A DNA stretch of 64,000 bases from Syntrophomonas sp. (GTDB taxonomy: Bacteria > Bacillota > Syntrophomonadia > Syntrophomonadales > Syntrophomonadaceae): the NCBI GenBank assembly GCA_016841425.1, contig JAENZE010000010.1, positions 1 to 64,000 on the forward strand. Reading direction: 5' to 3'. Below, piece by piece: positions 1 to 64,000 of this stretch. The number at the start of each line of letters is the position of its first letter. Within the stretch, counting starts at the first letter, position 1. A program made the translations under genes and the position numbers. A model generated the notes under the pieces. That model worked only from the letters and a program-made list of their open reading frames with translations. It ran no database searches and had not been told where the DNA came from.

Positions 1-80
1 TTCCGGTGCGCTCCACGATTAAGGTTGCACCCTTACTGGCACTACTGATGTTCCGCTGCGCTCCACCAATAAGGTAGCAG
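1..80. repeat. Two-unit direct repeat, 50-bp period
   Basis: A ~30-bp unit beginning TTCCGSTGCGCTCCAC occurs at 1-30 and again at 51-80, differing at only a few positions (for example ATTAAGGTTGCAC against ATAAGGTAGCAG near the end). The 20 bases between them are unrelated. The array may continue off the left edge of the window. No ORF crosses it. Function is unknown; a short intergenic repeat family is the simplest reading. Confidence 0.6.
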
Positions 81-131
81 GATTTATTTATTTTCTGGGA
101 AAACAAATAAGTCCTTGGAAACGTTAACATA

Positions 132-181
132 TGGTGCCAAGCACCTTTCATTAACTTATTACTAATAGTACCTGGCACAGA
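132..181. repeat. Palindromic intergenic repeat (GGTGCC...GGCAC family)
   Basis: An imperfect palindrome with GGTGCC-type sequence at the left end and CCTGGCAC at the right end encloses AT-rich sequence containing TTAACTTAT. The same ends and the same TTAACTTAT core recur in a much better palindrome at 58379-58446. This suggests a dispersed REP-like family; the copy here is degraded. Confidence 0.5.
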
Positions 182-575
182 GCATGCTTAATTCCGCATA
201 TAAAATCAAGGAAGTGTGGTCAATTTAATGTCCTTAAATCAATGGCAGGGGAGAAGCCCTTTGCCGCAGGGTAACGTGTATTGAAGCCACTAATTGGCTC
301 GACGCGGTGGGATATGGAGCAGGTAAGTTGGTATAGTGGGAGAAAAAGGAATAGTCTTGACTTCCCGGATGCAAATACCTGGCAGCTTTAAAGCTCCGGA
401 ACATCAAATAAACTTTTTTTTACCAACAAACCATATTGTCTGACAGAGGGACGTTCTGCGAGAGTTGCGTCGCTGGGATTACTAAATTTTATTCTCACAA
501 TTTCTTGGTTTCTCCTTTATTCCTGTTTCGTTGCGGTCAGCCCAGAATCTACAGTATAATTGGAAAGAGGGAATA
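182..575. other. Non-coding stretch, nothing assigned
   Basis: About 390 bases without a convincing coding frame. The part around 240-400 is G-rich, with short complementary segments such as GGGGAGAAGCCC. I could not match it to SRP RNA, 6S RNA, RNase P, tmRNA or a tRNA. It may be an old insertion, a pseudogene or an unassigned RNA. Confidence 0.3.
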
Positions 576-758
576 GTGGGAAGATCCTTCTATGGTAAAG
601 ATAATTTGAGTAGTACTATTATCTGGGCAGCTGTAATAATGGCTGGTATATTAGCAGTAACCGAGGATTCCAGTAAAATTATACCCATACTAGGTGGCAC
701 AGCTGTTCATATTTTTATTAGGTGCACAATCAAAGAAAAAGTAAACCAGTATTATTGA
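576..758 (+). CDS. Small hypothetical membrane protein
   Basis: A 60-residue ORF not recognised as a known family. The GTG start at 576 is chosen because AAAGAGG lies just upstream at 565-570; the frame stays open further upstream to a TTG at 531. The product has a short polar N-terminus, a hydrophobic helix around residues 13-27, a short charged turn, a second hydrophobic stretch around 35-49, and a basic tail, which fits a two-pass or hairpin membrane peptide. It stands alone in a poorly coding region, so it may be a remnant. Confidence 0.35.
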   Translation: MGRSFYGKDNLSSTIIWAAVIMAGILAVTEDSSKIIPILGGTAVHIFIRCTIKEKVNQYY

Positions 759-947
759 AGTGCTTGTGTAGTATGGCTGTTGATTACTTATTGTATAAGT
801 GATGAAACAGACCCCATTAATCATGTGTGCACTTATGTGGTATCCACTAAGCGCGGACAACCAGAATGAGCGTTGTTTGAGCACGACTGAAGGGGGATAA
901 ATTAGGTTTGCAGGGCTTAGAAATTATAAGGAAGGGGAATATGACAG

Positions 948-2393
948 TTGCATACCCGCACGCCTATTTATACCTCTATACGCAAATATGCCGGTGATGT
1001 TAAGCTGCGTTCGCATATGCCCGGACATGCAGGAGAACATGGTTTTACTGACCATGCTTTTCAGCAAATAGCTGGTATTGATGTCACTGAAGTCCCAGGA
1101 ACTGGCGATTTACATGTGCCAGAAGGAATAATTGAGGAGGCTAGAGTTTTGCTGGCTAAGGCCTTTGGAGCCAGGGAGAGCTTGTTTTTAGTTAATGGGG
1201 CCAGCTCAGGAATTCACACCCTGTTTATGTCCTTGAGTGGAAAGCAGGAGAAGGTTTTAGTACCCAGAAACGCCCACCGATCTTTTTTTACTGGAATGGT
1301 TTTGTCCGGGGTGGAACCGGTATATGTTCCATGTCAAATCAGCAGCGATTATGGCCTGGCGATATCGGTCAGGAGCATCGATATTATGGAACTGTTGGCA
1401 GTAAATCCGGATATAACTACTGTGTTTATAACCAGTCCAAATTATTATGGTATAACCTGTGATGTAGCTGAAATATGTCAAAAAGTTAAAGCAAACAATG
1501 ATAATATAGCTGTATTTGTAGATGAAGCCCATGGGGGACATTTTCCTTTTCATGATAATTATCCCCGCTCGGCTCTTTTGTCAGGTGCTGATGCAGTAGT
1601 AAACGGACTGCATAAGACCTTGCCGGTTCTCAATCAGGGCGCATGTCTAAATGTTCAGGATGAAGAAAGATTTTGGAAACAGATATTTCCCACCTGGTCC
1701 ATGCTGACCACCAGCAGTCCATCATATCCAATTCTGGCGTCTATAGATTTAGCACGGAGCTTGATGATGACCGAGGGTCATTCTATATTAGAAAAAGCCC
1801 TGGAGTTATCCAAAAAGTATAGATACAAAATTAATGAAATAAAAGGGTTATCCGTATTTGCTGAAGAAGAGTTAAGTAATGTTTCTGGGACTGCTGAGAT
1901 AGACCCTTTGAAAATCCTGATCAGTGTCAGGGGGACAAGTATTACGGGTGATCAGTTGGCCCAAATATTGCGCCAGGAATATTCAATTCAGGTTGAAATG
2001 GCAGCTCCGGATTATATCTTAGCAATGATGTCTATGTTTCACCGTGCTGAAGACTGGGAGCTGTTGTACCAGGGTTTGAAAGAAATTGCCGGGAAGTATC
2101 CCGGGAAAAAGAGCAAAAAAAAGGATATCCCGGTGCCTCCTGAACCACAGCTACATCTGGCTCCCCGGACTGCTTTTTTTTCTAATACCACAGAGGTAGA
2201 ATTTTCCTGCTGCCGGGGAAAAATATCAGGTGAGGTCATTGCTCCTTATCCTCCAGGAATAGCTTGTTTGCTTCCTGGAGAAATAATAAGTGATGGTATG
2301 TACGAATACTTGGAATATCTGAGAAAGCAAAAAACACCCCTATACGGTCCGAATGATAGCAGTTTAAGCAGAGTGAAAATTATTAATAGCTAG
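948..2393 (+). CDS. Orn/Lys/Arg decarboxylase-family PLP enzyme (YaaO-like)
   Basis: A 481-residue fold-type I PLP enzyme of the Orn/Lys/Arg decarboxylase family; members decarboxylate basic amino acids in the cytosol, but the substrate cannot be read from sequence. The N-terminal SHMPGH motif (about residues 23-28), VNGASSGIH (about 82-90), DEAHGGH (about 192-198) and the PLP-lysine motif GLHKTLP (about 219-225) are all visible. The C-terminal wing follows at about 390-481. The TTG start at 948 follows AAGGAAGGGG at 928-937; an ATG at 941 is out of frame and closes after 18 codons. It stands directly before tmk, as yaaO does in B. subtilis. At 481 residues it has the short YaaO/SpeA architecture, without the extra N-terminal domain of large enterobacterial decarboxylases. 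Confidence 0.9.
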   Translation: MHTRTPIYTSIRKYAGDVKLRSHMPGHAGEHGFTDHAFQQIAGIDVTEVPGTGDLHVPEGIIEEARVLLAKAFGARESLFLVNGASSGIHTLFMSLSGKQEKVLVPRNAHRSFFTGMVLSGVEPVYVPCQISSDYGLAISVRSIDIMELLAVNPDITTVFITSPNYYGITCDVAEICQKVKANNDNIAVFVDEAHGGHFPFHDNYPRSALLSGADAVVNGLHKTLPVLNQGACLNVQDEERFWKQIFPTWSMLTTSSPSYPILASIDLARSLMMTEGHSILEKALELSKKYRYKINEIKGLSVFAEEELSNVSGTAEIDPLKILISVRGTSITGDQLAQILRQEYSIQVEMAAPDYILAMMSMFHRAEDWELLYQGLKEIAGKYPGKKSKKKDIPVPPEPQLHLAPRTAFFSNTTEVEFSCCRGKISGEVIAPYPPGIACLLPGEIISDGMYEYLEYLRKQKTPLYGPNDSSLSRVKIINS

Positions 2394-2414
2394 AAGTATC
2401 ATATATTTTCTTAG

Positions 2415-3056
2415 ATGGGATTGATGAATTCAATGTACCACAAAGGTTTCTTTATTAGTTTTGAAGGAATTGATGGTTGTGGCAAAAGCAGTATAATAGC
2501 TTACCTGAATACCAAACTTAATACTAACAACACAGTTAATATTAGAGAGCCTGGAGGCACTTTAATATCAGAAGACATAAGAGCTATGCTGTTAGATGAT
2601 AAGCATAAAGATATGGCGCCGGAGACGGAAGCACTTTTGTATGCTGCTGCTCGCAGCCAGGTAGTTAAACAGGTAATAAAACCAGCTCTGGCTCAGGGCA
2701 AGGTGGTACTGGCAGACCGGTTTATTGATTCAACAATTGCCTATCAAGGCTATGGAAGGGGGTTGGACCTCAAATACTTGCAGGTACTAAATGACTTTTG
2801 TACCGGAGGTTTAAGTCCGGATTTAACCATTTTACTAGATTTAGAACCAGAACAAAGCTATGGATATAAAAAAGGTCTGGCTCCAGATCGCATAGAAAGC
2901 GAAGGTTTAGAATTTCAGCGATTAGTTCGGAATGGATATCTGCAGCTGGCTGCATCTGAACCAGGCCGGATAATCAAAATTGATGCCGCTCAGGAGGTAT
3001 CAATAGTCAGAGAATTGGTACTTAAACATATCCAAAGGGTTGTGGGCAAGTATTAG
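2415..3056 (+). CDS. tmk: Thymidylate kinase
   Basis: Phosphorylates dTMP to dTDP in dTTP synthesis. The 213-residue length is normal. The P-loop EGIDGCGKSS lies at residues 17-26, followed by REPGG (about 45-49), the DR motif in DRFIDSTIAYQGYGRG (about 103-118) and a lid region containing PDRIE (about 157-161). No strong ribosome-binding site is seen before the ATG at 2415; the ATG at 2433 (residue 7) is an equally good start and begins closer to the conserved core. The gene is followed 14 bp later by the yaaR-like gene and then holB, the arrangement found in B. subtilis. Confidence 0.95.
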   Translation: MGLMNSMYHKGFFISFEGIDGCGKSSIIAYLNTKLNTNNTVNIREPGGTLISEDIRAMLLDDKHKDMAPETEALLYAAARSQVVKQVIKPALAQGKVVLADRFIDSTIAYQGYGRGLDLKYLQVLNDFCTGGLSPDLTILLDLEPEQSYGYKKGLAPDRIESEGLEFQRLVRNGYLQLAASEPGRIIKIDAAQEVSIVRELVLKHIQRVVGKY

Positions 3057-3070
3057 GGGAGGATATATAA

Positions 3071-3517
3071 ATGAGAGTAGAGCGCGATAAACGCTTGAGA
3101 AGCTCTTATCAATCCAGAGAAAATCAGTCTTTAACTGACATAAAGAGGTCAGCAGGTACTTTTGATCAAGAGCTAAATCATCAAAGCCAGAGACAGATCC
3201 AAGAGCGGATGAATGAGATATTAAAACAGATTGATTCGCTGAATAATCAACTCAGTAATAATCTTACAATCAGTAATCTGGTGCTGTATAGTAATTTGAT
3301 TAAAAAATTTTTGAAAGAGGCCAGCTTAAGGGCTTACCAATTAAAACTGGAAAGAGGCTTAAACCGCAGGGGTAGATTAATGCTAGTTACTATTAGTAAA
3401 ATAGATATGGAAGTAGAACAAATGGTAAATGATTTTGTGGACAGACAGAAAGAGCCATTAGAAATACTTGCTGTTATAGATAAAATAAGGGGGATGCTTG
3501 TAGATTTAGTAGTATAA
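3071..3517 (+). CDS. YaaR-family protein (DUF327)
   Basis: A 148-residue, highly charged, largely helical protein matching the YaaR/DUF327 family by length, by the pattern of a long central helix ending in a region such as YSNLIKKFLKEA, and by position between tmk and holB. No catalytic motif is seen. The ATG at 3071 has GGGGAGGATAT upstream. In B. subtilis this slot also carries yaaQ, which is absent here. The biochemical role of the family is not established to my knowledge. Confidence 0.8.
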   Translation: MRVERDKRLRSSYQSRENQSLTDIKRSAGTFDQELNHQSQRQIQERMNEILKQIDSLNNQLSNNLTISNLVLYSNLIKKFLKEASLRAYQLKLERGLNRRGRLMLVTISKIDMEVEQMVNDFVDRQKEPLEILAVIDKIRGMLVDLVV

Positions 3518-3544
3518 GTTACACATTACAAGCTTACAGATATT

Positions 3545-4510
3545 ATGGACTACTTTACCAACATAGTGGGCCAGGAAAAAGTGGTTGAATACCTGAAAAG
3601 AGTGGCTGGCACGAATGAATTCAACCACGCCTATCTTTTCTGGGGGGCTGCAGGAATAGGAAAAATGCAGACTGCTCTGGCATTTGCTTATACTGCTATT
3701 GCTGCAGCAGATGATGAGGCCCATATTTATTTAGATCAGATGATTCATCCAGATTTAAAAACTGTGCAAATCTTGGAAGGCAAAACCAGGATATCCCGGG
3801 AGCAAATAATTAAAGACATCGAACCGTGGTTGGCCGTAAAACCTTACCGGGCCAAACACAGAATAGTCATTATTAGAGATGCCCATTTAATGACTCCGGA
3901 AGCTGCTAATGCGTTATTAAAGACTCTGGAAGAACCGCCTGCTTGTACAATCATTATTCTAGTAGCAGATAATAATAATATTCTGGAGACCATCGTTTCC
4001 AGGTGCAGCTTAATCAGTTTTTCCTCCGTTGCAACTAGTCAGGTACAGCAATTTCTCCTGCATCGGGGATATGATGAGCAGCAGGCTGTCCGCATTGCTT
4101 TATTAGCACAGGGTAGTATAGCTAATGCGCTCAAGCTGGCCGATGGGGAGGCATTTAAAGAACTATGGAGCAGGGCGGTTGAAATTATACAGGAGATATA
4201 TAAGGGAGAGATAGACAAGGTTATAGAGACCGCACAAAACCTGGATGATAATTCGGAACTTCTGATCACTACCGTCGAAACAATATTAAGGGATATCTTG
4301 GTATATGCAGAAACCAAACAAGAGAGCCATTTATACTTTCCAGATAGTTTGGAGCTGATCAGAATGGTAAAGAATATCGACAACAATAAGTTGAAACATG
4401 CTATTTCGGATATTGGGTCTATGAAAAAATATTATAACAGCAATTTGAACAGTCTTGTTTTAAATATAAATATGTGTTACAAAATTCGATATGCCATAAA
4501 AACTTCATAA
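3545..4510 (+). CDS. holB: DNA polymerase III delta' subunit
   Basis: Clamp-loader subunit of the replicative polymerase, 321 residues. The sequence begins like other DnaX/HolB AAA+ proteins (IVGQEKVVEYL), has a P-loop-like GAAGIGK at residues 34-40, a Walker B-region helix AHLMTPEAANALLKTLEEP (about 118-136) and the SRC arginine-finger motif near residue 153. The four zinc-finger cysteines of typical DnaX/delta' proteins are not visible between the P-loop and the Walker B region, so this copy seems to lack that zinc module. It is followed 21 bp later by the ricT/yaaT gene. Confidence 0.92.
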   Translation: MDYFTNIVGQEKVVEYLKRVAGTNEFNHAYLFWGAAGIGKMQTALAFAYTAIAAADDEAHIYLDQMIHPDLKTVQILEGKTRISREQIIKDIEPWLAVKPYRAKHRIVIIRDAHLMTPEAANALLKTLEEPPACTIIILVADNNNILETIVSRCSLISFSSVATSQVQQFLLHRGYDEQQAVRIALLAQGSIANALKLADGEAFKELWSRAVEIIQEIYKGEIDKVIETAQNLDDNSELLITTVETILRDILVYAETKQESHLYFPDSLELIRMVKNIDNNKLKHAISDIGSMKKYYNSNLNSLVLNINMCYKIRYAIKTS

Positions 4511-4531
4511 ATATAAAGGGAGGTTATCATA

Positions 4532-5248
4532 TTGCCGTGGGTTGTGGGTATAAGATTTAAACCAGCTGGTAAAATATACTATTTCGATAGTGAAAACAAT
4601 GAGTTCGATATCGGTGGAAAAGCAATTGTAGAGACTGTGCGAGGGATAGAGTGTGGAACAGTTGCCATAGGCAATCGAGAAGTTCCGGAAGAAAAACTGG
4701 TCCTGCCGCTGAAAAAGGTTATTCGTAAGGCCAGCCCAGCCGATTTGGAGACCTATGAAAACAATAAGAAGAAGGAACAAGAAGCACTTGAAATATGCCG
4801 GAAAAAAGTAGCTGAACACAATCTGCCTATGAGGCTTATCGATGCGGAATATACTTTTGATATGGGTAAGATAATATTTTACTTCACGGCTGACGGGAGG
4901 GTAGATTTTCGAGACTTGGTGAAGGACCTGGCTGGTATTTTCAAAACCAGAATCGAACTGAGACAGATAGGCGTAAGAGATGAAGCTAAAATGCTGGGTG
5001 GCATCGGGTCCTGCGGCCAGGAATTGTGCTGTCATTGTTTCCTGGGAGAATTCGAGCCAGTTTCTATTAAGATGGCCAAAGAACAGCATTTGTCATTGAA
5101 TCCAACTAAAATCTCAGGCATATGCGGCAGATTAATGTGCTGCCTCAAATATGAATCAGAATTATATGAAAACAGGGGAAACGGGGAGGCCTGTAATGGA
5201 AAAGACTGTCCAAGAAATAGCAGTGATCCTAAGGGAACTGATTCTTGA
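4532..5248 (+). CDS. ricT: PSP1-domain protein RicT (YaaT)
   Basis: A 238-residue PSP1-domain protein. In B. subtilis RicT/YaaT belongs to the Ric complex that affects RNA processing, sporulation and competence, and binds Fe-S clusters with partners. The central block [14 protein letters not shown] and the later [11 protein letters not shown] (about residues 155-168 and 195-206) are the cysteine-rich family signature. The TTG start at 4532 is supported by AAAGGGAGG at 4516-4524. The last ~50 bases overlap the start of yabA in another frame, suggesting translational coupling. Confidence 0.92.
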
Positions 5249-5465
5249 AGTAGGAGACTTAAAGGAACGGATGGCATCACTGGAAAATAGGTTAGTAAAG
5301 GAAGAACCCCCTGCCCCAATTACCTGTGCCCTACTATTAGAAGGAGAATCCTATGGTAATTTAGGCAGGATATATAATGAGGGGTTTCATGTCTGCCCGG
5401 ATGCCTATGGGCAACCACGGAGTGGGGATTGTCTTTTTTGCATTGCATTTCTGGAAAAGGAGTAA
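5196..5465 (+). CDS. yabA: Replication initiation control protein YabA
   Basis: An 89-residue protein that in Firmicutes binds DnaA and the DnaN clamp and restrains replication initiation. The N-terminal half (about residues 1-35) is a heptad-rich coiled coil; the C-terminal half carries the zinc-binding pattern FHVC...GDCLFC followed by a short hydrophobic tail, as in known YabA. The ATG at 5196 is chosen because GGGGAGG ends 6 bases upstream; the frame is open further 5', but that part would only extend into ricT. It overlaps ricT by 53 bp. Confidence 0.9.
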
Positions 5466-5477
5466 AGACCATAATTT

Positions 5478-6254
5478 ATGGAAAAATTTCTGGTGCATGA
5501 TGATGAAACACTGGACGATTTATTGTTAGGGAACATGAAAATTATTCAGCCTCAAAAAGGGTATAGGTTTAGCATAGATTCGATTTTGATAGCATTTTTT
5601 GCGGATTTACAGGGTGTAAAGCAGGTAGTTGATTTAGGCACTGGCAGCGGAGTTATTCCGCTGTTGTTATCTTATCGGAATCCCTATATCAACATAACCG
5701 GGGTGGAACTGCTTGATACAGTAGTGCAAAGGGCTAATAGGAATATCATGTTGAATGGCCTGAGCAGGAGAATAAAGATACTTGAGGCCGATATCAAAAA
5801 CCTCCAGCAGCTTCTGCCACCCGGAGGGTTTGATTTAGTGGTATCAAATCCACCCTTCTGGAAAAAAGGCGAAGGCAGAGTGAGTAAAAACCAGGAACAA
5901 GCGGTGGCCAGACATGAATTGCATATCGACTTGCCTCATATAATCAAAACTGCCCGTTATTTACTTCAGACTTCGGGTAAGTTATGCATGATTCACCGAG
6001 CAGACCGCTTAGAAGAAATTATCAGGTATTTAGGTGAAAATCAGCTTAACCGGGTCAAGACCCGCATGGTGCATGCTTTTAAAGATAAGCCGGCAAATTT
6101 GGTGCTGATAGAGGCACAGAATAGTGTGCTGAAAGAAAGCATGGAAATAATGCCTCTGGTAATATATCAAAAAAGAGGGGTCTATTCTGAAGAAATACAA
6201 AAGATTTATACCAGCACCGGGTTACTGCCTCTGGATAAGCATAATAATGGCTAG
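5478..6254 (+). CDS. tRNA adenine-N6 methyltransferase family (YabB/TrmN6)
   Basis: A 258-residue class I SAM-dependent methyltransferase of the TrmN6/YfiC/YabB group, which methylates A37 of tRNA(Val) in characterised members. The SAM-binding motif I VDLGTGSGVIPL lies at about residues 50-61 and the catalytic NPPF motif (in SNPPFWKKG) at about 121-129, typical of amino-methyltransferases acting on adenine. It starts 12 bp after yabA and precedes rsmI. The GIY-YIG gene yazA, which separates the two in B. subtilis, is missing. Confidence 0.88.
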   Translation: MEKFLVHDDETLDDLLLGNMKIIQPQKGYRFSIDSILIAFFADLQGVKQVVDLGTGSGVIPLLLSYRNPYINITGVELLDTVVQRANRNIMLNGLSRRIKILEADIKNLQQLLPPGGFDLVVSNPPFWKKGEGRVSKNQEQAVARHELHIDLPHIIKTARYLLQTSGKLCMIHRADRLEEIIRYLGENQLNRVKTRMVHAFKDKPANLVLIEAQNSVLKESMEIMPLVIYQKRGVYSEEIQKIYTSTGLLPLDKHNNG

Positions 6255-6271
6255 TGAGGTGACCAATAATA

Positions 6272-7099
6272 TTGGGCAAACTTTATATATGTGGGACGCC
6301 TATTGGAAACTTGGAGGATGTAAGCATCAGACTGTTGAAAACGCTGCGTATGGTTGACTTTATTGCCTGCGAAGACACCCGGCATACGATTAAGCTGCTG
6401 AATAGATATAAGATAAAAAAGAAACTGATCAGTTATCATGAACACAGCAGTCTGAAACGGGAGGAGTATATTATAAATCAACTCCTGGAAGGTAAAACCG
6501 TCGCTCTGGTTTCTGATGCGGGCATGCCAGGCATCTGTGACCCCGGGGAGAGACTGGTGCAAAAAGCGATAGAAAATGAGCTGGACATCGAAGTCGTCCC
6601 CGGCCCATCAGCAGCGGTTTCTGCGCTGGCAGTCTCTGGACTGGATACCAGTTCGTTCATTTTCGAAGGTTTTTTACCCCGACAAGCTGGCAAACGAATA
6701 GAGGTATTAGAAAGAAACAAGGAGGAAATTCGAACAGTTATATACTATGAAACTCCGCACCGACTGATGAAAACGCTCCAGGATCTACAGACAGTGCTGG
6801 GTGAGAAAAGAAAAATTGTTATGGTTAGAGAATTGACTAAAAAACATCAAGAAATTATAAGAGGCAGTATTGATCAAATTATAGATAAATTTAAGCAGCA
6901 GGTTCCTCGTGGGGAATTCTGCCTATTGATAGGGGGTAAATCCGTCGAACCAATTAAATTAGATGTTGATCAATTAATAGTTGAAGTAGATGATTTAATT
7001 GAGAAGGGGATGGATAAAAAAGAGGCCTTCAAGCTGAAGGCCAGACAGTATAATTTACAGAAGTCTGTTGTTTACAAGTATTATACCAACCGTAATTGA
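6272..7099 (+). CDS. rsmI: 16S rRNA 2'-O-methyltransferase RsmI
   Basis: Methylates the 2'-hydroxyl of C1402 in 16S rRNA. A 275-residue tetrapyrrole-methylase-fold protein with N-terminal ICGTPIGNLEDVS (about 5-17), ACEDTRHT (about 33-40), the glycine-rich ALVSDAGMPGICDPG (about 76-90) and PGPSAAVSALAVSGL (about 109-123). The TTG start at 6272 is preceded by GTGAGGTGA. The 3' end is convergent with abrB and only 8 bp from it; a small hairpin AACCGT/ACGGTT at 7088-7104 overlaps the stop codon. Confidence 0.95.
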   Translation: MGKLYICGTPIGNLEDVSIRLLKTLRMVDFIACEDTRHTIKLLNRYKIKKKLISYHEHSSLKREEYIINQLLEGKTVALVSDAGMPGICDPGERLVQKAIENELDIEVVPGPSAAVSALAVSGLDTSSFIFEGFLPRQAGKRIEVLERNKEEIRTVIYYETPHRLMKTLQDLQTVLGEKRKIVMVRELTKKHQEIIRGSIDQIIDKFKQQVPRGEFCLLIGGKSVEPIKLDVDQLIVEVDDLIEKGMDKKEAFKLKARQYNLQKSVVYKYYTNRN

Positions 7100-7107
7100 C
7101 GGTTCTA

Positions 7108-7359
7108 TTAACCAACCTGTTTGGTTAGTTCGGTTAGACAGTTTCTGCACAGATTTTTACCTTTGTAATTGATTACTTCTTCTGCATTTCCACAGAAAAT
7201 ACAAGCCGGTTCGTATTTCTTAAGTATAATCTTTTCACTGTCAACGTAGATTTCAAGAGCATCTTTTTCTTCGATACCCATGGTCCTCCTTAGTTCGATA
7301 GGAATAACTATGCGACCTAATTCGTCAACTTTTCTAACCACGCCGGTAGACTTCATCAT
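7108..7359 (-). CDS. abrB: AbrB-family transition-state regulator with zinc-ribbon tail
   Basis: An AbrB-type swapped-hairpin DNA-binding protein. The N-terminal ~50 residues (MKSTGVVRKVDELGRIVIP onward) match transition-state regulators very closely. The C-terminal part differs from B. subtilis AbrB: it carries CIFC and, about 16 residues later, CRNC, a likely zinc ribbon. The start is set at tandem ATG codons (7359 and 7356) because GAGGAGGG lies just upstream on this strand and the conserved domain begins there; about 83 residues. The gene faces rsmI, has its own promoter (7408-7436) and sits in the B. subtilis abrB position. Confidence 0.92.
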   Translation of the reverse strand: MMKSTGVVRKVDELGRIVIPIELRRTMGIEEKDALEIYVDSEKIILKKYEPACIFCGNAEEVINYKGKNLCRNCLTELTKQVG

Positions 7360-7407
7360 ATGACTAACACCCTCCTCTGCAATAACATTTATCTTGTCCC
7401 GACACAA

Positions 7408-7436
7408 AGTATACCAACATTGGCAGAAATAGTCAA
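7408..7436 (-). promoter_or_regulatory. Sigma-A promoter of abrB
   Basis: Read on the - strand, TTGACT (7436-7431) and TATACT (7413-7408) are separated by exactly 17 bp, a near-consensus housekeeping promoter. Transcription would start near 7400, leaving a leader of about 40 nt before the abrB start. Confidence 0.8.
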
Positions 7437-7737
7437 GGATTATTCTACATAATTGGACAAATTATGGGCATAATAACCAAATTATTGTAGTTTAAGGGCG
7501 AGGCATTAGAGATAGATCAATTATTTTGTCGGCTGATGAGGAGAGGTAGTTGTAATTGTCGAGGGACATAGTTTTGATGTGAATAAAGCCATCAGAATAT
7601 GGTAAAATATAAAATACTGCTATTCGTCATATCGGGGTGAAACGGCATATTGCTTTAGCTCATATTGACAAGTAATGGCATAATGTAAAAAAAGAATAAA
7701 TTGTTTTCAAGGATTATGAGCAGGAGGGACATTTTAA
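7437..7737. other. abrB-metG intergenic region
   Basis: About 300 bases with no coding frame. It must hold the metG promoter and leader. I looked for a T-box (AGGGTGG-type element plus terminator/antiterminator) and for a SAM-riboswitch-like fold and saw neither. The metG ribosome-binding site AGGAGGG is at 7721-7727. Confidence 0.5.
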
Positions 7738-9666
7738 ATGACCAAAAAAAGCTATTATATTACCACGCCAATTTATTATCCCAGTGACGCCTTGCATATA
7801 GGTCATGCCTATACCACGGTTGCGGCAGACTGTGTAGCCAGGTTTAAACGAATGCAGGGGTTTGATGTTTTCTATCTAACTGGGACAGATGAACATGGGC
7901 AGAAGATAGAAAAAGTAGCTTTAGATAAAGGTATGACACCACAGAATTATGTGAATGGAATTGTTGAAGGGATAAAAACATTGTGGGAAACCATGTTGAT
8001 TTCCAACAACGATTTTATACGTACAACGGACCAAAGACATGAAGAAGTGGTTAAAAATCTGTTTAAAAAGGTATACGAGCAGGGAGACATTTACATATCT
8101 CAATACGAGGGGTGGTACTGTACCCCCTGTGAAACATTTTTTACCGAGAGACAACTGGACGATGGGAAATGTCCGGATTGTGGAAGAAATGTAGAGAAAT
8201 TAAAAGAGGAAAGTTATTTCTTTAATATGGCTAAATATGCTGACCGGCTTCTGGAGCATATTGCTGCACACCCGGATTTTATCCAGCCCGAGTCGCGCAG
8301 AAATGAAGTTATTAATTTTGTGAAAAATGGGTTAGATGATCTTTGTGTGTCACGGACTACCTTCAACTGGGGAGTCCCTGTCCCATTTAACGACCGGCAT
8401 GTAGTTTATGTGTGGTTCGATGCGTTAATTAATTATGTGAGTGCTATTGGGTACCTGGATGATAAAGAGAAATTCGATAAATATTGGCCGGCTAATGTAC
8501 ATCTGATGGCCAAGGATATTTTAAGATTTCACGCCATTATATGGCCCATTATGCTGATGGCTATGGATCTGCCTCTGCCAGAAAAAGTATTTGCTCACGG
8601 ATGGATAATGCTGGAAGGCGGAAAAATGTCAAAGTCCAAGGGAAACGTAATTGATCCCCTGCAGTTGGTCAATAAATACGGAGTAGATGCAGTTCGTTAC
8701 TACCTGGTAAAAGAACTAAACTTTGGCCAGGATGGAATGTATTCCGAAGAAATGCTGGTCAATCGTATAAATTCCGATTTGGCTAATGACCTGGGAAATC
8801 TGATCAGCAGAACGGTAGCGATGATAAGCAGATATTTTGACTCTAAAATTCCTGAAAGTACCGGAGGAGATGCTCTGGATCAGGAATTAATTGCGACTGC
8901 AATAAGAGCTTATGGAGAAGCAACAGAAAAACTAGAGAAGCTGGATTTTGCAACTTATGTACAAGCAGTATTAAAATTAATATCCAGGGCGAATAAATAT
9001 ATAGACGAGAGTCAGCCCTGGTTATTAGCTAAAGATGAAGAAAAGAGGGATAGACTAGGAACTGTTCTGTATAACCTGGTAGAAACGATACGTATAGCGA
9101 TTAGTTTGCTAGCGCCTGCCATGCCTGCTTTGCCTGCCAGAGCTAACCAGCAGTTAAATATTTTTGCAGATCCTGAGCTTATAAAATGGGAAGATGCGGG
9201 GAAATGGGGGATTACCCGGGCGGGAACTATAGTCAATAAAGGGCCGGCGTTATTCCCTCGGATAGATCTTAAGAATCTGGATGAAGAAGAAACTGTTGAT
9301 ATACAGGAACCCGAGAAGCAAAAAGGTGAGGCAGAGCCTAACTATGTAGACATTGAGGATTTCGCCAAGATAGACTTAAGGGTAGCCCGTGTTATTGCCT
9401 GTGAAAAAATGAAAAAGGCCGACAAACTTCTCATACTTACCCTGCAGGTGGGGGAAGAAGAACGTACAGTCGTTTCCGGGATAGCCAAAGCATACGAGCC
9501 AGAACAGCTGATAGGAAAAAATGTGGTCCTGGTTGCTAATCTGAAACCGGTAAAATTAAGAGGGGTTTTATCCCAGGGTATGATTTTAGCTGCCTCAGAC
9601 CCTCTGGATAATAATATAGAAGTACTGACTGTTGAAACAATAGAGCCCGGTAATCGGGTAAAATGA
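7738..9666 (+). CDS. metG: Methionyl-tRNA synthetase
   Basis: Charges tRNA(Met); 642 residues, class I. HIGH signature at residues 20-23, zinc knuckle cysteines C128, C131, C145 and C148, and KMSKS at about 296-300. After the anticodon-binding helices a C-terminal OB-fold tRNA-binding domain (Arc1p/EMAP type, FAKIDLRVARV) runs from about 540 to the end; this is the dimerising long form. The ATG at 7738 has AGGAGGG 10 bases upstream. Confidence 0.97.
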   Translation: MTKKSYYITTPIYYPSDALHIGHAYTTVAADCVARFKRMQGFDVFYLTGTDEHGQKIEKVALDKGMTPQNYVNGIVEGIKTLWETMLISNNDFIRTTDQRHEEVVKNLFKKVYEQGDIYISQYEGWYCTPCETFFTERQLDDGKCPDCGRNVEKLKEESYFFNMAKYADRLLEHIAAHPDFIQPESRRNEVINFVKNGLDDLCVSRTTFNWGVPVPFNDRHVVYVWFDALINYVSAIGYLDDKEKFDKYWPANVHLMAKDILRFHAIIWPIMLMAMDLPLPEKVFAHGWIMLEGGKMSKSKGNVIDPLQLVNKYGVDAVRYYLVKELNFGQDGMYSEEMLVNRINSDLANDLGNLISRTVAMISRYFDSKIPESTGGDALDQELIATAIRAYGEATEKLEKLDFATYVQAVLKLISRANKYIDESQPWLLAKDEEKRDRLGTVLYNLVETIRIAISLLAPAMPALPARANQQLNIFADPELIKWEDAGKWGITRAGTIVNKGPALFPRIDLKNLDEEETVDIQEPEKQKGEAEPNYVDIEDFAKIDLRVARVIACEKMKKADKLLILTLQVGEEERTVVSGIAKAYEPEQLIGKNVVLVANLKPVKLRGVLSQGMILAASDPLDNNIEVLTVETIEPGNRVK

Positions 9667-9677
9667 TAAAACTTTAG

Positions 9678-9757
9678 CAGGTACCGATTTGGTGTAAGGA
9701 TAAGTAGTTTATATCTTTACACCATTTTCTTCCCAGAAGAATATATTCTGGTACCTG
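9678..9757. repeat. Nested palindrome between metG and tatD
   Basis: CAGGTACC at 9678-9685 is complementary to GGTACCTG at 9750-9757. Inside it, GGTGTAA (9691-9697) can pair with TTACACC further right, giving a nested hairpin. The outer right arm abuts the tatD ribosome-binding site GGAGG at 9763-9767. It may be an attenuator or an operator-like structure for tatD, or simply a terminator for metG without a good U-run. Confidence 0.45.
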
Positions 9758-9775
9758 TTGTGGGAGGAATGCTGG

Positions 9776-10543
9776 TTGCTAATAGACTCACATGCCCATC
9801 TACAGGATAGAGAATATAAGAATGATCTTGACCAGGTTATGGCAAGAGCTGCCCGAGCAGGAGTAAATACCATCATATGTATTGGTTTTGACTATTCAGC
9901 TTCACAGAAAGCAGTTGATTTAGCCAAAAAAAACAACAATATATATGCAGCAGTGGGGATTCATCCCCATGATGCCAAAACTTTAGATGAACAAACACTG
10001 GAAAAATTGTACAATCTGGCGCTGAATCCCAAAGTAGTGGCTATTGGGGAGATGGGCCTGGATTATTATCGTAATTTGTCTCCAGTGGAACAGCAGAAAA
10101 AGGCTTTTGTGGAGCAGATTAAATTAGCCCAGGAATTAAAAAAACCGGTAGTAATTCATGACCGGGATGCCCATCAGGATATCCTGGATATTATAAAAAG
10201 AGAGAAAGCAGGTATCAATGGAGGAATAATGCATTGTTATTCCGGGCAGCTGCCGCTGGCAGTTGAGCTGATAAAAGAGGGCTTTTATATTTCTTTTGCT
10301 GGGCCCTTGACGTTTAAGAATGCTAAAAAATCTCATGAAGTAGCTCAGAAGATAAATTTGGATCGTATTTTAATTGAAACCGATTGTCCTTATTTAACCC
10401 CGGAACCTTTTCGGGGCAAACGGAATGAACCAGCCCATGTAAAATTGGTTGCACAAAAGCTAGCTGAAATTAGAAACCTGGAGGTGGAAGAAATAGCTCA
10501 TATAACCAGCAGTAACACCAAAAGAGTCTTCCAGCTAGATTAA
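9776..10543 (+). CDS. tatD: TatD-family metal-dependent deoxyribonuclease
   Basis: A 255-residue TIM-barrel hydrolase of the TatD family (3'-5' exonuclease activity in characterised members). Metal ligands are visible in order: DSHAHL near the N-terminus, EMGLDYY (about 89-95), a histidine in VIHDRDAH (about 127-134), HCYSG (about 152-156) and ETDCPYLTPEP (about 201-211). The TTG at 9776 is preferred because GGAGG lies 8 bases upstream and the length then equals the family norm; an in-frame TTG at 9758 would add six unsupported residues. Confidence 0.92.
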   Translation: MLIDSHAHLQDREYKNDLDQVMARAARAGVNTIICIGFDYSASQKAVDLAKKNNNIYAAVGIHPHDAKTLDEQTLEKLYNLALNPKVVAIGEMGLDYYRNLSPVEQQKKAFVEQIKLAQELKKPVVIHDRDAHQDILDIIKREKAGINGGIMHCYSGQLPLAVELIKEGFYISFAGPLTFKNAKKSHEVAQKINLDRILIETDCPYLTPEPFRGKRNEPAHVKLVAQKLAEIRNLEVEEIAHITSSNTKRVFQLD

Positions 10544-10826
10544 TAAATAATTACCATGTCAGGATTTTTAGTATTTAGTCAGATTTGCGGGTATTATTAC
10601 CCGATCCTAATGAGTTATTTCTCCAAACCTTGTACATGTAAAAGGAATAAAATACTTTTAATAGGATAATAATAAATATAAGTGTGCAGCAAGATAAATA
10701 CTAATGAGTAAAATTTATGAAAACATTCATTATTTTGATCAATGTAAAACAATTGTATTGAACCCAGAATAAATTTCTTGCCTGCAGATTACATGTACAA
10801 ACCGGTTACCCTAGAAAGTGAGGAGA
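10544..10826. other. tatD-yabE intergenic region
   Basis: About 280 AT-rich bases. A small hairpin CGGGT-ATTATT-ACCCG at 10588-10603 lies shortly after tatD but has no U-run. The rest presumably contains the promoter of the following gene; no unambiguous -35/-10 pair could be singled out. Confidence 0.4.
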
Positions 10827-11804
10827 ATGATGAGTATAGCGCAGGATAAGAAAGGCATCAGTCTAAAGACAGCACTTATGTCAGGGATGGCTTTGCTATT
10901 GCTGATAAGTCTTTTTTATGCCTTACAGAAACCAGTTGCAATTGATGTTGATGGAGATATTATAGAAACCCGAGCTTTTTTCACCAGTACCGTAGAGGAA
11001 GTATTGGAGAATAAGAAAGTAGCTATTGGTCCGAATGATAAAGTGCAGCCTTCTCTAAATTCAGTAATAAAAAAAGATGAAACCATAAAAGTAACCAGAG
11101 CTTCTAAAGTTACGGTTATAGTCGGGGAGACCCAAAAAGAAATAATTACCACCCCGGTATCAATTCCAGAAGCCATAAAGTTAGCCGGATTTGACCTGGG
11201 ACCGAAGGACATAATAAAAACCCTGGCGGTAAATAAAACCGTAGCCGATCAAGTGATTGAAGTTATACGGGTTACGGAGAAACAGGACCAGATAGAAGAG
11301 ACTATCCCCTTTGAGACAGAAAAAACGACGGATAATACTCTGGAAAAGGGACTTAGCAAAACTATAAAGGCAGGTCAACCTGGTATTGCAGTTAACACCG
11401 TAAACATTACCTACCACAATGGGCAGGAAGTAGCCCGGGAAGTAATTGATAGTGAAACTAAAGTAGAACCGGAAAAAGCTGTTGTAGCTATGGGGACTAT
11501 TACATCTATTTCCAGAGGGAATTTAAACTTCAACTTTGATAGAGCCGCCTATATGACAGTTTCAGCTTATACTTATACCGGACACAATACTTCTTGTGGA
11601 TTAAAGCCAGCGGTAGGTCTGGTAGCAGTCGATCCTAATATTATCCCATTGGGAACGCGGCTTTACATTGAAGGTTATGGGTATGCCACAGCCGCTGATA
11701 CTGGCGGCTCCATAAAGGGCAATCGCTTGGACGTTTTTATGGAAGATAAAGGGCAATGCCTATCCTGGGGGCGTAAAACCGTGAAAGTATATATATTAAA
11801 CTAA
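10827..11804 (+). CDS. G5/3D-domain cell-wall protein (YabE/Rpf-like)
   Basis: An exported or membrane-anchored protein resembling B. subtilis YabE, a probable murein-lytic or Rpf-like factor. In order: an N-terminal transmembrane segment (about residues 14-30), two DUF348 repeats (about 35-145), a G5 domain (about 150-215), and a C-terminal 3D domain with DPNIIPLGT and ADTGGSIKGNRLDVF, whose three aspartates are the domain hallmark. Tandem ATGs at 10827 and 10830 follow AGGAG at 10821-10825; a GTG at 10818 is also possible. It sits between tatD and ksgA as in B. subtilis, but rnmV is absent. Confidence 0.88.
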   Translation: MMSIAQDKKGISLKTALMSGMALLLLISLFYALQKPVAIDVDGDIIETRAFFTSTVEEVLENKKVAIGPNDKVQPSLNSVIKKDETIKVTRASKVTVIVGETQKEIITTPVSIPEAIKLAGFDLGPKDIIKTLAVNKTVADQVIEVIRVTEKQDQIEETIPFETEKTTDNTLEKGLSKTIKAGQPGIAVNTVNITYHNGQEVAREVIDSETKVEPEKAVVAMGTITSISRGNLNFNFDRAAYMTVSAYTYTGHNTSCGLKPAVGLVAVDPNIIPLGTRLYIEGYGYATAADTGGSIKGNRLDVFMEDKGQCLSWGRKTVKVYILN

Positions 11805-11829
11805 ATAATTACTGAAATAACAAATTTCG

Positions 11830-11858
11830 AGCCCGGCCATAGAGCTGGGCTTTCGCTT
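11830..11858 (+). terminator. Hairpin after yabE-like gene
   Basis: AGCCCGGC and GCTGGGCT form an 8-bp stem with a short loop, followed by TTTCGCTT. It is a weak intrinsic terminator by its U-run; a longer T-tract lies at 11877-11885. Confidence 0.55.
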
Positions 11859-11952
11859 GTCGACAACCAGGCAGGCTTTTTTTTTGCCATAGATTCCCTC
11901 GGTTTAAATATCAGCCAAAAACAAAAATTAAAACAAAAAGGAGGTGATGTGA

Positions 11953-12489
11953 TTGTTCAAAAAACAGACCGGCTTTTTACTGGTAATACTCTTTTTAGTA
12001 ATGTTAATCTGTGGATGCCAAACGGAAGAAAGAAAACCTTTGGAAAATCAAACTCAGGATAATGCTGGATTAACTGCCAGCGACCGTCGAGTTCTAGCAG
12101 ATCGTCTTTCGAGACTGGCTACCGAAGTCGAAGGAGTACAAAAAGCCACGGTAGTGATTTCCGATATAACTTTAGCTAATGACTCAAAAAGCAACAGCAC
12201 TGCTAATGATATCAACAATACTGAGTCAGACATCAGTGGGATGATCGTTATGGTAGGAATAAGTATTAACGATCAAGTAAACGAGGCAAAGACCAAGACT
12301 GAAGTAATGAACAAATTAAAAGCATCAGACAAACGAATCTCTCAAGTTCTCGTAACATCAGACCCGAACCTGGTCAAAAAGATTAGTGATGTAGCGGCAG
12401 GTATTATTAAGGGAGAACCTATAAGCAAATATGAGATGAATCTTAAGCAGCTGGGAAAAGAATTCCGAAACAACAATCCAGCTTTCTAA
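11953..12489 (+). CDS. YhcN/YlaJ-family sporulation lipoprotein
   Basis: A 178-residue lipoprotein: basic N-terminus, hydrophobic segment and the lipobox LICGC (about residues 18-22). The mature part has the family pattern LADRLSRLATEVEGVQKATVVISD, a central acidic/polar linker and MIVMVGISI, as in YhcN/YlaJ spore lipoproteins. TTG start at 11953 with AAAGGAGGTGATG just upstream, an exceptionally strong ribosome-binding site. A second member follows directly, so the pair is a likely tandem duplication. Export and acylation are inferred; the function of the family in spores is not settled. Confidence 0.85.
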   Translation: MFKKQTGFLLVILFLVMLICGCQTEERKPLENQTQDNAGLTASDRRVLADRLSRLATEVEGVQKATVVISDITLANDSKSNSTANDINNTESDISGMIVMVGISINDQVNEAKTKTEVMNKLKASDKRISQVLVTSDPNLVKKISDVAAGIIKGEPISKYEMNLKQLGKEFRNNNPAF

Positions 12490-12535
12490 AGATTTAAACC
12501 GGTTATTAAAAAATTATAGAATTCAGGGGGTATAT

Positions 12536-13219
12536 ATGAAACGCACAACAGTAATTTTGATAACAATTCTTATGATTATGACCATGGTAGTTGGTTGTCA
12601 AAACACAGCTAACAGGCCACTAACACCGGACCAGAATCAGACCAATAATCAAAACAATAATGGACAGTCATCAATTAGTAACAATCAAGCTATGGCAGAT
12701 AAATTTGAGAATCTAGCTGAACAGGTCCCCGGGGTCCAGAAAGCTTATGTAGCTGTGTCAGACTCTAACGCAATGAACAACAACGATGGAATAGGGACTA
12801 TTAATACCAATCCGGGCACTAATACGCCCACAAATATGAACACTTCAAATAATAATGGTAGAATGATGAATAATGATGGACTAAACTATAATGGTAATGG
12901 GGATTTATATAATGGCAACAATCCCAACAACCCTTCAGCTACAGACATTAATGATACCAGCACCACTAATTATATGGTAGTCATGGTAGGAATAAAGCTG
13001 GATGATCAGAAAAATACCGCGACCATGACTAATATTGAAAAGATGGTAGAGAACAAAATTAGAAATGCGGATACCAGAGTAACGCGAGTATTGGTAACTA
13101 CTGATGCAGGAATGATCGAGCAGATCAATAATATAAATACGTCTATGAGGAATGGAACTTCCATGACAACTATTCAGAGAAGTATAGATAATCTTACCCG
13201 CAGTTTAACTAATCAATAG
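12536..13219 (+). CDS. YhcN/YlaJ-family lipoprotein with Asn-rich insert
   Basis: A 227-residue paralogue of the preceding protein. The lipobox MVVGC ends near residue 21. The conserved core (FENLAEQVPGVQKAYVAVSD; then YMVVMVGIKL) is split by a low-complexity stretch of about 60 residues rich in Asn, Gly, Met and Thr (about 80-140). The stretch differs from the rest of the gene and is probably a flexible extracytoplasmic linker. ATG at 12536 with GGGGG at 12526-12530. The pair ends at the terminator at 13231. Confidence 0.82.
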   Translation: MKRTTVILITILMIMTMVVGCQNTANRPLTPDQNQTNNQNNNGQSSISNNQAMADKFENLAEQVPGVQKAYVAVSDSNAMNNNDGIGTINTNPGTNTPTNMNTSNNNGRMMNNDGLNYNGNGDLYNGNNPNNPSATDINDTSTTNYMVVMVGIKLDDQKNTATMTNIEKMVENKIRNADTRVTRVLVTTDAGMIEQINNINTSMRNGTSMTTIQRSIDNLTRSLTNQ

Positions 13220-13230
13220 TACCGAAATCA

Positions 13231-13293
13231 GGGACGGTGGTTATCGAACCAGCAAGTTATTTCATATGCTGTTCAACACCGTCCCATTTTTTT
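13231..13293 (+). terminator. Terminator of the lipoprotein pair
   Basis: GGGACGGTG at 13231-13239 pairs with CACCGTCCC at 13277-13285, and further inner pairing (CAGCA/TGCTG) extends the stem, followed by a run of seven T. The GGGACGG sequence recalls the repeat at 20680-20822, so it may be derived from a palindromic repeat. Confidence 0.8.
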
Positions 13294-13344
13294 AATTTTT
13301 CTAGTATAATGGAATTCGTATTATAAATAGTGAGGTCAAAATGT

Positions 13345-14229
13345 TTGGATATATCATCTAAAACTACGATGAAAGAAATGATAAGCAAATATAATATTTA
13401 TCCTCATAAAAAATGGGGACAAAATTTTTTGCTGGATAAGAATATTTTAAATAAAATTGTTGAGTTGAGCAGATTAACTTCAGAAGATTATGTAATCGAA
13501 ATAGGTCCAGGTCTGGGAACACTGACCAGGGAGATTGCAAATCGAAGCAAAGGCGTTTTAGCCATAGATATTGACTCATCTCTCGAAGAAGTACTTAAGG
13601 AGACGCTGGGGGATATTAATAATACGAGATTAAAATTTGCAGATATTTTAAAAGTAAATATAGAAAAAGAATTAACTAATGCCTTTAACCTGACCGATTC
13701 TAATAAAACATATAAGGTATGCGCTAATATCCCCTACAACATAACCACCCCCATTATTTTTAACTTGCTTGAAAACTATTGTAATATGGAATATGCAGTA
13801 TTGATGATGCAGAAGGAAGTAGCCTTAAGAATTAAAGCGCTGCCCGGAAGTAAGGCATATGGATTATTGACGGTTATGATACAATATTATGCCAATGTTG
13901 AATATCTCATGGATGTATCCAGAAATTGCTTTTTCCCCCGACCTGAGGTTGATTCAGCAGTAATAAAAATTATCCCCCATCGCCCCCGGAAATTTAAGTT
14001 GAAAAAGGAAGACGTTTTTAAATCTCTGGTTAGGAGAGCATTTCAGATGAGAAGAAAAACTATGATAAATATATGTGCTGTCGAATTTGGGGTAGAAAAA
14101 GAAAAGATAAGAGAATACCTTGTTGATTTAGACATAGATGGCAATAAAAGGCCAGAAAACCTCACCATTCATAACTTTATAAGTATCGCGGAAAATTGGC
14201 CGGTTGCGCAGGAGGAAAATTTAAATTAA
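13345..14229 (+). CDS. ksgA: 16S rRNA adenine dimethyltransferase KsgA
   Basis: Dimethylates two adjacent adenines in helix 45 of 16S rRNA during small-subunit assembly. The family start KKWGQNFLLD lies near residue 25, motif I EIGPGLGTLT at about 55-64, and the catalytic NIPYNITTPI at about 131-140, then FFPRPEVDSAV at about 193-203. A TTG at 13345, 8 bases after TGAGGT, is the best start; a GTG at 13330 in the same frame has no ribosome-binding site. About 294 residues, the normal length. The RnmV gene usually found before it is not in the window. Confidence 0.95.
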   Translation: MDISSKTTMKEMISKYNIYPHKKWGQNFLLDKNILNKIVELSRLTSEDYVIEIGPGLGTLTREIANRSKGVLAIDIDSSLEEVLKETLGDINNTRLKFADILKVNIEKELTNAFNLTDSNKTYKVCANIPYNITTPIIFNLLENYCNMEYAVLMMQKEVALRIKALPGSKAYGLLTVMIQYYANVEYLMDVSRNCFFPRPEVDSAVIKIIPHRPRKFKLKKEDVFKSLVRRAFQMRRKTMINICAVEFGVEKEKIREYLVDLDIDGNKRPENLTIHNFISIAENWPVAQEENLN

Positions 14230-14256
14230 GATCAAAAGAGCAATTTAATTTACTAG

Positions 14257-14285
14257 TTGACAAGGGGGAGCTTTTTTAATATACT
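14257..14285 (+). promoter_or_regulatory. veg promoter P1 (upstream)
   Basis: TTGACA at 14257-14262, a 17-bp spacer, and TATACT at 14280-14285: -35 perfect and -10 five of six. It is one of two tandem sigma-A promoters before veg. Confidence 0.8.
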
Positions 14286-14298
14286 ATTATGTTTGATC

Positions 14299-14327
14299 TT
14301 GACAAGCCAGAGCTTTTGTTATAAAAT
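14299..14327 (+). promoter_or_regulatory. veg promoter P2 (downstream)
   Basis: TTGACA at 14299-14304, a 17-bp spacer, and TAAAAT at 14322-14327. The -10 of P1 lies 14 bp before this -35. The predicted start leaves a leader of about 20 nt to the veg ATG. Confidence 0.8.
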
Positions 14328-14356
14328 TAACAGGATAAAAGAAAGAAGGTGGTACA

Positions 14357-14635
14357 ATGAGTTCTCCAAGGGCCATATCAGATATAAAGAAAGATTTAGA
14401 ATCATTTGTGGGCAGTAAAATAAGATTGAAAGCAAATCGGGGAAGGAACCGAATTATAGAAAAAGAGGGGGTACTCGAATCGATATACCCCAATATTTTT
14501 GTTATCAAAATTGATGAGAGAAAAGTAGAAAGACGAGTGTCGTACAGCTACGCTGATGTATTAACCGAGACGGTTGAACTATTTGTCTATGACCATCAAA
14601 ATTCTGAAATACGCATACCTTCTGCTAGCCTGTAA
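14357..14635 (+). CDS. veg: Veg protein (DUF1021)
   Basis: A 92-residue small basic protein of the Veg family, with an SH3-like beta pattern (SKIRLKANRGRNR, then GVLESIYPNIFVIKI). In B. subtilis veg is very strongly transcribed and has been linked to biofilm control and spore outgrowth. The two near-consensus promoters upstream match that behaviour. ATG at 14357 with GAAAGAAGGTGG upstream. The gene keeps its position after ksgA. Confidence 0.93.
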   Translation: MSSPRAISDIKKDLESFVGSKIRLKANRGRNRIIEKEGVLESIYPNIFVIKIDERKVERRVSYSYADVLTETVELFVYDHQNSEIRIPSASL

Positions 14636-14660
14636 GATTATTACTAGTATAATAAGTTTA

Positions 14661-14698
14661 TAGACCGATGACAGAAACCCGCAATTGAGCGGGTTTCT
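14661..14698 (+). terminator. veg terminator carrying a repeat-element box
   Basis: AAACCCGC (14675-14682) pairs with GCGGGTTT (14689-14696) around the loop AATTGA, followed by a short C/T-rich tail: the veg terminator. It is preceded by AGACCGATGACAG, the same box that begins the structured elements at 27682 and 32903. CCCGC-AATTGAG-CGGG equals the internal helix of those elements with the sequence between their two ATTGAG repeats removed, so it may be a collapsed element copy. Confidence 0.65.
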
Positions 14699-14703
14699 TA
14701 TTT

Positions 14704-14909
14704 GGTTTAACCAGCATGTTTGCTTAGCCGATGGGTTAAAGGAAACCCTATCGCCTAACCAGCGTGAAGATAACCCAAGGGCAAGGGCGTCACTGGTAAC
14801 GGTGAGGTCTGAAGGAAGCCGCAGGGGGAATTTGGAGCATAGCGCAAACGAACCTAGGTTGGCTTACAAGGCGGGTAACTTTGCGAATAGTGGTAAAGCC
14901 CACACCCGG
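14704..14909 (+). mobile_element. Group II intron remnant (domain I region)
   Basis: Contains strings characteristic of domain I in Firmicute group II introns, including AAGGGCAAGGGCGTCACTGG and GGTCTGAAGGAAGCCG, followed by further intron-like sequence. No reverse transcriptase/maturase ORF, no domain V and no 5' GTGCG boundary are seen, so this is a truncated, presumably dead fragment. A 79-codon frame crosses it, but it is not a credible gene. The assignment rests on remembered sequence patterns. Confidence 0.65.
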
Positions 14910-14938
14910 AACCGCATGTTTTGATCATGCGGTTTTTT
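14910..14938 (+). terminator. Intrinsic terminator after intron remnant
   Basis: AACCGCATG (14910-14918) and CATGCGGTT (14926-14934) form a perfect 9-bp stem, then a run of T. It shields the glycosyltransferase genes downstream from veg transcription. Confidence 0.8.
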
Positions 14939-15033
14939 CTTGGCCGGCAGCCCAATAAGTCAAGGAACATCCAAAGTATATTATGAATAAGGTATCCTAG
15001 CAGGAATGCCGCCAATGAAGGAGCGCTCAGTTT

Positions 15034-16056
15034 ATGAAAATACTATTTGTTAACATGGCGCCTATAATTATTTACGGTCTGGGGCAAGCGTTTTCTGATC
15101 TGGGTCATGAGGTAAAATATATCAATATAGATTTTGATGAATCACTGGTTAACGCTATTGATGAATTCCAACCGGACTTCGTTTTTAATGACGGAGGCAT
15201 AGATCGAATGCACAAGTTGTTTCCGCTGCTGAGTGAGAGACAGGTTCCCCATATATATTGGGCTATTGAAGATCCCACTTCTTACCATCTATCCATTCCT
15301 TATGCCATGCAATCAGCCATTGTATTTACTCCATGTAAAGAATCGCTTGATGAATACAGCAGGTTGGGCGTAACGGCACAGCTATTAATGTTTGCCTGTC
15401 ATCCCAGGTTCCATTACCGGGCTGCCCCTGACCATAGATATCAGCATGAGCTGGTTTTCATAGGTAATAATTATGATTATCATTTGGCTAGAAATCAGGG
15501 TATAAATAACGTATTAAAACCGGCTATAGAGAATTTTGATACTAAAATATACGGTAACGAGTGGTGGTTAGATAAAAATAAAGATTTTCATATTTCGTCT
15601 CTGCACTATGGCGGCTATCTGCCCAATGAGTACCTTCCAGTTGTTTGTGCATCTTCTCAAATTGTACTGGGAGTCCATTCTATTACTGATTCAGAGACTA
15701 TGATGAGCATGCGATCTTTTGAAATTTTGGGCAGTGCAGGATTCTATTTAACCCAGTGGACAAAAGCAATAGAATGTCAGTTTAAGAACCACTATCATCT
15801 GGTATGGTCCAGGAGTAAAGAAGAAACATTGGATTTAATAAGGTTTTATTTAGCCCGTCCTGAGCTTAGAAAAAAAATAGCTGAACAGGGGCAAAAAGAA
15901 GTATATTCCCAGCATACATATCATATCCGAATTAAGAATATTGAAAATATCTTAGAACAGGCAGGTAATTTAAAAGCTGCCCGGGCCCACATCAGCTACT
16001 CAAACAATGGGATTCGTCTTAAATGCCAAAAAGCATCATCGATAATAAGGCCCTAA
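15034..16056 (+). CDS. CgeB-like glycosyltransferase
   Basis: A 340-residue GT-B-type protein of the CgeB / DUF3880 plus glycosyltransferase group. N-terminal MKILFVNMAPI Rossmann start, HIYWAIEDPTSYH (about 75-87), and a C-terminal nucleotide-sugar-binding half with GSAGFYLTQW (about 231-240) and RPELRKKIAEQGQKEV (about 279-294). CgeB of B. subtilis acts in the outermost spore layer, late in sporulation. The start ATG at 15034 has GGAG 12 bases upstream. It forms a cluster with two more glycosyltransferases, inserted between veg and spoIIR/ispE relative to B. subtilis. The acceptor is unknown. Confidence 0.82.
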   Translation: MKILFVNMAPIIIYGLGQAFSDLGHEVKYINIDFDESLVNAIDEFQPDFVFNDGGIDRMHKLFPLLSERQVPHIYWAIEDPTSYHLSIPYAMQSAIVFTPCKESLDEYSRLGVTAQLLMFACHPRFHYRAAPDHRYQHELVFIGNNYDYHLARNQGINNVLKPAIENFDTKIYGNEWWLDKNKDFHISSLHYGGYLPNEYLPVVCASSQIVLGVHSITDSETMMSMRSFEILGSAGFYLTQWTKAIECQFKNHYHLVWSRSKEETLDLIRFYLARPELRKKIAEQGQKEVYSQHTYHIRIKNIENILEQAGNLKAARAHISYSNNGIRLKCQKASSIIRP

Positions 16057-16241
16057 CAGGATCTGGATGCAGCAGTAAATAAAGCCATCCCCTGTGGCAC
16101 GCCAGTATCGCAAGATGCATAGATATATATAAGTAATATACAGTTCCACTGTCTTTAGGCTAAAGGAAAGCCCCCGCAGGCTGTTCTTAAGGCTTAATAT
16201 TGTCAGAAAAAATGAGTACAAAAAAGTCAGGGGGAAACAAT

Positions 16242-17552
16242 TTGTCCAATATCAACTGTATCTTATATCCACCTACCCTTGAGTACGCTTACCTGGTACA
16301 GCGCCCTCAGCATCTGATGAGGAGCTTCTCAGAATTAGGTATTCCAGTGTTTTTTATGAATAACAGCAGCGCCTATTCAGGAGAGCCGCGTGGCATCAGA
16401 AAGCTTAATGATTTATTTTATCTGGTTAATAATGTTGATCCTGCTCCGTTTATAGGCAGCAGTAGACCGGTGGTATATTATACCGCAACTGCCCATGTAG
16501 ATATGGTCAAAAATTATAATCCGGAATTGATTGTATTTGATAGTGTTGATGAACCCAGTGAAGAGTTTGAAGCCTGGAGGCCTAGTTATTATAAGGCCGT
16601 AAGCAGTGCGGATATCGTATTGACTGCATCTGACAAGTTATATTCGATGGCATCTGCTATAAATCCTCGCGTTTATCTGGTGCCTAATGCCTGTGATTAT
16701 GACTATTTTTCTGGCGCCAGCAGCAGTGAAGAGGCGGATGCAGATATATTGGGGATGAATAAGCCTATCATTGGCTATATCGGAGTTGTAGCAAGCTGGT
16801 GCGACCTGGACTTAATTGCGAATATCGCTGATAGGTTTCCCCACTGTAATCTCGCCATGATAGGGCCATTATACAATATTTCGGAAGTACCCCAAAGACC
16901 AAATCTTCACTGGTTAGGCTTTAAACCCTATGAAAAGCTGGCTGCCTATGCCAGATTGTTTGACGTAGGAATCATTCCCTTCAAAAGAACCAGTATGACA
17001 GAATCAGTTAACCCCATTAAAATGTGGGAATATATGGCTGCCGGGATGCCGGTAGTATCTACCGCCCTTCCGGAAGCGAAAAAACACGGTGATCTGGTAT
17101 TATATTCCGAAGATCATGAACACTTTATGAACAACCTTAATGATGCTTTATATTCGGATTCCCTTGAAAAGAAATTGCGGCGAAAAGATGTGGCAAGGCA
17201 AAATTCATGGTTGGAACGTGCAAAAAGAATCATTGAGATAATCGAGCAGGAAATGCAGATAAGAAAAATCAGCCCTTCCTATGAGCCAGTATCAGTTTCT
17301 GACGAAGTATTACAGAATATCCGGTGGGAAAATATGTACTCCTATATGGAGGATTTTAACTTATCGCCCTTCCGCAGCCGGATTAGGATAGCCAATAAGA
17401 CTAATATTCGTGGACAGAGCTTCAGTGATTACGGTTTTTATACGGAGAAGACCAATAGGAACAGGGAGTATATACAAGCCCCGAGAAGCAGAGGTTACTT
17501 AAGAACCGGATCACCTCAGAGTATTACGGTTAAGAGAGCCCTGAAGTTTTAA
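16242..17552 (+). CDS. GT4-type glycosyltransferase
   Basis: A retaining GT-B transferase of about 436 residues. The start TTG at 16242 is chosen because GGGGG lies 7 bases upstream and the recognisable core begins there with CILYPPTLEYAYLVQRPQHL; an in-frame ATG at 16212 would add ten unsupported residues. The C-terminal domain shows IGYIGVVASWCDL, GPLYNIS, LGFKPYEKL and the nucleotide-sugar motif (about residues 261-281) ending in EYMAAGMPVV. The C-terminal ~80 residues are polar and basic, beyond the usual domain. Probably acts with its neighbours on a spore-surface glycan (inference). Confidence 0.82.
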   Translation: MSNINCILYPPTLEYAYLVQRPQHLMRSFSELGIPVFFMNNSSAYSGEPRGIRKLNDLFYLVNNVDPAPFIGSSRPVVYYTATAHVDMVKNYNPELIVFDSVDEPSEEFEAWRPSYYKAVSSADIVLTASDKLYSMASAINPRVYLVPNACDYDYFSGASSSEEADADILGMNKPIIGYIGVVASWCDLDLIANIADRFPHCNLAMIGPLYNISEVPQRPNLHWLGFKPYEKLAAYARLFDVGIIPFKRTSMTESVNPIKMWEYMAAGMPVVSTALPEAKKHGDLVLYSEDHEHFMNNLNDALYSDSLEKKLRRKDVARQNSWLERAKRIIEIIEQEMQIRKISPSYEPVSVSDEVLQNIRWENMYSYMEDFNLSPFRSRIRIANKTNIRGQSFSDYGFYTEKTNRNREYIQAPRSRGYLRTGSPQSITVKRALKF

Positions 17553-17568
17553 AAGGGAGTTATCGGTG

Positions 17569-18249
17569 ATGAAAGTAATGATCGGGTGCCCGGTTCGCAA
17601 CCGGGCCTGGATATTACCTGAGTATTTGGAATGTTTGGAAGCAATTAATTATCCTCGCGATAAAATCAGCTACAGCTTTATTATAAATGACTGCGTAGAT
17701 GAAACTGAGAATATTCTCCAAAATTTTGCCAGACGGCAGCCGGCTGCGGTGGGATTGATTGTCCATAATTCGGGAAATCAGGGTTATGAACGAGGAAAGT
17801 ATAGTTTTCGATGGTTAGCCTATCTGCGCAATCTTCTATTAAAGGAATTTCTGTATTCTGATAGTGATTATTTGTTTTCGGTAGATAGTGATGTCCTGGT
17901 ATCTCCTGATATCCTATTGCAGCTTATCAACGACGATTGTGATATTGTTTCCTGTCTGGTCTGCAATGGACAGGAAGTTGGCGACCCGTCCTTATACAAT
18001 GTTTTAAATAAAGACCAACGTGGCCGTTTTGTGCACATGAAAAACATTCCGAGAGATAAAGTATTCCAGGTCGATTGCACCGGGGCTGCTTATTTAATCC
18101 GGCGTAAGGTTATAAGTCAACATGGTATCAGATATTCAGACCTTTATGGAGCAGAAGACATAGGCTTTTGTGAAGACGCAACCCGACAGGGCTTAAATAT
18201 CTATTGTGATGGACGACTGGAATGCCGTCATATAATGAGGAAAATCTAG
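17569..18249 (+). CDS. GT2-like glycosyltransferase
   Basis: A 226-residue GT-A-fold glycosyltransferase: MIGCPVRNRAWILPEYLECL at the N-terminus, FIINDCVDETE (about 40-50), a metal-binding DSD motif in LFSVDSDVLVSP (about 101-112) and a late acidic/histidine region ending GAEDIGFCEDATRQG...LECRHIM. Start ATG at 17569, or the GTG immediately before it at 17566, after GGGAG at 17555-17559. It follows the GT4 gene by 16 bp, probably one transcript, ended by the terminator at 18263. Confidence 0.85.
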   Translation: MKVMIGCPVRNRAWILPEYLECLEAINYPRDKISYSFIINDCVDETENILQNFARRQPAAVGLIVHNSGNQGYERGKYSFRWLAYLRNLLLKEFLYSDSDYLFSVDSDVLVSPDILLQLINDDCDIVSCLVCNGQEVGDPSLYNVLNKDQRGRFVHMKNIPRDKVFQVDCTGAAYLIRRKVISQHGIRYSDLYGAEDIGFCEDATRQGLNIYCDGRLECRHIMRKI

Positions 18250-18262
18250 CTAATACTAGCTC

Positions 18263-18306
18263 CTGGCCTAAGCAGCATCATATCTGCTGCTTAGGCCAGA
18301 ATTTTT
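18263..18306 (+). terminator. Strong terminator of the glycosyltransferase cluster
   Basis: A perfect 15-bp stem, CTGGCCTAAGCAGCA at 18263-18277 against its reverse complement at 18285-18299, with a 7-base loop and then AATTTTT. Confidence 0.92.
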
Positions 18307-18415
18307 CGCCGGTGAAGCCAATTACTCCCGGCTCCTCTATTTGCGCGGCAGGAATGAACAATCAGAGGCTCAGCATCTATATAATTATTGTTAGGAATAA
18401 AAAATATATAGTAAT

Positions 18416-18444
18416 CACATTATGCTCCCCCCTTTCATAATATA
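18416..18444 (+). promoter_or_regulatory. Sigma-K-like promoter
   Basis: CATAATATA at 18436-18444 fits the sigma-K -10 pattern CATAnnnTA exactly, and CACA at 18416-18419 supplies the short AC-type -35 at a spacing of 16 bp. The motif is short, so chance agreement is possible, but it lies about 70 bp before a gene of spore-coat character and just after a spore-type glycosylation cluster. Confidence 0.5.
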
Positions 18445-18515
18445 TCCTAGGAATTTGAACTCACAAATTTCTAAAAACTAAAAATATATATTAGATAAAA
18501 GGAGGGGAGAGCAAC

Positions 18516-19085
18516 ATGGCTGAACTTAAGTGTGAATTTCCAGAAGGGTGTATGTTGGATTTATGGGCAAAAGTAATTAAGGCCAAATATGTTGAGAGGC
18601 AAGTAAAAGTGCTCGATACCATGTTTTGCGTACCTGATGAACAAGTGGGCGGAAAAATAACTACTGTTGATGACATTAAAGTAAAAGTTATTCAAGCTTT
18701 CGAGGAATTAGGGTTGAACAAAGTCAAGATCTTTATCGAGTTTGAAGTCATACTGCTGGTAATAGTAAATAATGAGTACCAGTTGATAACGGTAACAGAC
18801 AAGTATGATCAGGCGATCGAGCTGGATGAATTTGATCCACCGTTAACCGTAGAGGAGTTCAGGGAAGAAATTGAACAATCTGAAATTATATTAAAGAATT
18901 GGACTTTTGACTTTGACATTAGGGGCAATTGTGAAGACCCGCATAATCCATGCCACCTAACTACTCCGGTACGCGGAACATGCATCGGGCTGAGAGTCTT
19001 TGTAGATATTACAGACAAATTGGGTAAAATGCATGATGTCATTGTATTTGGTGAACTGGAACCGGAAGGGTTTCAAATGAAGTAA
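18516..19085 (+). CDS. Hypothetical protein, possible spore-coat type
   Basis: A 189-residue acidic protein I do not recognise firmly. It is rich in alternating hydrophobic/charged beta-strand patterns (IFIEFEVILLVIVNNEYQLI; LRVFVDITD) reminiscent of SPOCS/DUF3794-type spore proteins, but the match is weak. It has no signal peptide and no membrane segment. Two Cys lie near the N-terminus (CEFPEGC) and more in GNCEDPHNPC. ATG at 18516 with AAAGGAGGGGAG just upstream. A sigma-K-like promoter precedes it, favouring a late mother-cell role. It ends at a hairpin at 19102-19130. Confidence 0.6.
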   Translation: MAELKCEFPEGCMLDLWAKVIKAKYVERQVKVLDTMFCVPDEQVGGKITTVDDIKVKVIQAFEELGLNKVKIFIEFEVILLVIVNNEYQLITVTDKYDQAIELDEFDPPLTVEEFREEIEQSEIILKNWTFDFDIRGNCEDPHNPCHLTTPVRGTCIGLRVFVDITDKLGKMHDVIVFGELEPEGFQMK

Positions 19086-19101
19086 TCCGAACTGCATTGC
19101 C

Positions 19102-19130
19102 AAATGCCCGGTATTAACAGCCGGGCATTT
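19102..19130 (+). terminator. Hairpin after coat-like gene
   Basis: AAATGCCCGG and CCGGGCATTT form a 10-bp stem around TATTAACAG. The T-tract is only three bases, so termination may be incomplete and allow read-through into the next small gene. Confidence 0.6.
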
Positions 19131-19161
19131 GTACTTGAAAGGAGTTGAGACAAATATTACT

Positions 19162-19383
19162 ATGAATACCCGGGGAAAAATAGATCGCCAACAAAAGAAT
19201 ATTATGAGGTCTCAGTTGGAAGAGATATTAGTTGTCCATCAAAATCTGGATAAAAAAATAGAAGCCTTTAGAGAAGAAAGTGCCAGCAGCGAATATCGCA
19301 GATTTTGGAACGAACTAAAGGAGCAGAATTCTGAAAAAGTAAAGAACATTTCTAGATTTATGGTTATGAAATGCAATCGTTGA
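19162..19383 (+). CDS. Small coiled-coil-like hypothetical protein
   Basis: About 73 residues, not recognised. Highly charged with heptad-like spacing (SQLEEILVVHQNLDKKIEAF), no signal or membrane segment. AAAGGAG lies at 19138-19144, 17 bases before the ATG at 19162; an in-frame TTG at 19135 overlaps that site, so the true start is uncertain. It follows the coat-like gene by ~75 bp and may share its transcript. Confidence 0.5.
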   Translation: MNTRGKIDRQQKNIMRSQLEEILVVHQNLDKKIEAFREESASSEYRRFWNELKEQNSEKVKNISRFMVMKCNR

Positions 19384-19420
19384 ATATAGCAGATCTATCG
19401 AGCAGGCAGCTCGGTTTAAC

Positions 19421-19467
19421 AGGCGGACCTTCCAAAGGATATTCCAGGAATATCCAGGAAGCCGCCT
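19421..19467 (+). terminator. Terminator-like hairpin before patatin gene
   Basis: AGGCGG (19421-19426) pairs with CCGCCT (19462-19467), with inner complementary segments (CTTCC/GGAAG and GGATATTCC/AATATCC), then TTTCTCG. It separates the small ORF from the patatin gene. Confidence 0.55.
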
Positions 19468-19504
19468 TTCTCGTCCTGGGTCCAAGTTTTAGAGGGGGGT
19501 ACTA

Positions 19505-20368
19505 ATGAAAAGCCTGGGTTTAGCTTTAGGCGGTGGGGGGTTACGAGGATTAGCTCATATAGGCGTACTGCAGGTGCTAGAAGATAATAATATCAATGTG
19601 GCCATGGTATCAGGAACCAGCATAGGGAGTGTTATCGGCAGCTTATATGCCTGTGGATATACGGCCTATGAGATTGAAGATATAGTGTTGAGCTTAAAAC
19701 CGGCTGACTATCTGGATTACAATATAGGTGGTATTTTGTGGTATATAGCTGGTCTGCTGGTGCCGGGGGTAAAAGCTCATCTTAATGGGATTATTAAAGG
19801 ATGCAAATTAGAAAAACTAATGTACAGGTTAACTGAAGGCAAAAATCTGGCAGATATCAAAATGCCGTTGAGTATAATCGCCTGTGATATTGATACCGGG
19901 CTGGAGGTGGTATTCACCAACAGCATCAAATTAGTAAGCGTTAATAGAATTATAGTAATTAACAATGCCCTGATTAGCGAAGCTGTACGTTGCAGCAGTG
20001 CTATACCGGCTACTTTTGTGCCCAAAAAATTCAACGGCAGGCAAATGGTGGATGGTGGTGTTAAAACTATGGTCCCGGTTTGGATTCAGAAATTCATGGG
20101 TGCGGATTATATACTGGCAGTTAACCTGGGACAAAAAGAATATACATCTCCAGTATCAGGTATTCCTCAAATCGTATCCAGAACCATTAATATATTAACC
20201 TATGAAACGTCAGACACGGAAGAAAAACTATTTGCTGACATGCTTCTTTTTCCGAGAGTAGAAGATGTGGACCTTGATGACTTGGGTAAAGCTCGGGAAA
20301 TTATAAAACAGGGGAAATTGTCAATGAAAAAGAAAATCCCGGAATTAAAAAGGGCTTTAAAACAATAA
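19505..20368 (+). CDS. Patatin-like phospholipase
   Basis: A 287-residue serine acyl hydrolase of the bacterial patatin group (RssA/YlbK type). The oxyanion motif GGGGLRG is at about residues 9-15, the nucleophile elbow SGTSIGS at about 37-43, and the catalytic aspartate motif VDGGVK at about 182-187, so the Ser/Asp dyad is complete. A hydrophobic stretch at about 75-90 (GGILWYIAGLLVPG) may help membrane association. ATG at 19505 with AGAGGGGGG upstream. It lies next to a ribbon-helix-helix gene; no pathway link is visible. Confidence 0.88.
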   Translation: MKSLGLALGGGGLRGLAHIGVLQVLEDNNINVAMVSGTSIGSVIGSLYACGYTAYEIEDIVLSLKPADYLDYNIGGILWYIAGLLVPGVKAHLNGIIKGCKLEKLMYRLTEGKNLADIKMPLSIIACDIDTGLEVVFTNSIKLVSVNRIIVINNALISEAVRCSSAIPATFVPKKFNGRQMVDGGVKTMVPVWIQKFMGADYILAVNLGQKEYTSPVSGIPQIVSRTINILTYETSDTEEKLFADMLLFPRVEDVDLDDLGKAREIIKQGKLSMKKKIPELKRALKQ

Positions 20369-20460
20369 TTTAAGTAACCTAGACATACAAAACTACATAT
20401 AATATGCACTAGGAAGCACTATCAGCCGAAACAGCAGTATACGGCAGGGAGGAGGTTAAA

Positions 20461-20622
20461 ATGGCTACGGATAAGTTTGAACATGCAACTTTTTATCTGA
20501 CTAAAGATCAGGTGAATGAAATAAAACGATTGGCCAGAGATAATCAAATTTCCAGGAGTGCTCTGGTCAGAATGATAATTAGAGAATATCTGGCCAGACA
20601 GGAGGTTAATCAGGTCAAATAA
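20461..20622 (+). CDS. Small ribbon-helix-helix (CopG-type) regulator
   Basis: A 53-residue protein: a short N-terminal beta strand (EHATFYLTKDQV), then helix-turn-helix spacing LARDNQISRSALVRMIIREYL, the classical MetJ/Arc/CopG fold. ATG at 20461 with GGGAGGAGG 5 bases upstream, a very strong site. No toxin gene adjoins it, so it is more likely a stand-alone DNA-binding protein than an antitoxin. A palindromic repeat begins two bases after the stop. Confidence 0.75.
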   Translation: MATDKFEHATFYLTKDQVNEIKRLARDNQISRSALVRMIIREYLARQEVNQVK

Positions 20623-20623
20623 T

Positions 20624-20662
20624 GCAAATGCAGGCATGAGGGCGGTTCTTATGCCTGCATTA
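20624..20662. repeat. Palindromic repeat, GGCGGTTCTT loop
   Basis: ATGCAGGCAT and ATGCCTGCAT form a 10-bp stem whose loop contains GGGCGGTTCTT. Its architecture parallels the two hairpins of the element starting at 20680, which carry GGGGACGGTTCTT in the same place. No long U-run follows, so it is a repeat more than a terminator. Confidence 0.6.
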
Positions 20663-20679
20663 TATATCATATCAAGAAA

Positions 20680-20822
20680 AATACGACAGGGGACGGTTCT
20701 TAATCTGTCGTATTAAAAGATTTTACTGTTGTTTTCTATTCTATCTGCGCATTCAGGCAGGTAAAACTAGTCTATTTTGAAAAACAAAATGCGGCAGATT
20801 AAGAACCGTCCCCTGTCGCATT
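20680..20822. repeat. Inverted-repeat element with GGGGACGGTTCTT arms
   Basis: Left end 20680-20714 and right end 20788-20822 are inverted relative to each other, about 30 of 35 bases complementary. Each end is itself a hairpin, for example AATACGACAG...CTGTCGTATT. The 73-bp centre has no ORF. This is the organisation of a BIME or small MITE related to REP sequences that are mobilised by Y1 (RAYT) transposases; none is encoded in this window. Confidence 0.75.
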
Positions 20823-20970
20823 AACATAAATTGTTTGGTATATATTAAACGGCTCTGGAAAAAATGTAAACCAGAGTCTTTAATTATGGCTGCAGGAGTG
20901 AAATTGCTTAGCTATATTTATATCTCCCAGAACCAGGCCTGACCACAAAAAAGTTATAGATAATTAATTA
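20823..20970. other. Upstream region of spoIIR
   Basis: About 150 AT-rich bases between the inverted repeat and the spoIIR promoter. I see no gene and no additional clear signal. Confidence 0.4.
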
Positions 20971-21000
20971 GTTTAGAAAAAGTGGCAGGCGGGAATAATT
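20971..21000 (+). promoter_or_regulatory. Sigma-F-type promoter of spoIIR
   Basis: GTTTA at 20971-20975 and GGGAATAATT at 20991-21000 are separated by 15 bp. Both match the forespore sigma-F pattern GYWTA-N15-GGnRAnAnTw at every position as I know it. spoIIR is a sigma-F gene in B. subtilis, so context and motif agree. Confidence 0.75.
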
Positions 21001-21025
21001 AGAGCAAGGGAAGGGGGAAGTTATC

Positions 21026-21595
21026 GTGAAAAAAATATCGGTAATAATTATAGGTTTAATTATTCTTGTTTTCTTGGGAAGCAGTTCTTATTATGCCAAT
21101 GATAACTCGTTAAATGACAGTGTGCTTAGACTTCATGTAATAGCTAATAGTGATAGCATAAATGATCAAGCTCTCAAAATAGCAGTCAAGAATGAAGTAG
21201 TTGAATTGTTGAGGACTGAATTTGCTGAACAACAGAATGTTGAACAGGCCCGTCAATTGGCGGTAGATAATATTCCACGAATACAGAGATTAGCTGAAAA
21301 AGTGATTGAGAGTCAGGGCTACAACTATCCTGTACAGGTAAAAGTAGGGGAATATATGTTTCCCACCAAGAGTTATGGCAACCTGGTTTTTCCACAAGGT
21401 GAATATCAAGCCCTGAGGATAATAATCGGAGATGGAGAGGGAAAAAACTGGTGGTGTGTCTTGTTCCCTCCACTATGTATGGTATCCGATTCAGATAAGG
21501 GATTGAGTTTTGAAAAAGAGCAAGAAGCCCAGGTGAGTTTCAAATGCCTGGAGTTGCTGCCAAAAGGCGTAAGACTAAAATTGTCCAGTCATTAA
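21026..21595 (+). CDS. spoIIR: Stage II sporulation protein R
   Basis: The intercellular signal made in the forespore, exported to the intermembrane space, and required for SpoIIGA to process pro-sigma-E in the mother cell. 189 residues: N-terminal signal/anchor helix (about 3-20), the family motif VLRLHVIANSDS (about 33-44), and WWCVLFPPLCMV (about 141-152). GTG start at 21026 after AAGGGAAGGGGG. It is placed before ispE, away from its position in B. subtilis. A bidirectional-looking terminator follows at 21608. Confidence 0.93.
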   Translation: MKKISVIIIGLIILVFLGSSSYYANDNSLNDSVLRLHVIANSDSINDQALKIAVKNEVVELLRTEFAEQQNVEQARQLAVDNIPRIQRLAEKVIESQGYNYPVQVKVGEYMFPTKSYGNLVFPQGEYQALRIIIGDGEGKNWWCVLFPPLCMVSDSDKGLSFEKEQEAQVSFKCLELLPKGVRLKLSSH

Positions 21596-21607
21596 GCAGT
21601 ATTGAAT

Positions 21608-21649
21608 GTCAGGGAACGGAAATCTTGTTTACAACTCCGTCTCCCTGAC
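21608..21649. terminator. Bidirectional hairpin after spoIIR
   Basis: GTCAGGGA-ACGGA and TCCGT-TCCCTGAC are complementary around a 14-nt loop. It lies between the spoIIR stop and the possible - strand ORF at 21653, as expected for a shared terminator of convergent genes. Confidence 0.6.
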
Positions 21650-21652
21650 TTC

Positions 21653-21910
21653 TCAATTATTTGCAGTGTTTTCTCTTGGCCTTCCATAAATTACCGAAAA
21701 GGATACGCATGTCATAGCCTGCCTATAATACTCTGGATACCACAACAATGTTATATGCATTTCTATAGTTATATCAGCTATAAATGAGATGAAAAAATGA
21801 TAGTCAATCACAATTTCCAGGTCAATACCAGGATGTCTTTTTTCTTTTCCAGCTACTCTCCCTGGGGCAGCTGTGACATCGGCTTCAGCCAAGCTTGTAG
21901 TTTTCCTCAA
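21653..21910 (-). CDS. Possible small Asp23/Gls24-like protein or remnant
   Basis: An 85-codon frame opposite to its neighbours in an otherwise empty 400-bp gap. Residues about 28-45 (PGIDLEIVIDYHFFISFI) and the following alternation of strands recall the C-terminal half of Asp23/Gls24 (DUF322) proteins, but I cannot confirm this. The TTG start lacks a good ribosome-binding site; a later TTG after GAGGAAAA is possible. A hairpin lies immediately past its stop. It may be a pseudogene fragment. Confidence 0.25.
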   Translation of the reverse strand: MRKTTSLAEADVTAAPGRVAGKEKRHPGIDLEIVIDYHFFISFIADITIEMHITLLWYPEYYRQAMTCVSFSVIYGRPRENTANN

Positions 21911-21998
21911 TAATAGATAACTCTAATGCATGTAAGAAGATATTCAGTGGTTTTTACCGGGGAATAAATATATAATTTTAAAAAACAGGAGAAGTAGA

Positions 21999-22931
21999 AT
22001 GAATAAAACCCTTATGATTGAAGCACCGGCCAAGATAAATCTTACCCTGGATGTTAAGGGAAAGCGAAACGATGGATACCATGAATTAGAAACTGTTATG
22101 CATCAGATAGATCTAGTGGATCGTATTTATATCCAGCCAGCCCTCAATCTTTCGGTAAAAAGCAACAGTCCTGATATACCAGATGACAGCAGTAATTTAG
22201 CTTACCAGGCAGCCCGGTTGATTTTGGATAATTATGGAAGAGGAGAAGGGGCGGCAATTTTTATTGAAAAGAATATTCCGGTCGGAGCTGGATTGGCTGG
22301 AGGCAGCACTGATGCCGCCGCTGTATTAAAGGGGATCAATATTCTATATGAATACGATATACCGTTTGAATCCCTTGCTAATATCTCTGCCCAGATCGGA
22401 TCTGATGTTCCCTTTTGTTTACAGGGAAATCCGCGTATAATAGTGGATGAGACCGTAGAGGGAAACGTTCTAGAAAACGACCAGAATATCAAGGGATCAA
22501 CCTGTGTGGCCAGAGGGCGGGGAGAATTGTTAACCAGTCTGCCCGCTAGATTTCTGCCCTGGATATTGATAGTTAAACCTGATTTTCAATTATCTACTGC
22601 TGAAGTATATGGGAAATTTAAAATAGACCAGATACATACATCCCCTGATCTTCATGCTTTTATTAAAGCTTGGGAAATATATGATATCATAGAAATATCA
22701 CATTTTTGTGAGAATGTCCTGGAGACTATAAGTGCAGTTCTCTGTCCAGAAGTTATGCTGATAAAAAAGAAAATGGAAAGACTGGGAGCAAAGAAAGCAA
22801 CCATGTCAGGAAGTGGCCCTGCGGTATTCGGGGTTTTTGACGGCCCGGAGGATGCTTTAATGGCCTATAGAGTCATGAAGCAGAGTTACATAGAGACTTA
22901 TTTAGTTTCATCATATGGTAGAGGTGATTAA
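21999..22931 (+). CDS. ispE: 4-diphosphocytidyl-2-C-methyl-D-erythritol kinase
   Basis: A GHMP kinase that phosphorylates CDP-ME in the MEP isoprenoid pathway. 310 residues; APAKINLTLDVKGKRNDGYHE at the N-terminus holds the catalytic lysine/histidine region (lines up with residues 6-26), the glycine-rich ATP motif PVGAGLAGGSTDAA lies at about 93-106, and MSGSGPAVFG at about 268-277. ATG at 21999 after AGGAGAAG. The stop codon directly abuts the next ATG, so the GntR gene is translationally coupled. Confidence 0.95.
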   Translation: MNKTLMIEAPAKINLTLDVKGKRNDGYHELETVMHQIDLVDRIYIQPALNLSVKSNSPDIPDDSSNLAYQAARLILDNYGRGEGAAIFIEKNIPVGAGLAGGSTDAAAVLKGINILYEYDIPFESLANISAQIGSDVPFCLQGNPRIIVDETVEGNVLENDQNIKGSTCVARGRGELLTSLPARFLPWILIVKPDFQLSTAEVYGKFKIDQIHTSPDLHAFIKAWEIYDIIEISHFCENVLETISAVLCPEVMLIKKKMERLGAKKATMSGSGPAVFGVFDGPEDALMAYRVMKQSYIETYLVSSYGRGD

Positions 22932-23621
22932 ATGGAAAACAGGCGATTGGTACCGGTTAATCTTGAGTCCTATAAACCCCTTAGAGAGTTGGTTTTGGAT
23001 GCTATCCGAGAAGCAATTATTAACGGTAATCTCAAACCGCGGGAAAGACTGATGGAAATTCAGTTGGCAGAGGAGCTGGGTGTCTCCAGAACACCAATTA
23101 GGGAAGCTTTAAGGAAGCTTGAATTAGAGGGATTTATTGTCATGATTCCTAGAAAAGGAGCCTATGTCGCAGATATATCATTCAAAGATATTGCTGACGT
23201 TTATGAGATACGTGCAGCCCTGGAAGGACTGGCAGCAGCACTTGCGGCAGAGCGTATTACTGATGAAGAGCTGGAAGAAATGGAAAGATTTCTGGTTGGA
23301 AAGGCAGAGGCTATCGCACATAATGACATGGATAAGCTGGTAGATGTTGATACTAGATTTCATGAATTAATTTACCAGGCCAGCCGCAATGAGAGGTTAT
23401 CCAATATAATTAATAACTTGCGTGAGCAAATCCAGCGGTGCCGGACAACCTCCCTGTCCGTACCGGGAAGAATGCAGCAATCTCTGCAGGAACATCGTGC
23501 TATAGTTGAAGCTATTCAGTCTCGGGATACGCAGTTAGCCCGACAGGTAGCCCAGGATCATATAGAGAATGCTGAGAATATTATGATGGAATCCCTCAAA
23601 AAAGAAGGCTTACCTAGATAA
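22932..23621 (+). CDS. GntR-family regulator (FadR/FCD subfamily)
   Basis: A 229-residue transcription factor: N-terminal winged helix (about 12-80; ELGVSRTPIREALRKLELEG is the recognition segment) and a C-terminal helical FCD effector domain (about 90-220) with the acidic/histidine metal-binding positions D/H visible in VDTRFHELIYQ and QEHRAIVEAIQ. The effector is unknown; this subfamily usually senses small organic acids. GAGGTGA inside the ispE end serves as its ribosome-binding site. It occupies the purR slot of the B. subtilis order; purR, yabJ and spoVG are absent here. Confidence 0.88.
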   Translation: MENRRLVPVNLESYKPLRELVLDAIREAIINGNLKPRERLMEIQLAEELGVSRTPIREALRKLELEGFIVMIPRKGAYVADISFKDIADVYEIRAALEGLAAALAAERITDEELEEMERFLVGKAEAIAHNDMDKLVDVDTRFHELIYQASRNERLSNIINNLREQIQRCRTTSLSVPGRMQQSLQEHRAIVEAIQSRDTQLARQVAQDHIENAENIMMESLKKEGLPR

Positions 23622-23633
23622 GGAGATGCAATA

Positions 23634-24410
23634 ATGCGATACGATGCAGTAATACTCGCTGGGGGCAAAATCTGTGACGAGCTGAGAGCAGCAGCTCTTT
23701 ATGATAACGAAGCATTTATAAAGATAGCCGGGCAGCCTATGATTCTCTATGTTTATAGAGCCTTACGTCAATCAGACTATATCAATAGAATTGTAATAAG
23801 TGGTCCCGGACACGAGTTACAAAAGATTATGCCAGAGGATGAAAAGCTTTATTTCGCTGCTGGAGGAGAGAATGCCATCGAAAGTCTGGCCAACGCAGTG
23901 TATCTGCTGAGAAATAATTCTATCAGCGGGAGTATACTGGTGATGCCGACTGATATACCGTTTATTACCCGGACAGCTATAGATGATTTTATTGAACAAA
24001 CAGAACGAATGGAAGGGGAATTTTTTTATGCGTTAACCAGCAAAGAGGTGAACGATAAAAAATTCCCGGGTGTTTCACGAACCTATGTACAGCTTAAAGA
24101 TGGAATTTTCACCGGGGGGAACCTTTTTCTAATGCGCAGTGATATTATGGATAAGGCTCTGGATATGGCAGTACAGTTAGTAATGAGAAGGAAGAACCCG
24201 CTGGCCATGGGAAGGCTTTTCGGTTTTCGCCTGGTCTGTAATTATCTGCTTAAAAAACTAAGTATTGATATGGTTGAAAAAAGATTTTATGAAGTAATGA
24301 ACATCAAAGGAAAAGGAGTTATTTCAGAATACGCTGAGGTAGGAGTAGATGTTGATAAGATCAGTGACCTGGAGTTGGCCAAAGAATACCTGGGCAACCA
24401 GATATTTTAA
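23634..24410 (+). CDS. MobA-like nucleotidyltransferase family protein
   Basis: A 258-residue protein with a GT-A nucleotidyltransferase core: N-terminal DAVILAGGK (about 4-12), lysine/Asp loop PMILYVYRAL, and the metal-binding region VMPTDIPFIT (about 102-111, the D replacing the usual GDxP). It resembles the NTP-transferase group that includes MobA/IspD/GlmU-N, but the specific substrate is not apparent; the signature R of the LAGGxSxRMG loop is missing, so activity is uncertain. It starts 12 bp after the GntR gene and precedes glmU. Confidence 0.75.
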   Translation: MRYDAVILAGGKICDELRAAALYDNEAFIKIAGQPMILYVYRALRQSDYINRIVISGPGHELQKIMPEDEKLYFAAGGENAIESLANAVYLLRNNSISGSILVMPTDIPFITRTAIDDFIEQTERMEGEFFYALTSKEVNDKKFPGVSRTYVQLKDGIFTGGNLFLMRSDIMDKALDMAVQLVMRRKNPLAMGRLFGFRLVCNYLLKKLSIDMVEKRFYEVMNIKGKGVISEYAEVGVDVDKISDLELAKEYLGNQIF

Positions 24411-24480
24411 GGTTTAATTTTACCAGGGCAGACAATTCGATGTATAATAATATACTGGTGAGTAAGCAAATGCATTTAAA

Positions 24481-24506
24481 GTCCAGGGGGAGGGGCCCCT
24501 TTGGAC
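24481..24506 (+). promoter_or_regulatory. Hairpin in glmU leader
   Basis: GTCCA at the left and TGGAC at the right close a GC-rich hairpin whose inner arms are GGGG and CCCC. It ends about 40 bp before the glmU start and has no U-run, so it may be a leader structure. Confidence 0.35.
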
Positions 24507-24546
24507 ATGATAATATACCGAAGGTAATAGAAGGTGAGTGTTACAA

Positions 24547-25908
24547 TTGAAAATATCCGCAGTTGTACTGGCAGCAGGCAAAGGAATGCGAATGTGTTCT
24601 GAGCTGCCCAAAGTAGCGCATAAAGCGGCAGGCAAACCGATGATTGTTCATATCATCGATATTGTTAAACAGGCTGGTATAAAAGACATTAACGTGGTAG
24701 TAGGTCATGGTCGAGAGGTAGTAGAAGAATTATTGACCGGACAGGAAGTAAGATTTGTAGTTCAAGAACAGCAGCTGGGAACAGGACATGCTTTATTACA
24801 GGCAGAAAAAAACATTGATCCTGATTCATCAGTCATAGTATTAGCTGGCGATACCCCCTTACTAAGATCCAGTACCATCCAACAATTAACCAACTTTCAT
24901 CTGCAGCATAATTCCCCGACCATCCTGTCTGCTGAAGTTAGCAATCCTACCGGATACGGGCGGGTTATTCGCAAAAATGACCAATCGTTTTCCAAAATAG
25001 TTGAAGAAAAGGATGCCACAGAAGAAGATAGACTGGTTAGAGAAGTAAATGCCGGTATTTATTGTTTTGAGGCCAGGCAAGTATTCAAGCTGCTGCAGGA
25101 AACAAATACGAATAATGCTCAGGGAGAATACTACTTAACCGATGTTCTGGAGCTGATTAAGAAAACCGGGCAAACTGTGAATATTATCAAGATAGAAGAT
25201 GCCCAGGAAATATATGGCGTTAATGATAGAATACAACTGGCCTATGTGGAATCAATAATAAGAAAGCGAAAAAACCTGGAATTAATGAGGGAAGGGGTGA
25301 CTATAATTGACCCATCTTCCACCTTTATTGATAAAGATGTTGAAGTAGAAAAGGACAGCATTATATTACCCTTTACCATAATAGAAGGAACTACTCACAT
25401 CGGCAGCAACTGCCAGATCGGACCATACAGCAGAATAAGTAATTCACAGATTGGCAACAACGTCATCATAGAAAGTTCTCGGGTAAATAAGGCTAAAATC
25501 GGAAACCAATGCACCATTGGTCCATATGCTTACCTGCGGCCCCAGTCAGAATTGCATGACAACGTTAAAGTGGGTGATTTTGCGGAGATTAAGAAATCTA
25601 TAATTGGTGAAAATAGTAAAGTTCCGCATTTAAGTTATGTTGGGGATGCAATAATAGGCAGAGGGGTTAACATTGGTGCAGGAACCATCACCTGTAATTA
25701 TGATGGCAGGAACAAACACCAGACTATAATAGAAGATCAGGCATTTATCGGCAGCAATACTAATTTGGTAGCACCAGTTAGAGTAGGCGAAAATGCAGTT
25801 ATAGGTGCTGGGTCAACTATTGCCCACGATGTAGCTCCGGATACTCTTGCAGTAGAGCGCGCCAAACAAAGAAGTTTTCATAAACGGGCTAAAAGTATAG
25901 ATAAGTAA
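24547..25908 (+). CDS. glmU: Bifunctional GlmU
   Basis: N-acetylglucosamine-1-phosphate uridyltransferase / glucosamine-1-phosphate acetyltransferase, making UDP-GlcNAc for the wall. The N-terminal pyrophosphorylase domain (1-230) starts VVLAAGKGMRM and has AGDTPLL (metal Asp) near 102; the C-terminal left-handed beta-helix (about 250-450) has many hexapeptide repeats and the acetyl-CoA site motifs GAGTITCNYDG (about 379-389). TTG at 24547 is chosen, 8 bases after AAGGTGAG; the in-frame GTG at 24538 overlaps that site. About 453 residues. Confidence 0.95.
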   Translation: MKISAVVLAAGKGMRMCSELPKVAHKAAGKPMIVHIIDIVKQAGIKDINVVVGHGREVVEELLTGQEVRFVVQEQQLGTGHALLQAEKNIDPDSSVIVLAGDTPLLRSSTIQQLTNFHLQHNSPTILSAEVSNPTGYGRVIRKNDQSFSKIVEEKDATEEDRLVREVNAGIYCFEARQVFKLLQETNTNNAQGEYYLTDVLELIKKTGQTVNIIKIEDAQEIYGVNDRIQLAYVESIIRKRKNLELMREGVTIIDPSSTFIDKDVEVEKDSIILPFTIIEGTTHIGSNCQIGPYSRISNSQIGNNVIIESSRVNKAKIGNQCTIGPYAYLRPQSELHDNVKVGDFAEIKKSIIGENSKVPHLSYVGDAIIGRGVNIGAGTITCNYDGRNKHQTIIEDQAFIGSNTNLVAPVRVGENAVIGAGSTIAHDVAPDTLAVERAKQRSFHKRAKSIDK

Positions 25909-25930
25909 ATATTAGGAGGTAGTTCACGTA

Positions 25931-26884
25931 ATGAAAGCATCCAGGTGGAGGATGAAACTATTTTCTGGCAATGCCAACCCGGGTCTAGCTGAGGAAATCG
26001 CAAAATATCTAGGAATTCCAGTTGGAAATGCCAAGGTTTCAAAATTTTCAGATGGAGAAATTAACTGTGCTATTGATGAGAGTGTACGCGGAGTAGATGT
26101 CTTTGTCGTACAGCCAACCTGTTCACCGGTTAATGAGAATCTGATGGAACTCCTTATAATGATCGACGCGTTTCGAAGGGCCTCTGCTTCAAGAATAAAC
26201 GCAGTTATTCCTTATTATGGATATGGACGTCAGGATCGTAAAACAAGAGCCCGGGATCCTATTACGGCCAAGCTAGTCTCCAATATTATTGTAGAAGCTG
26301 GAGCTCAAAGGGTAGTAGCAGTAGATTTGCATGCCAATCAGATCCAGGGATTTTTCGATATACCGGTAGACCATTTGCCCGGGGTACCGACTATTGGAGA
26401 ATATTTCAAGAGCAAGACTTTAAGTTCAGATGCAGTAATTCTGTCTCCTGATGTAGGAGGCGTGACCAGAGCTCGTGATTTAGCTGCTAAATTGGGAGCT
26501 CCACTGGCCATAGTGGATAAGAGGAGACCCGAACCTAATGTTTCAGAAATTATGAATGTAATAGGTGACGTAACCAACAAATCGGTAATAATCATTGATG
26601 ATATTATTGATACCGCTGGTACTATATGTACGGCTGCAGAAGTAATGATGGAAAAAGGAGCCCGGGAGGTATTTGGCTGCTGTACCCATCCAGTTTTTTC
26701 TGGTCCTGCTATCGAAAGATTATCTAAAGCTCCTTTTAAAGAGATTGTAATCACCAATACTATACCACTGGGAAAAGATAAGATGCTGGATAATATGACG
26801 GTTCTATCTATTGCTCCGCTGGTGGGCGAGGCTATACTAAGAATCCATGAAGATCTTTCGGTAAGCAAGCTGTTCGAAGGATAG
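25931..26884 (+). CDS. prs: Ribose-phosphate pyrophosphokinase
   Basis: Makes PRPP from ribose-5-phosphate and ATP. 317 residues, class I. ATP/Mg motifs YYGYGRQDRK (about 97-106), VDLHANQIQGFF (about 132-143) and the PRPP loop VIIIDDIIDTAGT (about 219-231) are all intact. ATG at 25931 with AGGAGGTAG upstream. It directly follows glmU, as in B. subtilis, likely one transcript. Confidence 0.96.
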   Translation: MKASRWRMKLFSGNANPGLAEEIAKYLGIPVGNAKVSKFSDGEINCAIDESVRGVDVFVVQPTCSPVNENLMELLIMIDAFRRASASRINAVIPYYGYGRQDRKTRARDPITAKLVSNIIVEAGAQRVVAVDLHANQIQGFFDIPVDHLPGVPTIGEYFKSKTLSSDAVILSPDVGGVTRARDLAAKLGAPLAIVDKRRPEPNVSEIMNVIGDVTNKSVIIIDDIIDTAGTICTAAEVMMEKGAREVFGCCTHPVFSGPAIERLSKAPFKEIVITNTIPLGKDKMLDNMTVLSIAPLVGEAILRIHEDLSVSKLFEG

Positions 26885-26975
26885 CGGTTTGGACATACAT
26901 ATAATTAAATGTTATAATCAGGTATCGATAATGATGCATACATATAAATAAATTTTAGTGAAAAGGGGTGAAACC

Positions 26976-27596
26976 TTGGCCGCAGAAGTTGCACTTGCAT
27001 GTAAAATAAGAGAAAAAAAGACCAAGGGATATTTAAATGAGATGCTTAAGCAGGAATGGGTTCCAGGAATAGTATATGGGCAGGAACAAATTCCAGTACC
27101 GGTATTCATTAATCGAAGGGACCTGTACAAGAAAATGAGCAGCTATGGAACCCGGGGAATATTCGCTCTGGATATCGAGGGAACCAATAAACCAGTTATG
27201 GCATTGGTCAGAGAGGTTCAAAAACAACCTTTGAGTGGGCATATAATTCATATAGATTTTTTTACTATTAATATGGCAGAAAAAATATCCAGCAAGGTAG
27301 GAGTCTATATCGAAGGCGAAGAGGAATTGATTAAAAAGGGTGGCATTTTGCAAGCAGGAATCAAAGAAGTGGAAGTATCATGTTTGCCCAAAGATTTACC
27401 AGAAATATTTACTGTCGATGTATCGACTCTGGATATAGGGGACCGGATTATTATTGCTGACTTGATTCTGCCCGAGGGGGTAGAATTAAACGAAGCCGCA
27501 GAAACCATAATATGTTCTGTATTATCACCTTCTAAGGCTACTGGCACAGAGACGGGCGAAGAAGAAGTTGAAGCAGGCCAGGAGCAGGAAGAATAA
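26976..27596 (+). CDS. rplY: Ribosomal protein bL25 (Ctc, long form)
   Basis: Binds 5S rRNA. About 206 residues: N-terminal L25 beta-barrel (about 5-90) with WVPGIVYGQ, followed by the TL5/Ctc C-terminal domain (about 95-185; SKVGVYIEGEEEL) and an acidic Glu-rich tail. TTG at 26976 is preferred over the GTG at 26958 because AAAAGGGGTGA lies between the two and 5 bases from 26976. It is followed by two copies of its terminator enclosing a structured repeat. Confidence 0.93.
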   Translation: MAAEVALACKIREKKTKGYLNEMLKQEWVPGIVYGQEQIPVPVFINRRDLYKKMSSYGTRGIFALDIEGTNKPVMALVREVQKQPLSGHIIHIDFFTINMAEKISSKVGVYIEGEEELIKKGGILQAGIKEVEVSCLPKDLPEIFTVDVSTLDIGDRIIIADLILPEGVELNEAAETIICSVLSPSKATGTETGEEEVEAGQEQEE

Positions 27597-27613
27597 GCCG
27601 GCCAGGAAAATTA

Positions 27614-27655
27614 GCAGACCGATAACAGAGGCCCCGGTTTATCCGGGGCTCATTT
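27614..27655 (+). terminator. rplY terminator, first copy (T1)
   Basis: GCCCCGG and CCGGGGC around TTTAT at 27631-27649, followed by TCATTTT. The box CAGACCGATAACAG immediately precedes it. The hairpin sequence is repeated exactly at 27801-27821. A second small hairpin, CATTTTGTC/GACAAAATG, follows at 27651-27677. Confidence 0.8.
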
Positions 27656-27681
27656 TGTCAACAAGGTCGACAAAATGCCAG

Positions 27682-27797
27682 ACCGATGACAAAGGCGAAG
27701 ATTAAGGCATGAGAAAAGACCGCGATTGAGGCGTACCTGAGTACGTTGATTGAGGGGGCTTTTTGAAATAACGAAGATATTCGGCTTTGTCATCGGT
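27682..27797 (+). ncRNA. Structured repeat element, copy A (unknown RNA)
   Basis: A 116-nt element closed by ACCGATGACAAAG (27682-27694) pairing perfectly with CTTTGTCATCGGT (27785-27797); the stem continues four more pairs after one G-G mismatch. Inside: AAGGCATGA, then CCGC-GATTGAG, a CGTAC/GTACG hairpin with loop CTGA, and a second GATTGAG. The same motifs occur in the same order in copy B (32903-33019), with compensatory changes in the stem. It is placed + because it precedes the U-tract of T2. No promoter was found for it, so it may be made from rplY read-through. Function unknown. Confidence 0.7.
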
Positions 27798-27800
27798 TTG

Positions 27801-27827
27801 AGGCCCCGGTTTATCCGGGGCTTTTTT
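27801..27827 (+). terminator. rplY terminator, second copy (T2)
   Basis: The same hairpin as T1 (identical over AGGCCCCGGTTTATCCGGGG and the next base C), now followed by a run of six T. This copy has the better U-tract and should be the efficient terminator. Confidence 0.88.
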
Positions 27828-27907
27828 ATATCTCTGGGATAATGTCAGCCTGCTTGGTATAATTATTATGAGCGATGATAGTAAATTAATTAAGGGGTAG
27901 CAGCGGA

Positions 27908-28465
27908 ATGAAGTTTATTATTGGTTTGGGCAATCCGGGCAAGAAATACCGGAACACGCGTCACAATATGGGTTATATGGTGGTAGAAGAGATTGCACGG
28001 CGATATGACATTGAAAAGGAAGAATGCAAGTTTGATTCAATAATTGGGCATATTAGGATAAATGGTCAAAAAGTATTACTAGTAAAACCGCTGACTTATA
28101 TGAATCTCAGTGGCAAAGCAGTACAAGCATTGACCCGCTTTTATAAACAGGATATTTCCGAATTAATAGTAGTATACGATGATATGGATTTGGAAACTGG
28201 TCGGATAAGAATTAGAGCTGGTGGCGGTAGTGGGGGACATAAGGGGATCTCTTCTATCAATGAGAGACTGGGCAGCCAGGAATTCCCCCGGGTTCGTATA
28301 GGGATTGGCAGACCTCCTGATCATTGGTCAGTTGAAGCGTGGGTTTTAAGTGAGACCCGGGCAGATGAACAGGCAGATATCGATACAGCTGTCCAAAAGG
28401 CTGCTGACGCCGTGATATGCTGGGTAAAAGATGGTATAGTTCAGGCTATGAACAAGTATAATTAA
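27908..28465 (+). CDS. pth: Peptidyl-tRNA hydrolase
   Basis: Recycles peptidyl-tRNA released from stalled ribosomes. 185 residues; GLGNPGKKYRNTRHNMGY at the N-terminus contains the catalytic His (about residue 20) and Asn, and KPLTYMNLSG (about 63-72), YDDMDLETG (about 92-100) and GGGSGGHKGISSI follow. ATG at 27908 after GGGGTAGCAG. The gene keeps the rplY-pth-mfd order. Confidence 0.96.
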   Translation: MKFIIGLGNPGKKYRNTRHNMGYMVVEEIARRYDIEKEECKFDSIIGHIRINGQKVLLVKPLTYMNLSGKAVQALTRFYKQDISELIVVYDDMDLETGRIRIRAGGGSGGHKGISSINERLGSQEFPRVRIGIGRPPDHWSVEAWVLSETRADEQADIDTAVQKAADAVICWVKDGIVQAMNKYN

Positions 28466-28721
28466 TATAAGACTATGGGCTGTGATTGGATAGGAAAGAG
28501 TAAGCTTTCTAACCGCTTTCTAACCATTAATAGTTCATATATTCTGTGGCTAGATCCGTTGATATATACCTCAATAGCCTGGGCGATGGACTAAAGCAAG
28601 TAAATATTTATGAACCGTCGGGTAATTCGATACCCGGCCCTTTGACGTGCCTTTCTATAAAGTTAGAGCAGCCGGCAAGCAGTATGCTTAACACAGTAAT
28701 GATTTGTTGGGGGAGTAGTGA
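28466..28721. other. pth-mfd intergenic region
   Basis: About 255 bases without a gene. A small hairpin around CGGGTAATTCGATACCCG (28619-28636) is visible but has no U-run. The yabK/fin gene that occupies this slot in B. subtilis is absent. Confidence 0.45.
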
Positions 28722-31700
28722 TTGAACAATAGTTTCATGAAAGAATTGGATAACTGCCTGAAAAGAAGGCAAAATGCAGTATTGAGCGGCTTATCGGGTA
28801 CGACCCGGGCTTTCTTTATTAATCAATTATTTCGCAGCCGTTCAGGTATATTCCTATGTCTGGTGGCTACAGAAGAGAAAGCTTTTGATCTCACCCGGGA
28901 GCTGTCGCAGTTAATGGATCGGAATTGTATTTTCATATTCCCAGGCCGGGATTACGTGCGTACCAGGGAAAATTATACCTGGGCTGAAAAAGAGCGTATT
29001 TCGACTATTCAGGAATGTATCCTGCATCCCCAGCGTCACAGTATAGTAATTGCCACGCCGGGAGGGATAATGTATAAACTGGCACCACCTGCGACTATTA
29101 AAGAACAGGCGGTGCGAATCGAACATGGGCAAGAGATAGATTTGGAAAAACTGCTGCGGCAGCTGGTTAATACAGGATATATACGGGTGGAAACCATCAG
29201 CAATCCAGGTGAGTTTGCGGTTCGGGGAGGGGTTTTGGATATTTTCCCGGTTGGTAATAAAAGCCCTTATCGTATTGAATTGTGGGGCGATTTAGTAGAA
29301 TCCATCCGGCCGTTTGACTTGGAGAGTCAGAGGTCCATAGACCTGAAGAACTATGTAGATATTAGTCCTGCTCATGAATACGAAAGCAATTCGTTGGAAT
29401 CCACACTGTTCGATTATTTAAACGAAGAGTCTCTCTTATTTATAGATGAACCTCGGGAGATAATTACTAACCTGGATCAGCACATAAAACGCTGGCGGGA
29501 TTCTATTAAGGAAGCCGGAGTGAGCGGTAAGCCGTTAAAAGAGCTCGCTTTAATGGAAAGTGAGGAACTGTTAGAACATCTAAGCAAAAGAAGCGCAGTC
29601 TATCATACATTTTTCCCGAGCAGTATTATGTCTGTTAAAGCAGGGCTTTTAGAACATGTATCCCAGAAGGAGATGGAGTATTTTATAGACGAATATGAAC
29701 GGCTGTTCAAAAGAATACAGGAATGGCAAAATAAAAGCTATTCGATCTATTTCTACATTAAGAGCAAAACCGCCCGGGAACAATTAAAACGTGATTTGGT
29801 GGATCATCATATTAGTGGGATAGAAATAGTAAGTAAAAGCCTGGAAAGCGGTTTTGTCAGCCAGACCTTTAAAACTGCCCTGCTTACAGAGAAGGAAATC
29901 TGGGGTAAAAAAACCCGGACCACAAAAAAGACCAGGAGATCAGAAAATAGAATTGTCCTGGAAAACATGAAATTGGGGGATTATGTTGTACATGAAAATT
30001 ATGGTATTGGAATTTTTCGGGGAATATCTCCGGTGGAAACTGATGGTATAACTAGAGAATACATACTGCTGGAATACGCAGGAACGGACCGACTATACCT
30101 TTCCCTTGATAAACTGGGAATGCTCTACCCATATAATGTCTCGGAGGAGAAAAGACCGCGCCTGAGCAGATTGGGAGGAAATGACTGGGAGAAAACCAAA
30201 AGTAAAGTTTCTCAGTCCATACAAGAATTGGCTAAAAAATTATTAGAATTGTATGCTGCCCGACAATCCCTGCAGGGATATGCTTTTTCCGCAGACACCC
30301 CCTGGCAGCAGCAGTTTGAAGATAACTTTCCGTATCAGGAAACTATAGATCAGTTGAGTTCAATAAAAGAGATTAAAGAAGATATGGAGCAGTCTCAACC
30401 TATGGATCGTTTAATCTGCGGGGATGTGGGTTATGGAAAAACTGAGGTAGCTATGAGAGCAGCTTTTAAGGCAGTCATGGACGGCAAGCAGGTGGCAGTT
30501 CTGGTTCCAACTACTGTACTTGCAGAGCAGCACCACCATACCTTCAAGGATAGATTTAAGGAGTATCCATTGGCCATAGAGGTATTGAGCCGTTTTCGTT
30601 CGACCTCGGAACAGAAAAGAATCGTCAGTGACTTGCAAAAAGGAGCTATAGATATCATAATTGGAACTCATCGCCTATTATCTAAAGATGTTCAATTTAG
30701 CGATTTAGGTCTTTTAGTTATAGATGAAGAACACCGCTTCGGAGTTTCACAAAAAGAAAAGATTAAAATGTTAAAAAATATGATTGATGTATTAAGTCTA
30801 TCCGCTACTCCTATCCCCAGAAGCCTGCATATGTCGCTTACTGGAATGAGAGATTTGAGCATTATAGAGACCCCTCCTCCGGAAAGATATCCGATAAAGA
30901 CTTACGTGCTTGAATATAACGAAGAAATAATAATAGAAGCCATCTACGCTGAAATTGAAAGGCAGGGGCAGATTTTTTTCGTCCACAATCGTATAGAAGA
31001 CATTTATGGAGTCCGGGAAAGGCTTGCGGGGTTGCTGCCCGATGTATCTATTGCCGTAGGACATGGACGCATGAATGAAGATGAATTATCCAAGGTTATA
31101 AGCTTATTTTTAGCCGGGGAATACCAGGTGTTCTTATGTACTACCATTATTGAATCCGGATTAGACATGCCCAATGTTAATACCATTATTGTAGATGAAG
31201 CAGACCGGATGGGCTTGGCTCAGTTGTATCAGCTGCGGGGAAGAGTGGGCCGTTCTAATCGGATTGCTTATGCCTATCTCACATATAAACCGGACAAGAG
31301 TATAAACGAAATAGCCCAGAAGCGATTGAATGCTATCCGCGAGTTTAATGAACTGGGAGCAGGAATGAAGATAGCTTTAAGAGACCTGGAAATAAGGGGA
31401 GCAGGAAATATTCTAGGTCCAGAACAGCATGGATATATTCAAGCGGTTGGCTTTGATATGTACTGCCGCTTATTGGAGAGAGAAACCGGACGTTTAAAGG
31501 GAATAGATGAGAAAACAGATGCAGCCCCGCTAATGGATATAGATGTAGATTATTATATTCCTGACAGCTATATCCCTGATTCAGGCACTAAAATACGAAT
31601 ATATCGCAGATTGATGCTGGCAGAGGAAGATAAGGAAATACAAGAAATTAGGAATGAACTGCAGGACCGTTTTGGTAAACTGCCCCGGCCGGTGGAAAAT

Positions 31701-31928
31701 TTCCTGCAGCTGTCCAGGCTGAGAATTGCTGCTAGCAGTAAAAAAATAAAATCTCTTAGACGAAAGGGTAATAAAATAGAAATACAACTGGAAAGAACTT
31801 TATCAAAAAACGTTATGGGAGATATAAGTGGAATACAACACAGCAGTTTTCACGAAAATACTATTTCCATGCAGTTCGAAGGCGCAGTATCTCTGGAGAA
31901 GCTGCAGCAAGTTTTAGATGTCTTATAG
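28722..31928 (+). CDS. mfd: Transcription-repair coupling factor Mfd
   Basis: Removes RNA polymerase stalled at DNA lesions and recruits UvrA. 1068 residues, about 100 shorter than typical Mfd; the shortfall seems to lie in the N-terminal UvrB-like half, but RGGVLDIFP (about 167-175) is present. RNAP-interacting (CarD-like) domain at about 415-480 (GDYVVHENYGIGIF), translocase motifs GDVGYGKTEV at about 567-576, DEEHRFG at about 667-673, and RGRVGRS at about 840-846, then the C-terminal TRCF domain. TTG start at 28722 follows GGGGGAG; no alternative is convincing. Confidence 0.95.
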   Translation: MNNSFMKELDNCLKRRQNAVLSGLSGTTRAFFINQLFRSRSGIFLCLVATEEKAFDLTRELSQLMDRNCIFIFPGRDYVRTRENYTWAEKERISTIQECILHPQRHSIVIATPGGIMYKLAPPATIKEQAVRIEHGQEIDLEKLLRQLVNTGYIRVETISNPGEFAVRGGVLDIFPVGNKSPYRIELWGDLVESIRPFDLESQRSIDLKNYVDISPAHEYESNSLESTLFDYLNEESLLFIDEPREIITNLDQHIKRWRDSIKEAGVSGKPLKELALMESEELLEHLSKRSAVYHTFFPSSIMSVKAGLLEHVSQKEMEYFIDEYERLFKRIQEWQNKSYSIYFYIKSKTAREQLKRDLVDHHISGIEIVSKSLESGFVSQTFKTALLTEKEIWGKKTRTTKKTRRSENRIVLENMKLGDYVVHENYGIGIFRGISPVETDGITREYILLEYAGTDRLYLSLDKLGMLYPYNVSEEKRPRLSRLGGNDWEKTKSKVSQSIQELAKKLLELYAARQSLQGYAFSADTPWQQQFEDNFPYQETIDQLSSIKEIKEDMEQSQPMDRLICGDVGYGKTEVAMRAAFKAVMDGKQVAVLVPTTVLAEQHHHTFKDRFKEYPLAIEVLSRFRSTSEQKRIVSDLQKGAIDIIIGTHRLLSKDVQFSDLGLLVIDEEHRFGVSQKEKIKMLKNMIDVLSLSATPIPRSLHMSLTGMRDLSIIETPPPERYPIKTYVLEYNEEIIIEAIYAEIERQGQIFFVHNRIEDIYGVRERLAGLLPDVSIAVGHGRMNEDELSKVISLFLAGEYQVFLCTTIIESGLDMPNVNTIIVDEADRMGLAQLYQLRGRVGRSNRIAYAYLTYKPDKSINEIAQKRLNAIREFNELGAGMKIALRDLEIRGAGNILGPEQHGYIQAVGFDMYCRLLERETGRLKGIDEKTDAAPLMDIDVDYYIPDSYIPDSGTKIRIYRRLMLAEEDKEIQEIRNELQDRFGKLPRPVENFLQLSRLRIAASSKKIKSLRRKGNKIEIQLERTLSKNVMGDISGIQHSSFHENTISMQFEGAVSLEKLQQVLDVL

Positions 31929-31965
31929 AGATGGTAAGCGTGACTATAGATAGCAGACTTTTTTT

Positions 31966-31988
31966 AACGGCATCAGCCGGTTTTTTAT
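31966..31988 (+). terminator. mfd terminator
   Basis: AACGGC-ATCA-GCC(G)GTT followed by a run of T at 31981-31986. The stem is short, but a complementary T-tract upstream could make it bidirectional. Confidence 0.6.
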
Positions 31989-32185
31989 TTGGGTATAAAT
32001 TGAATTGAGTTTTTGCTGAACTATGCCTAATAAAACCGGACCATACAACGAATAAATCATGGTATGGTCGGCAAACTAAGCTTGAGTATAATGTAGAAAT
32101 ATGTATTTTTAAGTACAGAAATCTCCCCCCCATATGGAGATATATTGATGCTAAAAGAAAAATTTAGTGTTGAGATGGCAAAAAG
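31989..32185. other. Upstream region of spoVT
   Basis: About 200 AT-rich bases between the mfd terminator and the spoVT promoter, with no ORF above noise and no additional recognisable signal. Confidence 0.4.
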
Positions 32186-32216
32186 TGAATAAAAGGGGAT
32201 TCTCAGTTATATACTA
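32186..32216 (+). promoter_or_regulatory. Sigma-G-type promoter of spoVT
   Basis: TGAATA at 32186-32191 and TATACTA at 32210-32216, 18 bp apart. The forespore sigma-G pattern is TGAATR-N17/18-CATACTA, so all but one base agree. spoVT is a sigma-G gene in B. subtilis. The inverted repeat TTCTCAG/CTGAGAA (32200-32226) overlaps the -10 and could be an operator, possibly for SpoVT itself. Confidence 0.75.
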
Positions 32217-32273
32217 TCACTGAGAAAGAAAACTACATTTTCAAATTATGAAAAAAGGAGGGATAAATGTAAA

Positions 32274-32837
32274 TTGAAAGCAACAGGGATTGTTCGACGG
32301 ATCGATGATTTAGGAAGGGTTGTTATCCCCAAGGAAATACGAAGGACATTACGTATACGCGAGGGAGACCCGCTGGAAATTTTTGTTGATCGGGAAGGTG
32401 AAGTTATATTAAAAAAATATTCTCCCATAGGAGAACTGGGGGATTTTGCTAAAGAATATGCTGATTCACTACATGAGACTATAGGTCATATTTCTATGAT
32501 TGCTGACAGAGATGTGATTATAGCACTCTCAGGAGCGAACAAACGTGAGTTTTTGGGCAAGAGCATCGGTAAAGCAGTAGAAAGAGCTCTAGAGGAACGT
32601 ACTACCCTGGTAATGAATGACCTGGAATCACCTGATGATGAAAACCTGCATGTAATTCAAAACGACGATAGAGAATATACCCTTAAATCTCAGGTTATTG
32701 CACCCATTATTACCCAGGGAGATCCCATTGGGGCAGTAATTCTGGTAAGCAAAGAGCCTGGTATGAAACTCGGCGACATGGAAATTAAGCTGGCAGAAAC
32801 AGCCGCAGGATTTCTCGCCAAGCAAATGGAACAGTAA
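32274..32837 (+). CDS. spoVT: Stage V sporulation regulator SpoVT
   Basis: Forespore transcription factor acting late with sigma-G. 187 residues: N-terminal AbrB-like swapped hairpin (1-52; TGIVRRIDDLGRVVIPKEIR) and C-terminal GAF domain (about 60-185). The TTG at 32274 is the only sensible start, 11 bases after GGAGGG. An ATG-TAA pair (32267-32272) lies between the ribosome-binding site and this start and would abort initiation there, possibly lowering translation. The gene ends at a duplicated terminator. Confidence 0.95.
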   Translation: MKATGIVRRIDDLGRVVIPKEIRRTLRIREGDPLEIFVDREGEVILKKYSPIGELGDFAKEYADSLHETIGHISMIADRDVIIALSGANKREFLGKSIGKAVERALEERTTLVMNDLESPDDENLHVIQNDDREYTLKSQVIAPIITQGDPIGAVILVSKEPGMKLGDMEIKLAETAAGFLAKQMEQ

Positions 32838-32852
32838 ATATTACAAGTCTAA

Positions 32853-32880
32853 GAAGCGGTCTTATAGCTAAGACCGCTTC
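32853..32880 (+). terminator. spoVT terminator, first copy (T1)
   Basis: GAAGCGGTCTTA and TAAGACCGCTTC form a long stem around a short loop at 32853-32880; no U-run follows (AACCATAAAT). The sequence recurs almost exactly at 33022-33048. Confidence 0.75.
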
Positions 32881-32902
32881 AACCATAAATAGCAAGGTGA
32901 CA

Positions 32903-33019
32903 GGCCGATGACAAGAGTGAAAACCAAGGCATGAAATCATTCCGCGATGGAGGCGTACTTAAGAACGTCGATTGAGCGGGCTGATCTAACAACGCAGGGA
33001 TTCGCTTTTATCATCGGCC
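32903..33019 (+). ncRNA. Structured repeat element, copy B (unknown RNA)
   Basis: A second copy of the element at 27682. GGCCGATGACAA... (from 32903) pairs with ...TTTTATCATCGGCC (to 33019) over about 19 positions with one C-A mismatch and two G-U pairs. AAGGCATGA at 32926-32934, CCGC-GATGGAG, the GCGT/ACGT hairpin and GATTGAG-CGGG follow in the same order as in copy A. Relative to copy A one stem pair has changed from A-U to G-C and another from G-C to A-U, i.e. compensatory. It is flanked by two copies of the spoVT terminator. Confidence 0.7.
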
Positions 33020-33021
33020 TT

Positions 33022-33053
33022 AAGCGGTCTTAATAGCTAAGATCGCTGTTTTT
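33022..33053 (+). terminator. spoVT terminator, second copy (T2)
   Basis: AAGCGGTCTTAATAGCTAAG then ATCGCTG and TTTTTG. It is nearly identical to T1 with one inserted and two altered bases, and here the U-run is present. Confidence 0.8.
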
Positions 33054-33305
33054 GTGAAAATTTATTACTGCCGTCTGGGGAAAAGTAATACAATGTATAA
33101 GAAAAGCCCTGATTTTACTGGGAAATAATAAGGTGCGGAAATATTGCGGAATATCCTGATATACTCTCATGAAAATAGTGCAAGGGTGATTTAGCAGGGT
33201 AATCAAATATAACCTTGCATGCATACCATGCAATTATATTATGGGGGTAAGCAGCAGGTAAATCATTGTGATATAATATATTTCATTATAGCGGGGAGGA
33301 AAGAT

Positions 33306-34853
33306 ATGGATAAAGGGCAGAGCTTTCTCCGGGGGGCGGTGGTGTTAAGTATTGCCGGTGCCATAAGTAAAATTTTGGGAGCCATATACCGTATACCACT
33401 GGCCAGGCTTCTGGGGGGGGAAGGTATGGGCTTATACCAGATGGCTTATCCCATATATACTACCATTCTGGCTCTGGCTACTGCAGGAGTACCAGTTGCT
33501 ATTTCGGTCCTGGTATCCAGAAAAGAGACTTCTGGATATAAGGGTGATAGCCTCAAGATCTTGCGGGTATCGCTTTTGATACTGTTCTTATTCGGTGCAT
33601 TTTTGACCATATTAGTGATGCAATCGGCCGGATTTATTGCTACCAATATATTAAAAGATCCTCGAGCCTATTATCCCATTATGGCCGTTGCCCCGGCTAT
33701 ACTGTTATCTGGATTAATGTCTGTATACAGGGGATATTTCCAGGGGCATCAGTCGATGGTTCCCACTGCCGTGTCACAGGTAGTTGAACAGCTATTTCGC
33801 GTAAGTGCGGTGTTGCTATTAGCTTTTTATCTGTTTCCCCGGGGTTTGGCATACTCGGCGGCCGGGGCTACTTTCGGAGCAGTAGTAGGAGGAATAGCAG
33901 GTCTAATAGTTTTAATGATATTTTATTGGCGATTCCAGGGAAAAGAAAAAGAAACAGCCCCTTTACTTTACAGCGGAAGCTCATCCATGGAACTGGCTAA
34001 AGAAATGGTAACCCTGGCGATTCCAGTCTCTTTCGGTGCGGTGGTATTGCCTCTGGTGCAGATGCTGGACGCGGTTATCGTGCCGGGCAGGTTAATGGCC
34101 CTAAACTATACCACCTCGCAGGCAACTGCGCTCTATGGACAGTTATCTGGCATGGCGGCGGTACTAATAAGTCTGCCTACCATATTCACCATAGCTATAG
34201 CTACCAGCCTGGTTCCGGCTGTGTCTGAAGCTCTTACCAGGGGAGATACTAATTTATTAAGAGATAGAATTAATTATGGGATTCGGGCTGGCATGATCAT
34301 ATCCCTGCCCTGTGCAGCAGGATTATTTACCCTGGCTTTTCCTATCTGTGATCTCTTGTATGCGACTCCAGAAGCCGGTATACCTCTTGAGCCACTTGCA
34401 TTTTCGTGTATTGTATTAGCTGCCTTTCAGTTATCCAGTGCAGGTTTACAGGGAATTGGAAGGCCGGAAATAGCCATGAGGAATTTAATTGTGACCGGTA
34501 TATTAAAAGTAATATTAAATTACAGTCTTACCAGTGTGCCCCATCTAAATATACAAGGTGCGGCTATCGGTACCGTAACTGCTTTCTTAGTGGGATCAAT
34601 GCTTAATATGATTTACCTAAAAAAATTAACGGGTATAAAATATGAGATTAAGCGCCTTTTAAAAGTATCTATGGTTACTCTGATAATGGGTATAGCTGTT
34701 AAAATGGTATTTGGTGCGCTGGTAGGAATAGATATTAACTCTCACATAGCAACTCTTTTGGCTATTACAGCCGGGGTTGGCATTTATGGCATACTTCTCA
34801 TCTTATTAAAAGAATTTGATATAAAAATGATTAAGAGAATGACCCGGGTATAA
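33306..34853 (+). CDS. spoVB: SpoVB-like MOP-superfamily flippase
   Basis: A 515-residue polytopic membrane protein of the MOP/MATE-like polysaccharide exporter family. SpoVB in B. subtilis is needed for spore cortex synthesis and is considered a lipid-linked precursor flippase. About 14 hydrophobic segments are present, beginning FLRGAVVLSIAGAISKILGA and the conserved RIPLARLLGGEGMGLYQMAY (about 29-48). The ATG at 33306 follows GGGGAGGA; the frame is open upstream to 33219 but that part has no family similarity. It lies between spoVT and mazG as in B. subtilis. Confidence 0.93.
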   Translation: MDKGQSFLRGAVVLSIAGAISKILGAIYRIPLARLLGGEGMGLYQMAYPIYTTILALATAGVPVAISVLVSRKETSGYKGDSLKILRVSLLILFLFGAFLTILVMQSAGFIATNILKDPRAYYPIMAVAPAILLSGLMSVYRGYFQGHQSMVPTAVSQVVEQLFRVSAVLLLAFYLFPRGLAYSAAGATFGAVVGGIAGLIVLMIFYWRFQGKEKETAPLLYSGSSSMELAKEMVTLAIPVSFGAVVLPLVQMLDAVIVPGRLMALNYTTSQATALYGQLSGMAAVLISLPTIFTIAIATSLVPAVSEALTRGDTNLLRDRINYGIRAGMIISLPCAAGLFTLAFPICDLLYATPEAGIPLEPLAFSCIVLAAFQLSSAGLQGIGRPEIAMRNLIVTGILKVILNYSLTSVPHLNIQGAAIGTVTAFLVGSMLNMIYLKKLTGIKYEIKRLLKVSMVTLIMGIAVKMVFGALVGIDINSHIATLLAITAGVGIYGILLILLKEFDIKMIKRMTRV

Positions 34854-34893
34854 TTAAGCAATCAGGGTCTGTAGAAAGGAGTTAATACAGGAG

Positions 34894-35661
34894 ATGGACA
34901 GCAATACTAAGGAGATAGATCAGCTTATTATGATAATGGACAAACTGCTCAGTCCGCAGGGATGCCCCTGGGATAGAGAACAGACCCATGAATCTCTAAC
35001 CAGATATTTGATTGAAGAGAGTTATGAAGTTGTTGAGGCTGTCAAAAACCATTCCATGGAAGATTTGCAGGAAGAATTAGGAGACGTACTATTGCAGGTG
35101 GTTTTTCATGCCGCTTTGGCTGAGAGAGCAGGCCATTTCAGTTTTGCTGATGTGGTTAATACGGTGAGCAATAAGATGATAGAGAGGCATCCACATGTAT
35201 TTGCATCTATGAATCTAGAGTCCAGCGAAGAGGTTATGAACCACTGGGAGAGTTTTAAACGTCAGAAGGGCAAGAAGACAGTACTGGCAGGCATACCCGC
35301 CATGTTGCCGGCTTTGATGAGAGCTGAAAAGCTGCAGGAAAAGGCAGCTCGAGTAGGGTTTGACTGGCCTTCCCCGGAAGGAGCCATCGAAAAGTTTAAG
35401 GAGGAAATAGAGGAGTTTAACAATGCAGAAAACCATAGCGACCAGGCAGAGGAAATGGGGGATCTTTTGTTTGCTATGGTAAATGTGGCGAGATTAAGTA
35501 ATATTGAGCCGGAGCAGGCTTTACAATCAGCTAACGATAAGTTTATACGCCGATTCAATTATATTGAAGAAGAAATCAAGGCCAGTGGAGGTATCATGGG
35601 CCAATTAGACCTGAGAACCATGGATACTTTATGGGATCAAGCCAAGTCCAAGGGCCTTTAG
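34894..35661 (+). CDS. mazG: Nucleoside triphosphate pyrophosphohydrolase MazG
   Basis: Hydrolyses NTPs to NMP and PPi. 255 residues with two tandem MazG domains: the first holds CPWDREQTHESLTRYLIEESYE (E residues coordinate Mg; about 24-45) and EELGDVLLQVVFHA (about 57-70), the second WPSPEGAIEKFKEEIEE and EEMGDLLFAMVNVARL. It lacks the N-terminal tetrapyrrole-methylase domain that fused YabN of B. subtilis carries. ATG at 34894 after AAAGGAG. Confidence 0.95.
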   Translation: MDSNTKEIDQLIMIMDKLLSPQGCPWDREQTHESLTRYLIEESYEVVEAVKNHSMEDLQEELGDVLLQVVFHAALAERAGHFSFADVVNTVSNKMIERHPHVFASMNLESSEEVMNHWESFKRQKGKKTVLAGIPAMLPALMRAEKLQEKAARVGFDWPSPEGAIEKFKEEIEEFNNAENHSDQAEEMGDLLFAMVNVARLSNIEPEQALQSANDKFIRRFNYIEEEIKASGGIMGQLDLRTMDTLWDQAKSKGL

Positions 35662-35766
35662 GTTAGATAAATACGGCTAATAAGGCAATATTTTCTTGCC
35701 GATAAGCAGGAAAATTCAGGATAACAGCGAATAGCCATATTATAAAAGTTGAAGGAGGGATAGTTT

Positions 35767-36039
35767 TTGAACAAGACAGACCTGATAAGTGAAGTAGCGG
35801 TCAGAACAGGAATGACCAAAAAAGATGTTGAAAAAGTTGTGAATGCGTTTTTCTCGACCATAGAAGGCACTTTAAAAACTGGTGATAAAGTTCAGCTAAT
35901 TGGTTTTGGAACATTCGAAGTTAGAAATAGACAGGCAAGGAAAGGCCGGAACCCGCAAACGGGAGAAGAGATAAGCATTCCCGCTGCAAGAGTCCCAGCT
36001 TTTAAGGCTGGTAAAGCACTAAAAGATGCCGTAGATTAA
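35767..36039 (+). CDS. hup: HU-family DNA-binding protein
   Basis: A 90-residue nucleoid protein. N-terminal helices ([20 protein letters not shown]), the beta-arm region with [21 protein letters not shown] and the invariant Pro in the arm tip (about residue 63), and the closing helix [15 protein letters not shown] start at 35767 with AAGGAGGGA upstream. The stop is one base before the rqcP ATG. Confidence 0.96.
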
Positions 36040-36040
36040 A

Positions 36041-36283
36041 ATGAGACTGGACAAGTTTCTGAAAGTATCCAGAATTATAAAACGGAGAACAGTGGCCAAA
36101 GATTTCGCAGAACATGATAGAGTAATGATTAATGATAGACTTGCCAAGCCTTCCACCATCATCAAAAAAGGAGATATCATTACTATTTTCATAGGGCAGC
36201 GCAAGACAGTAGTTGAGGTACTTGAGATCAAAGATAATGTTAAGGCTGGTGAAGCGAAAAATTTGTATCGTATCCTGGAATAA
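36041..36283 (+). CDS. rqcP: S4-domain protein RqcP (YabO)
   Basis: An 80-residue S4 RNA-binding protein of the HSP15/YabO group; in B. subtilis RqcP works with RqcH in alanine tailing of stalled chains on 50S subunits. MRLDKFLKVSRIIKRRTVAK is the S4 helix pair. The ATG lies one base after the hup stop and has no separate ribosome-binding site, so translation depends on coupling to hup. Confidence 0.9.
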   Translation: MRLDKFLKVSRIIKRRTVAKDFAEHDRVMINDRLAKPSTIIKKGDIITIFIGQRKTVVEVLEIKDNVKAGEAKNLYRILE

Positions 36284-36321
36284 GAATCATCTTACCGCTA
36301 GAGTATTTCCAGATCGAAAAT

Positions 36322-36359
36322 AAACCCGTTTTTAGGCTGAAAAGTCCAAAAGCGGGTTT
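36322..36359 (+). terminator. Terminator after rqcP
   Basis: AAACCCG (36322-36328) pairs with CGGGTTT (36353-36359); a T-rich tail GTGTTTTCTTT follows. The loop is about 24 nt. Confidence 0.7.
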
Positions 36360-36384
36360 GTGTTTTCTTTAGGCATAAACAAGT

Positions 36385-36426
36385 ACCTGTAAAGCATATT
36401 TTTAATTAGCTAATCTTATACAGGTG
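36385..36426 (+). promoter_or_regulatory. Putative promoter/operator of yabP-yabQ
   Basis: ACCTGTA at the left and TACAGGT at the right form an inverted repeat spanning the putative promoter. Within it GCATATT (36394-36400) and TATACAGG (36417-36424) resemble sigma-E -35 and -10 elements, but the 16-bp spacing is longer than the usual 14. yabP/yabQ are sigma-E genes in B. subtilis, which supports but does not prove this. Confidence 0.4.
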
Positions 36427-36467
36427 ATAAATATTTACAGCCTGAAAAAACGAGTGGAGGAGATAAA

Positions 36468-36737
36468 ATGTCCGAACATTCTCTTGTGTTATTAGATCGA
36501 AAGACACTGGAAATATCAGGTGTGGAGAACGTTAACACTTTCGATGAAGAGGAGATCATCCTGGAAACCTTAATGGGTTACCTGTACGTGCTGGGAGAGC
36601 AGCTGCACGTCAGCATGTTGAACTTGGATCAAGGAAAAGTAGTAGTAGAGGGTAATATCATCAATATGGAGTACAAACGAGAAGGCAAAGACATAAAATC
36701 CAGAGGCAAAAACATACTCTCCAGATTATTGAAGTAA
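36468..36737 (+). CDS. yabP: Sporulation protein YabP
   Basis: An 89-residue YabP/YqfC-family protein (HSLVLLDRKTLEISGVENVNTFDEEEI), beta-rich, with the family core GYLYVLGEQLHVSMLNLDQG. YabP is produced in the mother cell and is involved in spore formation. ATG at 36468 after GGAGGAG. It is followed 44 bp later by yabQ. Confidence 0.9.
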   Translation: MSEHSLVLLDRKTLEISGVENVNTFDEEEIILETLMGYLYVLGEQLHVSMLNLDQGKVVVEGNIINMEYKREGKDIKSRGKNILSRLLK

Positions 36738-36781
36738 GCAAGAGGGTCCACTGTACCGGGAATTTAATTAGGAGGAGCATT

Positions 36782-37213
36782 TTGCCAGGTATAATCTTTC
36801 AGTTAGAAGCATTCTTTCTCACCATGATCTTGGGGTTATGCAGCGGGGTCATTTTGCATTATTATCAAATATTGATAAGGAACGCCAGGGTACCAAGGTT
36901 TTACCTGTATGTATCAGATCTAATATTCTGGGTTCTGATGGTCATAGTAGTATTTATAGGTATGTTATATATAAATCAGGGTGAGATGCGGTCTTATGTA
37001 TTAATAGCATTGATAATAGGGGGGCTAATATATTTTAAAACTCTTTCCGCGATCTGTGCAAAATCTCTTCGAAAACTTGCAGATGGCACGATAGCTGCGG
37101 TTAAGATGCTGACTAAAGTAGTTTACTATTATCCACGAGAGATCATATATAGGATAAAAAAAATGGTGGTAATTCACCGGGGTCAAGACGATGAGCAAAA
37201 TGAAGAAAAATAA
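36782..37213 (+). CDS. yabQ: Spore cortex protein YabQ
   Basis: A 143-residue membrane protein required for cortex formation in B. subtilis. Four to five hydrophobic segments: about 8-24, 42-62 and 70-88 are clear; the C-terminus is basic and hydrophilic. TTG start at 36782 with AGGAGGAGC just upstream. Membrane pattern and position after yabP identify it better than any motif. Confidence 0.88.
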   Translation: MPGIIFQLEAFFLTMILGLCSGVILHYYQILIRNARVPRFYLYVSDLIFWVLMVIVVFIGMLYINQGEMRSYVLIALIIGGLIYFKTLSAICAKSLRKLADGTIAAVKMLTKVVYYYPREIIYRIKKMVVIHRGQDDEQNEEK

Positions 37214-37312
37214 TTAGAGCTTTTTGAAGGGTTTTAAATTATACTTATAGAACAAATAAGTACTTAATCTATCTACAAAATGTATATAATATGTGGATGA
37301 GGCCCGGGTGTT

Positions 37313-37552
37313 ATGAGAATAGAAATTCGCGGTGCAGAAAAATTGAGTTTTAGAGAAAAGCAGGCGGTAGTGCTAAAGGAATCCGGAAAAACTACCGGTG
37401 AAATTTCTTCCATGCTCAACCTGAGTCCGGGCACGGTTTCCACTATGCTTAATAGGGCACGTTCCAAAGGGTATGAAGTAGTTATTGTTATACCCGGTAG
37501 TGTACTTGGGATTCTATCAGGTGAGGACGATGCTGATGAAGAAAAGAGATGA
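37313..37552 (+). CDS. Small HTH protein (sigma region 4-like)
   Basis: A 79-residue protein between yabQ and divIC, a slot without such a gene in B. subtilis. Residues about 11-53 (FREKQAVVLKESGKTTGEIS...GTVSTMLNRARSKGY) form a helix-turn-helix very like sigma-70 region 4.2 or LuxR-type domains. The tail is hydrophobic (VVIVIPGSVLGIL) and then acidic. ATG at 37313 has no strong ribosome-binding site. The 3' end overlaps divIC by 17 bp, implying coupling. TATAAT occurs upstream at about 37286, without a good -35. Confidence 0.65.
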   Translation: MRIEIRGAEKLSFREKQAVVLKESGKTTGEISSMLNLSPGTVSTMLNRARSKGYEVVIVIPGSVLGILSGEDDADEEKR

Positions 37553-37844
37553 GAAAAAACCGGTTATAAGAATGTTTCTCCTGGGCTTAGTTGCTTTGTC
37601 TTTGCTGCTCACTATCGTACCTCGCGCTAAAACCGTATACGATTTAAATAAACAGAAGGCTAATTTGGAACAACAGAAAGATGAACTGACCCAACAGAAT
37701 GCACAGTTAATTGAAACTATGAAAAACGTAAACAGCCCGGAAAACATAGAAAAGATTGCCCGGGAACAACTGGGATTGGTAAAAAAAGGAGAGACGGTAA
37801 TTATCCCTATGTTACCTGATGAATCTTCGCCCGCTGCTCAATAA
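37536..37844 (+). CDS. divIC: Septum-formation initiator DivIC/FtsB-like
   Basis: A bitopic cell-division protein of about 102 residues: short basic N-terminus, one transmembrane helix (about 13-30), a long coiled coil (LNKQKANLEQQKDELTQQNA) and ARE-QLGLVKKGE, the DivIC/FtsB signature. The ATG at 37536 is chosen, 9 bases after GGTGAGG; the ATG at 37530 is also possible. Its position before the S1-domain gene matches B. subtilis. Confidence 0.9.
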   Translation: MKKRDEKKPVIRMFLLGLVALSLLLTIVPRAKTVYDLNKQKANLEQQKDELTQQNAQLIETMKNVNSPENIEKIAREQLGLVKKGETVIIPMLPDESSPAAQ

Positions 37845-37924
37845 TGTTAGCGATAAATATTGACTAGCAGAGCTCCATCTAATAAAATTAACCTATCAGA
37901 CAATTGAGGAGGACTTTTATTTCT

Positions 37925-38377
37925 ATGCCTACAGAACAAGCGAATATTGTACCGGGAGAGATTGTAGACGGGAAAGTGCAGGGCATAACGAATTTCGGAG
38001 CATTTATTGAGTTGTCCGGAGGAGTCGTAGGACTCGTTCATATTTCAGAGATTGCGGATACTTATGTCAAGGATGTCAGGGACTTTATTCAGGTAGGAGA
38101 TCAAGTTAAAGTAAAAGTCCTGAATGTATCGGGTAATAAAATTGGTTTATCTATGAAGCAGGCAGTGTCCTCCAAACCAGCAGAAGTTAAGCCAGATCGA
38201 GTCAGGAGGCCCAACCCTAATCCCGGTAGGAGAAATGCTTATGGACAGGATCATCGAGTTAAAAATGAACCCATAAGCCTGGATGATAAAATCACGAAAT
38301 TTCTAAAAGAAAGTGATGAGAGAATGCAGCCCATCAAAAACCGGATGGAGCAGAAGAAACGAAGAAATAATCCATAA
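37925..38377 (+). CDS. S1 RNA-binding domain protein (YabR-like)
   Basis: A 150-residue protein with one S1 OB-fold at residues about 8-78 (GEIVDGKVQGITNFGAFIEL, GLVHISEIA, GDQVKVKVLNV), then a basic, Pro/Arg-rich, probably disordered tail. ATG at 37925 after GAGGAGG. It matches YabR, which follows divIC in B. subtilis. RNA target is unknown. Confidence 0.88.
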   Translation: MPTEQANIVPGEIVDGKVQGITNFGAFIELSGGVVGLVHISEIADTYVKDVRDFIQVGDQVKVKVLNVSGNKIGLSMKQAVSSKPAEVKPDRVRRPNPNPGRRNAYGQDHRVKNEPISLDDKITKFLKESDERMQPIKNRMEQKKRRNNP

Positions 38378-38394
38378 GAAATAAGAAAAAGGAG

Positions 38395-38420
38395 AGCACT
38401 TCCATAGAAGTGCTTTTTTA
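38395..38420 (+). terminator. Terminator after S1-domain gene
   Basis: AGCACTTC-CATA-GAAGTGCT followed by TTTTTTATT: a compact 8-bp stem with tetraloop. Confidence 0.9.
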
Positions 38421-38516
38421 TTGGGCCGAGACGGTATAGCAGATTGCCTCGGGGGAGGAGATAAGAATAATGGCTGTTTGAAAACCCCGAGATCATATTA
38501 GGAGCGTGGACGAGAA

Positions 38517-39404
38517 TTGAAATTTGCTGCAATAGATATTGGAACTAATTCATGTCGGCTATTAATTGCAGATATAAACCAAAACCAGTGTTTGACCCCG
38601 TTAAAAAGAGGTCTAATACAAACCAGACTTGGTCAGGGTTTGACTTCGAAAGGCAAAATAAGCGATGATGCTGCTAACAGAGCTGCAGTATCTTTAAATC
38701 AATTTGCAGATATTATTGCTCAATATCAGGTAACTGCAATGAGGGCAGTGGCTACCAGTGCGGTAAGGGAAGCTAGCAACCAGAAGGAATTTTTACAGAC
38801 CATGCTGCGGTATTTTCCAAGGCCTATCGACATTATCGATGGGGAGCAGGAAGCATTATTAACTTACCAGGGAGTCAAACATGGATTGAAGATGAAGCAG
38901 TGTCCCGTAGTTGTTGACCCCGGGGGGGGCAGTACAGAGATTATACTGGACAATGAACCCGCGTATATCAAATCACTTCCTCTGGGAGCGGTTAGAGCAA
39001 CCGATAGCCACATGAGCCAGAGGGATATGGAAAAGATTTTGATAGAAGGCATGGGAGATATAGATAAATTGCTGGGTCATCCACTGGTTTTTGTGGGAGG
39101 TACAGCTACCAGTCTGGCTGCTATGAAATTGGAAATGAGAACATACATGCCTGAATTAATACATGGACAGACCTTGACTATAAGTGAAGTTCAGCAGTTG
39201 TGTGACAGGTTATTCGCAGCCAGTCTAGAACAGAGGAAGAGTATTCCCGGGCTGCAGCCAGAAAGAGCGGATATTTTGCCCCAGGGAGCACGGATTATTT
39301 CTTTGATCATGTCCTTTTTGGGAGCGAAAGAGATGATAGTAAGCGAAAGTGATTTGCTGGAGGGAATAATCTGGGATCTTTATGAAAGAAACCACTCGAA
39401 GTAA
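38517..39404 (+). CDS. Exopolyphosphatase / pppGpp phosphohydrolase family
   Basis: A 295-residue Ppx/GppA-family protein of the ASKHA fold. Phosphate-1 motif AAIDIGTNSCRLLIAD (about 3-18), VDPGGGSTEI (about 137-146) and FVGGTATSLAAM (about 190-201) are present. It corresponds to the short (~300-residue) core form without the C-terminal HD-like domain. TTG start at 38517 with TAGGAG 12 bases upstream. Polyphosphate and pppGpp activities cannot be separated from sequence alone. Confidence 0.88.
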   Translation: MKFAAIDIGTNSCRLLIADINQNQCLTPLKRGLIQTRLGQGLTSKGKISDDAANRAAVSLNQFADIIAQYQVTAMRAVATSAVREASNQKEFLQTMLRYFPRPIDIIDGEQEALLTYQGVKHGLKMKQCPVVVDPGGGSTEIILDNEPAYIKSLPLGAVRATDSHMSQRDMEKILIEGMGDIDKLLGHPLVFVGGTATSLAAMKLEMRTYMPELIHGQTLTISEVQQLCDRLFAASLEQRKSIPGLQPERADILPQGARIISLIMSFLGAKEMIVSESDLLEGIIWDLYERNHSK

Positions 39405-39408
39405 ATCG

Positions 39409-39443
39409 CCCTGGTTAATGGAAGGCTGTTTATGTAACCAGGG
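39409..39443 (+). repeat. Hairpin after ppx-like gene
   Basis: GCCCTGGTTA and TAACCAGGGC are perfectly complementary (39408-39417 and 39435-39444 approximately). No U-run follows, so it is not a standard terminator; it could protect the transcript end. Confidence 0.55.
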
Positions 39444-39471
39444 CAGGAAATTAATAGATAAGACTATCTGG

Positions 39472-39510
39472 CTCCTTATTTCTAGTTGAAATGAGGAGTC
39501 GGTTGTTTTT
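39472..39510 (+). terminator. Terminator before spoIIE
   Basis: CTCCTTATTTC and GAAATGAGGAG pair around TAGTT, followed by TCGGTTGTTTTT. Confidence 0.7.
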
Positions 39511-39676
39511 CGGTCAAAACAAGCCCTGGATTCTAAAGTAATTTATCCCAAGTCTTAGTTATCGACACCAGGTACGGTGCACTTAGCATATATGTGTTGA
39601 ATGAGTGAAGATAGTGTTCGCTGACCCGCATTTTTATAGGATTTTGTATAAAACAAATAATCAGCCCCCACCATTA
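39511..39676. other. Upstream region of spoIIE
   Basis: About 165 bases without a gene. TATCGACA at about 39560 is the closest thing to a Spo0A box here, with a mismatch to the usual core, and is only a weak candidate. Confidence 0.3.
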
Positions 39677-39709
39677 ATGACAATTTTTACCAGCTAATGC
39701 TGATATAAT
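39677..39709 (+). promoter_or_regulatory. spoIIE promoter with 21-bp spacing
   Basis: ATGACA at 39677-39682 and a perfect TATAAT at 39704-39709 are separated by 21 bp. Stage II promoters activated by phosphorylated Spo0A in B. subtilis (spoIIE, spoIIG) use sigma-A hexamers with this abnormal spacing. Confidence 0.6.
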
Positions 39710-39750
39710 TTATGGACATCAAGCAATTGGCGATGGGGGGTATATAGACC

Positions 39751-42231
39751 ATGGAAAGAATTGAAGTTTATCCTTACCACAGAATAAAAGAGGCTCCGGG
39801 CAGGAAGTTACTGGAGAAGAAAAGGGAGCTGATCAAGTCCATCAAAAAGGCAAAGCCGGGGCAATGGATTCCGTACCAGGTTAATTTGGCCCAGGTCTGG
39901 AAGGTGCTATTGACCACTGAAGTATTGGTCTTATCCTTGATGTCATTTATTATGGCCCGAGCTTCCGTGCTGGGTGAATTACTGCCATTCATGTTTGCAT
40001 TTACAGCAGCATTCAGCAGAAAAAGACCTATTACAGGCCTTGCTATGGCTGTTGGTGCAGCTGCTGGTCTGATAGGCAGCAGTGCTAGTATAAATATCTA
40101 TGTCAATATAATAACGCTGATAGTTCTATTAAGCCTTATTAATCATATCAAGCTGCCTACTGATAAATACTGGTGGGGGATTCCATTTGTCTGTTTGACA
40201 AGTATATTTTTGGTCAAAAGTCTTTTTCAGCTAAAAAGTGGGATCTCGTTCTATGGAGAAATGGTGATTATTTTTGAGTCATTGATTGCGGGTATACTAA
40301 CCTTTGTATTTATGGTAGCCAGTGATACTATTAAGAAAAAGAAAGCCTTGTCACTATTTGCCCTCGAAGACATAGCTGCTTTTCTCATTATCGGGATAGG
40401 CCTTATTATGGGAGTAAATGGGTTTGAGCTAGCTGGTTTAAGCTTAAGTTCCATATTATGCCGGCTGGGCATTCTGGCCGCGGCCTTCTTATGGGGACCA
40501 GGACAAGCTACCATGGTAGGAGTTATGGTAGGTCTCACACCGTCCATTACCTCCAGCCTGTTTACATTGAGTGTAGGTTTATACACCTTATCCGGCCTGC
40601 TGGCTGGTTTGTTCCGAAATCTTGGTAAACTAGGAATAATTATCGGGTTCATGCTGGGTACCATGGCATTTTCTTTGTTTATCCCGGAAACCCACGAGAC
40701 TGTATTGGGTATATGGGAAACAGCCATCGCATGTCTGGTCTTTTTTTTACTACCGGAATCATTTAATAATACAGTTAAAAGGGTGCCCGCTTTGACTACC
40801 CTGGCCAATCGAGAAAGCAGTCTGCCTATGGCGGCAGAATGCCTTAAAACAGAAGCCATTGGGCGTATAAAAGGGTTTGCCCGGGTATTTGATGAAATCG
40901 CTGGCACTCTGGAAGGACCAGGAAAAACCAGTAGTGTTGGACAGGAGACTTCGTATCTTAATTATTTATATGATGAAATATCCAGTGGTTTCTGTCATCA
41001 ATGCCTGCATTATGAAAAGTGCTGGGAGAAATATTGTTATAAAACATCCAAAGAAATACTGGACTTATTTACTATCGCTGAGAAGGCGGGCAGTATTGCC
41101 TATGAAGACTGTTCTCCTGATTTCAGGCGAAGCTGTCTCTACAGCAGAGATATAGTAAATCTTATCAACTATCTGTTTGCCAGTCTGCGTTTAAACGAAT
41201 ACTGGAAGAGCCGCTTGGACGAGTCTTGCAGTATGATTTCCAGACAAATACAGGGGATAAGCAGGGTAATCGAAAATCTGGCGGATGATTATGATGATAA
41301 CACGGTCATTGATTATACATTAAAAGAAAAAATAAAAAAAGATCTCAAGAAAATGAACATTAGACTTATAGATGTTACACCAATAAAAACGGCAGCAGCC
41401 CACCTGTATGTCAAAATCATAATGAATTCATGTTCGGATGGCCAATATTGCGAAAACCATGTAGTACCAGCGGTTTCAGCTGTTCTGGGTGAAAAGGTCG
41501 AAGTATTGGATAAAAACTGCCCCTGTTTTATGGGCAAGGGAAATTGTGAATTTATATTGAGCAGAGCGTGTACCTATAGAGTTACTACCGGCGTGGCTCA
41601 GGTTGGGAAAGAAACGGTCTGCGGAGATAATTATACTATAGCCAGTATCCAGGAATGTAAGGAACTGATCGCATTGAGTGACGGTATGGGAGTTGGTGAG
41701 GAGGCTTGTGTCCAGAGCCGATCTGCGGTGCGTATGCTGGAAACCCTCCTGGAAGCCGGCTTTGATAAGTCGGTGGCCTTGAACACTATTAATTCAACTT
41801 TGCTGTTAAGATCCAGTCGAGAAAATTTCGCTACCCTGGATATAGCTATGATAGATTTATATACAGCCGAGGTAGATTTTATTAAAACAGGCAGTGTACC
41901 TTCTTTCTTGAAACGTGGAACACAGGTGGAGGTAATTAGTGCCAGCTCACTGCCGGTAGGAATAATTGAAAATATGGATATTTTTACCGACAGCCGGCGT
42001 ATGATTGCCCGGGATCTGCTGGTAATGATAAGTGATGGTGTTCTTGACTTCTCCAACAGTGCTCCGAATGAAGATAGCACCGCCTGGATAGAGGACTTGC
42101 TGCAAATGGTAGAAAGCAAGGAGCCTCAGCTAATTGCGGAGATGATTATTAACCGGGCCCTGAGTATGTGTAAAGGTAAACCCCATGATGACATGACTGT
42201 AATCTGCACTTATTTGGATCTTAATTTATAA
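39751..42231 (+). CDS. spoIIE: Stage II sporulation protein E (PP2C phosphatase)
   Basis: 826 residues. N-terminal soluble part (about 1-45), then some ten transmembrane segments (about 50-335), a central region (about 340-590), and a C-terminal PP2C-type phosphatase (about 620-826) with LSDGMGVGEEA, ATLDIAMIDLYT, ISDGVLD and HDDMTVI supplying the metal-binding aspartates. SpoIIE dephosphorylates SpoIIAA to release sigma-F and interacts with FtsZ at the polar septum. ATG at 39751 with ATGGGGGG upstream. Confidence 0.96.
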   Translation: MERIEVYPYHRIKEAPGRKLLEKKRELIKSIKKAKPGQWIPYQVNLAQVWKVLLTTEVLVLSLMSFIMARASVLGELLPFMFAFTAAFSRKRPITGLAMAVGAAAGLIGSSASINIYVNIITLIVLLSLINHIKLPTDKYWWGIPFVCLTSIFLVKSLFQLKSGISFYGEMVIIFESLIAGILTFVFMVASDTIKKKKALSLFALEDIAAFLIIGIGLIMGVNGFELAGLSLSSILCRLGILAAAFLWGPGQATMVGVMVGLTPSITSSLFTLSVGLYTLSGLLAGLFRNLGKLGIIIGFMLGTMAFSLFIPETHETVLGIWETAIACLVFFLLPESFNNTVKRVPALTTLANRESSLPMAAECLKTEAIGRIKGFARVFDEIAGTLEGPGKTSSVGQETSYLNYLYDEISSGFCHQCLHYEKCWEKYCYKTSKEILDLFTIAEKAGSIAYEDCSPDFRRSCLYSRDIVNLINYLFASLRLNEYWKSRLDESCSMISRQIQGISRVIENLADDYDDNTVIDYTLKEKIKKDLKKMNIRLIDVTPIKTAAAHLYVKIIMNSCSDGQYCENHVVPAVSAVLGEKVEVLDKNCPCFMGKGNCEFILSRACTYRVTTGVAQVGKETVCGDNYTIASIQECKELIALSDGMGVGEEACVQSRSAVRMLETLLEAGFDKSVALNTINSTLLLRSSRENFATLDIAMIDLYTAEVDFIKTGSVPSFLKRGTQVEVISASSLPVGIIENMDIFTDSRRMIARDLLVMISDGVLDFSNSAPNEDSTAWIEDLLQMVESKEPQLIAEMIINRALSMCKGKPHDDMTVICTYLDLNL

Positions 42232-42283
42232 AGTTAGATATACCAGAAATAAGTTGGCAGTATTTGTTCAGCTTTAGATATTA

Positions 42284-42312
42284 TTGACAAGAAAGGAAAA
42301 GAATATTTATAT
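42284..42312 (+). promoter_or_regulatory. Possible sigma-A promoter of tilS
   Basis: TTGACA at 42284-42289, 17-bp spacer and TTATAT at 42307-42312; the -35 is perfect, the -10 modest. Confidence 0.45.
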
Positions 42313-42353
42313 AAAGGGTGGTAGGGTAGTTAATACAGTGGGAGAATAGCATC

Positions 42354-43736
42354 ATGCTGCAAAAAATAAACGATTATATTTTAAAAAACCAGCTATTCCA
42401 AGAGGGGGCAGCGGTAATTGCAGCCGTATCCGGAGGGCCAGATTCTGTAGCCCTGCTGCACATATTAAAAAGGCTGGTTCCAGAGTTGGGAATTAACCTT
42501 ACTGCCGCCCATCTGAATCATCAATTAAGAAATGAAGCGGGAGAAGAAGAAGAATTTGTTCGCAGTATATGCCGGGAATGGCAAATACCTTTCTGCTGCA
42601 AAGTGGTAGATGTGCGTAAAGAGGCCTCAGATCGGAGGAAGGGCATTGAAGAAGCGGCCCGGGACTGCCGATACCAGTATTTTGATGAACTGAAGCAGGA
42701 GCTCCGGGCGGATCGGGTTGCTACCGCTCATCACCGGGACGACCAGGCTGAAACAGTATTGCTGCACATACTGAGAGGAACTGGTATAAAAGGGTTAAGA
42801 GGCATTTTGCCCGCCCATGGTTATCTGGTAAGGCCTTTATTGGGGGTAAGCAGGTCCGATATTGAAAAATATTTAGAAGAAAACTTACTGTCTTATCGCA
42901 TTGACAGCAGTAATTATGATTTGAGCTTCATGCGTAACCGGGTTAGGCATGAACTGATCCCTTACCTGCAGAAGGAGTTTAATCCCCGGATTATAGACCA
43001 TTTGGATAGGCTGGGGTTAATAGCCCGGGAAGAAAACCAGGCTATGGAAATAGAAGCGAATAAGTTAATGGCATCTGTTGTGCTAATCAAAGATAAAGAG
43101 CAGGTAGTAATTGATAACGAGGTTCTCCAAAAAGTGCCACCCGCTTTTCAAAGAAGGATCATATTAAGTGCTTTAGGTTGGCTGCAAGGTGACTATGGAT
43201 GGAGTGCGCTGGATGTTCAGCTGATTATGGATTTAACTCGGAAACCAGGATCGGCCAAAAGCATTAAACTTCGAAAGAACATTTGGATAAGCAAAGTCTA
43301 TGAGCAATTGCTTATCGGAAATCCGATAAAAGAGAATGCTCAGTATTGCTATTCGGTAACAATCCCTGGTTCTATATACATAGAAGAAACCGGGGATAAA
43401 GTCTATTTTGATAATATTACTATGGAAGAATATCAAAAGCGCCGCCATGACGAGATATATTTGGATTATGAGAAACTGGACCGAAATATATTCCTGCGTT
43501 GCAGAACTTCTGGGGACAGAATTAGTCTGCCCGGAATGACCGGGCGTAAAAAAATTAAAGATTACTTTATTGACAAAAAAATTCCCGTTTTTGAAAGAAA
43601 CCGCATCCCGCTTTTGTCTTCCCGGGATGAAGTTTATGCAATAATAGGGCATAGTATTTCCCGAAATGTTGGGATAGATGAAAATACTAAACGAGTTCTG
43701 GTAATAAGAAGGGAGCCTGATGAAAACACTAAGTAA
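42354..43736 (+). CDS. tilS: tRNA(Ile)-lysidine synthetase
   Basis: Converts C34 of the CAU-anticodon tRNA(Ile) to lysidine, which changes both codon and amino-acid identity. 460 residues: PP-loop SGGPDS at residues 26-31, AHLNHQLR (about 54-61), ATAHHRDDQAETVL (about 124-137), then linker and C-terminal tRNA-recognition domain (CRTSGDRI). ATG at 42354. The hpt gene that follows tilS in many Bacillota is missing; ftsH comes next. Confidence 0.95.
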   Translation: MLQKINDYILKNQLFQEGAAVIAAVSGGPDSVALLHILKRLVPELGINLTAAHLNHQLRNEAGEEEEFVRSICREWQIPFCCKVVDVRKEASDRRKGIEEAARDCRYQYFDELKQELRADRVATAHHRDDQAETVLLHILRGTGIKGLRGILPAHGYLVRPLLGVSRSDIEKYLEENLLSYRIDSSNYDLSFMRNRVRHELIPYLQKEFNPRIIDHLDRLGLIAREENQAMEIEANKLMASVVLIKDKEQVVIDNEVLQKVPPAFQRRIILSALGWLQGDYGWSALDVQLIMDLTRKPGSAKSIKLRKNIWISKVYEQLLIGNPIKENAQYCYSVTIPGSIYIEETGDKVYFDNITMEEYQKRRHDEIYLDYEKLDRNIFLRCRTSGDRISLPGMTGRKKIKDYFIDKKIPVFERNRIPLLSSRDEVYAIIGHSISRNVGIDENTKRVLVIRREPDENTK

Positions 43737-43840
43737 ACAGAGATAAAAAAACCACATATTATGGTGCTTAATTGAAAAGGAGCCACGTTTATGCTACAAT
43801 ATGACGGATATTTTGATTATTCCAAAGGGGAGGAAAAATT

Positions 43841-45703
43841 TTGGATAGGGCCCTTAAAAATATAGCCATATATGTGCTGATTGTAATGATAGCCGTATTT
43901 GCGCTGAAATTAACGTCGGCTCCTGTAGAACAGGCTAAGACTTTAACTGAACCTGAATTTTATACAAAAGTATCCCAGGGACAGGTAGCCGAAGCAGTAG
44001 TAGAAGTGGATGATCTGGTTTATAATATCAGCGGTAAATTGGTTGATGGCACCAGCTTTGTTGCAACTGTTTCCAAGGAAACGGAAATAGGTGCTCTCCT
44101 GCGGGAGAAAAAGGTTGATTTTTCTACCCAGCCGGTTCCACCGCCATCCATATGGATGACCCTGCTTAGTACTTTGTTACCAATCGTATTACTTATAGCC
44201 TTCCTCATGTTTATCATGAATCAGACTCAGGGTGGAGGAAATAAAGTGATGCAGTTCGGTAAAAGCCGGGCTCGATTGATGACCGGGGAAGAAGTTAAAC
44301 TGACCTTTGATGATGTAGCCGGGGCAGAAGAAGCAAAAGAAGAAATGCAGGAAGTAGTCGAATTTTTAAAGAATCCTAATAAATTTATACAGATTGGCGC
44401 GAAAATACCTAAAGGGGTATTATTATTTGGGGCTCCCGGAACCGGAAAAACCCTGATGGCTAAAGCAGTCGCAGGTGAAGCAGGGGTCCCTTTCTTTTCC
44501 ATCAGTGGTTCGGATTTTGTAGAAATGTTTGTAGGTGTCGGTGCGGCACGGGTAAGGGATTTATTTGAGCAGGCCAAAAAGAGTGCGCCATGTATAGTAT
44601 TCATTGATGAAATAGATGCCGTGGGGCGTCAGCGAGGTGCTGGCTTAGGTGGCGGTCATGATGAAAGAGAACAGACTCTAAACCAGCTGCTAGTAGAGAT
44701 GGACGGATTCAGCACCAATGAAGGGATTATTGTAATGGCGTCGACTAATCGACCGGACATATTGGATCCAGCTTTATTAAGGCCGGGTCGCTTTGACCGG
44801 CACATATTGATAGATAAACCTGATGTGAAAGGCCGAGAAGCTATACTAAAAGTGCATATAAAGGATAAGCCCATGGATGAAGAAGTTAATCTGGAAATCC
44901 TGGCCAAGCGTACACCTGGCTTTACGGGTGCGGATTTGGCCAACATGGTTAACGAGGCAGCCTTGCTGGCTGCACGCCGGGGAAAAAGCAAAATCTATAT
45001 GGAAGAGATGGAAGAATCTATTGAGCGGGTCATAGCCGGACCCGAAAAGAAAACCCGGGTAATATCTGATAAAGAAAAACGGCTGGTGGCTTTCCACGAA
45101 GCCGGACATGCTGTAGTCAGCTATATGCTTCCTAACACTGATAAGCTGCATAAGATTTCTATCATCCCCCGGGGACGGGCTGGAGGCTATACACTCCTGC
45201 TGCCGGAAGAAGACCGCAATTACATCACCAAATCTCATCTTTTGGATGAGATCACTACCCTCCTGGGAGGCCGAGTAGCGGAGGCATTGGTGCTCAATGA
45301 TATAAGTACTGGAGCGCAAAACGACCTGGAACGGGCCAGCAGTATTGTACGGAAAATGATTACTGAATTTGGTATGTCAGATGAATTGGGGCCGATCACT
45401 TTTGGACATAAAAGTGAGGAAGTGTTTCTTGGCCGGGACTTTTCCAGGGACCGGGATTATTCCGATGCCATTGCTTATGCCATAGATAAAGAGGCCAGCA
45501 AGTATATACACGAGAGCTACAATAAAGCTGAACAATTATTAAAAGATCAGATGGAAAATCTTCATAAGGTGGCGGAATTCTTGTTAGAACATGAAACCAT
45601 GGAAGCTCAGGATTTTCTAAAGATCATGGAAGGCCAGGAGGATATCGAGATCGAAACAGAGGAAGAATCAGGCAGCGATACTGGAGCCGATATTCAAGCA
45701 TAA
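43841..45703 (+). CDS. ftsH: ATP-dependent zinc metalloprotease FtsH
   Basis: 620 residues. Two membrane helices (about 6-24 and 105-126) flank an extracytoplasmic loop; the AAA+ module has GAPGTGKT (about 197-204), the pore motif in [10 protein letters not shown], and [11 protein letters not shown]; the protease zinc site HEAGH lies at about 418-422. It degrades damaged membrane proteins and regulators. TTG start at 43841 after GGGGAGGAAA. The acidic C-terminus ([11 protein letters not shown]) is normal for the family. Confidence 0.97.
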
Positions 45704-45746
45704 TAAGCATAAACGTAATAAATATTGCAGCAGAAGGAGTATGAAT

Positions 45747-46193
45747 ATGGAACAGACTTTCGTGATGGTTAAACCTGACGGAGTACAAAGAGCTCTGGTA
45801 GGAGAAATAGTACGCAGAATAGAAAATAAAGGATTCAGATTAAAAGCCTTGAAATTAATGATGATTGGCGAAGAGCTGGCCCATGAGCACTATGTGGAGC
45901 ATGTGGGCAAAGCTTTCTTTAAAGATCTAGTGGCATTTATTACTTCCGGGCCGGTGGTAGCTATGGTTTGGGAAGGGGAAGGGGTAATTGCCAGTATGAG
46001 ATTATTAATGGGCAAGACCAATCCTGCCGAGGCTGAACCAGGAACTATTAGAGGAGATCTGGCGGTGAAGATTGATCAAAATATTATTCATGGTTCCGAT
46101 TCGCCACAAGCAGCCCAGAGGGAAATTAGTCTATTTTTTCAGGACCAGGAAATACTGGACTACAGCCGGGCGATTGACAAGTGGATATTGTAA
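45747..46193 (+). CDS. ndk: Nucleoside-diphosphate kinase
   Basis: Transfers phosphate between NTPs and NDPs through a phosphohistidine. 148 residues; [12 protein letters not shown] at the N-terminus and the active-site histidine in IIHGSDS at residue 115. The ATG at 45747 is preferred over 45741 because AAGGAG ends at 45739, too close to the first. A clear terminator follows. Confidence 0.96.
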
Positions 46194-46207
46194 AGATGCA
46201 TATAAAG

Positions 46208-46230
46208 AACCGGGCTTCAGCCCGGTTTTT
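46208..46230 (+). terminator. ndk terminator
   Basis: AACCGGGCT-TC-AGCCCGGTT followed by TTTCGG; strong stem with a small loop. Confidence 0.9.
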
Positions 46231-46702
46231 CGGTTAAATGCGATTATCAAAAAAATATACTTAACCAAACATGTCTGTATGATACAAGTACAGACGAAAA
46301 TTGTACGGATGAATGCTTAAGACCGCTTGGGTCCGTCTTACTTTCTCCATATAAGTTAGCTAGTGAAGCTTTAGATTGATGGGCTAAAACAAGTTATGTT
46401 CCCGCTGAACGAATCGTCTTTATCCCCCTGCGCTAACCTTAAACTTTTCATCCCCAAGAAGCTATCTTCGTACTAATTTTCGAAGTTGGATAGCAAGTAA
46501 CGGGTACAGCCGGGCCCAGTTATCTTATGTATTAACGTCAGTTGAACGCTGTATATGGTATATTATTGTTGTATATGAAAATAATGTCGACTATAATATC
46601 CTTACCAATAATAAACGGATTTACGAAGCTTTCTTAGATTTGTCCGCTCTTTTAATATAATATAATTATCCAGGTAGGAATAAATTTACCGAGGTGAACG
46701 CT
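46231..46702. other. Long ndk-HD intergenic region
   Basis: About 470 AT-rich bases with no convincing gene. A good hairpin, GCTATCTTCG and CGAAGTTGGATAGC around a 10-nt loop, lies at 46462-46495. A TATAAT occurs near 46660, about 40 bp before the next gene, without a strong -35. The region could carry an unrecognised leader RNA. Confidence 0.4.
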
Positions 46703-47227
46703 TTGAAGAGAGTAGAAACACTGGTAGAAGACAAGTATTACCAGGAATACCTGAGGAGAAACAGTGAAGCGGAAATGCAGCCAAAATTCTGTCAGCATGA
46801 TTTCCAACACCACCTGGCAGTAGCCCGGATAACCTATATACTTATATTGGAGCATAACGATCTAAACTATTTTATTAAGGATAGTGGTTTGAGTGGTAAA
46901 CTGGCAGCCAAAGAGATTATTTTTGCCGCCGGATTAACTCATGATATAGGGAAGTGGAAAGAATACCAATGCGGGATCGACCATGCTTCCTATGGTGGCC
47001 GTCTGGCCAGAGAGATTCTGCCGCGGGCCTTATTTAATCGTAACGAAATAGATATAATATGTCGAGCTATTTATGAACACCGTAATATCAGTCGGGACAT
47101 GAGCTTTTTGGGAGAGAGACTGCATCGGGCTGATAATCTGTCGCGTATATGCAGTCATTGCGAGCACCGTTTCCAATGCCCGAAGATAAAGAACAAAGAG
47201 ATAAGTATAACTAATTTCGAATATTAA
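46703..47227 (+). CDS. HD-domain phosphohydrolase
   Basis: About 174 residues. HD-superfamily metal ligands are visible as an early H in FQHHLAVARI, the LTHDIGKWKEY doublet (about residues 80-90), and later H in HASYGG and YEHRN. A Cys-rich tail CSHCEHRFQC near the end may bind zinc or a cluster. TTG at 46703 is chosen after GAGGTGAA; the upstream GTG at 46694 lies inside that site. It is followed 32 bp later by folP. Substrate unknown; small HD proteins often act on nucleotides. Confidence 0.75.
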   Translation: MKRVETLVEDKYYQEYLRRNSEAEMQPKFCQHDFQHHLAVARITYILILEHNDLNYFIKDSGLSGKLAAKEIIFAAGLTHDIGKWKEYQCGIDHASYGGRLAREILPRALFNRNEIDIICRAIYEHRNISRDMSFLGERLHRADNLSRICSHCEHRFQCPKIKNKEISITNFEY

Positions 47228-47259
47228 ATAAGTTAATACTTGTTAAATGGAGGATAGTA

Positions 47260-48444
47260 ATGAACGGGCATCACGTAGTATATATTGCTAATCAGAGAGA
47301 AGCTCGATCAATCCTGGAAGAAATAGGTTCAGACCAGGGAAGTTATCCCTATATGGTACCCAAGGCAATACATAGATGTATTAAATTGAAAAACATCAGT
47401 GCGGCAGCTGCTAACATTATCAAGCAGGAGATGCTTTCCCGGGGGGGAGAAGCCGCTATAGCCCGGGAAGCAATCGTTGACAGAAACAGAACTGACGTCT
47501 TATTGATGGGTACGATGAGACAATACGACCTGTTAATTGATAAACTGAAAAAGCAGCCCCTGGGGTTGGGCAAACTGGCATTGGAAATAAAAAATCTTTT
47601 ATATAATCTGGAAATTGAACCAAGAAGCTTGGAATTAGCCAACGGAAAGACGCTGGAGATAGGCAAGAAAACTATTATAATGGGAATATTAAACGTCACC
47701 CCGGATTCATTCTCAGATGGCGGGAAGTATGTGGAACCTGACCGGGCTATTGCCCATGCCTGGGAGATGATTGAACAGGGAGCAGATATAATCGACATAG
47801 GAGGAGCATCTTCCCGCCCTGATTCCATTATGGCAGATGAGGAAGAGGAATTAAAAAGGGTGCTGCCGGTGGTAAAGAGCCTGGCAGCCCAGGGTATTAC
47901 CATATCAGTTGATACCTGCCGGGCAGCGGTAGCGAGAGCTGCGCTGGATAATGGAGCCCATATCATCAACGACATTGGCAGTTTGAAATTAGACTCCAAT
48001 ATGCTGCCGGTTATAAGCGAAAAACAAGCACCGATAATTCTGATGCATAATAGACTGCAGATTAATCAGGGACAAGTTTACAAAGATATTATCTCCGACA
48101 TAGTCCGTGAAATACAGGAGTCGATAGAGCTTTTAGAAAATGCTGGATTATCCCGCAACAATATTATTATTGATCCGGGAATTGGGTTTGGCAAAAGTCC
48201 GGACGAGAATTTGTATATTATAAAACAATTATCAGCTTTTAAGAGTATGGGTTTTCCAGTTTTAGTAGGAATATCACGGAAATCTTTTATCGGCAGAATA
48301 CTTGATTTAGAAGTAGATGAACGATTGGAAGGCAGTTTAGGGCTTATGGCAGTCAGTATTATGAATGGAGCAGATATAATCAGGGTTCATGATGTAAAAG
48401 AAAGCGCTCGGGTTGCGCAAATAGTTGATGCGGTGGTACGATAA
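47260..48444 (+). CDS. folP: Dihydropteroate synthase, N-terminally extended
   Basis: Condenses p-aminobenzoate with 6-hydroxymethyl-dihydropterin pyrophosphate. 394 residues, about 120 longer than the minimal enzyme: residues 1-130 are an extra domain found in several clostridial DHPS proteins, and the TIM barrel starts at IIMGILNVTPDSFSDGGKY (about 143-161). IDIGGASSRP (about 179-188), SVDTCRAAVARAAL and DPGIGFGKSPDEN complete the signature. ATG at 47260 after GGAGGA. pabA/B/C, neighbours in B. subtilis, are absent here. Confidence 0.95.
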   Translation: MNGHHVVYIANQREARSILEEIGSDQGSYPYMVPKAIHRCIKLKNISAAAANIIKQEMLSRGGEAAIAREAIVDRNRTDVLLMGTMRQYDLLIDKLKKQPLGLGKLALEIKNLLYNLEIEPRSLELANGKTLEIGKKTIIMGILNVTPDSFSDGGKYVEPDRAIAHAWEMIEQGADIIDIGGASSRPDSIMADEEEELKRVLPVVKSLAAQGITISVDTCRAAVARAALDNGAHIINDIGSLKLDSNMLPVISEKQAPIILMHNRLQINQGQVYKDIISDIVREIQESIELLENAGLSRNNIIIDPGIGFGKSPDENLYIIKQLSAFKSMGFPVLVGISRKSFIGRILDLEVDERLEGSLGLMAVSIMNGADIIRVHDVKESARVAQIVDAVVR

Positions 48445-48445
48445 A

Positions 48446-48808
48446 GTGGATAAAATAATAGCGCATGGATTAGTTTTCTATGGAAGACATGGAGTATTAG
48501 AAGCTGAGAAAAATACTCCCCAGAGATTTGAAATAGACCTCATTTTACATAAAGATGTGAAAGATGCGGCTGTCAGAGATGATATTAATTATACGATCGA
48601 TTATGCAGATATTTTCTACAATGTACGCAAAATTGTAGAAAATGAATCTTATAATTTAATTGAAACACTGGCTGAAAACATCTGTAAAATGATATTGGAC
48701 CGATATGCAACCGTGCAAAAAGCCGAGGTTACTGTATATAAACCTTGTGCCCCGGTTGAAGGAGAATTCAAATATTTTGCGGTTAAAATAGAACGCAGTC
48801 GAAAATAA
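48446..48808 (+). CDS. folB: Dihydroneopterin aldolase
   Basis: Cleaves dihydroneopterin to 6-hydroxymethyl-dihydropterin and glycolaldehyde. 120 residues; the family pattern FYGRHGVLEAEKNTPQRFEID with the conserved Glu, DYADIFYNVRKIVE and TVYKPCAPVEGEF. The GTG at 48446 is chosen, one base after the folP stop, with GGTGG upstream; an in-frame ATG at 48425 lies inside folP. Confidence 0.94.
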   Translation: MDKIIAHGLVFYGRHGVLEAEKNTPQRFEIDLILHKDVKDAAVRDDINYTIDYADIFYNVRKIVENESYNLIETLAENICKMILDRYATVQKAEVTVYKPCAPVEGEFKYFAVKIERSRK

Positions 48809-48916
48809 AATCTTTACAAGATTAATAGTTGATATTAAGATACAAGCTATAATCATAAGTTTTTATGGAATTCCTATAAGGACTTTTATTGGTATAATAA
48901 GCTTAAGGATGGTAAT

Positions 48917-49417
48917 GTGAAACAAAGAGAAGTGTATATTGGACTCGGTTCGAATATGGGGGATCGAGATGCTAATCTACAAGCAGCTCTTAATCTAATC
49001 AGAGACATTATAGACGTCCAGATAAAGGATATGTCATCGATATATATAACTGAACCCTGGGGGAATAAAAACCAGGAAGATTTTCTTAACCAGGTAATTC
49101 GAATAGAAACATATTTGAGTGCCAGGGAGCTGCTGGAAGAATTACAAAAAATAGAAATTAAAATGGGCCGCCAGCGCACCGAGCATTGGGGTCCTCGGAA
49201 TATAGACCTGGATATCTTGTTGTATGGGAATGAAATAGTGGATTTTCCAGATTTGAAAATTCCACACCCGTACGCGCAGCAAAGGTTGTTTGTATTAATT
49301 CCACTGGAGGAAATAAACTCGGAAATTGTTTTTCCTGATAGTGGAATGGGAATCAGGGAGGTGTTGATTAGAGTTTTAGGGCGAGAAGATGAAAATCTAA
49401 TAAAGAGGATAGACTAA
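48917..49417 (+). CDS. folK: Hydroxymethyl-dihydropterin pyrophosphokinase
   Basis: Pyrophosphorylates 6-hydroxymethyl-dihydropterin for FolP. 166 residues; GLGSNMGDRDANL (about 8-20), WGPRNIDLDILLYG (about 89-102) with the Mg-binding Asp pair, and IPHPYAQQRLFVLIPL. The GTG at 48917 follows AAGGATGG; an ATG two bases earlier is followed at once by a stop in its own frame. Confidence 0.95.
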   Translation: MKQREVYIGLGSNMGDRDANLQAALNLIRDIIDVQIKDMSSIYITEPWGNKNQEDFLNQVIRIETYLSARELLEELQKIEIKMGRQRTEHWGPRNIDLDILLYGNEIVDFPDLKIPHPYAQQRLFVLIPLEEINSEIVFPDSGMGIREVLIRVLGREDENLIKRID

Positions 49418-49525
49418 AGGAGTCTCCCGCCGGTACTCCTGCAAAAATTCGCTTGTAACCAGCAAGGGACAAGACGAGACTAGCAAGGCCCAGGTTTTTG
49501 CCTCAGCCCAAAGGAGGTTTGGATT

Positions 49526-50413
49526 GTGAGTAAAAAAATTGGCATTATTGGGGCGGGAGTTGTAGGAACAGCTATTGGGGTGGTACTCTACGACAAGGGG
49601 TATGAGATTACGGGTGTACATGACAAAAAATCCGAATCTACAAAAACACTTGTGGACCGGATAGGATGTGCCACTTATGCATCGCCTCAAGAGGTTTCTC
49701 GCTCAACGGATATATTATTTATAACAACAACGGACAGCGCTATACAGAGCGTAGTAGATGAACTTGCAGACAGCAGGGCATTTCATTATGGACAGGTTGT
49801 TGTTCATATGAGCGGTGCTCAATCATCGGAAATACTTGATAAAGCCAGGCACTTAGGTGCTAGGGTTTTATCTTTACATCCCCTCCAATCTTTTGCCAAT
49901 CTGGAAATGGCAATAGAGAATATACCGGGTTCCATATTCAGCATAGAGGGAGATCAGGATACCTATGAGGTTGGAATCGATATGGTAGAAAAATTGGAGG
50001 GAGAATATTTCTTTATTACCCGAGAAGCTAAACCCTTGTATCATGCGGGGGCTTGCGTGGTGTCCAATTATCTAGTAACGCTTATCAATTTGGGCATAAA
50101 GCTTATGGAGAGTACAGGTGTACCTCGGGAAATGGCTGTGAAATCGTTACTGCCCTTAATTAGGGGGACTATTAGAAACATTGAGACTGCAGGAATTCCA
50201 GATGCTTTGACTGGTCCCATATCTCGAGGAGATATCAATACAGTTATGAATCATTTAGCCTGCATGGAGGAAACCGGAGCAGAGTTTATTAATTTATATA
50301 GCTGCCTTGGTTATTATACCGCGCAGGTTGCTCTAGAAAAGGGAACTATCGATATGGAACAGATGATACAATTCCAGGATACATTTGCCCGGATGATGGC
50401 AAAATTGGATTAG
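49526..50413 (+). CDS. Rossmann/DUF2520 oxidoreductase, candidate ketopantoate reductase
   Basis: 295 residues. N-terminal NAD(P)-binding fold GIIGAGVVGTAIGVVL (about 5-20), then VHMSGAQSSEIL (about 92-103) and SLHPLQSFAN (about 112-121), and the helical DUF2520 C-terminal domain (GACVVSNYLVTLI). It lies directly before panB-panC-panD, where a ketopantoate reductase is needed and panE is otherwise absent from the cluster. The alternative reductase PanG described in other bacteria belongs, as I recall, to this type; the assignment here is inference. GTG start at 49526 after AGGAGG. Confidence 0.75.
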   Translation: MSKKIGIIGAGVVGTAIGVVLYDKGYEITGVHDKKSESTKTLVDRIGCATYASPQEVSRSTDILFITTTDSAIQSVVDELADSRAFHYGQVVVHMSGAQSSEILDKARHLGARVLSLHPLQSFANLEMAIENIPGSIFSIEGDQDTYEVGIDMVEKLEGEYFFITREAKPLYHAGACVVSNYLVTLINLGIKLMESTGVPREMAVKSLLPLIRGTIRNIETAGIPDALTGPISRGDINTVMNHLACMEETGAEFINLYSCLGYYTAQVALEKGTIDMEQMIQFQDTFARMMAKLD

Positions 50414-50485
50414 GGGAGTTAAGTTTGTTTTCCACCGGCTCTTATTATGAGCTGAAAAGGTAGTCAGATAAAGGAGCGTGATAAA

Positions 50486-51316
50486 GTGGCGAGAATTACA
50501 ACTACTGTTTTAAAAGATAAAAAGCTAAAAAGAGAAAAGATTTCGATGCTTACTTCGTATGATTATTCCCTGGCCAGTATGGTAGATGCTGCAGGAATTG
50601 ATATGATTCTGGTCGGTGATTCACTGGGTAATGTAGTTTTAGGTTATGAAAACACTCTCTCCGTTACTATGGACGATATGATCCATCATACCAAGGCGGT
50701 AGTGAGAGGGACAAAAAATGCTATGGTTGTCGGAGATATGCCGTTTCTTTCCTATCACGTTTCCCTTAAGGAAGCAGTGCGCAATGCAGGCCGTTTCATT
50801 CAAGAGGCCGGAGCTCAAAGCGTCAAGCTGGAGGGGGGAGTAGAACGGGTAGATACCATTAAAGCTATCCTGGACGCTCAGATACCTGTTATCGGGCATA
50901 TCGGATTAACGCCGCAGTCAGTCAACCAGTTTGGGGGTTTTAAAGTACAGGGCAAAGACCTGGAGTCTGCGCAAAGGATTATTCAGGATGCCAAAGCCCT
51001 GGAAACTGCAGGAGTATTTTCTATAGTCCTGGAAGGCGTACCTACCAAACTGGCCCAAAGGATCACTGAAGAACTATCCATCCCGACAATTGGAATAGGA
51101 GCTGGACAATACTGTGATGGGCAGGTACTGGTGATCAATGATATGCTGGGGATGTTTACCGGACATATTCCCAAGTTTGTAAAGAAATTTGCTAATTTAC
51201 AGCCTCTAATTATGGAGGCCTTGAAACAATATAAAGAAGAAGTTGAGGCAGGTACTTTTCCTGCTGATGAACATGGGTTTACCATACAAGATGAGGTTTT
51301 AGACCGGTTGTATTAG
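50486..51316 (+). CDS. panB: Ketopantoate hydroxymethyltransferase
   Basis: Adds a hydroxymethyl group from methylene-THF to 2-oxoisovalerate. 276 residues; [30 protein letters not shown] (about 21-50) and [36 protein letters not shown], all family hallmarks. GTG at 50486 following AAGGAGCGTG. First gene of a compact panB-C-D run. Confidence 0.96.
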
Positions 51317-51337
51317 TTAAAGGAAAAGGTAGAGAGT

Positions 51338-52186
51338 ATGAGGATATTTAAGGAAATCAAAACGATACAGAACTGGTGTAAAGAGCAAAAACTGCAGGGT
51401 AAGAGTATTGGACTTGTTCCTACCATGGGTTATTTGCATGACGGACACCTGTCACTAGTGCGGGAAGCTAAAAAACATTGTGATATAGTAGTAGTCAGCA
51501 TTTTTGTAAATCCGATCCAGTTCGGAGCAGGGGAAGATTTTGAAGTTTATCCCCGTGATTTCGAAAGAGATACCGGGTTGCTGGAAGAGGAAAAAGTTGA
51601 TGCGGTATTTGCTCCTTCCAACAATGAAATGTACAATCCAGACAGCAGTACCTTCGTAGAGGTCACCGGAGAAATTACTGGCAAACTTTGTGGTGCGTCC
51701 CGTCCCGGTCATTTTCGGGGAGTTACTACTGTATGTACCAAGCTGTTTAATATCTGTCTGCCAGATAAAGCTTTTTTTGGGCAGAAGGATGCCCAGCAGG
51801 TTATGGTACTGGAGAAAATGGTCAGGGAATTAAACTTTCCCCTGGACATCATCCGGGTACCTATAGTAAGAGAGGCAGACGGTCTGGCTATGAGTTCCAG
51901 AAATGTTTATCTGGATCCCGAAGCCAGACAACAGGCCCTGATATTGAATGAGGCCCTCAGCGAAGCAGAAGAGGCGATTAAAAATGGAGAGAGAGATACG
52001 GCCAGGTTAAAAAACAAGTTGAGAGAAATAATTGCATCCAGTCCTCTGGCCGAAATCGACTATGCAGAGATTTATGATGCCTATGATCTGGCTGATGTTG
52101 AAAAAGCAGACCGAAAGATTATCATGGCATTAGCAGTCAGATTTGGGAAAACCAGATTAATCGATAACCGGTTGGTGGAGGTGTGA
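51338..52186 (+). CDS. panC: Pantothenate synthetase
   Basis: ATP-dependent ligation of pantoate and beta-alanine. 282 residues; the HIGH-like VPTMGYLHDGHLSLV (about 27-41), VVSIFVNPIQFG (about 52-63), GKLCGASRPGHFRGVTTV and the KMSKS-like LAMSSRN (about 184-190). ATG at 51338. It ends 3 bp before panD. Confidence 0.96.
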   Translation: MRIFKEIKTIQNWCKEQKLQGKSIGLVPTMGYLHDGHLSLVREAKKHCDIVVVSIFVNPIQFGAGEDFEVYPRDFERDTGLLEEEKVDAVFAPSNNEMYNPDSSTFVEVTGEITGKLCGASRPGHFRGVTTVCTKLFNICLPDKAFFGQKDAQQVMVLEKMVRELNFPLDIIRVPIVREADGLAMSSRNVYLDPEARQQALILNEALSEAEEAIKNGERDTARLKNKLREIIASSPLAEIDYAEIYDAYDLADVEKADRKIIMALAVRFGKTRLIDNRLVEV

Positions 52187-52189
52187 GCT

Positions 52190-52549
52190 ATGTTGCGTTA
52201 TATGTTAAAATCCAAAATTCACAGGGCTGTTGTTACAGAAGCAAATTTAAATTATGTTGGCAGCATTACTATAGATAAAGACTTAATGGATGCCGCGGAT
52301 ATACTGGAAAACGAAAAAGTAACCATTGTTAATATCAACAATGGACAGAGGTTCGATACCTATGTGATAGAAGGGGAACCGGGCTCAGGATTAATGTGTT
52401 TAAATGGGGCAGCAGCGCGACTGGTGGAAGTTGGAGACTTAATAATACTATTGACTTATACCCTGTTAGAAACCAAAGAATGTGAAAATTATAAACCCAG
52501 ATTGGTATTTGTCAATGAAAAAAACCAGATAGAACAAATTAGTGATTAA
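52190..52549 (+). CDS. panD: Aspartate 1-decarboxylase
   Basis: Produces beta-alanine; pyruvoyl enzyme formed by self-cleavage between Gly24 and Ser25 (YVGSITID), exactly at the family position with the ATG at 52190 as start. 119 residues. Preceding GGAGGTG overlaps the panC stop, so the two are coupled. Confidence 0.95.
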
Positions 52550-52575
52550 TAATTAACGCCAGGGGGATATTTGTT

Positions 52576-53487
52576 TTGCTCAAAGAAAACCTAGGGGAAT
52601 ATGTTACGGCCAGGAAAAAGGAATTAAAGGCTGTAATTATGGCCCATTATTACCAGCCGGCAGAAATACAGGAAATAGCTGATTTTGTAGGTGACTCTCT
52701 GCAGCTTGCCAGGCAGGCTGCAGAGAGCAGCTTTGAGGTAATTATCTGCTGTGGAGTAAGATTCATGGCAGAAAGTGCTAAAATATTAAGCCCGGATAAA
52801 TTAGTTATTCTACCTTACCCTGATGCTGGCTGTCCGATGGCTGATATGGCTAATGCATCGGAATTAAGAAAAAAGAAGGAGCAGTATCCGGATGCGGTAG
52901 TCATCTCTTATGTGAATACTTCGGCTGAAGTAAAAGCCGAAAGCGATATTTGCTGTACTTCATCTAATGCTATTGAGGTAGTTCGTTCCATACCAGATGG
53001 AAAAGAGATAATATTTGTGCCAGATAAGAATTTGGGGCAGTACATACAAGCCCAGACCGGAAGAAAAATGATCATGTGGGGTGGATACTGTCCGGTGCAC
53101 GATCGGCTGACTGCAGAGGATATTAGCCAGCAGAGGAGTCTGCATCCGCAAGCCCTAATCGTCGTTCATCCAGAATGCCGACCGGAAATAACCGAAATGG
53201 CTGACGCAGTCAGATCTACGGCAGGGTTACTTGAGTACGTCAAGGGAAGTCAGGCCCGTGAATTCATATTAGGGACTGAAGCAGGCTTCGTACATACTCT
53301 AAATAAACACTGCCCTGATAAGCAGATATATTTGGCATATAATGAATTTATCTGTCCGGATATGAAGTTCATAAACCTGGAAAACTTGGCCTTATCCCTG
53401 GAAAACCTCGAGACTCAAATTGAGGTGGAACCTCGGGTGAGCTTAAAAGCCCGCCAGGCTTTGGACAGAATGCTTAAGATATCCTGA
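52576..53487 (+). CDS. nadA: Quinolinate synthase
   Basis: Fe-S enzyme condensing iminoaspartate and DHAP. 303 residues; AHYYQPAEIQEIADFVGDSL (about 24-43) and three cluster-ligand regions: CCGVRFMAESAK (about 58-70), GGYCPVHDR, and HPECRPE. TTG start at 52576 with GGGGG upstream. First gene of nadA-nadB-nadC. Confidence 0.96.
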   Translation: MLKENLGEYVTARKKELKAVIMAHYYQPAEIQEIADFVGDSLQLARQAAESSFEVIICCGVRFMAESAKILSPDKLVILPYPDAGCPMADMANASELRKKKEQYPDAVVISYVNTSAEVKAESDICCTSSNAIEVVRSIPDGKEIIFVPDKNLGQYIQAQTGRKMIMWGGYCPVHDRLTAEDISQQRSLHPQALIVVHPECRPEITEMADAVRSTAGLLEYVKGSQAREFILGTEAGFVHTLNKHCPDKQIYLAYNEFICPDMKFINLENLALSLENLETQIEVEPRVSLKARQALDRMLKIS

Positions 53488-53544
53488 ACTTTTTCGGGTA
53501 TCCTTTGATTAAGAGAAAAAATAGAGAAGATAGAGAAGTGTGAA

Positions 53545-55146
53545 ATGATTATTTCTAGATACATAAGCAAACTGTGCCGGAATACACCTGTGCGGACCTG
53601 CGATTTTGTAATTATTGGCAGTGGAATTGCCGGGCTTTTTACAGCTCTAAAAGCTTCAGAGTTCGGTAAAGTAGTCATCCTGACCAAGAAAGGTATAGAA
53701 GATTCAAATACGGGACTGGCCCAAGGGGGGATTGCCGCTGCTGTTCATGAAGAGGATTCCCCCTTTTTGCATCTGGAGGATACTCTGGAAGCCGGGGCGG
53801 GTCTTTGTAATATTGAAGCAGTTGATGTGCTGGTACGGGAAGGACCTGACCGGGTGCGGGAACTGATAGCCAGCGGAGCGATATTTGATATGAAAGACGG
53901 GAATATCTCTCTGGCCAGGGAAGGTGCCCATAGTAAAGCTCGTATTCTTCATGCTGCTGATACTACCGGAGCGACTATTCGGGAGGCCCTGGTCAAGAAA
54001 TGTGAGGAGTGCCCGGATATTGAAATTATCGAAGAGCAGTTCTTAATTGATGTACTGGGCAGCGAGAGAACCAAAGAATGCCATGGAGTCCTCATTTATG
54101 ATGCGAAAAATCAGGAGAATGTTATCTATCAGGCCAGAGCTACCATTATAGCCACCGGTGGAGCGGGGCAGCTGTACAAGCATACTACTAACCCGGATGT
54201 AGCTACCGCAGATGGCATGGCCGCCTGTTTTCGGGCTGGATGCCAGCTCAGTGATATGGAATTTATTCAATTTCATCCTACCGTTTTATTCAGCTCTGAT
54301 AACCAGCGTTTTTTGATCTCAGAAGCAGTACGGGGAGAAGGTGGTCTGCTTTACAATAACGATGGTGTAAGATTTATGGCCGCGTATCATCCCTTGGAAG
54401 AACTGGCCCCACGGGATATAGTAGCTCGGGCTATTTTGAGCGAGCTGGCCCGGGATGGGAGCTCGTTTGTTAATTTAGATATGCGAAACATTCCTGAGGT
54501 CACCAAGAGATTCCCCAATATTTACCAGACCTGCTTGCAGAAGTCTATAGACATAAGCAGGGAATGTGTGCCGGTCTCACCAGCCGCCCACTATACCATG
54601 GGAGGTATTCTTACCAACAGCTATGGAGAAACCGCATTATATGGTTTATATTCGTGTGGGGAGGCGGCCTGTACAGGAGTTCATGGAGCTAACCGACTGG
54701 CCAGTAATTCTCTGTTGGAAGGAATTGTATTTGGACAGCGGATAGTTGACAAAGTGGAAGAAATTTTATACCGTCGGAGAATCAAAACCGAAGAAATATT
54801 CGCAAATTATGATCCGGCCTGGGTATACCAGCCTTTAATCGAGAAAATTGAGCCGAGCGATGCTTGCCAGAAACTCAAGGATATTATGTGGGATCAGGTG
54901 GGTATAATTAGAAATGAAAAAGGTTTAAAAGAGGCTAACTTAAGGGTGGAGGAAATCTACAACCACCTGGCACCAGGAAGTTCGGTACTGGAATATTATG
55001 AGGCCGTGAATATGCTGACCGTAGCCAGGATTATCATTCAAGCTGCGCTCTGGCGTAAAGAGAGCCGAGGTGCCCACTGGCGTTCGGATTATCCTTACCG
55101 GGACGACCAACGCTGGATCAAGCACCTGGATTTTGTTAATTGCTGA
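53545..55146 (+). CDS. nadB: L-aspartate oxidase
   Basis: FAD enzyme giving iminoaspartate for NadA; anaerobes use other acceptors such as fumarate in place of oxygen. 533 residues. FAD-binding VIIGSGIAGLFTAL (about 15-28), TGLAQGGIAAAVHEEDSP, the FAD contact HTTNPDVATADGMA, and HYTMGGILTN (about 351-360). C-terminal helical domain ends with WRSDYPYRDD. ATG at 53545. Confidence 0.95.
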   Translation: MIISRYISKLCRNTPVRTCDFVIIGSGIAGLFTALKASEFGKVVILTKKGIEDSNTGLAQGGIAAAVHEEDSPFLHLEDTLEAGAGLCNIEAVDVLVREGPDRVRELIASGAIFDMKDGNISLAREGAHSKARILHAADTTGATIREALVKKCEECPDIEIIEEQFLIDVLGSERTKECHGVLIYDAKNQENVIYQARATIIATGGAGQLYKHTTNPDVATADGMAACFRAGCQLSDMEFIQFHPTVLFSSDNQRFLISEAVRGEGGLLYNNDGVRFMAAYHPLEELAPRDIVARAILSELARDGSSFVNLDMRNIPEVTKRFPNIYQTCLQKSIDISRECVPVSPAAHYTMGGILTNSYGETALYGLYSCGEAACTGVHGANRLASNSLLEGIVFGQRIVDKVEEILYRRRIKTEEIFANYDPAWVYQPLIEKIEPSDACQKLKDIMWDQVGIIRNEKGLKEANLRVEEIYNHLAPGSSVLEYYEAVNMLTVARIIIQAALWRKESRGAHWRSDYPYRDDQRWIKHLDFVNC

Positions 55147-55197
55147 GCGAATGGTCAGTTAAAGGCTAACTTTTATATTTGAGTTTTGGAGGATAAG

Positions 55198-56043
55198 ATG
55201 TACGAGAGGGAAATTCAAGAGATTATCAATACCGCTTTAAAGGAAGATATAGGCCACCAGGATATGACTACGGCTAACTTGATACCTGAGCAACAGCAGT
55301 CAACAGGACGATTCCTGGCCAAAGCCTCAGGAGTAGTGGCAGGGATTAAAATAAGTCAAAAAGTATTTACCACCCTTGATCCTTCCATAAGTTTTGAAAT
55401 AATAAAACATGATGGGGAACGAATTGAGGTGGGTGATACTATCGCCATTGTTAAGGGAAAAACCGCCTCACTACTGACTGGTGAGAGACTGGCTCTAAAT
55501 TTTTTACAAAGGCTTTCCGGTGTAGCCACTAAAACCAGTGAGCTGGTTGAATCGATTAAATATTATAAAGCAGAGGTGGTCGATACCAGGAAAACTACCC
55601 CTGGACTGCGGGTGATGGAAAAATATGCCGTGCGGGTCGGAGGGGGCAGAAACCACCGATTTGGACTTTATGATGGAATTATGATCAAAGACAATCACAT
55701 AAAATCCGCCGGGGGTATCACTAAAGCAGTGATCACCCTGAGGCAAAAAGTGCCCCATACCATGAAGATAGAAGTTGAAGTAGAAAATTTACTGCAATTA
55801 CAGGAAGCTTTAGATGCCGGGGTAGATATAATTATGCTGGATAATATGAGCATCGAAGATATGAAAACCGCGGTAGATATTACTGCTGGAAAGGCATTAC
55901 TGGAAGCTTCGGGAGGTATAAATGAGGCTAATATCGTGGAAGTAGCTCGAACGGGCGTGGATTTAATTTCTACCGGTGCCATCACTCATTCGGTATCGAG
56001 CCTGGATATTAGTTTTGATATTATCATGGTTGAGGGAGATTAA
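55198..56043 (+). CDS. nadC: Nicotinate-nucleotide pyrophosphorylase
   Basis: Quinolinate phosphoribosyltransferase, 281 residues: ALKEDIGHQDMTT (about 14-26), VVDTRKTTPGLRVMEKYAVRVGGGRNHR (about 121-148; read in two parts VVDTRKTTPGLR and GGRNHR), DNHIKSAGG, and VEVENLLQ/IIMLDNM. The ATG at 55198 is chosen because GGAGG ends 5 bases upstream. Confidence 0.95.
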   Translation: MYEREIQEIINTALKEDIGHQDMTTANLIPEQQQSTGRFLAKASGVVAGIKISQKVFTTLDPSISFEIIKHDGERIEVGDTIAIVKGKTASLLTGERLALNFLQRLSGVATKTSELVESIKYYKAEVVDTRKTTPGLRVMEKYAVRVGGGRNHRFGLYDGIMIKDNHIKSAGGITKAVITLRQKVPHTMKIEVEVENLLQLQEALDAGVDIIMLDNMSIEDMKTAVDITAGKALLEASGGINEANIVEVARTGVDLISTGAITHSVSSLDISFDIIMVEGD

Positions 56044-56048
56044 TATAA

Positions 56049-56609
56049 ATGTCAACCAAGGAACTTGTCAGGGCAGCCTTGTTTACAGCTATGATCTGTG
56101 TGGTCACTATACTGGTAAGGATGTTTCAGCCAGTGGTGGTCATACCTTTTAGTCTGCAGCCATTTATTATGCTGCTGGCTGGATATCTATTGTCTCCCCG
56201 AGCAGCATTTTTGAGCATGTCAGCTTATATAATGCTGGGGTTGATAGGCATTCCAGTTTTTTCAGTACCTCCTTATGGAGGACCGGCCTATATTCTAGTG
56301 CCCAGTTTCGGCTTTTTATTGGGTATGCCGCTGGCCGCCTGGGCTGCCTCCCGAGTGATAAGGGTAAGTAAATTATGGAATTTTATTGTTGCCGGCATAG
56401 CTGGTATAGTTGTGCTTTATGCAGTAGGATTGCCCTATATGTATATAATATTAAATTTTTATCTGGAAAAGGCCATGGATGTATGGCAGCTTATTAAGAT
56501 TGCGGCGCTGCCTTTTATAGCATTTGATTTGATTAAGATAGCTGTGGCAGCTTTCCTGGCGGTAGACTTGAGCAAGAGACTCCATATTGAGAGAATATAC
56601 ACCAGTTAA
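56049..56609 (+). CDS. bioY: Biotin ECF transporter S component BioY
   Basis: A 186-residue membrane protein with about six hydrophobic segments and the BioY pattern (PFSLQPFIMLLAGYLLSPRAA, GLIGIPVFS, GGPAYI, GYPFGF-like stretch). It imports biotin with shared EcfA/EcfT subunits, which are not in the window. It starts 5 bp after nadC, so it may be transcribed with the NAD genes. Confidence 0.92.
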   Translation: MSTKELVRAALFTAMICVVTILVRMFQPVVVIPFSLQPFIMLLAGYLLSPRAAFLSMSAYIMLGLIGIPVFSVPPYGGPAYILVPSFGFLLGMPLAAWAASRVIRVSKLWNFIVAGIAGIVVLYAVGLPYMYIILNFYLEKAMDVWQLIKIAALPFIAFDLIKIAVAAFLAVDLSKRLHIERIYTS

Positions 56610-56667
56610 ATCTTAGAAGAACAGAGGATTTCCTCGTTGTATCCTGCATGGTATCGGAGGTTGTAGC

Positions 56668-57435
56668 ATGATTTTAGTGTTTGACGTAGGTAATACTAAT
56701 ATGGTGATAGGAGTTTATAAGGGAAAAGAAATGCTTACCCACTGGCGAATAAAGACGGATGGAGGCAGGACCAGTGACGAATACGGTATGCTGTTAAGAG
56801 ACCTATTCTCTTTTAATGGTTTGGAAATGCGACAGATTCAAGCAGTAGTTATTTCTTCGGTAGTGCCTAGTCTGATGATGGAACTGGAATGGATGAGCCA
56901 GGAATATTTCTCCTGTAAGCCGCTGGTAGTTGGACCGGGGGTTAAGACCGGGTTAGCGATAAAATATGATAATCCCAGGGAAGTAGGAGCCGATCGGGTG
57001 GTAAACGCAGTAGCAGCCTATCACAAATATCAAGGGCCGTTAATTATCGTTGATTTCGGTACGGCAACTACCTTTTGCCTGGTGAATGAAAAAGGCGAAT
57101 ATCTAGGGGGAGCGATTGCTCCAGGAATCAAAATATCTACTGAGGCGCTGGTAGCCAAAGCAGCCAAGCTGCCCCGTGTGGAGTTGATAAAACCACGCAA
57201 CATTATCGGCAAGAATACCATTAGCAGTATGCAGTCAGGTATTATCTATGGATTTGTCGGCCAGGTGGAAGGTATAATTAACCGAATTCAAAAAGAAATA
57301 GGGGGAAATGCCAGAGTAATAGCAACGGGAGGATTAGCTCCTACTATTGCCAGGGAAACCCAGGCCATCCATATCATCGATGAACTGCTTACTCTGGATG
57401 GTTTAAGAATTATTTATGAGCTAAATAGGAGTTAA
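56668..57435 (+). CDS. coaX: Type III pantothenate kinase
   Basis: First step of CoA synthesis, an ASKHA-fold kinase of 255 residues. [13 protein letters not shown] (about 5-17), [16 protein letters not shown] (about 98-113), VDFGTATTF (about 125-133) and ATGGLAP near the end. It uses pantothenate from the panB-D products. ATG at 56668 after GGAGG. One base separates it from dusB. Confidence 0.96.
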
Positions 57436-57436
57436 G

Positions 57437-58399
57437 ATGTTCAGTATAGGAACAGTAAGCATAAGTAATCGCATTATAGCTGCGCCTATGGCTGGAATAA
57501 CAGACAAAGCTAACCGGATTATCGCCCGTTCTTTCGGCTGCGGTATGACTTGCAGCGAAATGATCAGTGATATGGGACTTATTTATGGCCAGAAGAAAAC
57601 CCAGCATATAGCAGATACCAGTGGAGAAAGCAAACCTGTATCAATCCAAATTTTTGGATCGGATCCCGAGAAGATAGCACAAGGAGCAGTTATCGTAGAA
57701 GAAATGGGAGCCGATATCATTGATATTAATATGGGATGTCCTACCCCTAAGATAATAAAAAATGGTGAAGGCAGCGCTTTGATGCTGGATTTGCCCCGCA
57801 GCCGTGATATAATCAGGTCTATAGTCAAAGCGGTTAGAGTACCGGTTACCGTTAAAATGCGCCGCGGCTGGGAAGACGGCAGCACTACCTGCCTGGAGCT
57901 AGCCGCCATTGCAGAACAGGAAGGTGCTAAAGCGGTGACCCTGCACGCCAGAAGCCGTATGCAGTTTTATTCCGGGCAGGCTGACTGGGCACTGATCAAA
58001 GAACTGAAAAAGAACAGCAGCATTCCAGTAATCGGTAATGGAGATATCTGGAGTGCAGACGATGCAGTCAGAATGTTGGAAGAAACCGGCTGTGACGCAG
58101 TAATGATAGGTCGAGCAGCCATGGGTAACCCCTTCATCTTTCGGGAAGCAGCAGAACTGGTTGAAAAAGGGAACAGGATTCAACCCCCCACCTTTGACGA
58201 ACGAATCCACACGGCGATAAGACACCTGGATCTGGCTTGCAGCTTTAAGGGTGAAGCAGTTGCAGTCAGAGAGATGCGCAAGCATTTTTCCTGGTACATC
58301 AAGGGCAGGTCAGGAGCAGCCAAAATCCGTTTACTAATAAACACTGCCCAGAGTCGGGACCAACTAATTCAAGCAATAGGTGCCAGGCACAAGTATTAA
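57437..58399 (+). CDS. dusB: tRNA-dihydrouridine synthase
   Basis: FMN enzyme reducing tRNA uridines. 320 residues; APMAGITDKANRIIARSFGCG (read APMAGITDKANR, about 16-27), ININMGCPTPKI, catalytic Cys in CPTPK (about 103), KMRRGWEDGS, HARSRMQFYSGQADW and IGNGDI. Stop coincides with the left arm of a palindromic repeat at 58379-58446, which encodes the last residues. Confidence 0.94.
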   Translation: MFSIGTVSISNRIIAAPMAGITDKANRIIARSFGCGMTCSEMISDMGLIYGQKKTQHIADTSGESKPVSIQIFGSDPEKIAQGAVIVEEMGADIIDINMGCPTPKIIKNGEGSALMLDLPRSRDIIRSIVKAVRVPVTVKMRRGWEDGSTTCLELAAIAEQEGAKAVTLHARSRMQFYSGQADWALIKELKKNSSIPVIGNGDIWSADDAVRMLEETGCDAVMIGRAAMGNPFIFREAAELVEKGNRIQPPTFDERIHTAIRHLDLACSFKGEAVAVREMRKHFSWYIKGRSGAAKIRLLINTAQSRDQLIQAIGARHKY

Positions 58400-58446
58400 C
58401 TTATGGTAAATTATGAAACATAAGTTAATAAGTTGGTGCCTGGCAC
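58379..58446. repeat. Palindromic repeat overlapping dusB end
   Basis: GGTGCCAGGCAC and the matching TATTAACTTATG form arms complementary to CATAAGTTAATAAGTTGG and TGCCTGGCACC, with a 13-nt AT-rich centre. The left arm encodes the last residues of DusB and its stop. A degraded relative lies at 132-181. It may also terminate transcription. Confidence 0.75.
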
Positions 58447-58520
58447 CATTGATTTAAAAGCGGGATGATGCTAGAATAACATCATTAGTTGTGTACAAAA
58501 TTGTGCTCAAGAGGTATTAT

Positions 58521-59051
58521 ATGGATTTTTATCGTATTCAAGACAAAATTATCAGTTGGGAAAAAGTTGAAAGAAACCTGCAAAAAGCCCTTATGCTAAG
58601 GTCACGGGGTTTTTCACAGCAGGAAGTTGCTGATCGCTTGAAGATGGATAGAACATTTATTTCTCGTCTTGAGAGTATCGGAGAATTGCGCAAGGGACAA
58701 TCCATCGCTTGTATTGGTTTTCCAGTGTTAAACAAAGAAGAAATATCTGAAATACTGGAAAAACAAGGGGTAGATTTTATCTTGCTGATGACTGAGATCG
58801 AACGTCGGGATTACGCTAACAGCCGTAATGGAAACCAGATGTTAAACGAACTTATGGCTTTAATAAGTCAGATTCGTAATTATGAAGTAGTTATTTTAAT
58901 TGGCTCTGATAAGAGATTGCGACTAATGGAAGGTATGATCGACAGCCAGGTTATATCCATAGTTATTGGCACTTCACCTATAACTGAAGATAAATGGGTA
59001 GACCCGGAGGAATTACAGAAGATTCTGCGTATGATTAAGGATGCTCGATAA
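58521..59051 (+). CDS. HTH protein of unknown function
   Basis: About 176 residues. An N-terminal helix-turn-helix (SRGFSQQEVADRLKMDRTFI and SRLE; about residues 27-51) resembling XRE or Fis-type. The remaining ~115 residues look like a small alpha/beta domain (IACIGFPVLNKEEI, VVILIGSDKRLRLME) ending in a helix; no catalytic motif. ATG at 58521, after AGAGGT, rather than the in-frame GTG at 58491. First gene of a three-gene set that reaches greA. Confidence 0.75.
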   Translation: MDFYRIQDKIISWEKVERNLQKALMLRSRGFSQQEVADRLKMDRTFISRLESIGELRKGQSIACIGFPVLNKEEISEILEKQGVDFILLMTEIERRDYANSRNGNQMLNELMALISQIRNYEVVILIGSDKRLRLMEGMIDSQVISIVIGTSPITEDKWVDPEELQKILRMIKDAR

Positions 59052-59143
59052 GTTTAATATTACTAATAAGCAGAGTCTTGATACTATCTGCTTGTTTAAT
59101 TTAATATATGTGCTTTCAATAAATAAAGCTGGGAGGTTTTTTT

Positions 59144-60055
59144 TTGAGACGGATTGTTAGTGTTAGTCTGGGTTCTTCCAAACGGAATCATGCTTTCGAA
59201 ACTGACTTTATGGGGGAAAAATTTAGCATAGAAAGAATAGGCACCGATGGAGATTGGGATAAAGCTATAAATCTTATCAAAGAATTAGATGGGCAAGTAG
59301 ATGCTTTTGGCATGGGTGGAATAGATTTATATATTTATGTAGCCGGTAAGAAGTACGTCATTAATGATGCCAAAAAACTGCTGGTGGCTAAAAAGACACC
59401 TATGGTTGACGGCAGTGGATTAAAAAATACTTTGGAGAGAAAATGTATTCTGGATGTGCAAAATGATGGAATAATGGATTTAAGGGGCAAGAAGGTATTG
59501 ATGGTGTGTGCGGTGGACCGGTTTGGGATGGCGGAAGCTTTTGCTGAAGTGGGAGCCAGGCTTACTCTGGGTGACTTGATTTACACCCTGGACATACCCA
59601 TCCCCCTGCATTCTTTAAAAGCCTTGAAGATAGTAGGCAGGACCGTCGCTCCTTTTGCAGTTCGGATGCCTTTTGATAAATTATATCCTACCGGGGAAAA
59701 ACAGGAAGTCATAATTCCCAAACATTCAAAATATTATTATGATGCAGAGGTTATTGCCGGAGATTTTCTGTATATCAAACGCTATCTCCCCGAAAAGCTG
59801 AATGGGCAGGTAATAATTACTAATACTACCACCGCCGAAGACATGAAAATCCTTAAAGAAAGGGGTGTAAGCAAGGTTATTACTACCACTCCCAATATGG
59901 GTGGGCGTTCTTTTGGTACCAACGTTATTGAAGCGTTGATGGTAGCGTTGATAGGCAGGCCTTTGGAAGAAATTTCGCCGGAGGATTATTATCAGATGTT
60001 GAGTACTTTGAATATGAAGCCTGGTGTAGTTGACCTGGAGACTTATGATGCCTGA
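59144..60055 (+). CDS. Conserved protein, often called quinate 5-dehydrogenase
   Basis: 303 residues. A central nucleotide-binding-like strand-turn-helix KKVLMVCAVDRFGMAEAF (about residues 114-131) follows an unusual N-terminal alpha/beta domain (GMGGIDLYIYVAGKKY). Homologues in clostridia are often labelled quinate 5-dehydrogenase, but I see no convincing shikimate-dehydrogenase catalytic Lys/Asp pair and no shikimate genes nearby, so I do not adopt that function. TTG start at 59144 with GGGAGG upstream. Its last 8 bases overlap the next ORF. Confidence 0.7.
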   Translation: MRRIVSVSLGSSKRNHAFETDFMGEKFSIERIGTDGDWDKAINLIKELDGQVDAFGMGGIDLYIYVAGKKYVINDAKKLLVAKKTPMVDGSGLKNTLERKCILDVQNDGIMDLRGKKVLMVCAVDRFGMAEAFAEVGARLTLGDLIYTLDIPIPLHSLKALKIVGRTVAPFAVRMPFDKLYPTGEKQEVIIPKHSKYYYDAEVIAGDFLYIKRYLPEKLNGQVIITNTTTAEDMKILKERGVSKVITTTPNMGGRSFGTNVIEALMVALIGRPLEEISPEDYYQMLSTLNMKPGVVDLETYDA

Positions 60056-60956
60056 CCTGGATTTTGCATTTTTTAATTTAATAAATAAGGATAAACAGGG
60101 GTTATTCTACCAGAAAGGCATTTTGGACAGACTAACCCCGATTTTTTTTTCACCCCGGGTGAAAAATTTAATTGAATTACCTGAATTGCATTGTCAGGGA
60201 TGCAACATCGTATTACCGTTAGGGCAGGCAAATATTCAGGTTTTGGAACCATCCAAACAGCACCGGCTGTTTCAACGTTCCTATGAAGTGGCTCGCGATT
60301 TTCAGCTTCAGGCAATGGCTGTAGATCGGCGCTTAAAAGACCTGCTTCTAGAACCGGAGGAAGGACTTTCCCTGATATTTGGAGATAATTTTATAAAAGC
60401 TCTGGCTTATGCCATAATCAAAAAGTCGCTGTCCAACCGGGATATTAATAAATTAATCCTGGTAGGAGACATTTCCGGCCTCTCTGAATTTGTTGAAGCA
60501 GTCAGCAATTTAAATGTGCCGGTTTCAATTCAGAACCCCTATCCCTCCAGATTTGAGATTATGACCTACCGGCTGATGTATGAAAAAGGGAACGCGGTAA
60601 GCAACAGCCAGATAAATCCCCGTAAATGGGAAAAGGGAAATCTGGTTATAATATTCGATAGTCAGTACAATAACCTGTCTATCGGAATCCCTGATGTAAT
60701 GCTGCTAAAATTGACCAATGAAAGCCAGGGACTGGCATCAGCGCTAGAGTTGGAGCTCAGCAGCAAGGAAGTGAATCCATTATTATGCAATCTGGCACCT
60801 ATTATGGAAACATGTTTGCTAGCCCAGGAAGGATTTTCAATTAGAGATAGAGAACAGAATATGCTTATAAAGGAAGACCGCTTAAGCTTTCGCTGCCTTG
60901 AGCAATTAGGAAATAAAGCAGGAATATGGCATCTCTTCCTTGACAAGGTGGCATGA
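60048..60956 (+). CDS. Hypothetical protein, partner of the preceding gene
   Basis: 302 residues, not recognised. The middle has a Rossmann-type alternation (KLILVGDISGLSEFVEAV, about 141-158; NLVIIFDS later) similar in style to the upstream protein, suggesting an evolutionary or physical relation. A CQGC pair occurs near residue 50. ATG at 60048 overlaps the stop of the previous gene and has GGAG 7 bases upstream, so translation is coupled. No signal peptide or membrane segment. Confidence 0.6.
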   Translation: MPDLDFAFFNLINKDKQGLFYQKGILDRLTPIFFSPRVKNLIELPELHCQGCNIVLPLGQANIQVLEPSKQHRLFQRSYEVARDFQLQAMAVDRRLKDLLLEPEEGLSLIFGDNFIKALAYAIIKKSLSNRDINKLILVGDISGLSEFVEAVSNLNVPVSIQNPYPSRFEIMTYRLMYEKGNAVSNSQINPRKWEKGNLVIIFDSQYNNLSIGIPDVMLLKLTNESQGLASALELELSSKEVNPLLCNLAPIMETCLLAQEGFSIRDREQNMLIKEDRLSFRCLEQLGNKAGIWHLFLDKVA

Positions 60957-60963
60957 GTTTTTT

Positions 60964-61006
60964 AAAATACCTTAATAGGTTAATTACGGTTAAAGCCTGG
61001 TATTTT
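60964..61006 (+). terminator. Hairpin between unknown gene and greA
   Basis: AAAATACC (60964-60971) pairs with GGTATTTT (60999-61006) with a 27-nt loop. It is AT-rich and weak. A second small hairpin, AAGCGAG/CTCGCTT at 61023-61041, lies in the greA leader. Confidence 0.4.
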
Positions 61007-61069
61007 AATTAAAATGAATTCCAAGCGAGGGGGACTCGCTTATTAACTTTATAGGTTAGGAGCGATTGG

Positions 61070-61549
61070 ATGGCAGAGACAAAAGACATTCTATTGACCA
61101 AAGAGGGACTGGCCAAGCTAGAATCAGAATTAGAACATCTGAAATCAGTGAGAAGGGAACAGGTGGCGGAGCGTATCAAGCAGGCTATCGCTTTCGGCGA
61201 CATATCGGAAAACGCTGAGTACGAAGATGCCAAAACGGAACAGGCTTTTATCGAAGGCAGGATAATCAGCCTGGAGAACACCCTCAAATATGCCCGGCTG
61301 ATGGAAGAGAGGGATATAAGAACAGATGTTGTCTCGCTGGGCTCTAAAGTTACTCTGCAGGAAATGAAATCAGGCCGGGAAGTGGTAGTAACCCTGGTAT
61401 CATCTGTAGAATCAAAATTGAAAGACGGTAAGATATCCGATGAGTCCCCGGTTGGCGCTGCTATTCTGGGCAAAGCTGTAGATTCCGTGGTTAACGTGGA
61501 AGCGCCTGCCGGCACTATTAATTATAAAATAATGAATGTAGACCGATAG
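61070..61549 (+). CDS. greA: Transcription elongation factor GreA
   Basis: Rescues backtracked RNA polymerase by stimulating transcript cleavage. 159 residues: N-terminal coiled-coil domain (about 1-75) whose tip GDISENAEYEDAK holds the conserved acidic pair, and C-terminal FKBP-like domain (about 80-159; LGSKVTLQEM, SDESPVGAAILGK). ATG at 61070 after AGGAGCG. Confidence 0.97.
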   Translation: MAETKDILLTKEGLAKLESELEHLKSVRREQVAERIKQAIAFGDISENAEYEDAKTEQAFIEGRIISLENTLKYARLMEERDIRTDVVSLGSKVTLQEMKSGREVVVTLVSSVESKLKDGKISDESPVGAAILGKAVDSVVNVEAPAGTINYKIMNVDR

Positions 61550-61682
61550 AAACAATCTTGCTAGTTTGAGAAGGATCTTATAATGCAGCCTGCTGGATAG
61601 GCTTTATTGTGGTTTGACCTCAGGCTGGATGAATGCTGTGGGTTTTAGTTAAGTTTTGAAGAATTATAAGGAAGTGTTTTGG

Positions 61683-63155
61683 ATGTCTGGGCAGGAAGAG
61701 AATATTAATGATCTGAAAAGGGTAAGACTGGACAAGCTTAAAGAGCTTCGGGAAATGGGAGTAGATCCTTTTGGAAGCAAATATGAGCGCAATGCAAGGG
61801 CTCAAGAAATCATAGATAATTTCACAATTATGGAAGGTAAAACAGTTAGGATAGCCGGGCGAATGATGTCCAAGCGCCGTCATGGCAAGGCTGGCTTCGG
61901 TAATCTGCAGGATTTATCCGGACAGGTACAGCTCTATTTCAGGAAAGACGATTTAGGAGAAGAAAGGTATGAGCTGTTTAAGAAGCTGGATATGGGAGAT
62001 ATCCTGGGTATTGAAGGAGAAGTATTCCGCACTCAAAAAGGGGAGATCAGTGTCCATGTAAGAGACTTGACCTATCTTGCTAAAGCCCTTAATCCGCTGC
62101 CGGAAAAATGGCATGGCTTAAAAGACGTAGAATTAAGATATCGGCAGCGCTATGTGGACTTGATAGTTAACCCACAGGTAAAAGAAGTCTTTGTTAAACG
62201 CAGCCGAATTATCAAAGAAATCAGGAATTACCTGGATAACCGGGAATTCCTGGAGGTGGAGACGCCTATGATGCAGCCTATTGCCGGAGGCGCAGCTGCC
62301 AGGCCCTTTATTACCCACCATAACGCACTGGATATGGACCTGTACTTGCGCATTGCCCCCGAGCTCTATTTAAAGAGACTTATTGTAGGTGGTCTGGAAA
62401 AAGTCTATGAAATTAATCGTAATTTCAGGAATGAAGGTATATCCACCAAACATAATCCGGAATTTACCATGCTGGAGATTTATCAGGCCTATGCTGATTA
62501 TAACGTGATGATGCAGCTTACTGAAGATTTGATATCTTCGGTAATGCTTAAAGTAAACAGCAGCATGGTAGTCGATTACGAAGGACATGCAATTAATTTT
62601 ATGCCTCCCTGGAAGCGTCTGACTATGCTGGAGGCCATAAAAGAATACACCGGACTGGACTTCAATGAAATAAAAACAGATCAAGCAGCGGTAGCTGCTG
62701 CCCGTCAGCTGGGATTGGAGATGGATGATACCAGCTCCCGGGGAGAGATTATCAACGAGATTTTTGAAGAGTTGGTGGAGGACAAACTAATCCAACCGAC
62801 TTTTATATACGGGCATCCAGTGGAAATATCTCCCCTGGCCAAGAGAAATATAGAACATCCGGAATTAACGGACCGTTTTGAGGTCTTTATCATGCAGCGG
62901 GAAATTGCCAATGCCTTCTCAGAATTAAACGATCCCATAGACCAGAAAGACCGTTTTCTAAAACAAGTTGAAAAGAGAGCAGGAGGAGATGCGGAGGCGC
63001 ATATGATGGATGAAGACTATATAAATGCGTTGGAATATGGCATGCCCCCAGCCGGAGGACTGGGAATAGGAATCGACCGACTGGTGATGATCATGACCGG
63101 TACACCATCCATTCGCGATGTTATTATGTTCCCGACCCTTCGCCCCCGGGAATAA
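61683..63155 (+). CDS. lysS: Lysyl-tRNA synthetase (class II)
   Basis: About 490 residues. N-terminal OB-fold anticodon domain (about 50-150; [20 protein letters not shown]), class II motif 1 ([10 protein letters not shown]), motif 2 ([17 protein letters not shown]) and motif 3 ([11 protein letters not shown]) at about 467-477. ATG at 61683 chosen, 8 bases after AAGGAAG; the frame is open to 61656. In B. subtilis the order dusB-(greA elsewhere)-lysS is close to this. Confidence 0.97.
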
Positions 63156-63162
63156 ATGGAGC

Positions 63163-63288
63163 AAGGACACAGACCACGGGGACAGGTCCCTCCAGACCAC
63201 GGGGACACAGACCACGGGGACAGGTCCCTCGGCCCAGTTTTTCAGTATAGGGCCGAGGGACCTGTCCCCGTGGTCTGTGTCCCCGTGG
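63163..63288. repeat. Perfect 39-bp palindrome with extra direct copy
   Basis: 63197-63235 and 63250-63288 are perfect reverse complements (39 bp each) separated by 14 bases. They are built from GGGACAGGTCCCT and CACGGGGACACAGACCACGG motifs. A further direct copy of the same sequence lies at 63163-63190. It starts 8 bp after lysS and probably also terminates it. Same style as the GGGGACGGTTCTT elements at 20680, suggesting REP/BIME expansion. Confidence 0.85.
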
Positions 63289-63455
63289 TTTGTTTAACGG
63301 GGAAGGATTATTACTGTGCTCTTAAACTCAGTGATGGAAGATGCATGAGGCTAGACTGGTATCAAAGTTAAGTATTTGCTATAGTATATTAGAGTAGATG
63401 ATGCTAAGGTAACCTGGAACATCTTTACCTTAAGCAGAGCATCCGCAGGGAGGAA

Positions 63456-63875
63456 ATGCCGGTGTTTAAACATAGCCTTTTTTATAAATTGCTGAGCAGC
63501 AGCCTGATTCTGGGGTGGCTGGTTTCAGCTCCGGAAGAAGAGCAGAAAGATTATATGCGTCCATCATATAGTTACCGCTTTATCAGCAGACTGATGGACG
63601 TTCTTTTGGATATTTTGTATAGGATGGGAGATACCCTGAGAAAGCTGACCCAGTGCAGCATTGCCGGACAGGACCTCCTGGGTTTTATTGGCATTTTGGT
63701 ATTTTTCTATTTCACTTTTGATATAGCCCTGAATGACTACAGCCTGCGTCGAACGATTATAGAGGTATTAATAGCTCTGGCTGGGCTCGGTATGCCTTTC
63801 ATACGCAAAGCTCCTGGTATCTGGGAGGGGAGCCTGATAATAGCTTGCTTCCGTTGGTGGGAGACAAGTGACTAA
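63456..63875 (+). CDS. Small membrane protein, possible O-antigen polymerase fragment
   Basis: 139 residues (137 if the GTG at 63462 is the start, which has better spacing from AGGGAGG). A short N-terminal hydrophobic patch FYKLLSSSLILGWLV, a basic amphipathic centre (FISRLMDVLLDILYRM), and two adjacent hydrophobic segments (about 73-90 and 97-114). The pattern recalls the N-terminal part of Wzy/O-antigen-ligase-like proteins of clostridia, which are three times longer, so it may be truncated or a small relative. The stop is followed by 115 bases and a possible ATG at 63990 preceded by GGAAAGG. Confidence 0.5.
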   Translation: MPVFKHSLFYKLLSSSLILGWLVSAPEEEQKDYMRPSYSYRFISRLMDVLLDILYRMGDTLRKLTQCSIAGQDLLGFIGILVFFYFTFDIALNDYSLRRTIIEVLIALAGLGMPFIRKAPGIWEGSLIIACFRWWETSD

Positions 63876-64000
63876 AAAAGATTGGAATCCAGCATTCCCA
63901 GCAAGACCTGCGAACCGGAAGGGAGTTTCCATCCCTGATCCGGGATTTTCATCCGATAGAAACTGAAACCGGAAAGGAATAGCGCTGATATGAAGCAAGT

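Follow-up and report, generated by a model that had tools for sequence, protein, structure and literature searches.

A gene-free mobile DNA element of about 150 bp has spread through Syntrophomonas-type bacteria by inserting at intrinsic-terminator hairpins at gene ends, and its insertion duplicates the local hairpin so that one copy lies on each side of the element. Such a way of inserting was not found described in our literature searches, which did not reach most subscription papers or ISfinder. In the analysed window, a 64,000-nucleotide stretch of a Syntrophomonas sp. contig, the element occurs at two loci, spoVT and rplY, the gene names resting on our reading of the translations. At spoVT, the duplicated block is 26 bp, AAGCGGTCTTATAGCTAAGACCGCTT at 32854-32879 (+) and AAGCGGTCTTAATAGCTAAGATCGCT at 33022-33047 (+), the two copies differing by one indel and one T/C change, and the 20-mers noted in the first-pass annotation start exactly at 32854 and 33022. 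The left copy is no longer followed by a T tract, while the right copy is followed by the original T tract GTTTTTG. Between them lies a somewhat decayed 142-bp element copy (32880-33021, +), identified by searching with the element DNA and by a covariance model hit of 109.9 bits. At rplY, a perfect 22-bp repeat, AGGCCCCGGTTTATCCGGGGCT at 27629-27650 (+) and 27801-27822 (+), the latter followed by the T tract, flanks a full-length copy of 150 bp (27651-27800, +; 154.5 bits). The element core pattern occurs twice in the window and in none of 100 shuffles.

To test whether this arrangement holds genome-wide, as predicted in the first-pass annotation, which had proposed a mechanism that targets terminators and duplicates them locus by locus, the own genome was searched with the two copies, yielding 12 and 24 matches. 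Reading of these matches showed the local hairpin on both sides at nearly all full copies, each with its own sequence, e.g. AGAAGCCGCCCCATAAAGGCGGCTTCT, AAGCGAATGATTAACATTCGCTT and AAAGGGGCATCTCTTATGAGTTGCCCCTTT at loci L006, L008 and L009, respectively. The genome carries ~20 copies, and the covariance model detected the element in 26 of 63 genomes of the order, with up to 37 copies each. A scan of 84,980 species genomes with the core pattern found it in Syntrophomonadaceae MAGs, plus a MAG named Pelotomaculum sp. UBA5255 and two named only Firmicutes or Bacillota, while none was found in viral contigs. The proposed terminator targeting is thus supported; what the annotation did not have is that the duplication is the whole hairpin with variable length, that the element is a conserved single-strand fold, and that many species carry it.

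With the element ends fixed by the model, 66 of 103 copies had a locus-specific flanking direct repeat scoring 28 or more, against 0.13% of mispaired left and right flanks. Copies without a clear repeat seem to have older or rearranged flanks, and over all copies 86 of 102 have a stem of 6 bp or more at the right end, against 20% of shuffles. For 64 distinct target-site duplications the median length is 24 bp, the bulk lying at 17-33 bp and the longest clean palindrome, at locus L123, being 43-45 bp; a few shorter or longer values are alignment artefacts. The ends of the duplication pair with each other as the base of a hairpin with no offset in 45 and within 1 nt in 55 of the 64, so the duplicated stretch is the hairpin itself and its length follows the hairpin. 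In some loci the palindrome continues a few A.T pairs beyond the duplicated part, so the joint is near, not always at, the very base. The idea that the left hairpin is made by self-templated repair and so more perfect than the right one was not significantly supported (19 against 9 loci, p = 0.09).

Comparison with relatives revealed empty sites at both loci. At spoVT, six relatives (genomes G002, G004, G009, G014, G035 and G005) have one terminator, whereas G003 has an intact orthologous element between two hairpins and G001 a decayed one. At rplY, G004 and G035 have a single terminator, and G002 has an element of another subtype beside a single terminator, the left hairpin being gone, possibly an independent insertion into the same target (loci L169/L198, rplY-pth). 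The duplication therefore came with the insertion. This second subtype has different ends (TCAGAGCGAGCAAAAAAGG...CCTTTTTTGACGCTCTG) but the same core and loops, was observed at loci L024, L029, L031 and L106-L110, and is frequent in genomes G008 and G027. Tandem arrays of hairpin-element-hairpin-element-hairpin were also observed (L071 300-813 with three units, L072, L073, L121 and L095), with 98-100% identical elements where compared, probably generated by unequal crossing-over between the duplicated hairpins. At L116, L124, L125 and L128 solo left ends occur, in which the small hairpin of the element remains after one terminator while the main hairpin and the second terminator are missing, and at L118, L120, L122, L121, L030 and L026 a second short repeat (AGCCC..CAGGACCACAATTTGGGCTCGCTGCGCTCGAAATAATAAAGAAG) is nested repeatedly in the same parts of the element.

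In 11 of 12 own-genome copies examined, the element starts 14-126 bp past the end of a neighbouring long reading frame, and none lies inside one. Both orientations relative to the terminator occur, with 27 same, 13 opposite and 26 undecided by a simple T/A count. Because the left hairpin is followed by element sequence while the right one keeps the original T tract, we infer that the host gene still terminates and that, in the sense orientation, the element is co-transcribed as a structured RNA tail.

The element carries no gene, and its length is 149-152 bp in all of the 33 copies aligned. The single-strand fold has a z of -6.95, and the consensus fold consists of a small left hairpin, at 27654-27674 (+) in the rplY copy, which covaries between copies, and a long main hairpin, at 27679-27800 (+), with conserved internal loops (GATTGAG/TGATTGA; GATYAAGGCATGA/AATAACG) that are not Watson-Crick paired, GATTGAG opposite TGATTGA being among the most conserved parts. 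Of 46 pairs, 32 show two-sided changes, against 10.3 in shuffles and 7-17 in slid controls. Pairs with a Watson-Crick consensus show 99 G.U against 26 A.C departures (p = 3e-11, which is only indicative as related sequences are not independent). A palindrome kept only as duplex DNA would not distinguish the two, so one strand, the element's + strand, is selected as RNA or single-stranded DNA. No Rfam family matched the window at gathering score, and the best sub-threshold hit covers only the end of spoVT and the left terminator hairpin.

We next searched for the enzyme that moves the element. No pair of inverted ends 0.7-4 kb apart was found among the listed end matches of genomes G000 and G001, and following 20 isolated left ends revealed no transposase behind them. 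All-against-all blastp of neighbouring proteins returned as recurrent only orthologous host genes, the IS1182 and Y1 hits fetched as such, and readings of the element itself. IS1182-family copies in these genomes do insert in hairpins, and one local group has ends, CAGRCTGTGTGAAAA, that share CAGRCYG with the element, but they leave ~4 bp duplications or replace the hairpin. Such copies sit in a repeated GGGGACGGTTCTTTTG... hairpin at loci L324-L327, L131, L143 and L140, and in L324 the flanks are inverted arms with the hairpin interior missing, as described for IS1272. Nor does IS1182 track the element: G027, G073 and G074 carry 25, 12 and 8 element copies with no IS1182 hit, while G025, G028 and G005 have many IS1182 hits and no element, although several of these are fragmented assemblies.

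Collectively, we favour, with a probability of roughly 0.68, a non-autonomous, MITE-like element of Syntrophomonadaceae that inserts at intrinsic-terminator hairpins through a trans-acting recombinase, the insertion pattern being established while the enzyme and chemistry are inferred. In this model, the recombinase binds the element ends (TCAG...CTGA) and joins its two 3′ ends to the 5′ base of the hairpin on each strand, two points that in an extruded cruciform would face each other across the four-way junction, and repair of the hairpin-long 5′ overhangs then duplicates the whole hairpin. A relative of the hairpin-targeting IS1182 transposases is the most plausible candidate. More tentatively, and somewhat less likely than not, DNA secondary structure rather than enzyme geometry sets the length of the target duplication, the whole hairpin being duplicated whatever its size and the host's terminator surviving downstream of the insert. 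IS1272/TnSha1 and ISCbo5 of the IS1182 family likewise insert without primary-sequence preference into hairpins, mostly terminators at gene ends, in other Firmicutes (PMC4923244, PMC3098183), but they encode a transposase, and IS1272 makes blunt deletions of the hairpin with no target duplication. Bacterial MITEs such as BOX, RUP and Chunjie (PMC10969869) are, like the present element, short, gene-free and intergenic, with inverted ends, target duplication and, by inference for the present element, a stable stem-loop transcript, and the inverted repeats here are TCAG/CTGA and CAGRCCGATGAC/GTCATCGGYCTG, although the outermost left end is only partly like the right end. Ordinary MITEs, however, appear to have short duplications of nearly fixed length, while here the length follows the hairpin.

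Other explanations are less likely. A retro-element, whose structured RNA is copied by a reverse transcriptase at a nicked terminator with the second cut on the other side of the hairpin, would be consistent with the strand-specific fold, the conserved internal loops, the variable long duplications and the likely co-transcription with the host gene in the sense orientation, and group IIC introns probably favour terminator stems as well. This remains unlikely, since the 150-bp element matches neither a group II intron nor any other Rfam family, both its ends are precise and inverted, which suits a DNA transposase, and no A-tail or 5′ truncation series was seen, although reverse transcriptases were not searched for. 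Single-stranded DNA transposition by a Y1/RAYT-type enzyme, as for REP sequences, which are also short palindromic repeats outside genes, would conform to the palindromic element and its G.U excess, and Y1_Tnp genes occur in 42 of 63 genomes. It is nevertheless doubtful, as Y1 enzymes are expected to make no target duplication, G009, G037, G074 and G067 carry 11, 11, 8 and 6 element copies with no Y1_Tnp hit, and many genomes with Y1 have no element.

It is also improbable that no special insertion chemistry is involved, namely that a terminator was first tandemly duplicated and then entered by the element, or that element-plus-hairpin units were spread by recombination. The tandem arrays are as expected of unequal crossing-over, but each locus duplicates its own hairpin, the empty sites seen show one hairpin and never two, and about 60 loci would each need a prior duplication with exactly hairpin-wide limits. 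A host regulatory RNA or attenuator placed in 3′ ends would fit the covarying fold and the position in 3′ regions of genes, but is very unlikely given both orientations, the unrelated host genes, the patchy presence of 0 to 37 copies per genome, and the insertion polymorphism between species at the same locus.

Target duplications are normally a fixed fingerprint of the enzyme, while here the duplication tracks a hairpin from 17 to about 45 bp, which is hard to explain unless the enzyme acts on the extruded structure. This makes terminator cruciforms in living cells testable by genetics, and shows a way to insert next to genes without losing transcription termination. The element is also an undescribed conserved single-strand fold present in many syntrophic bacteria.
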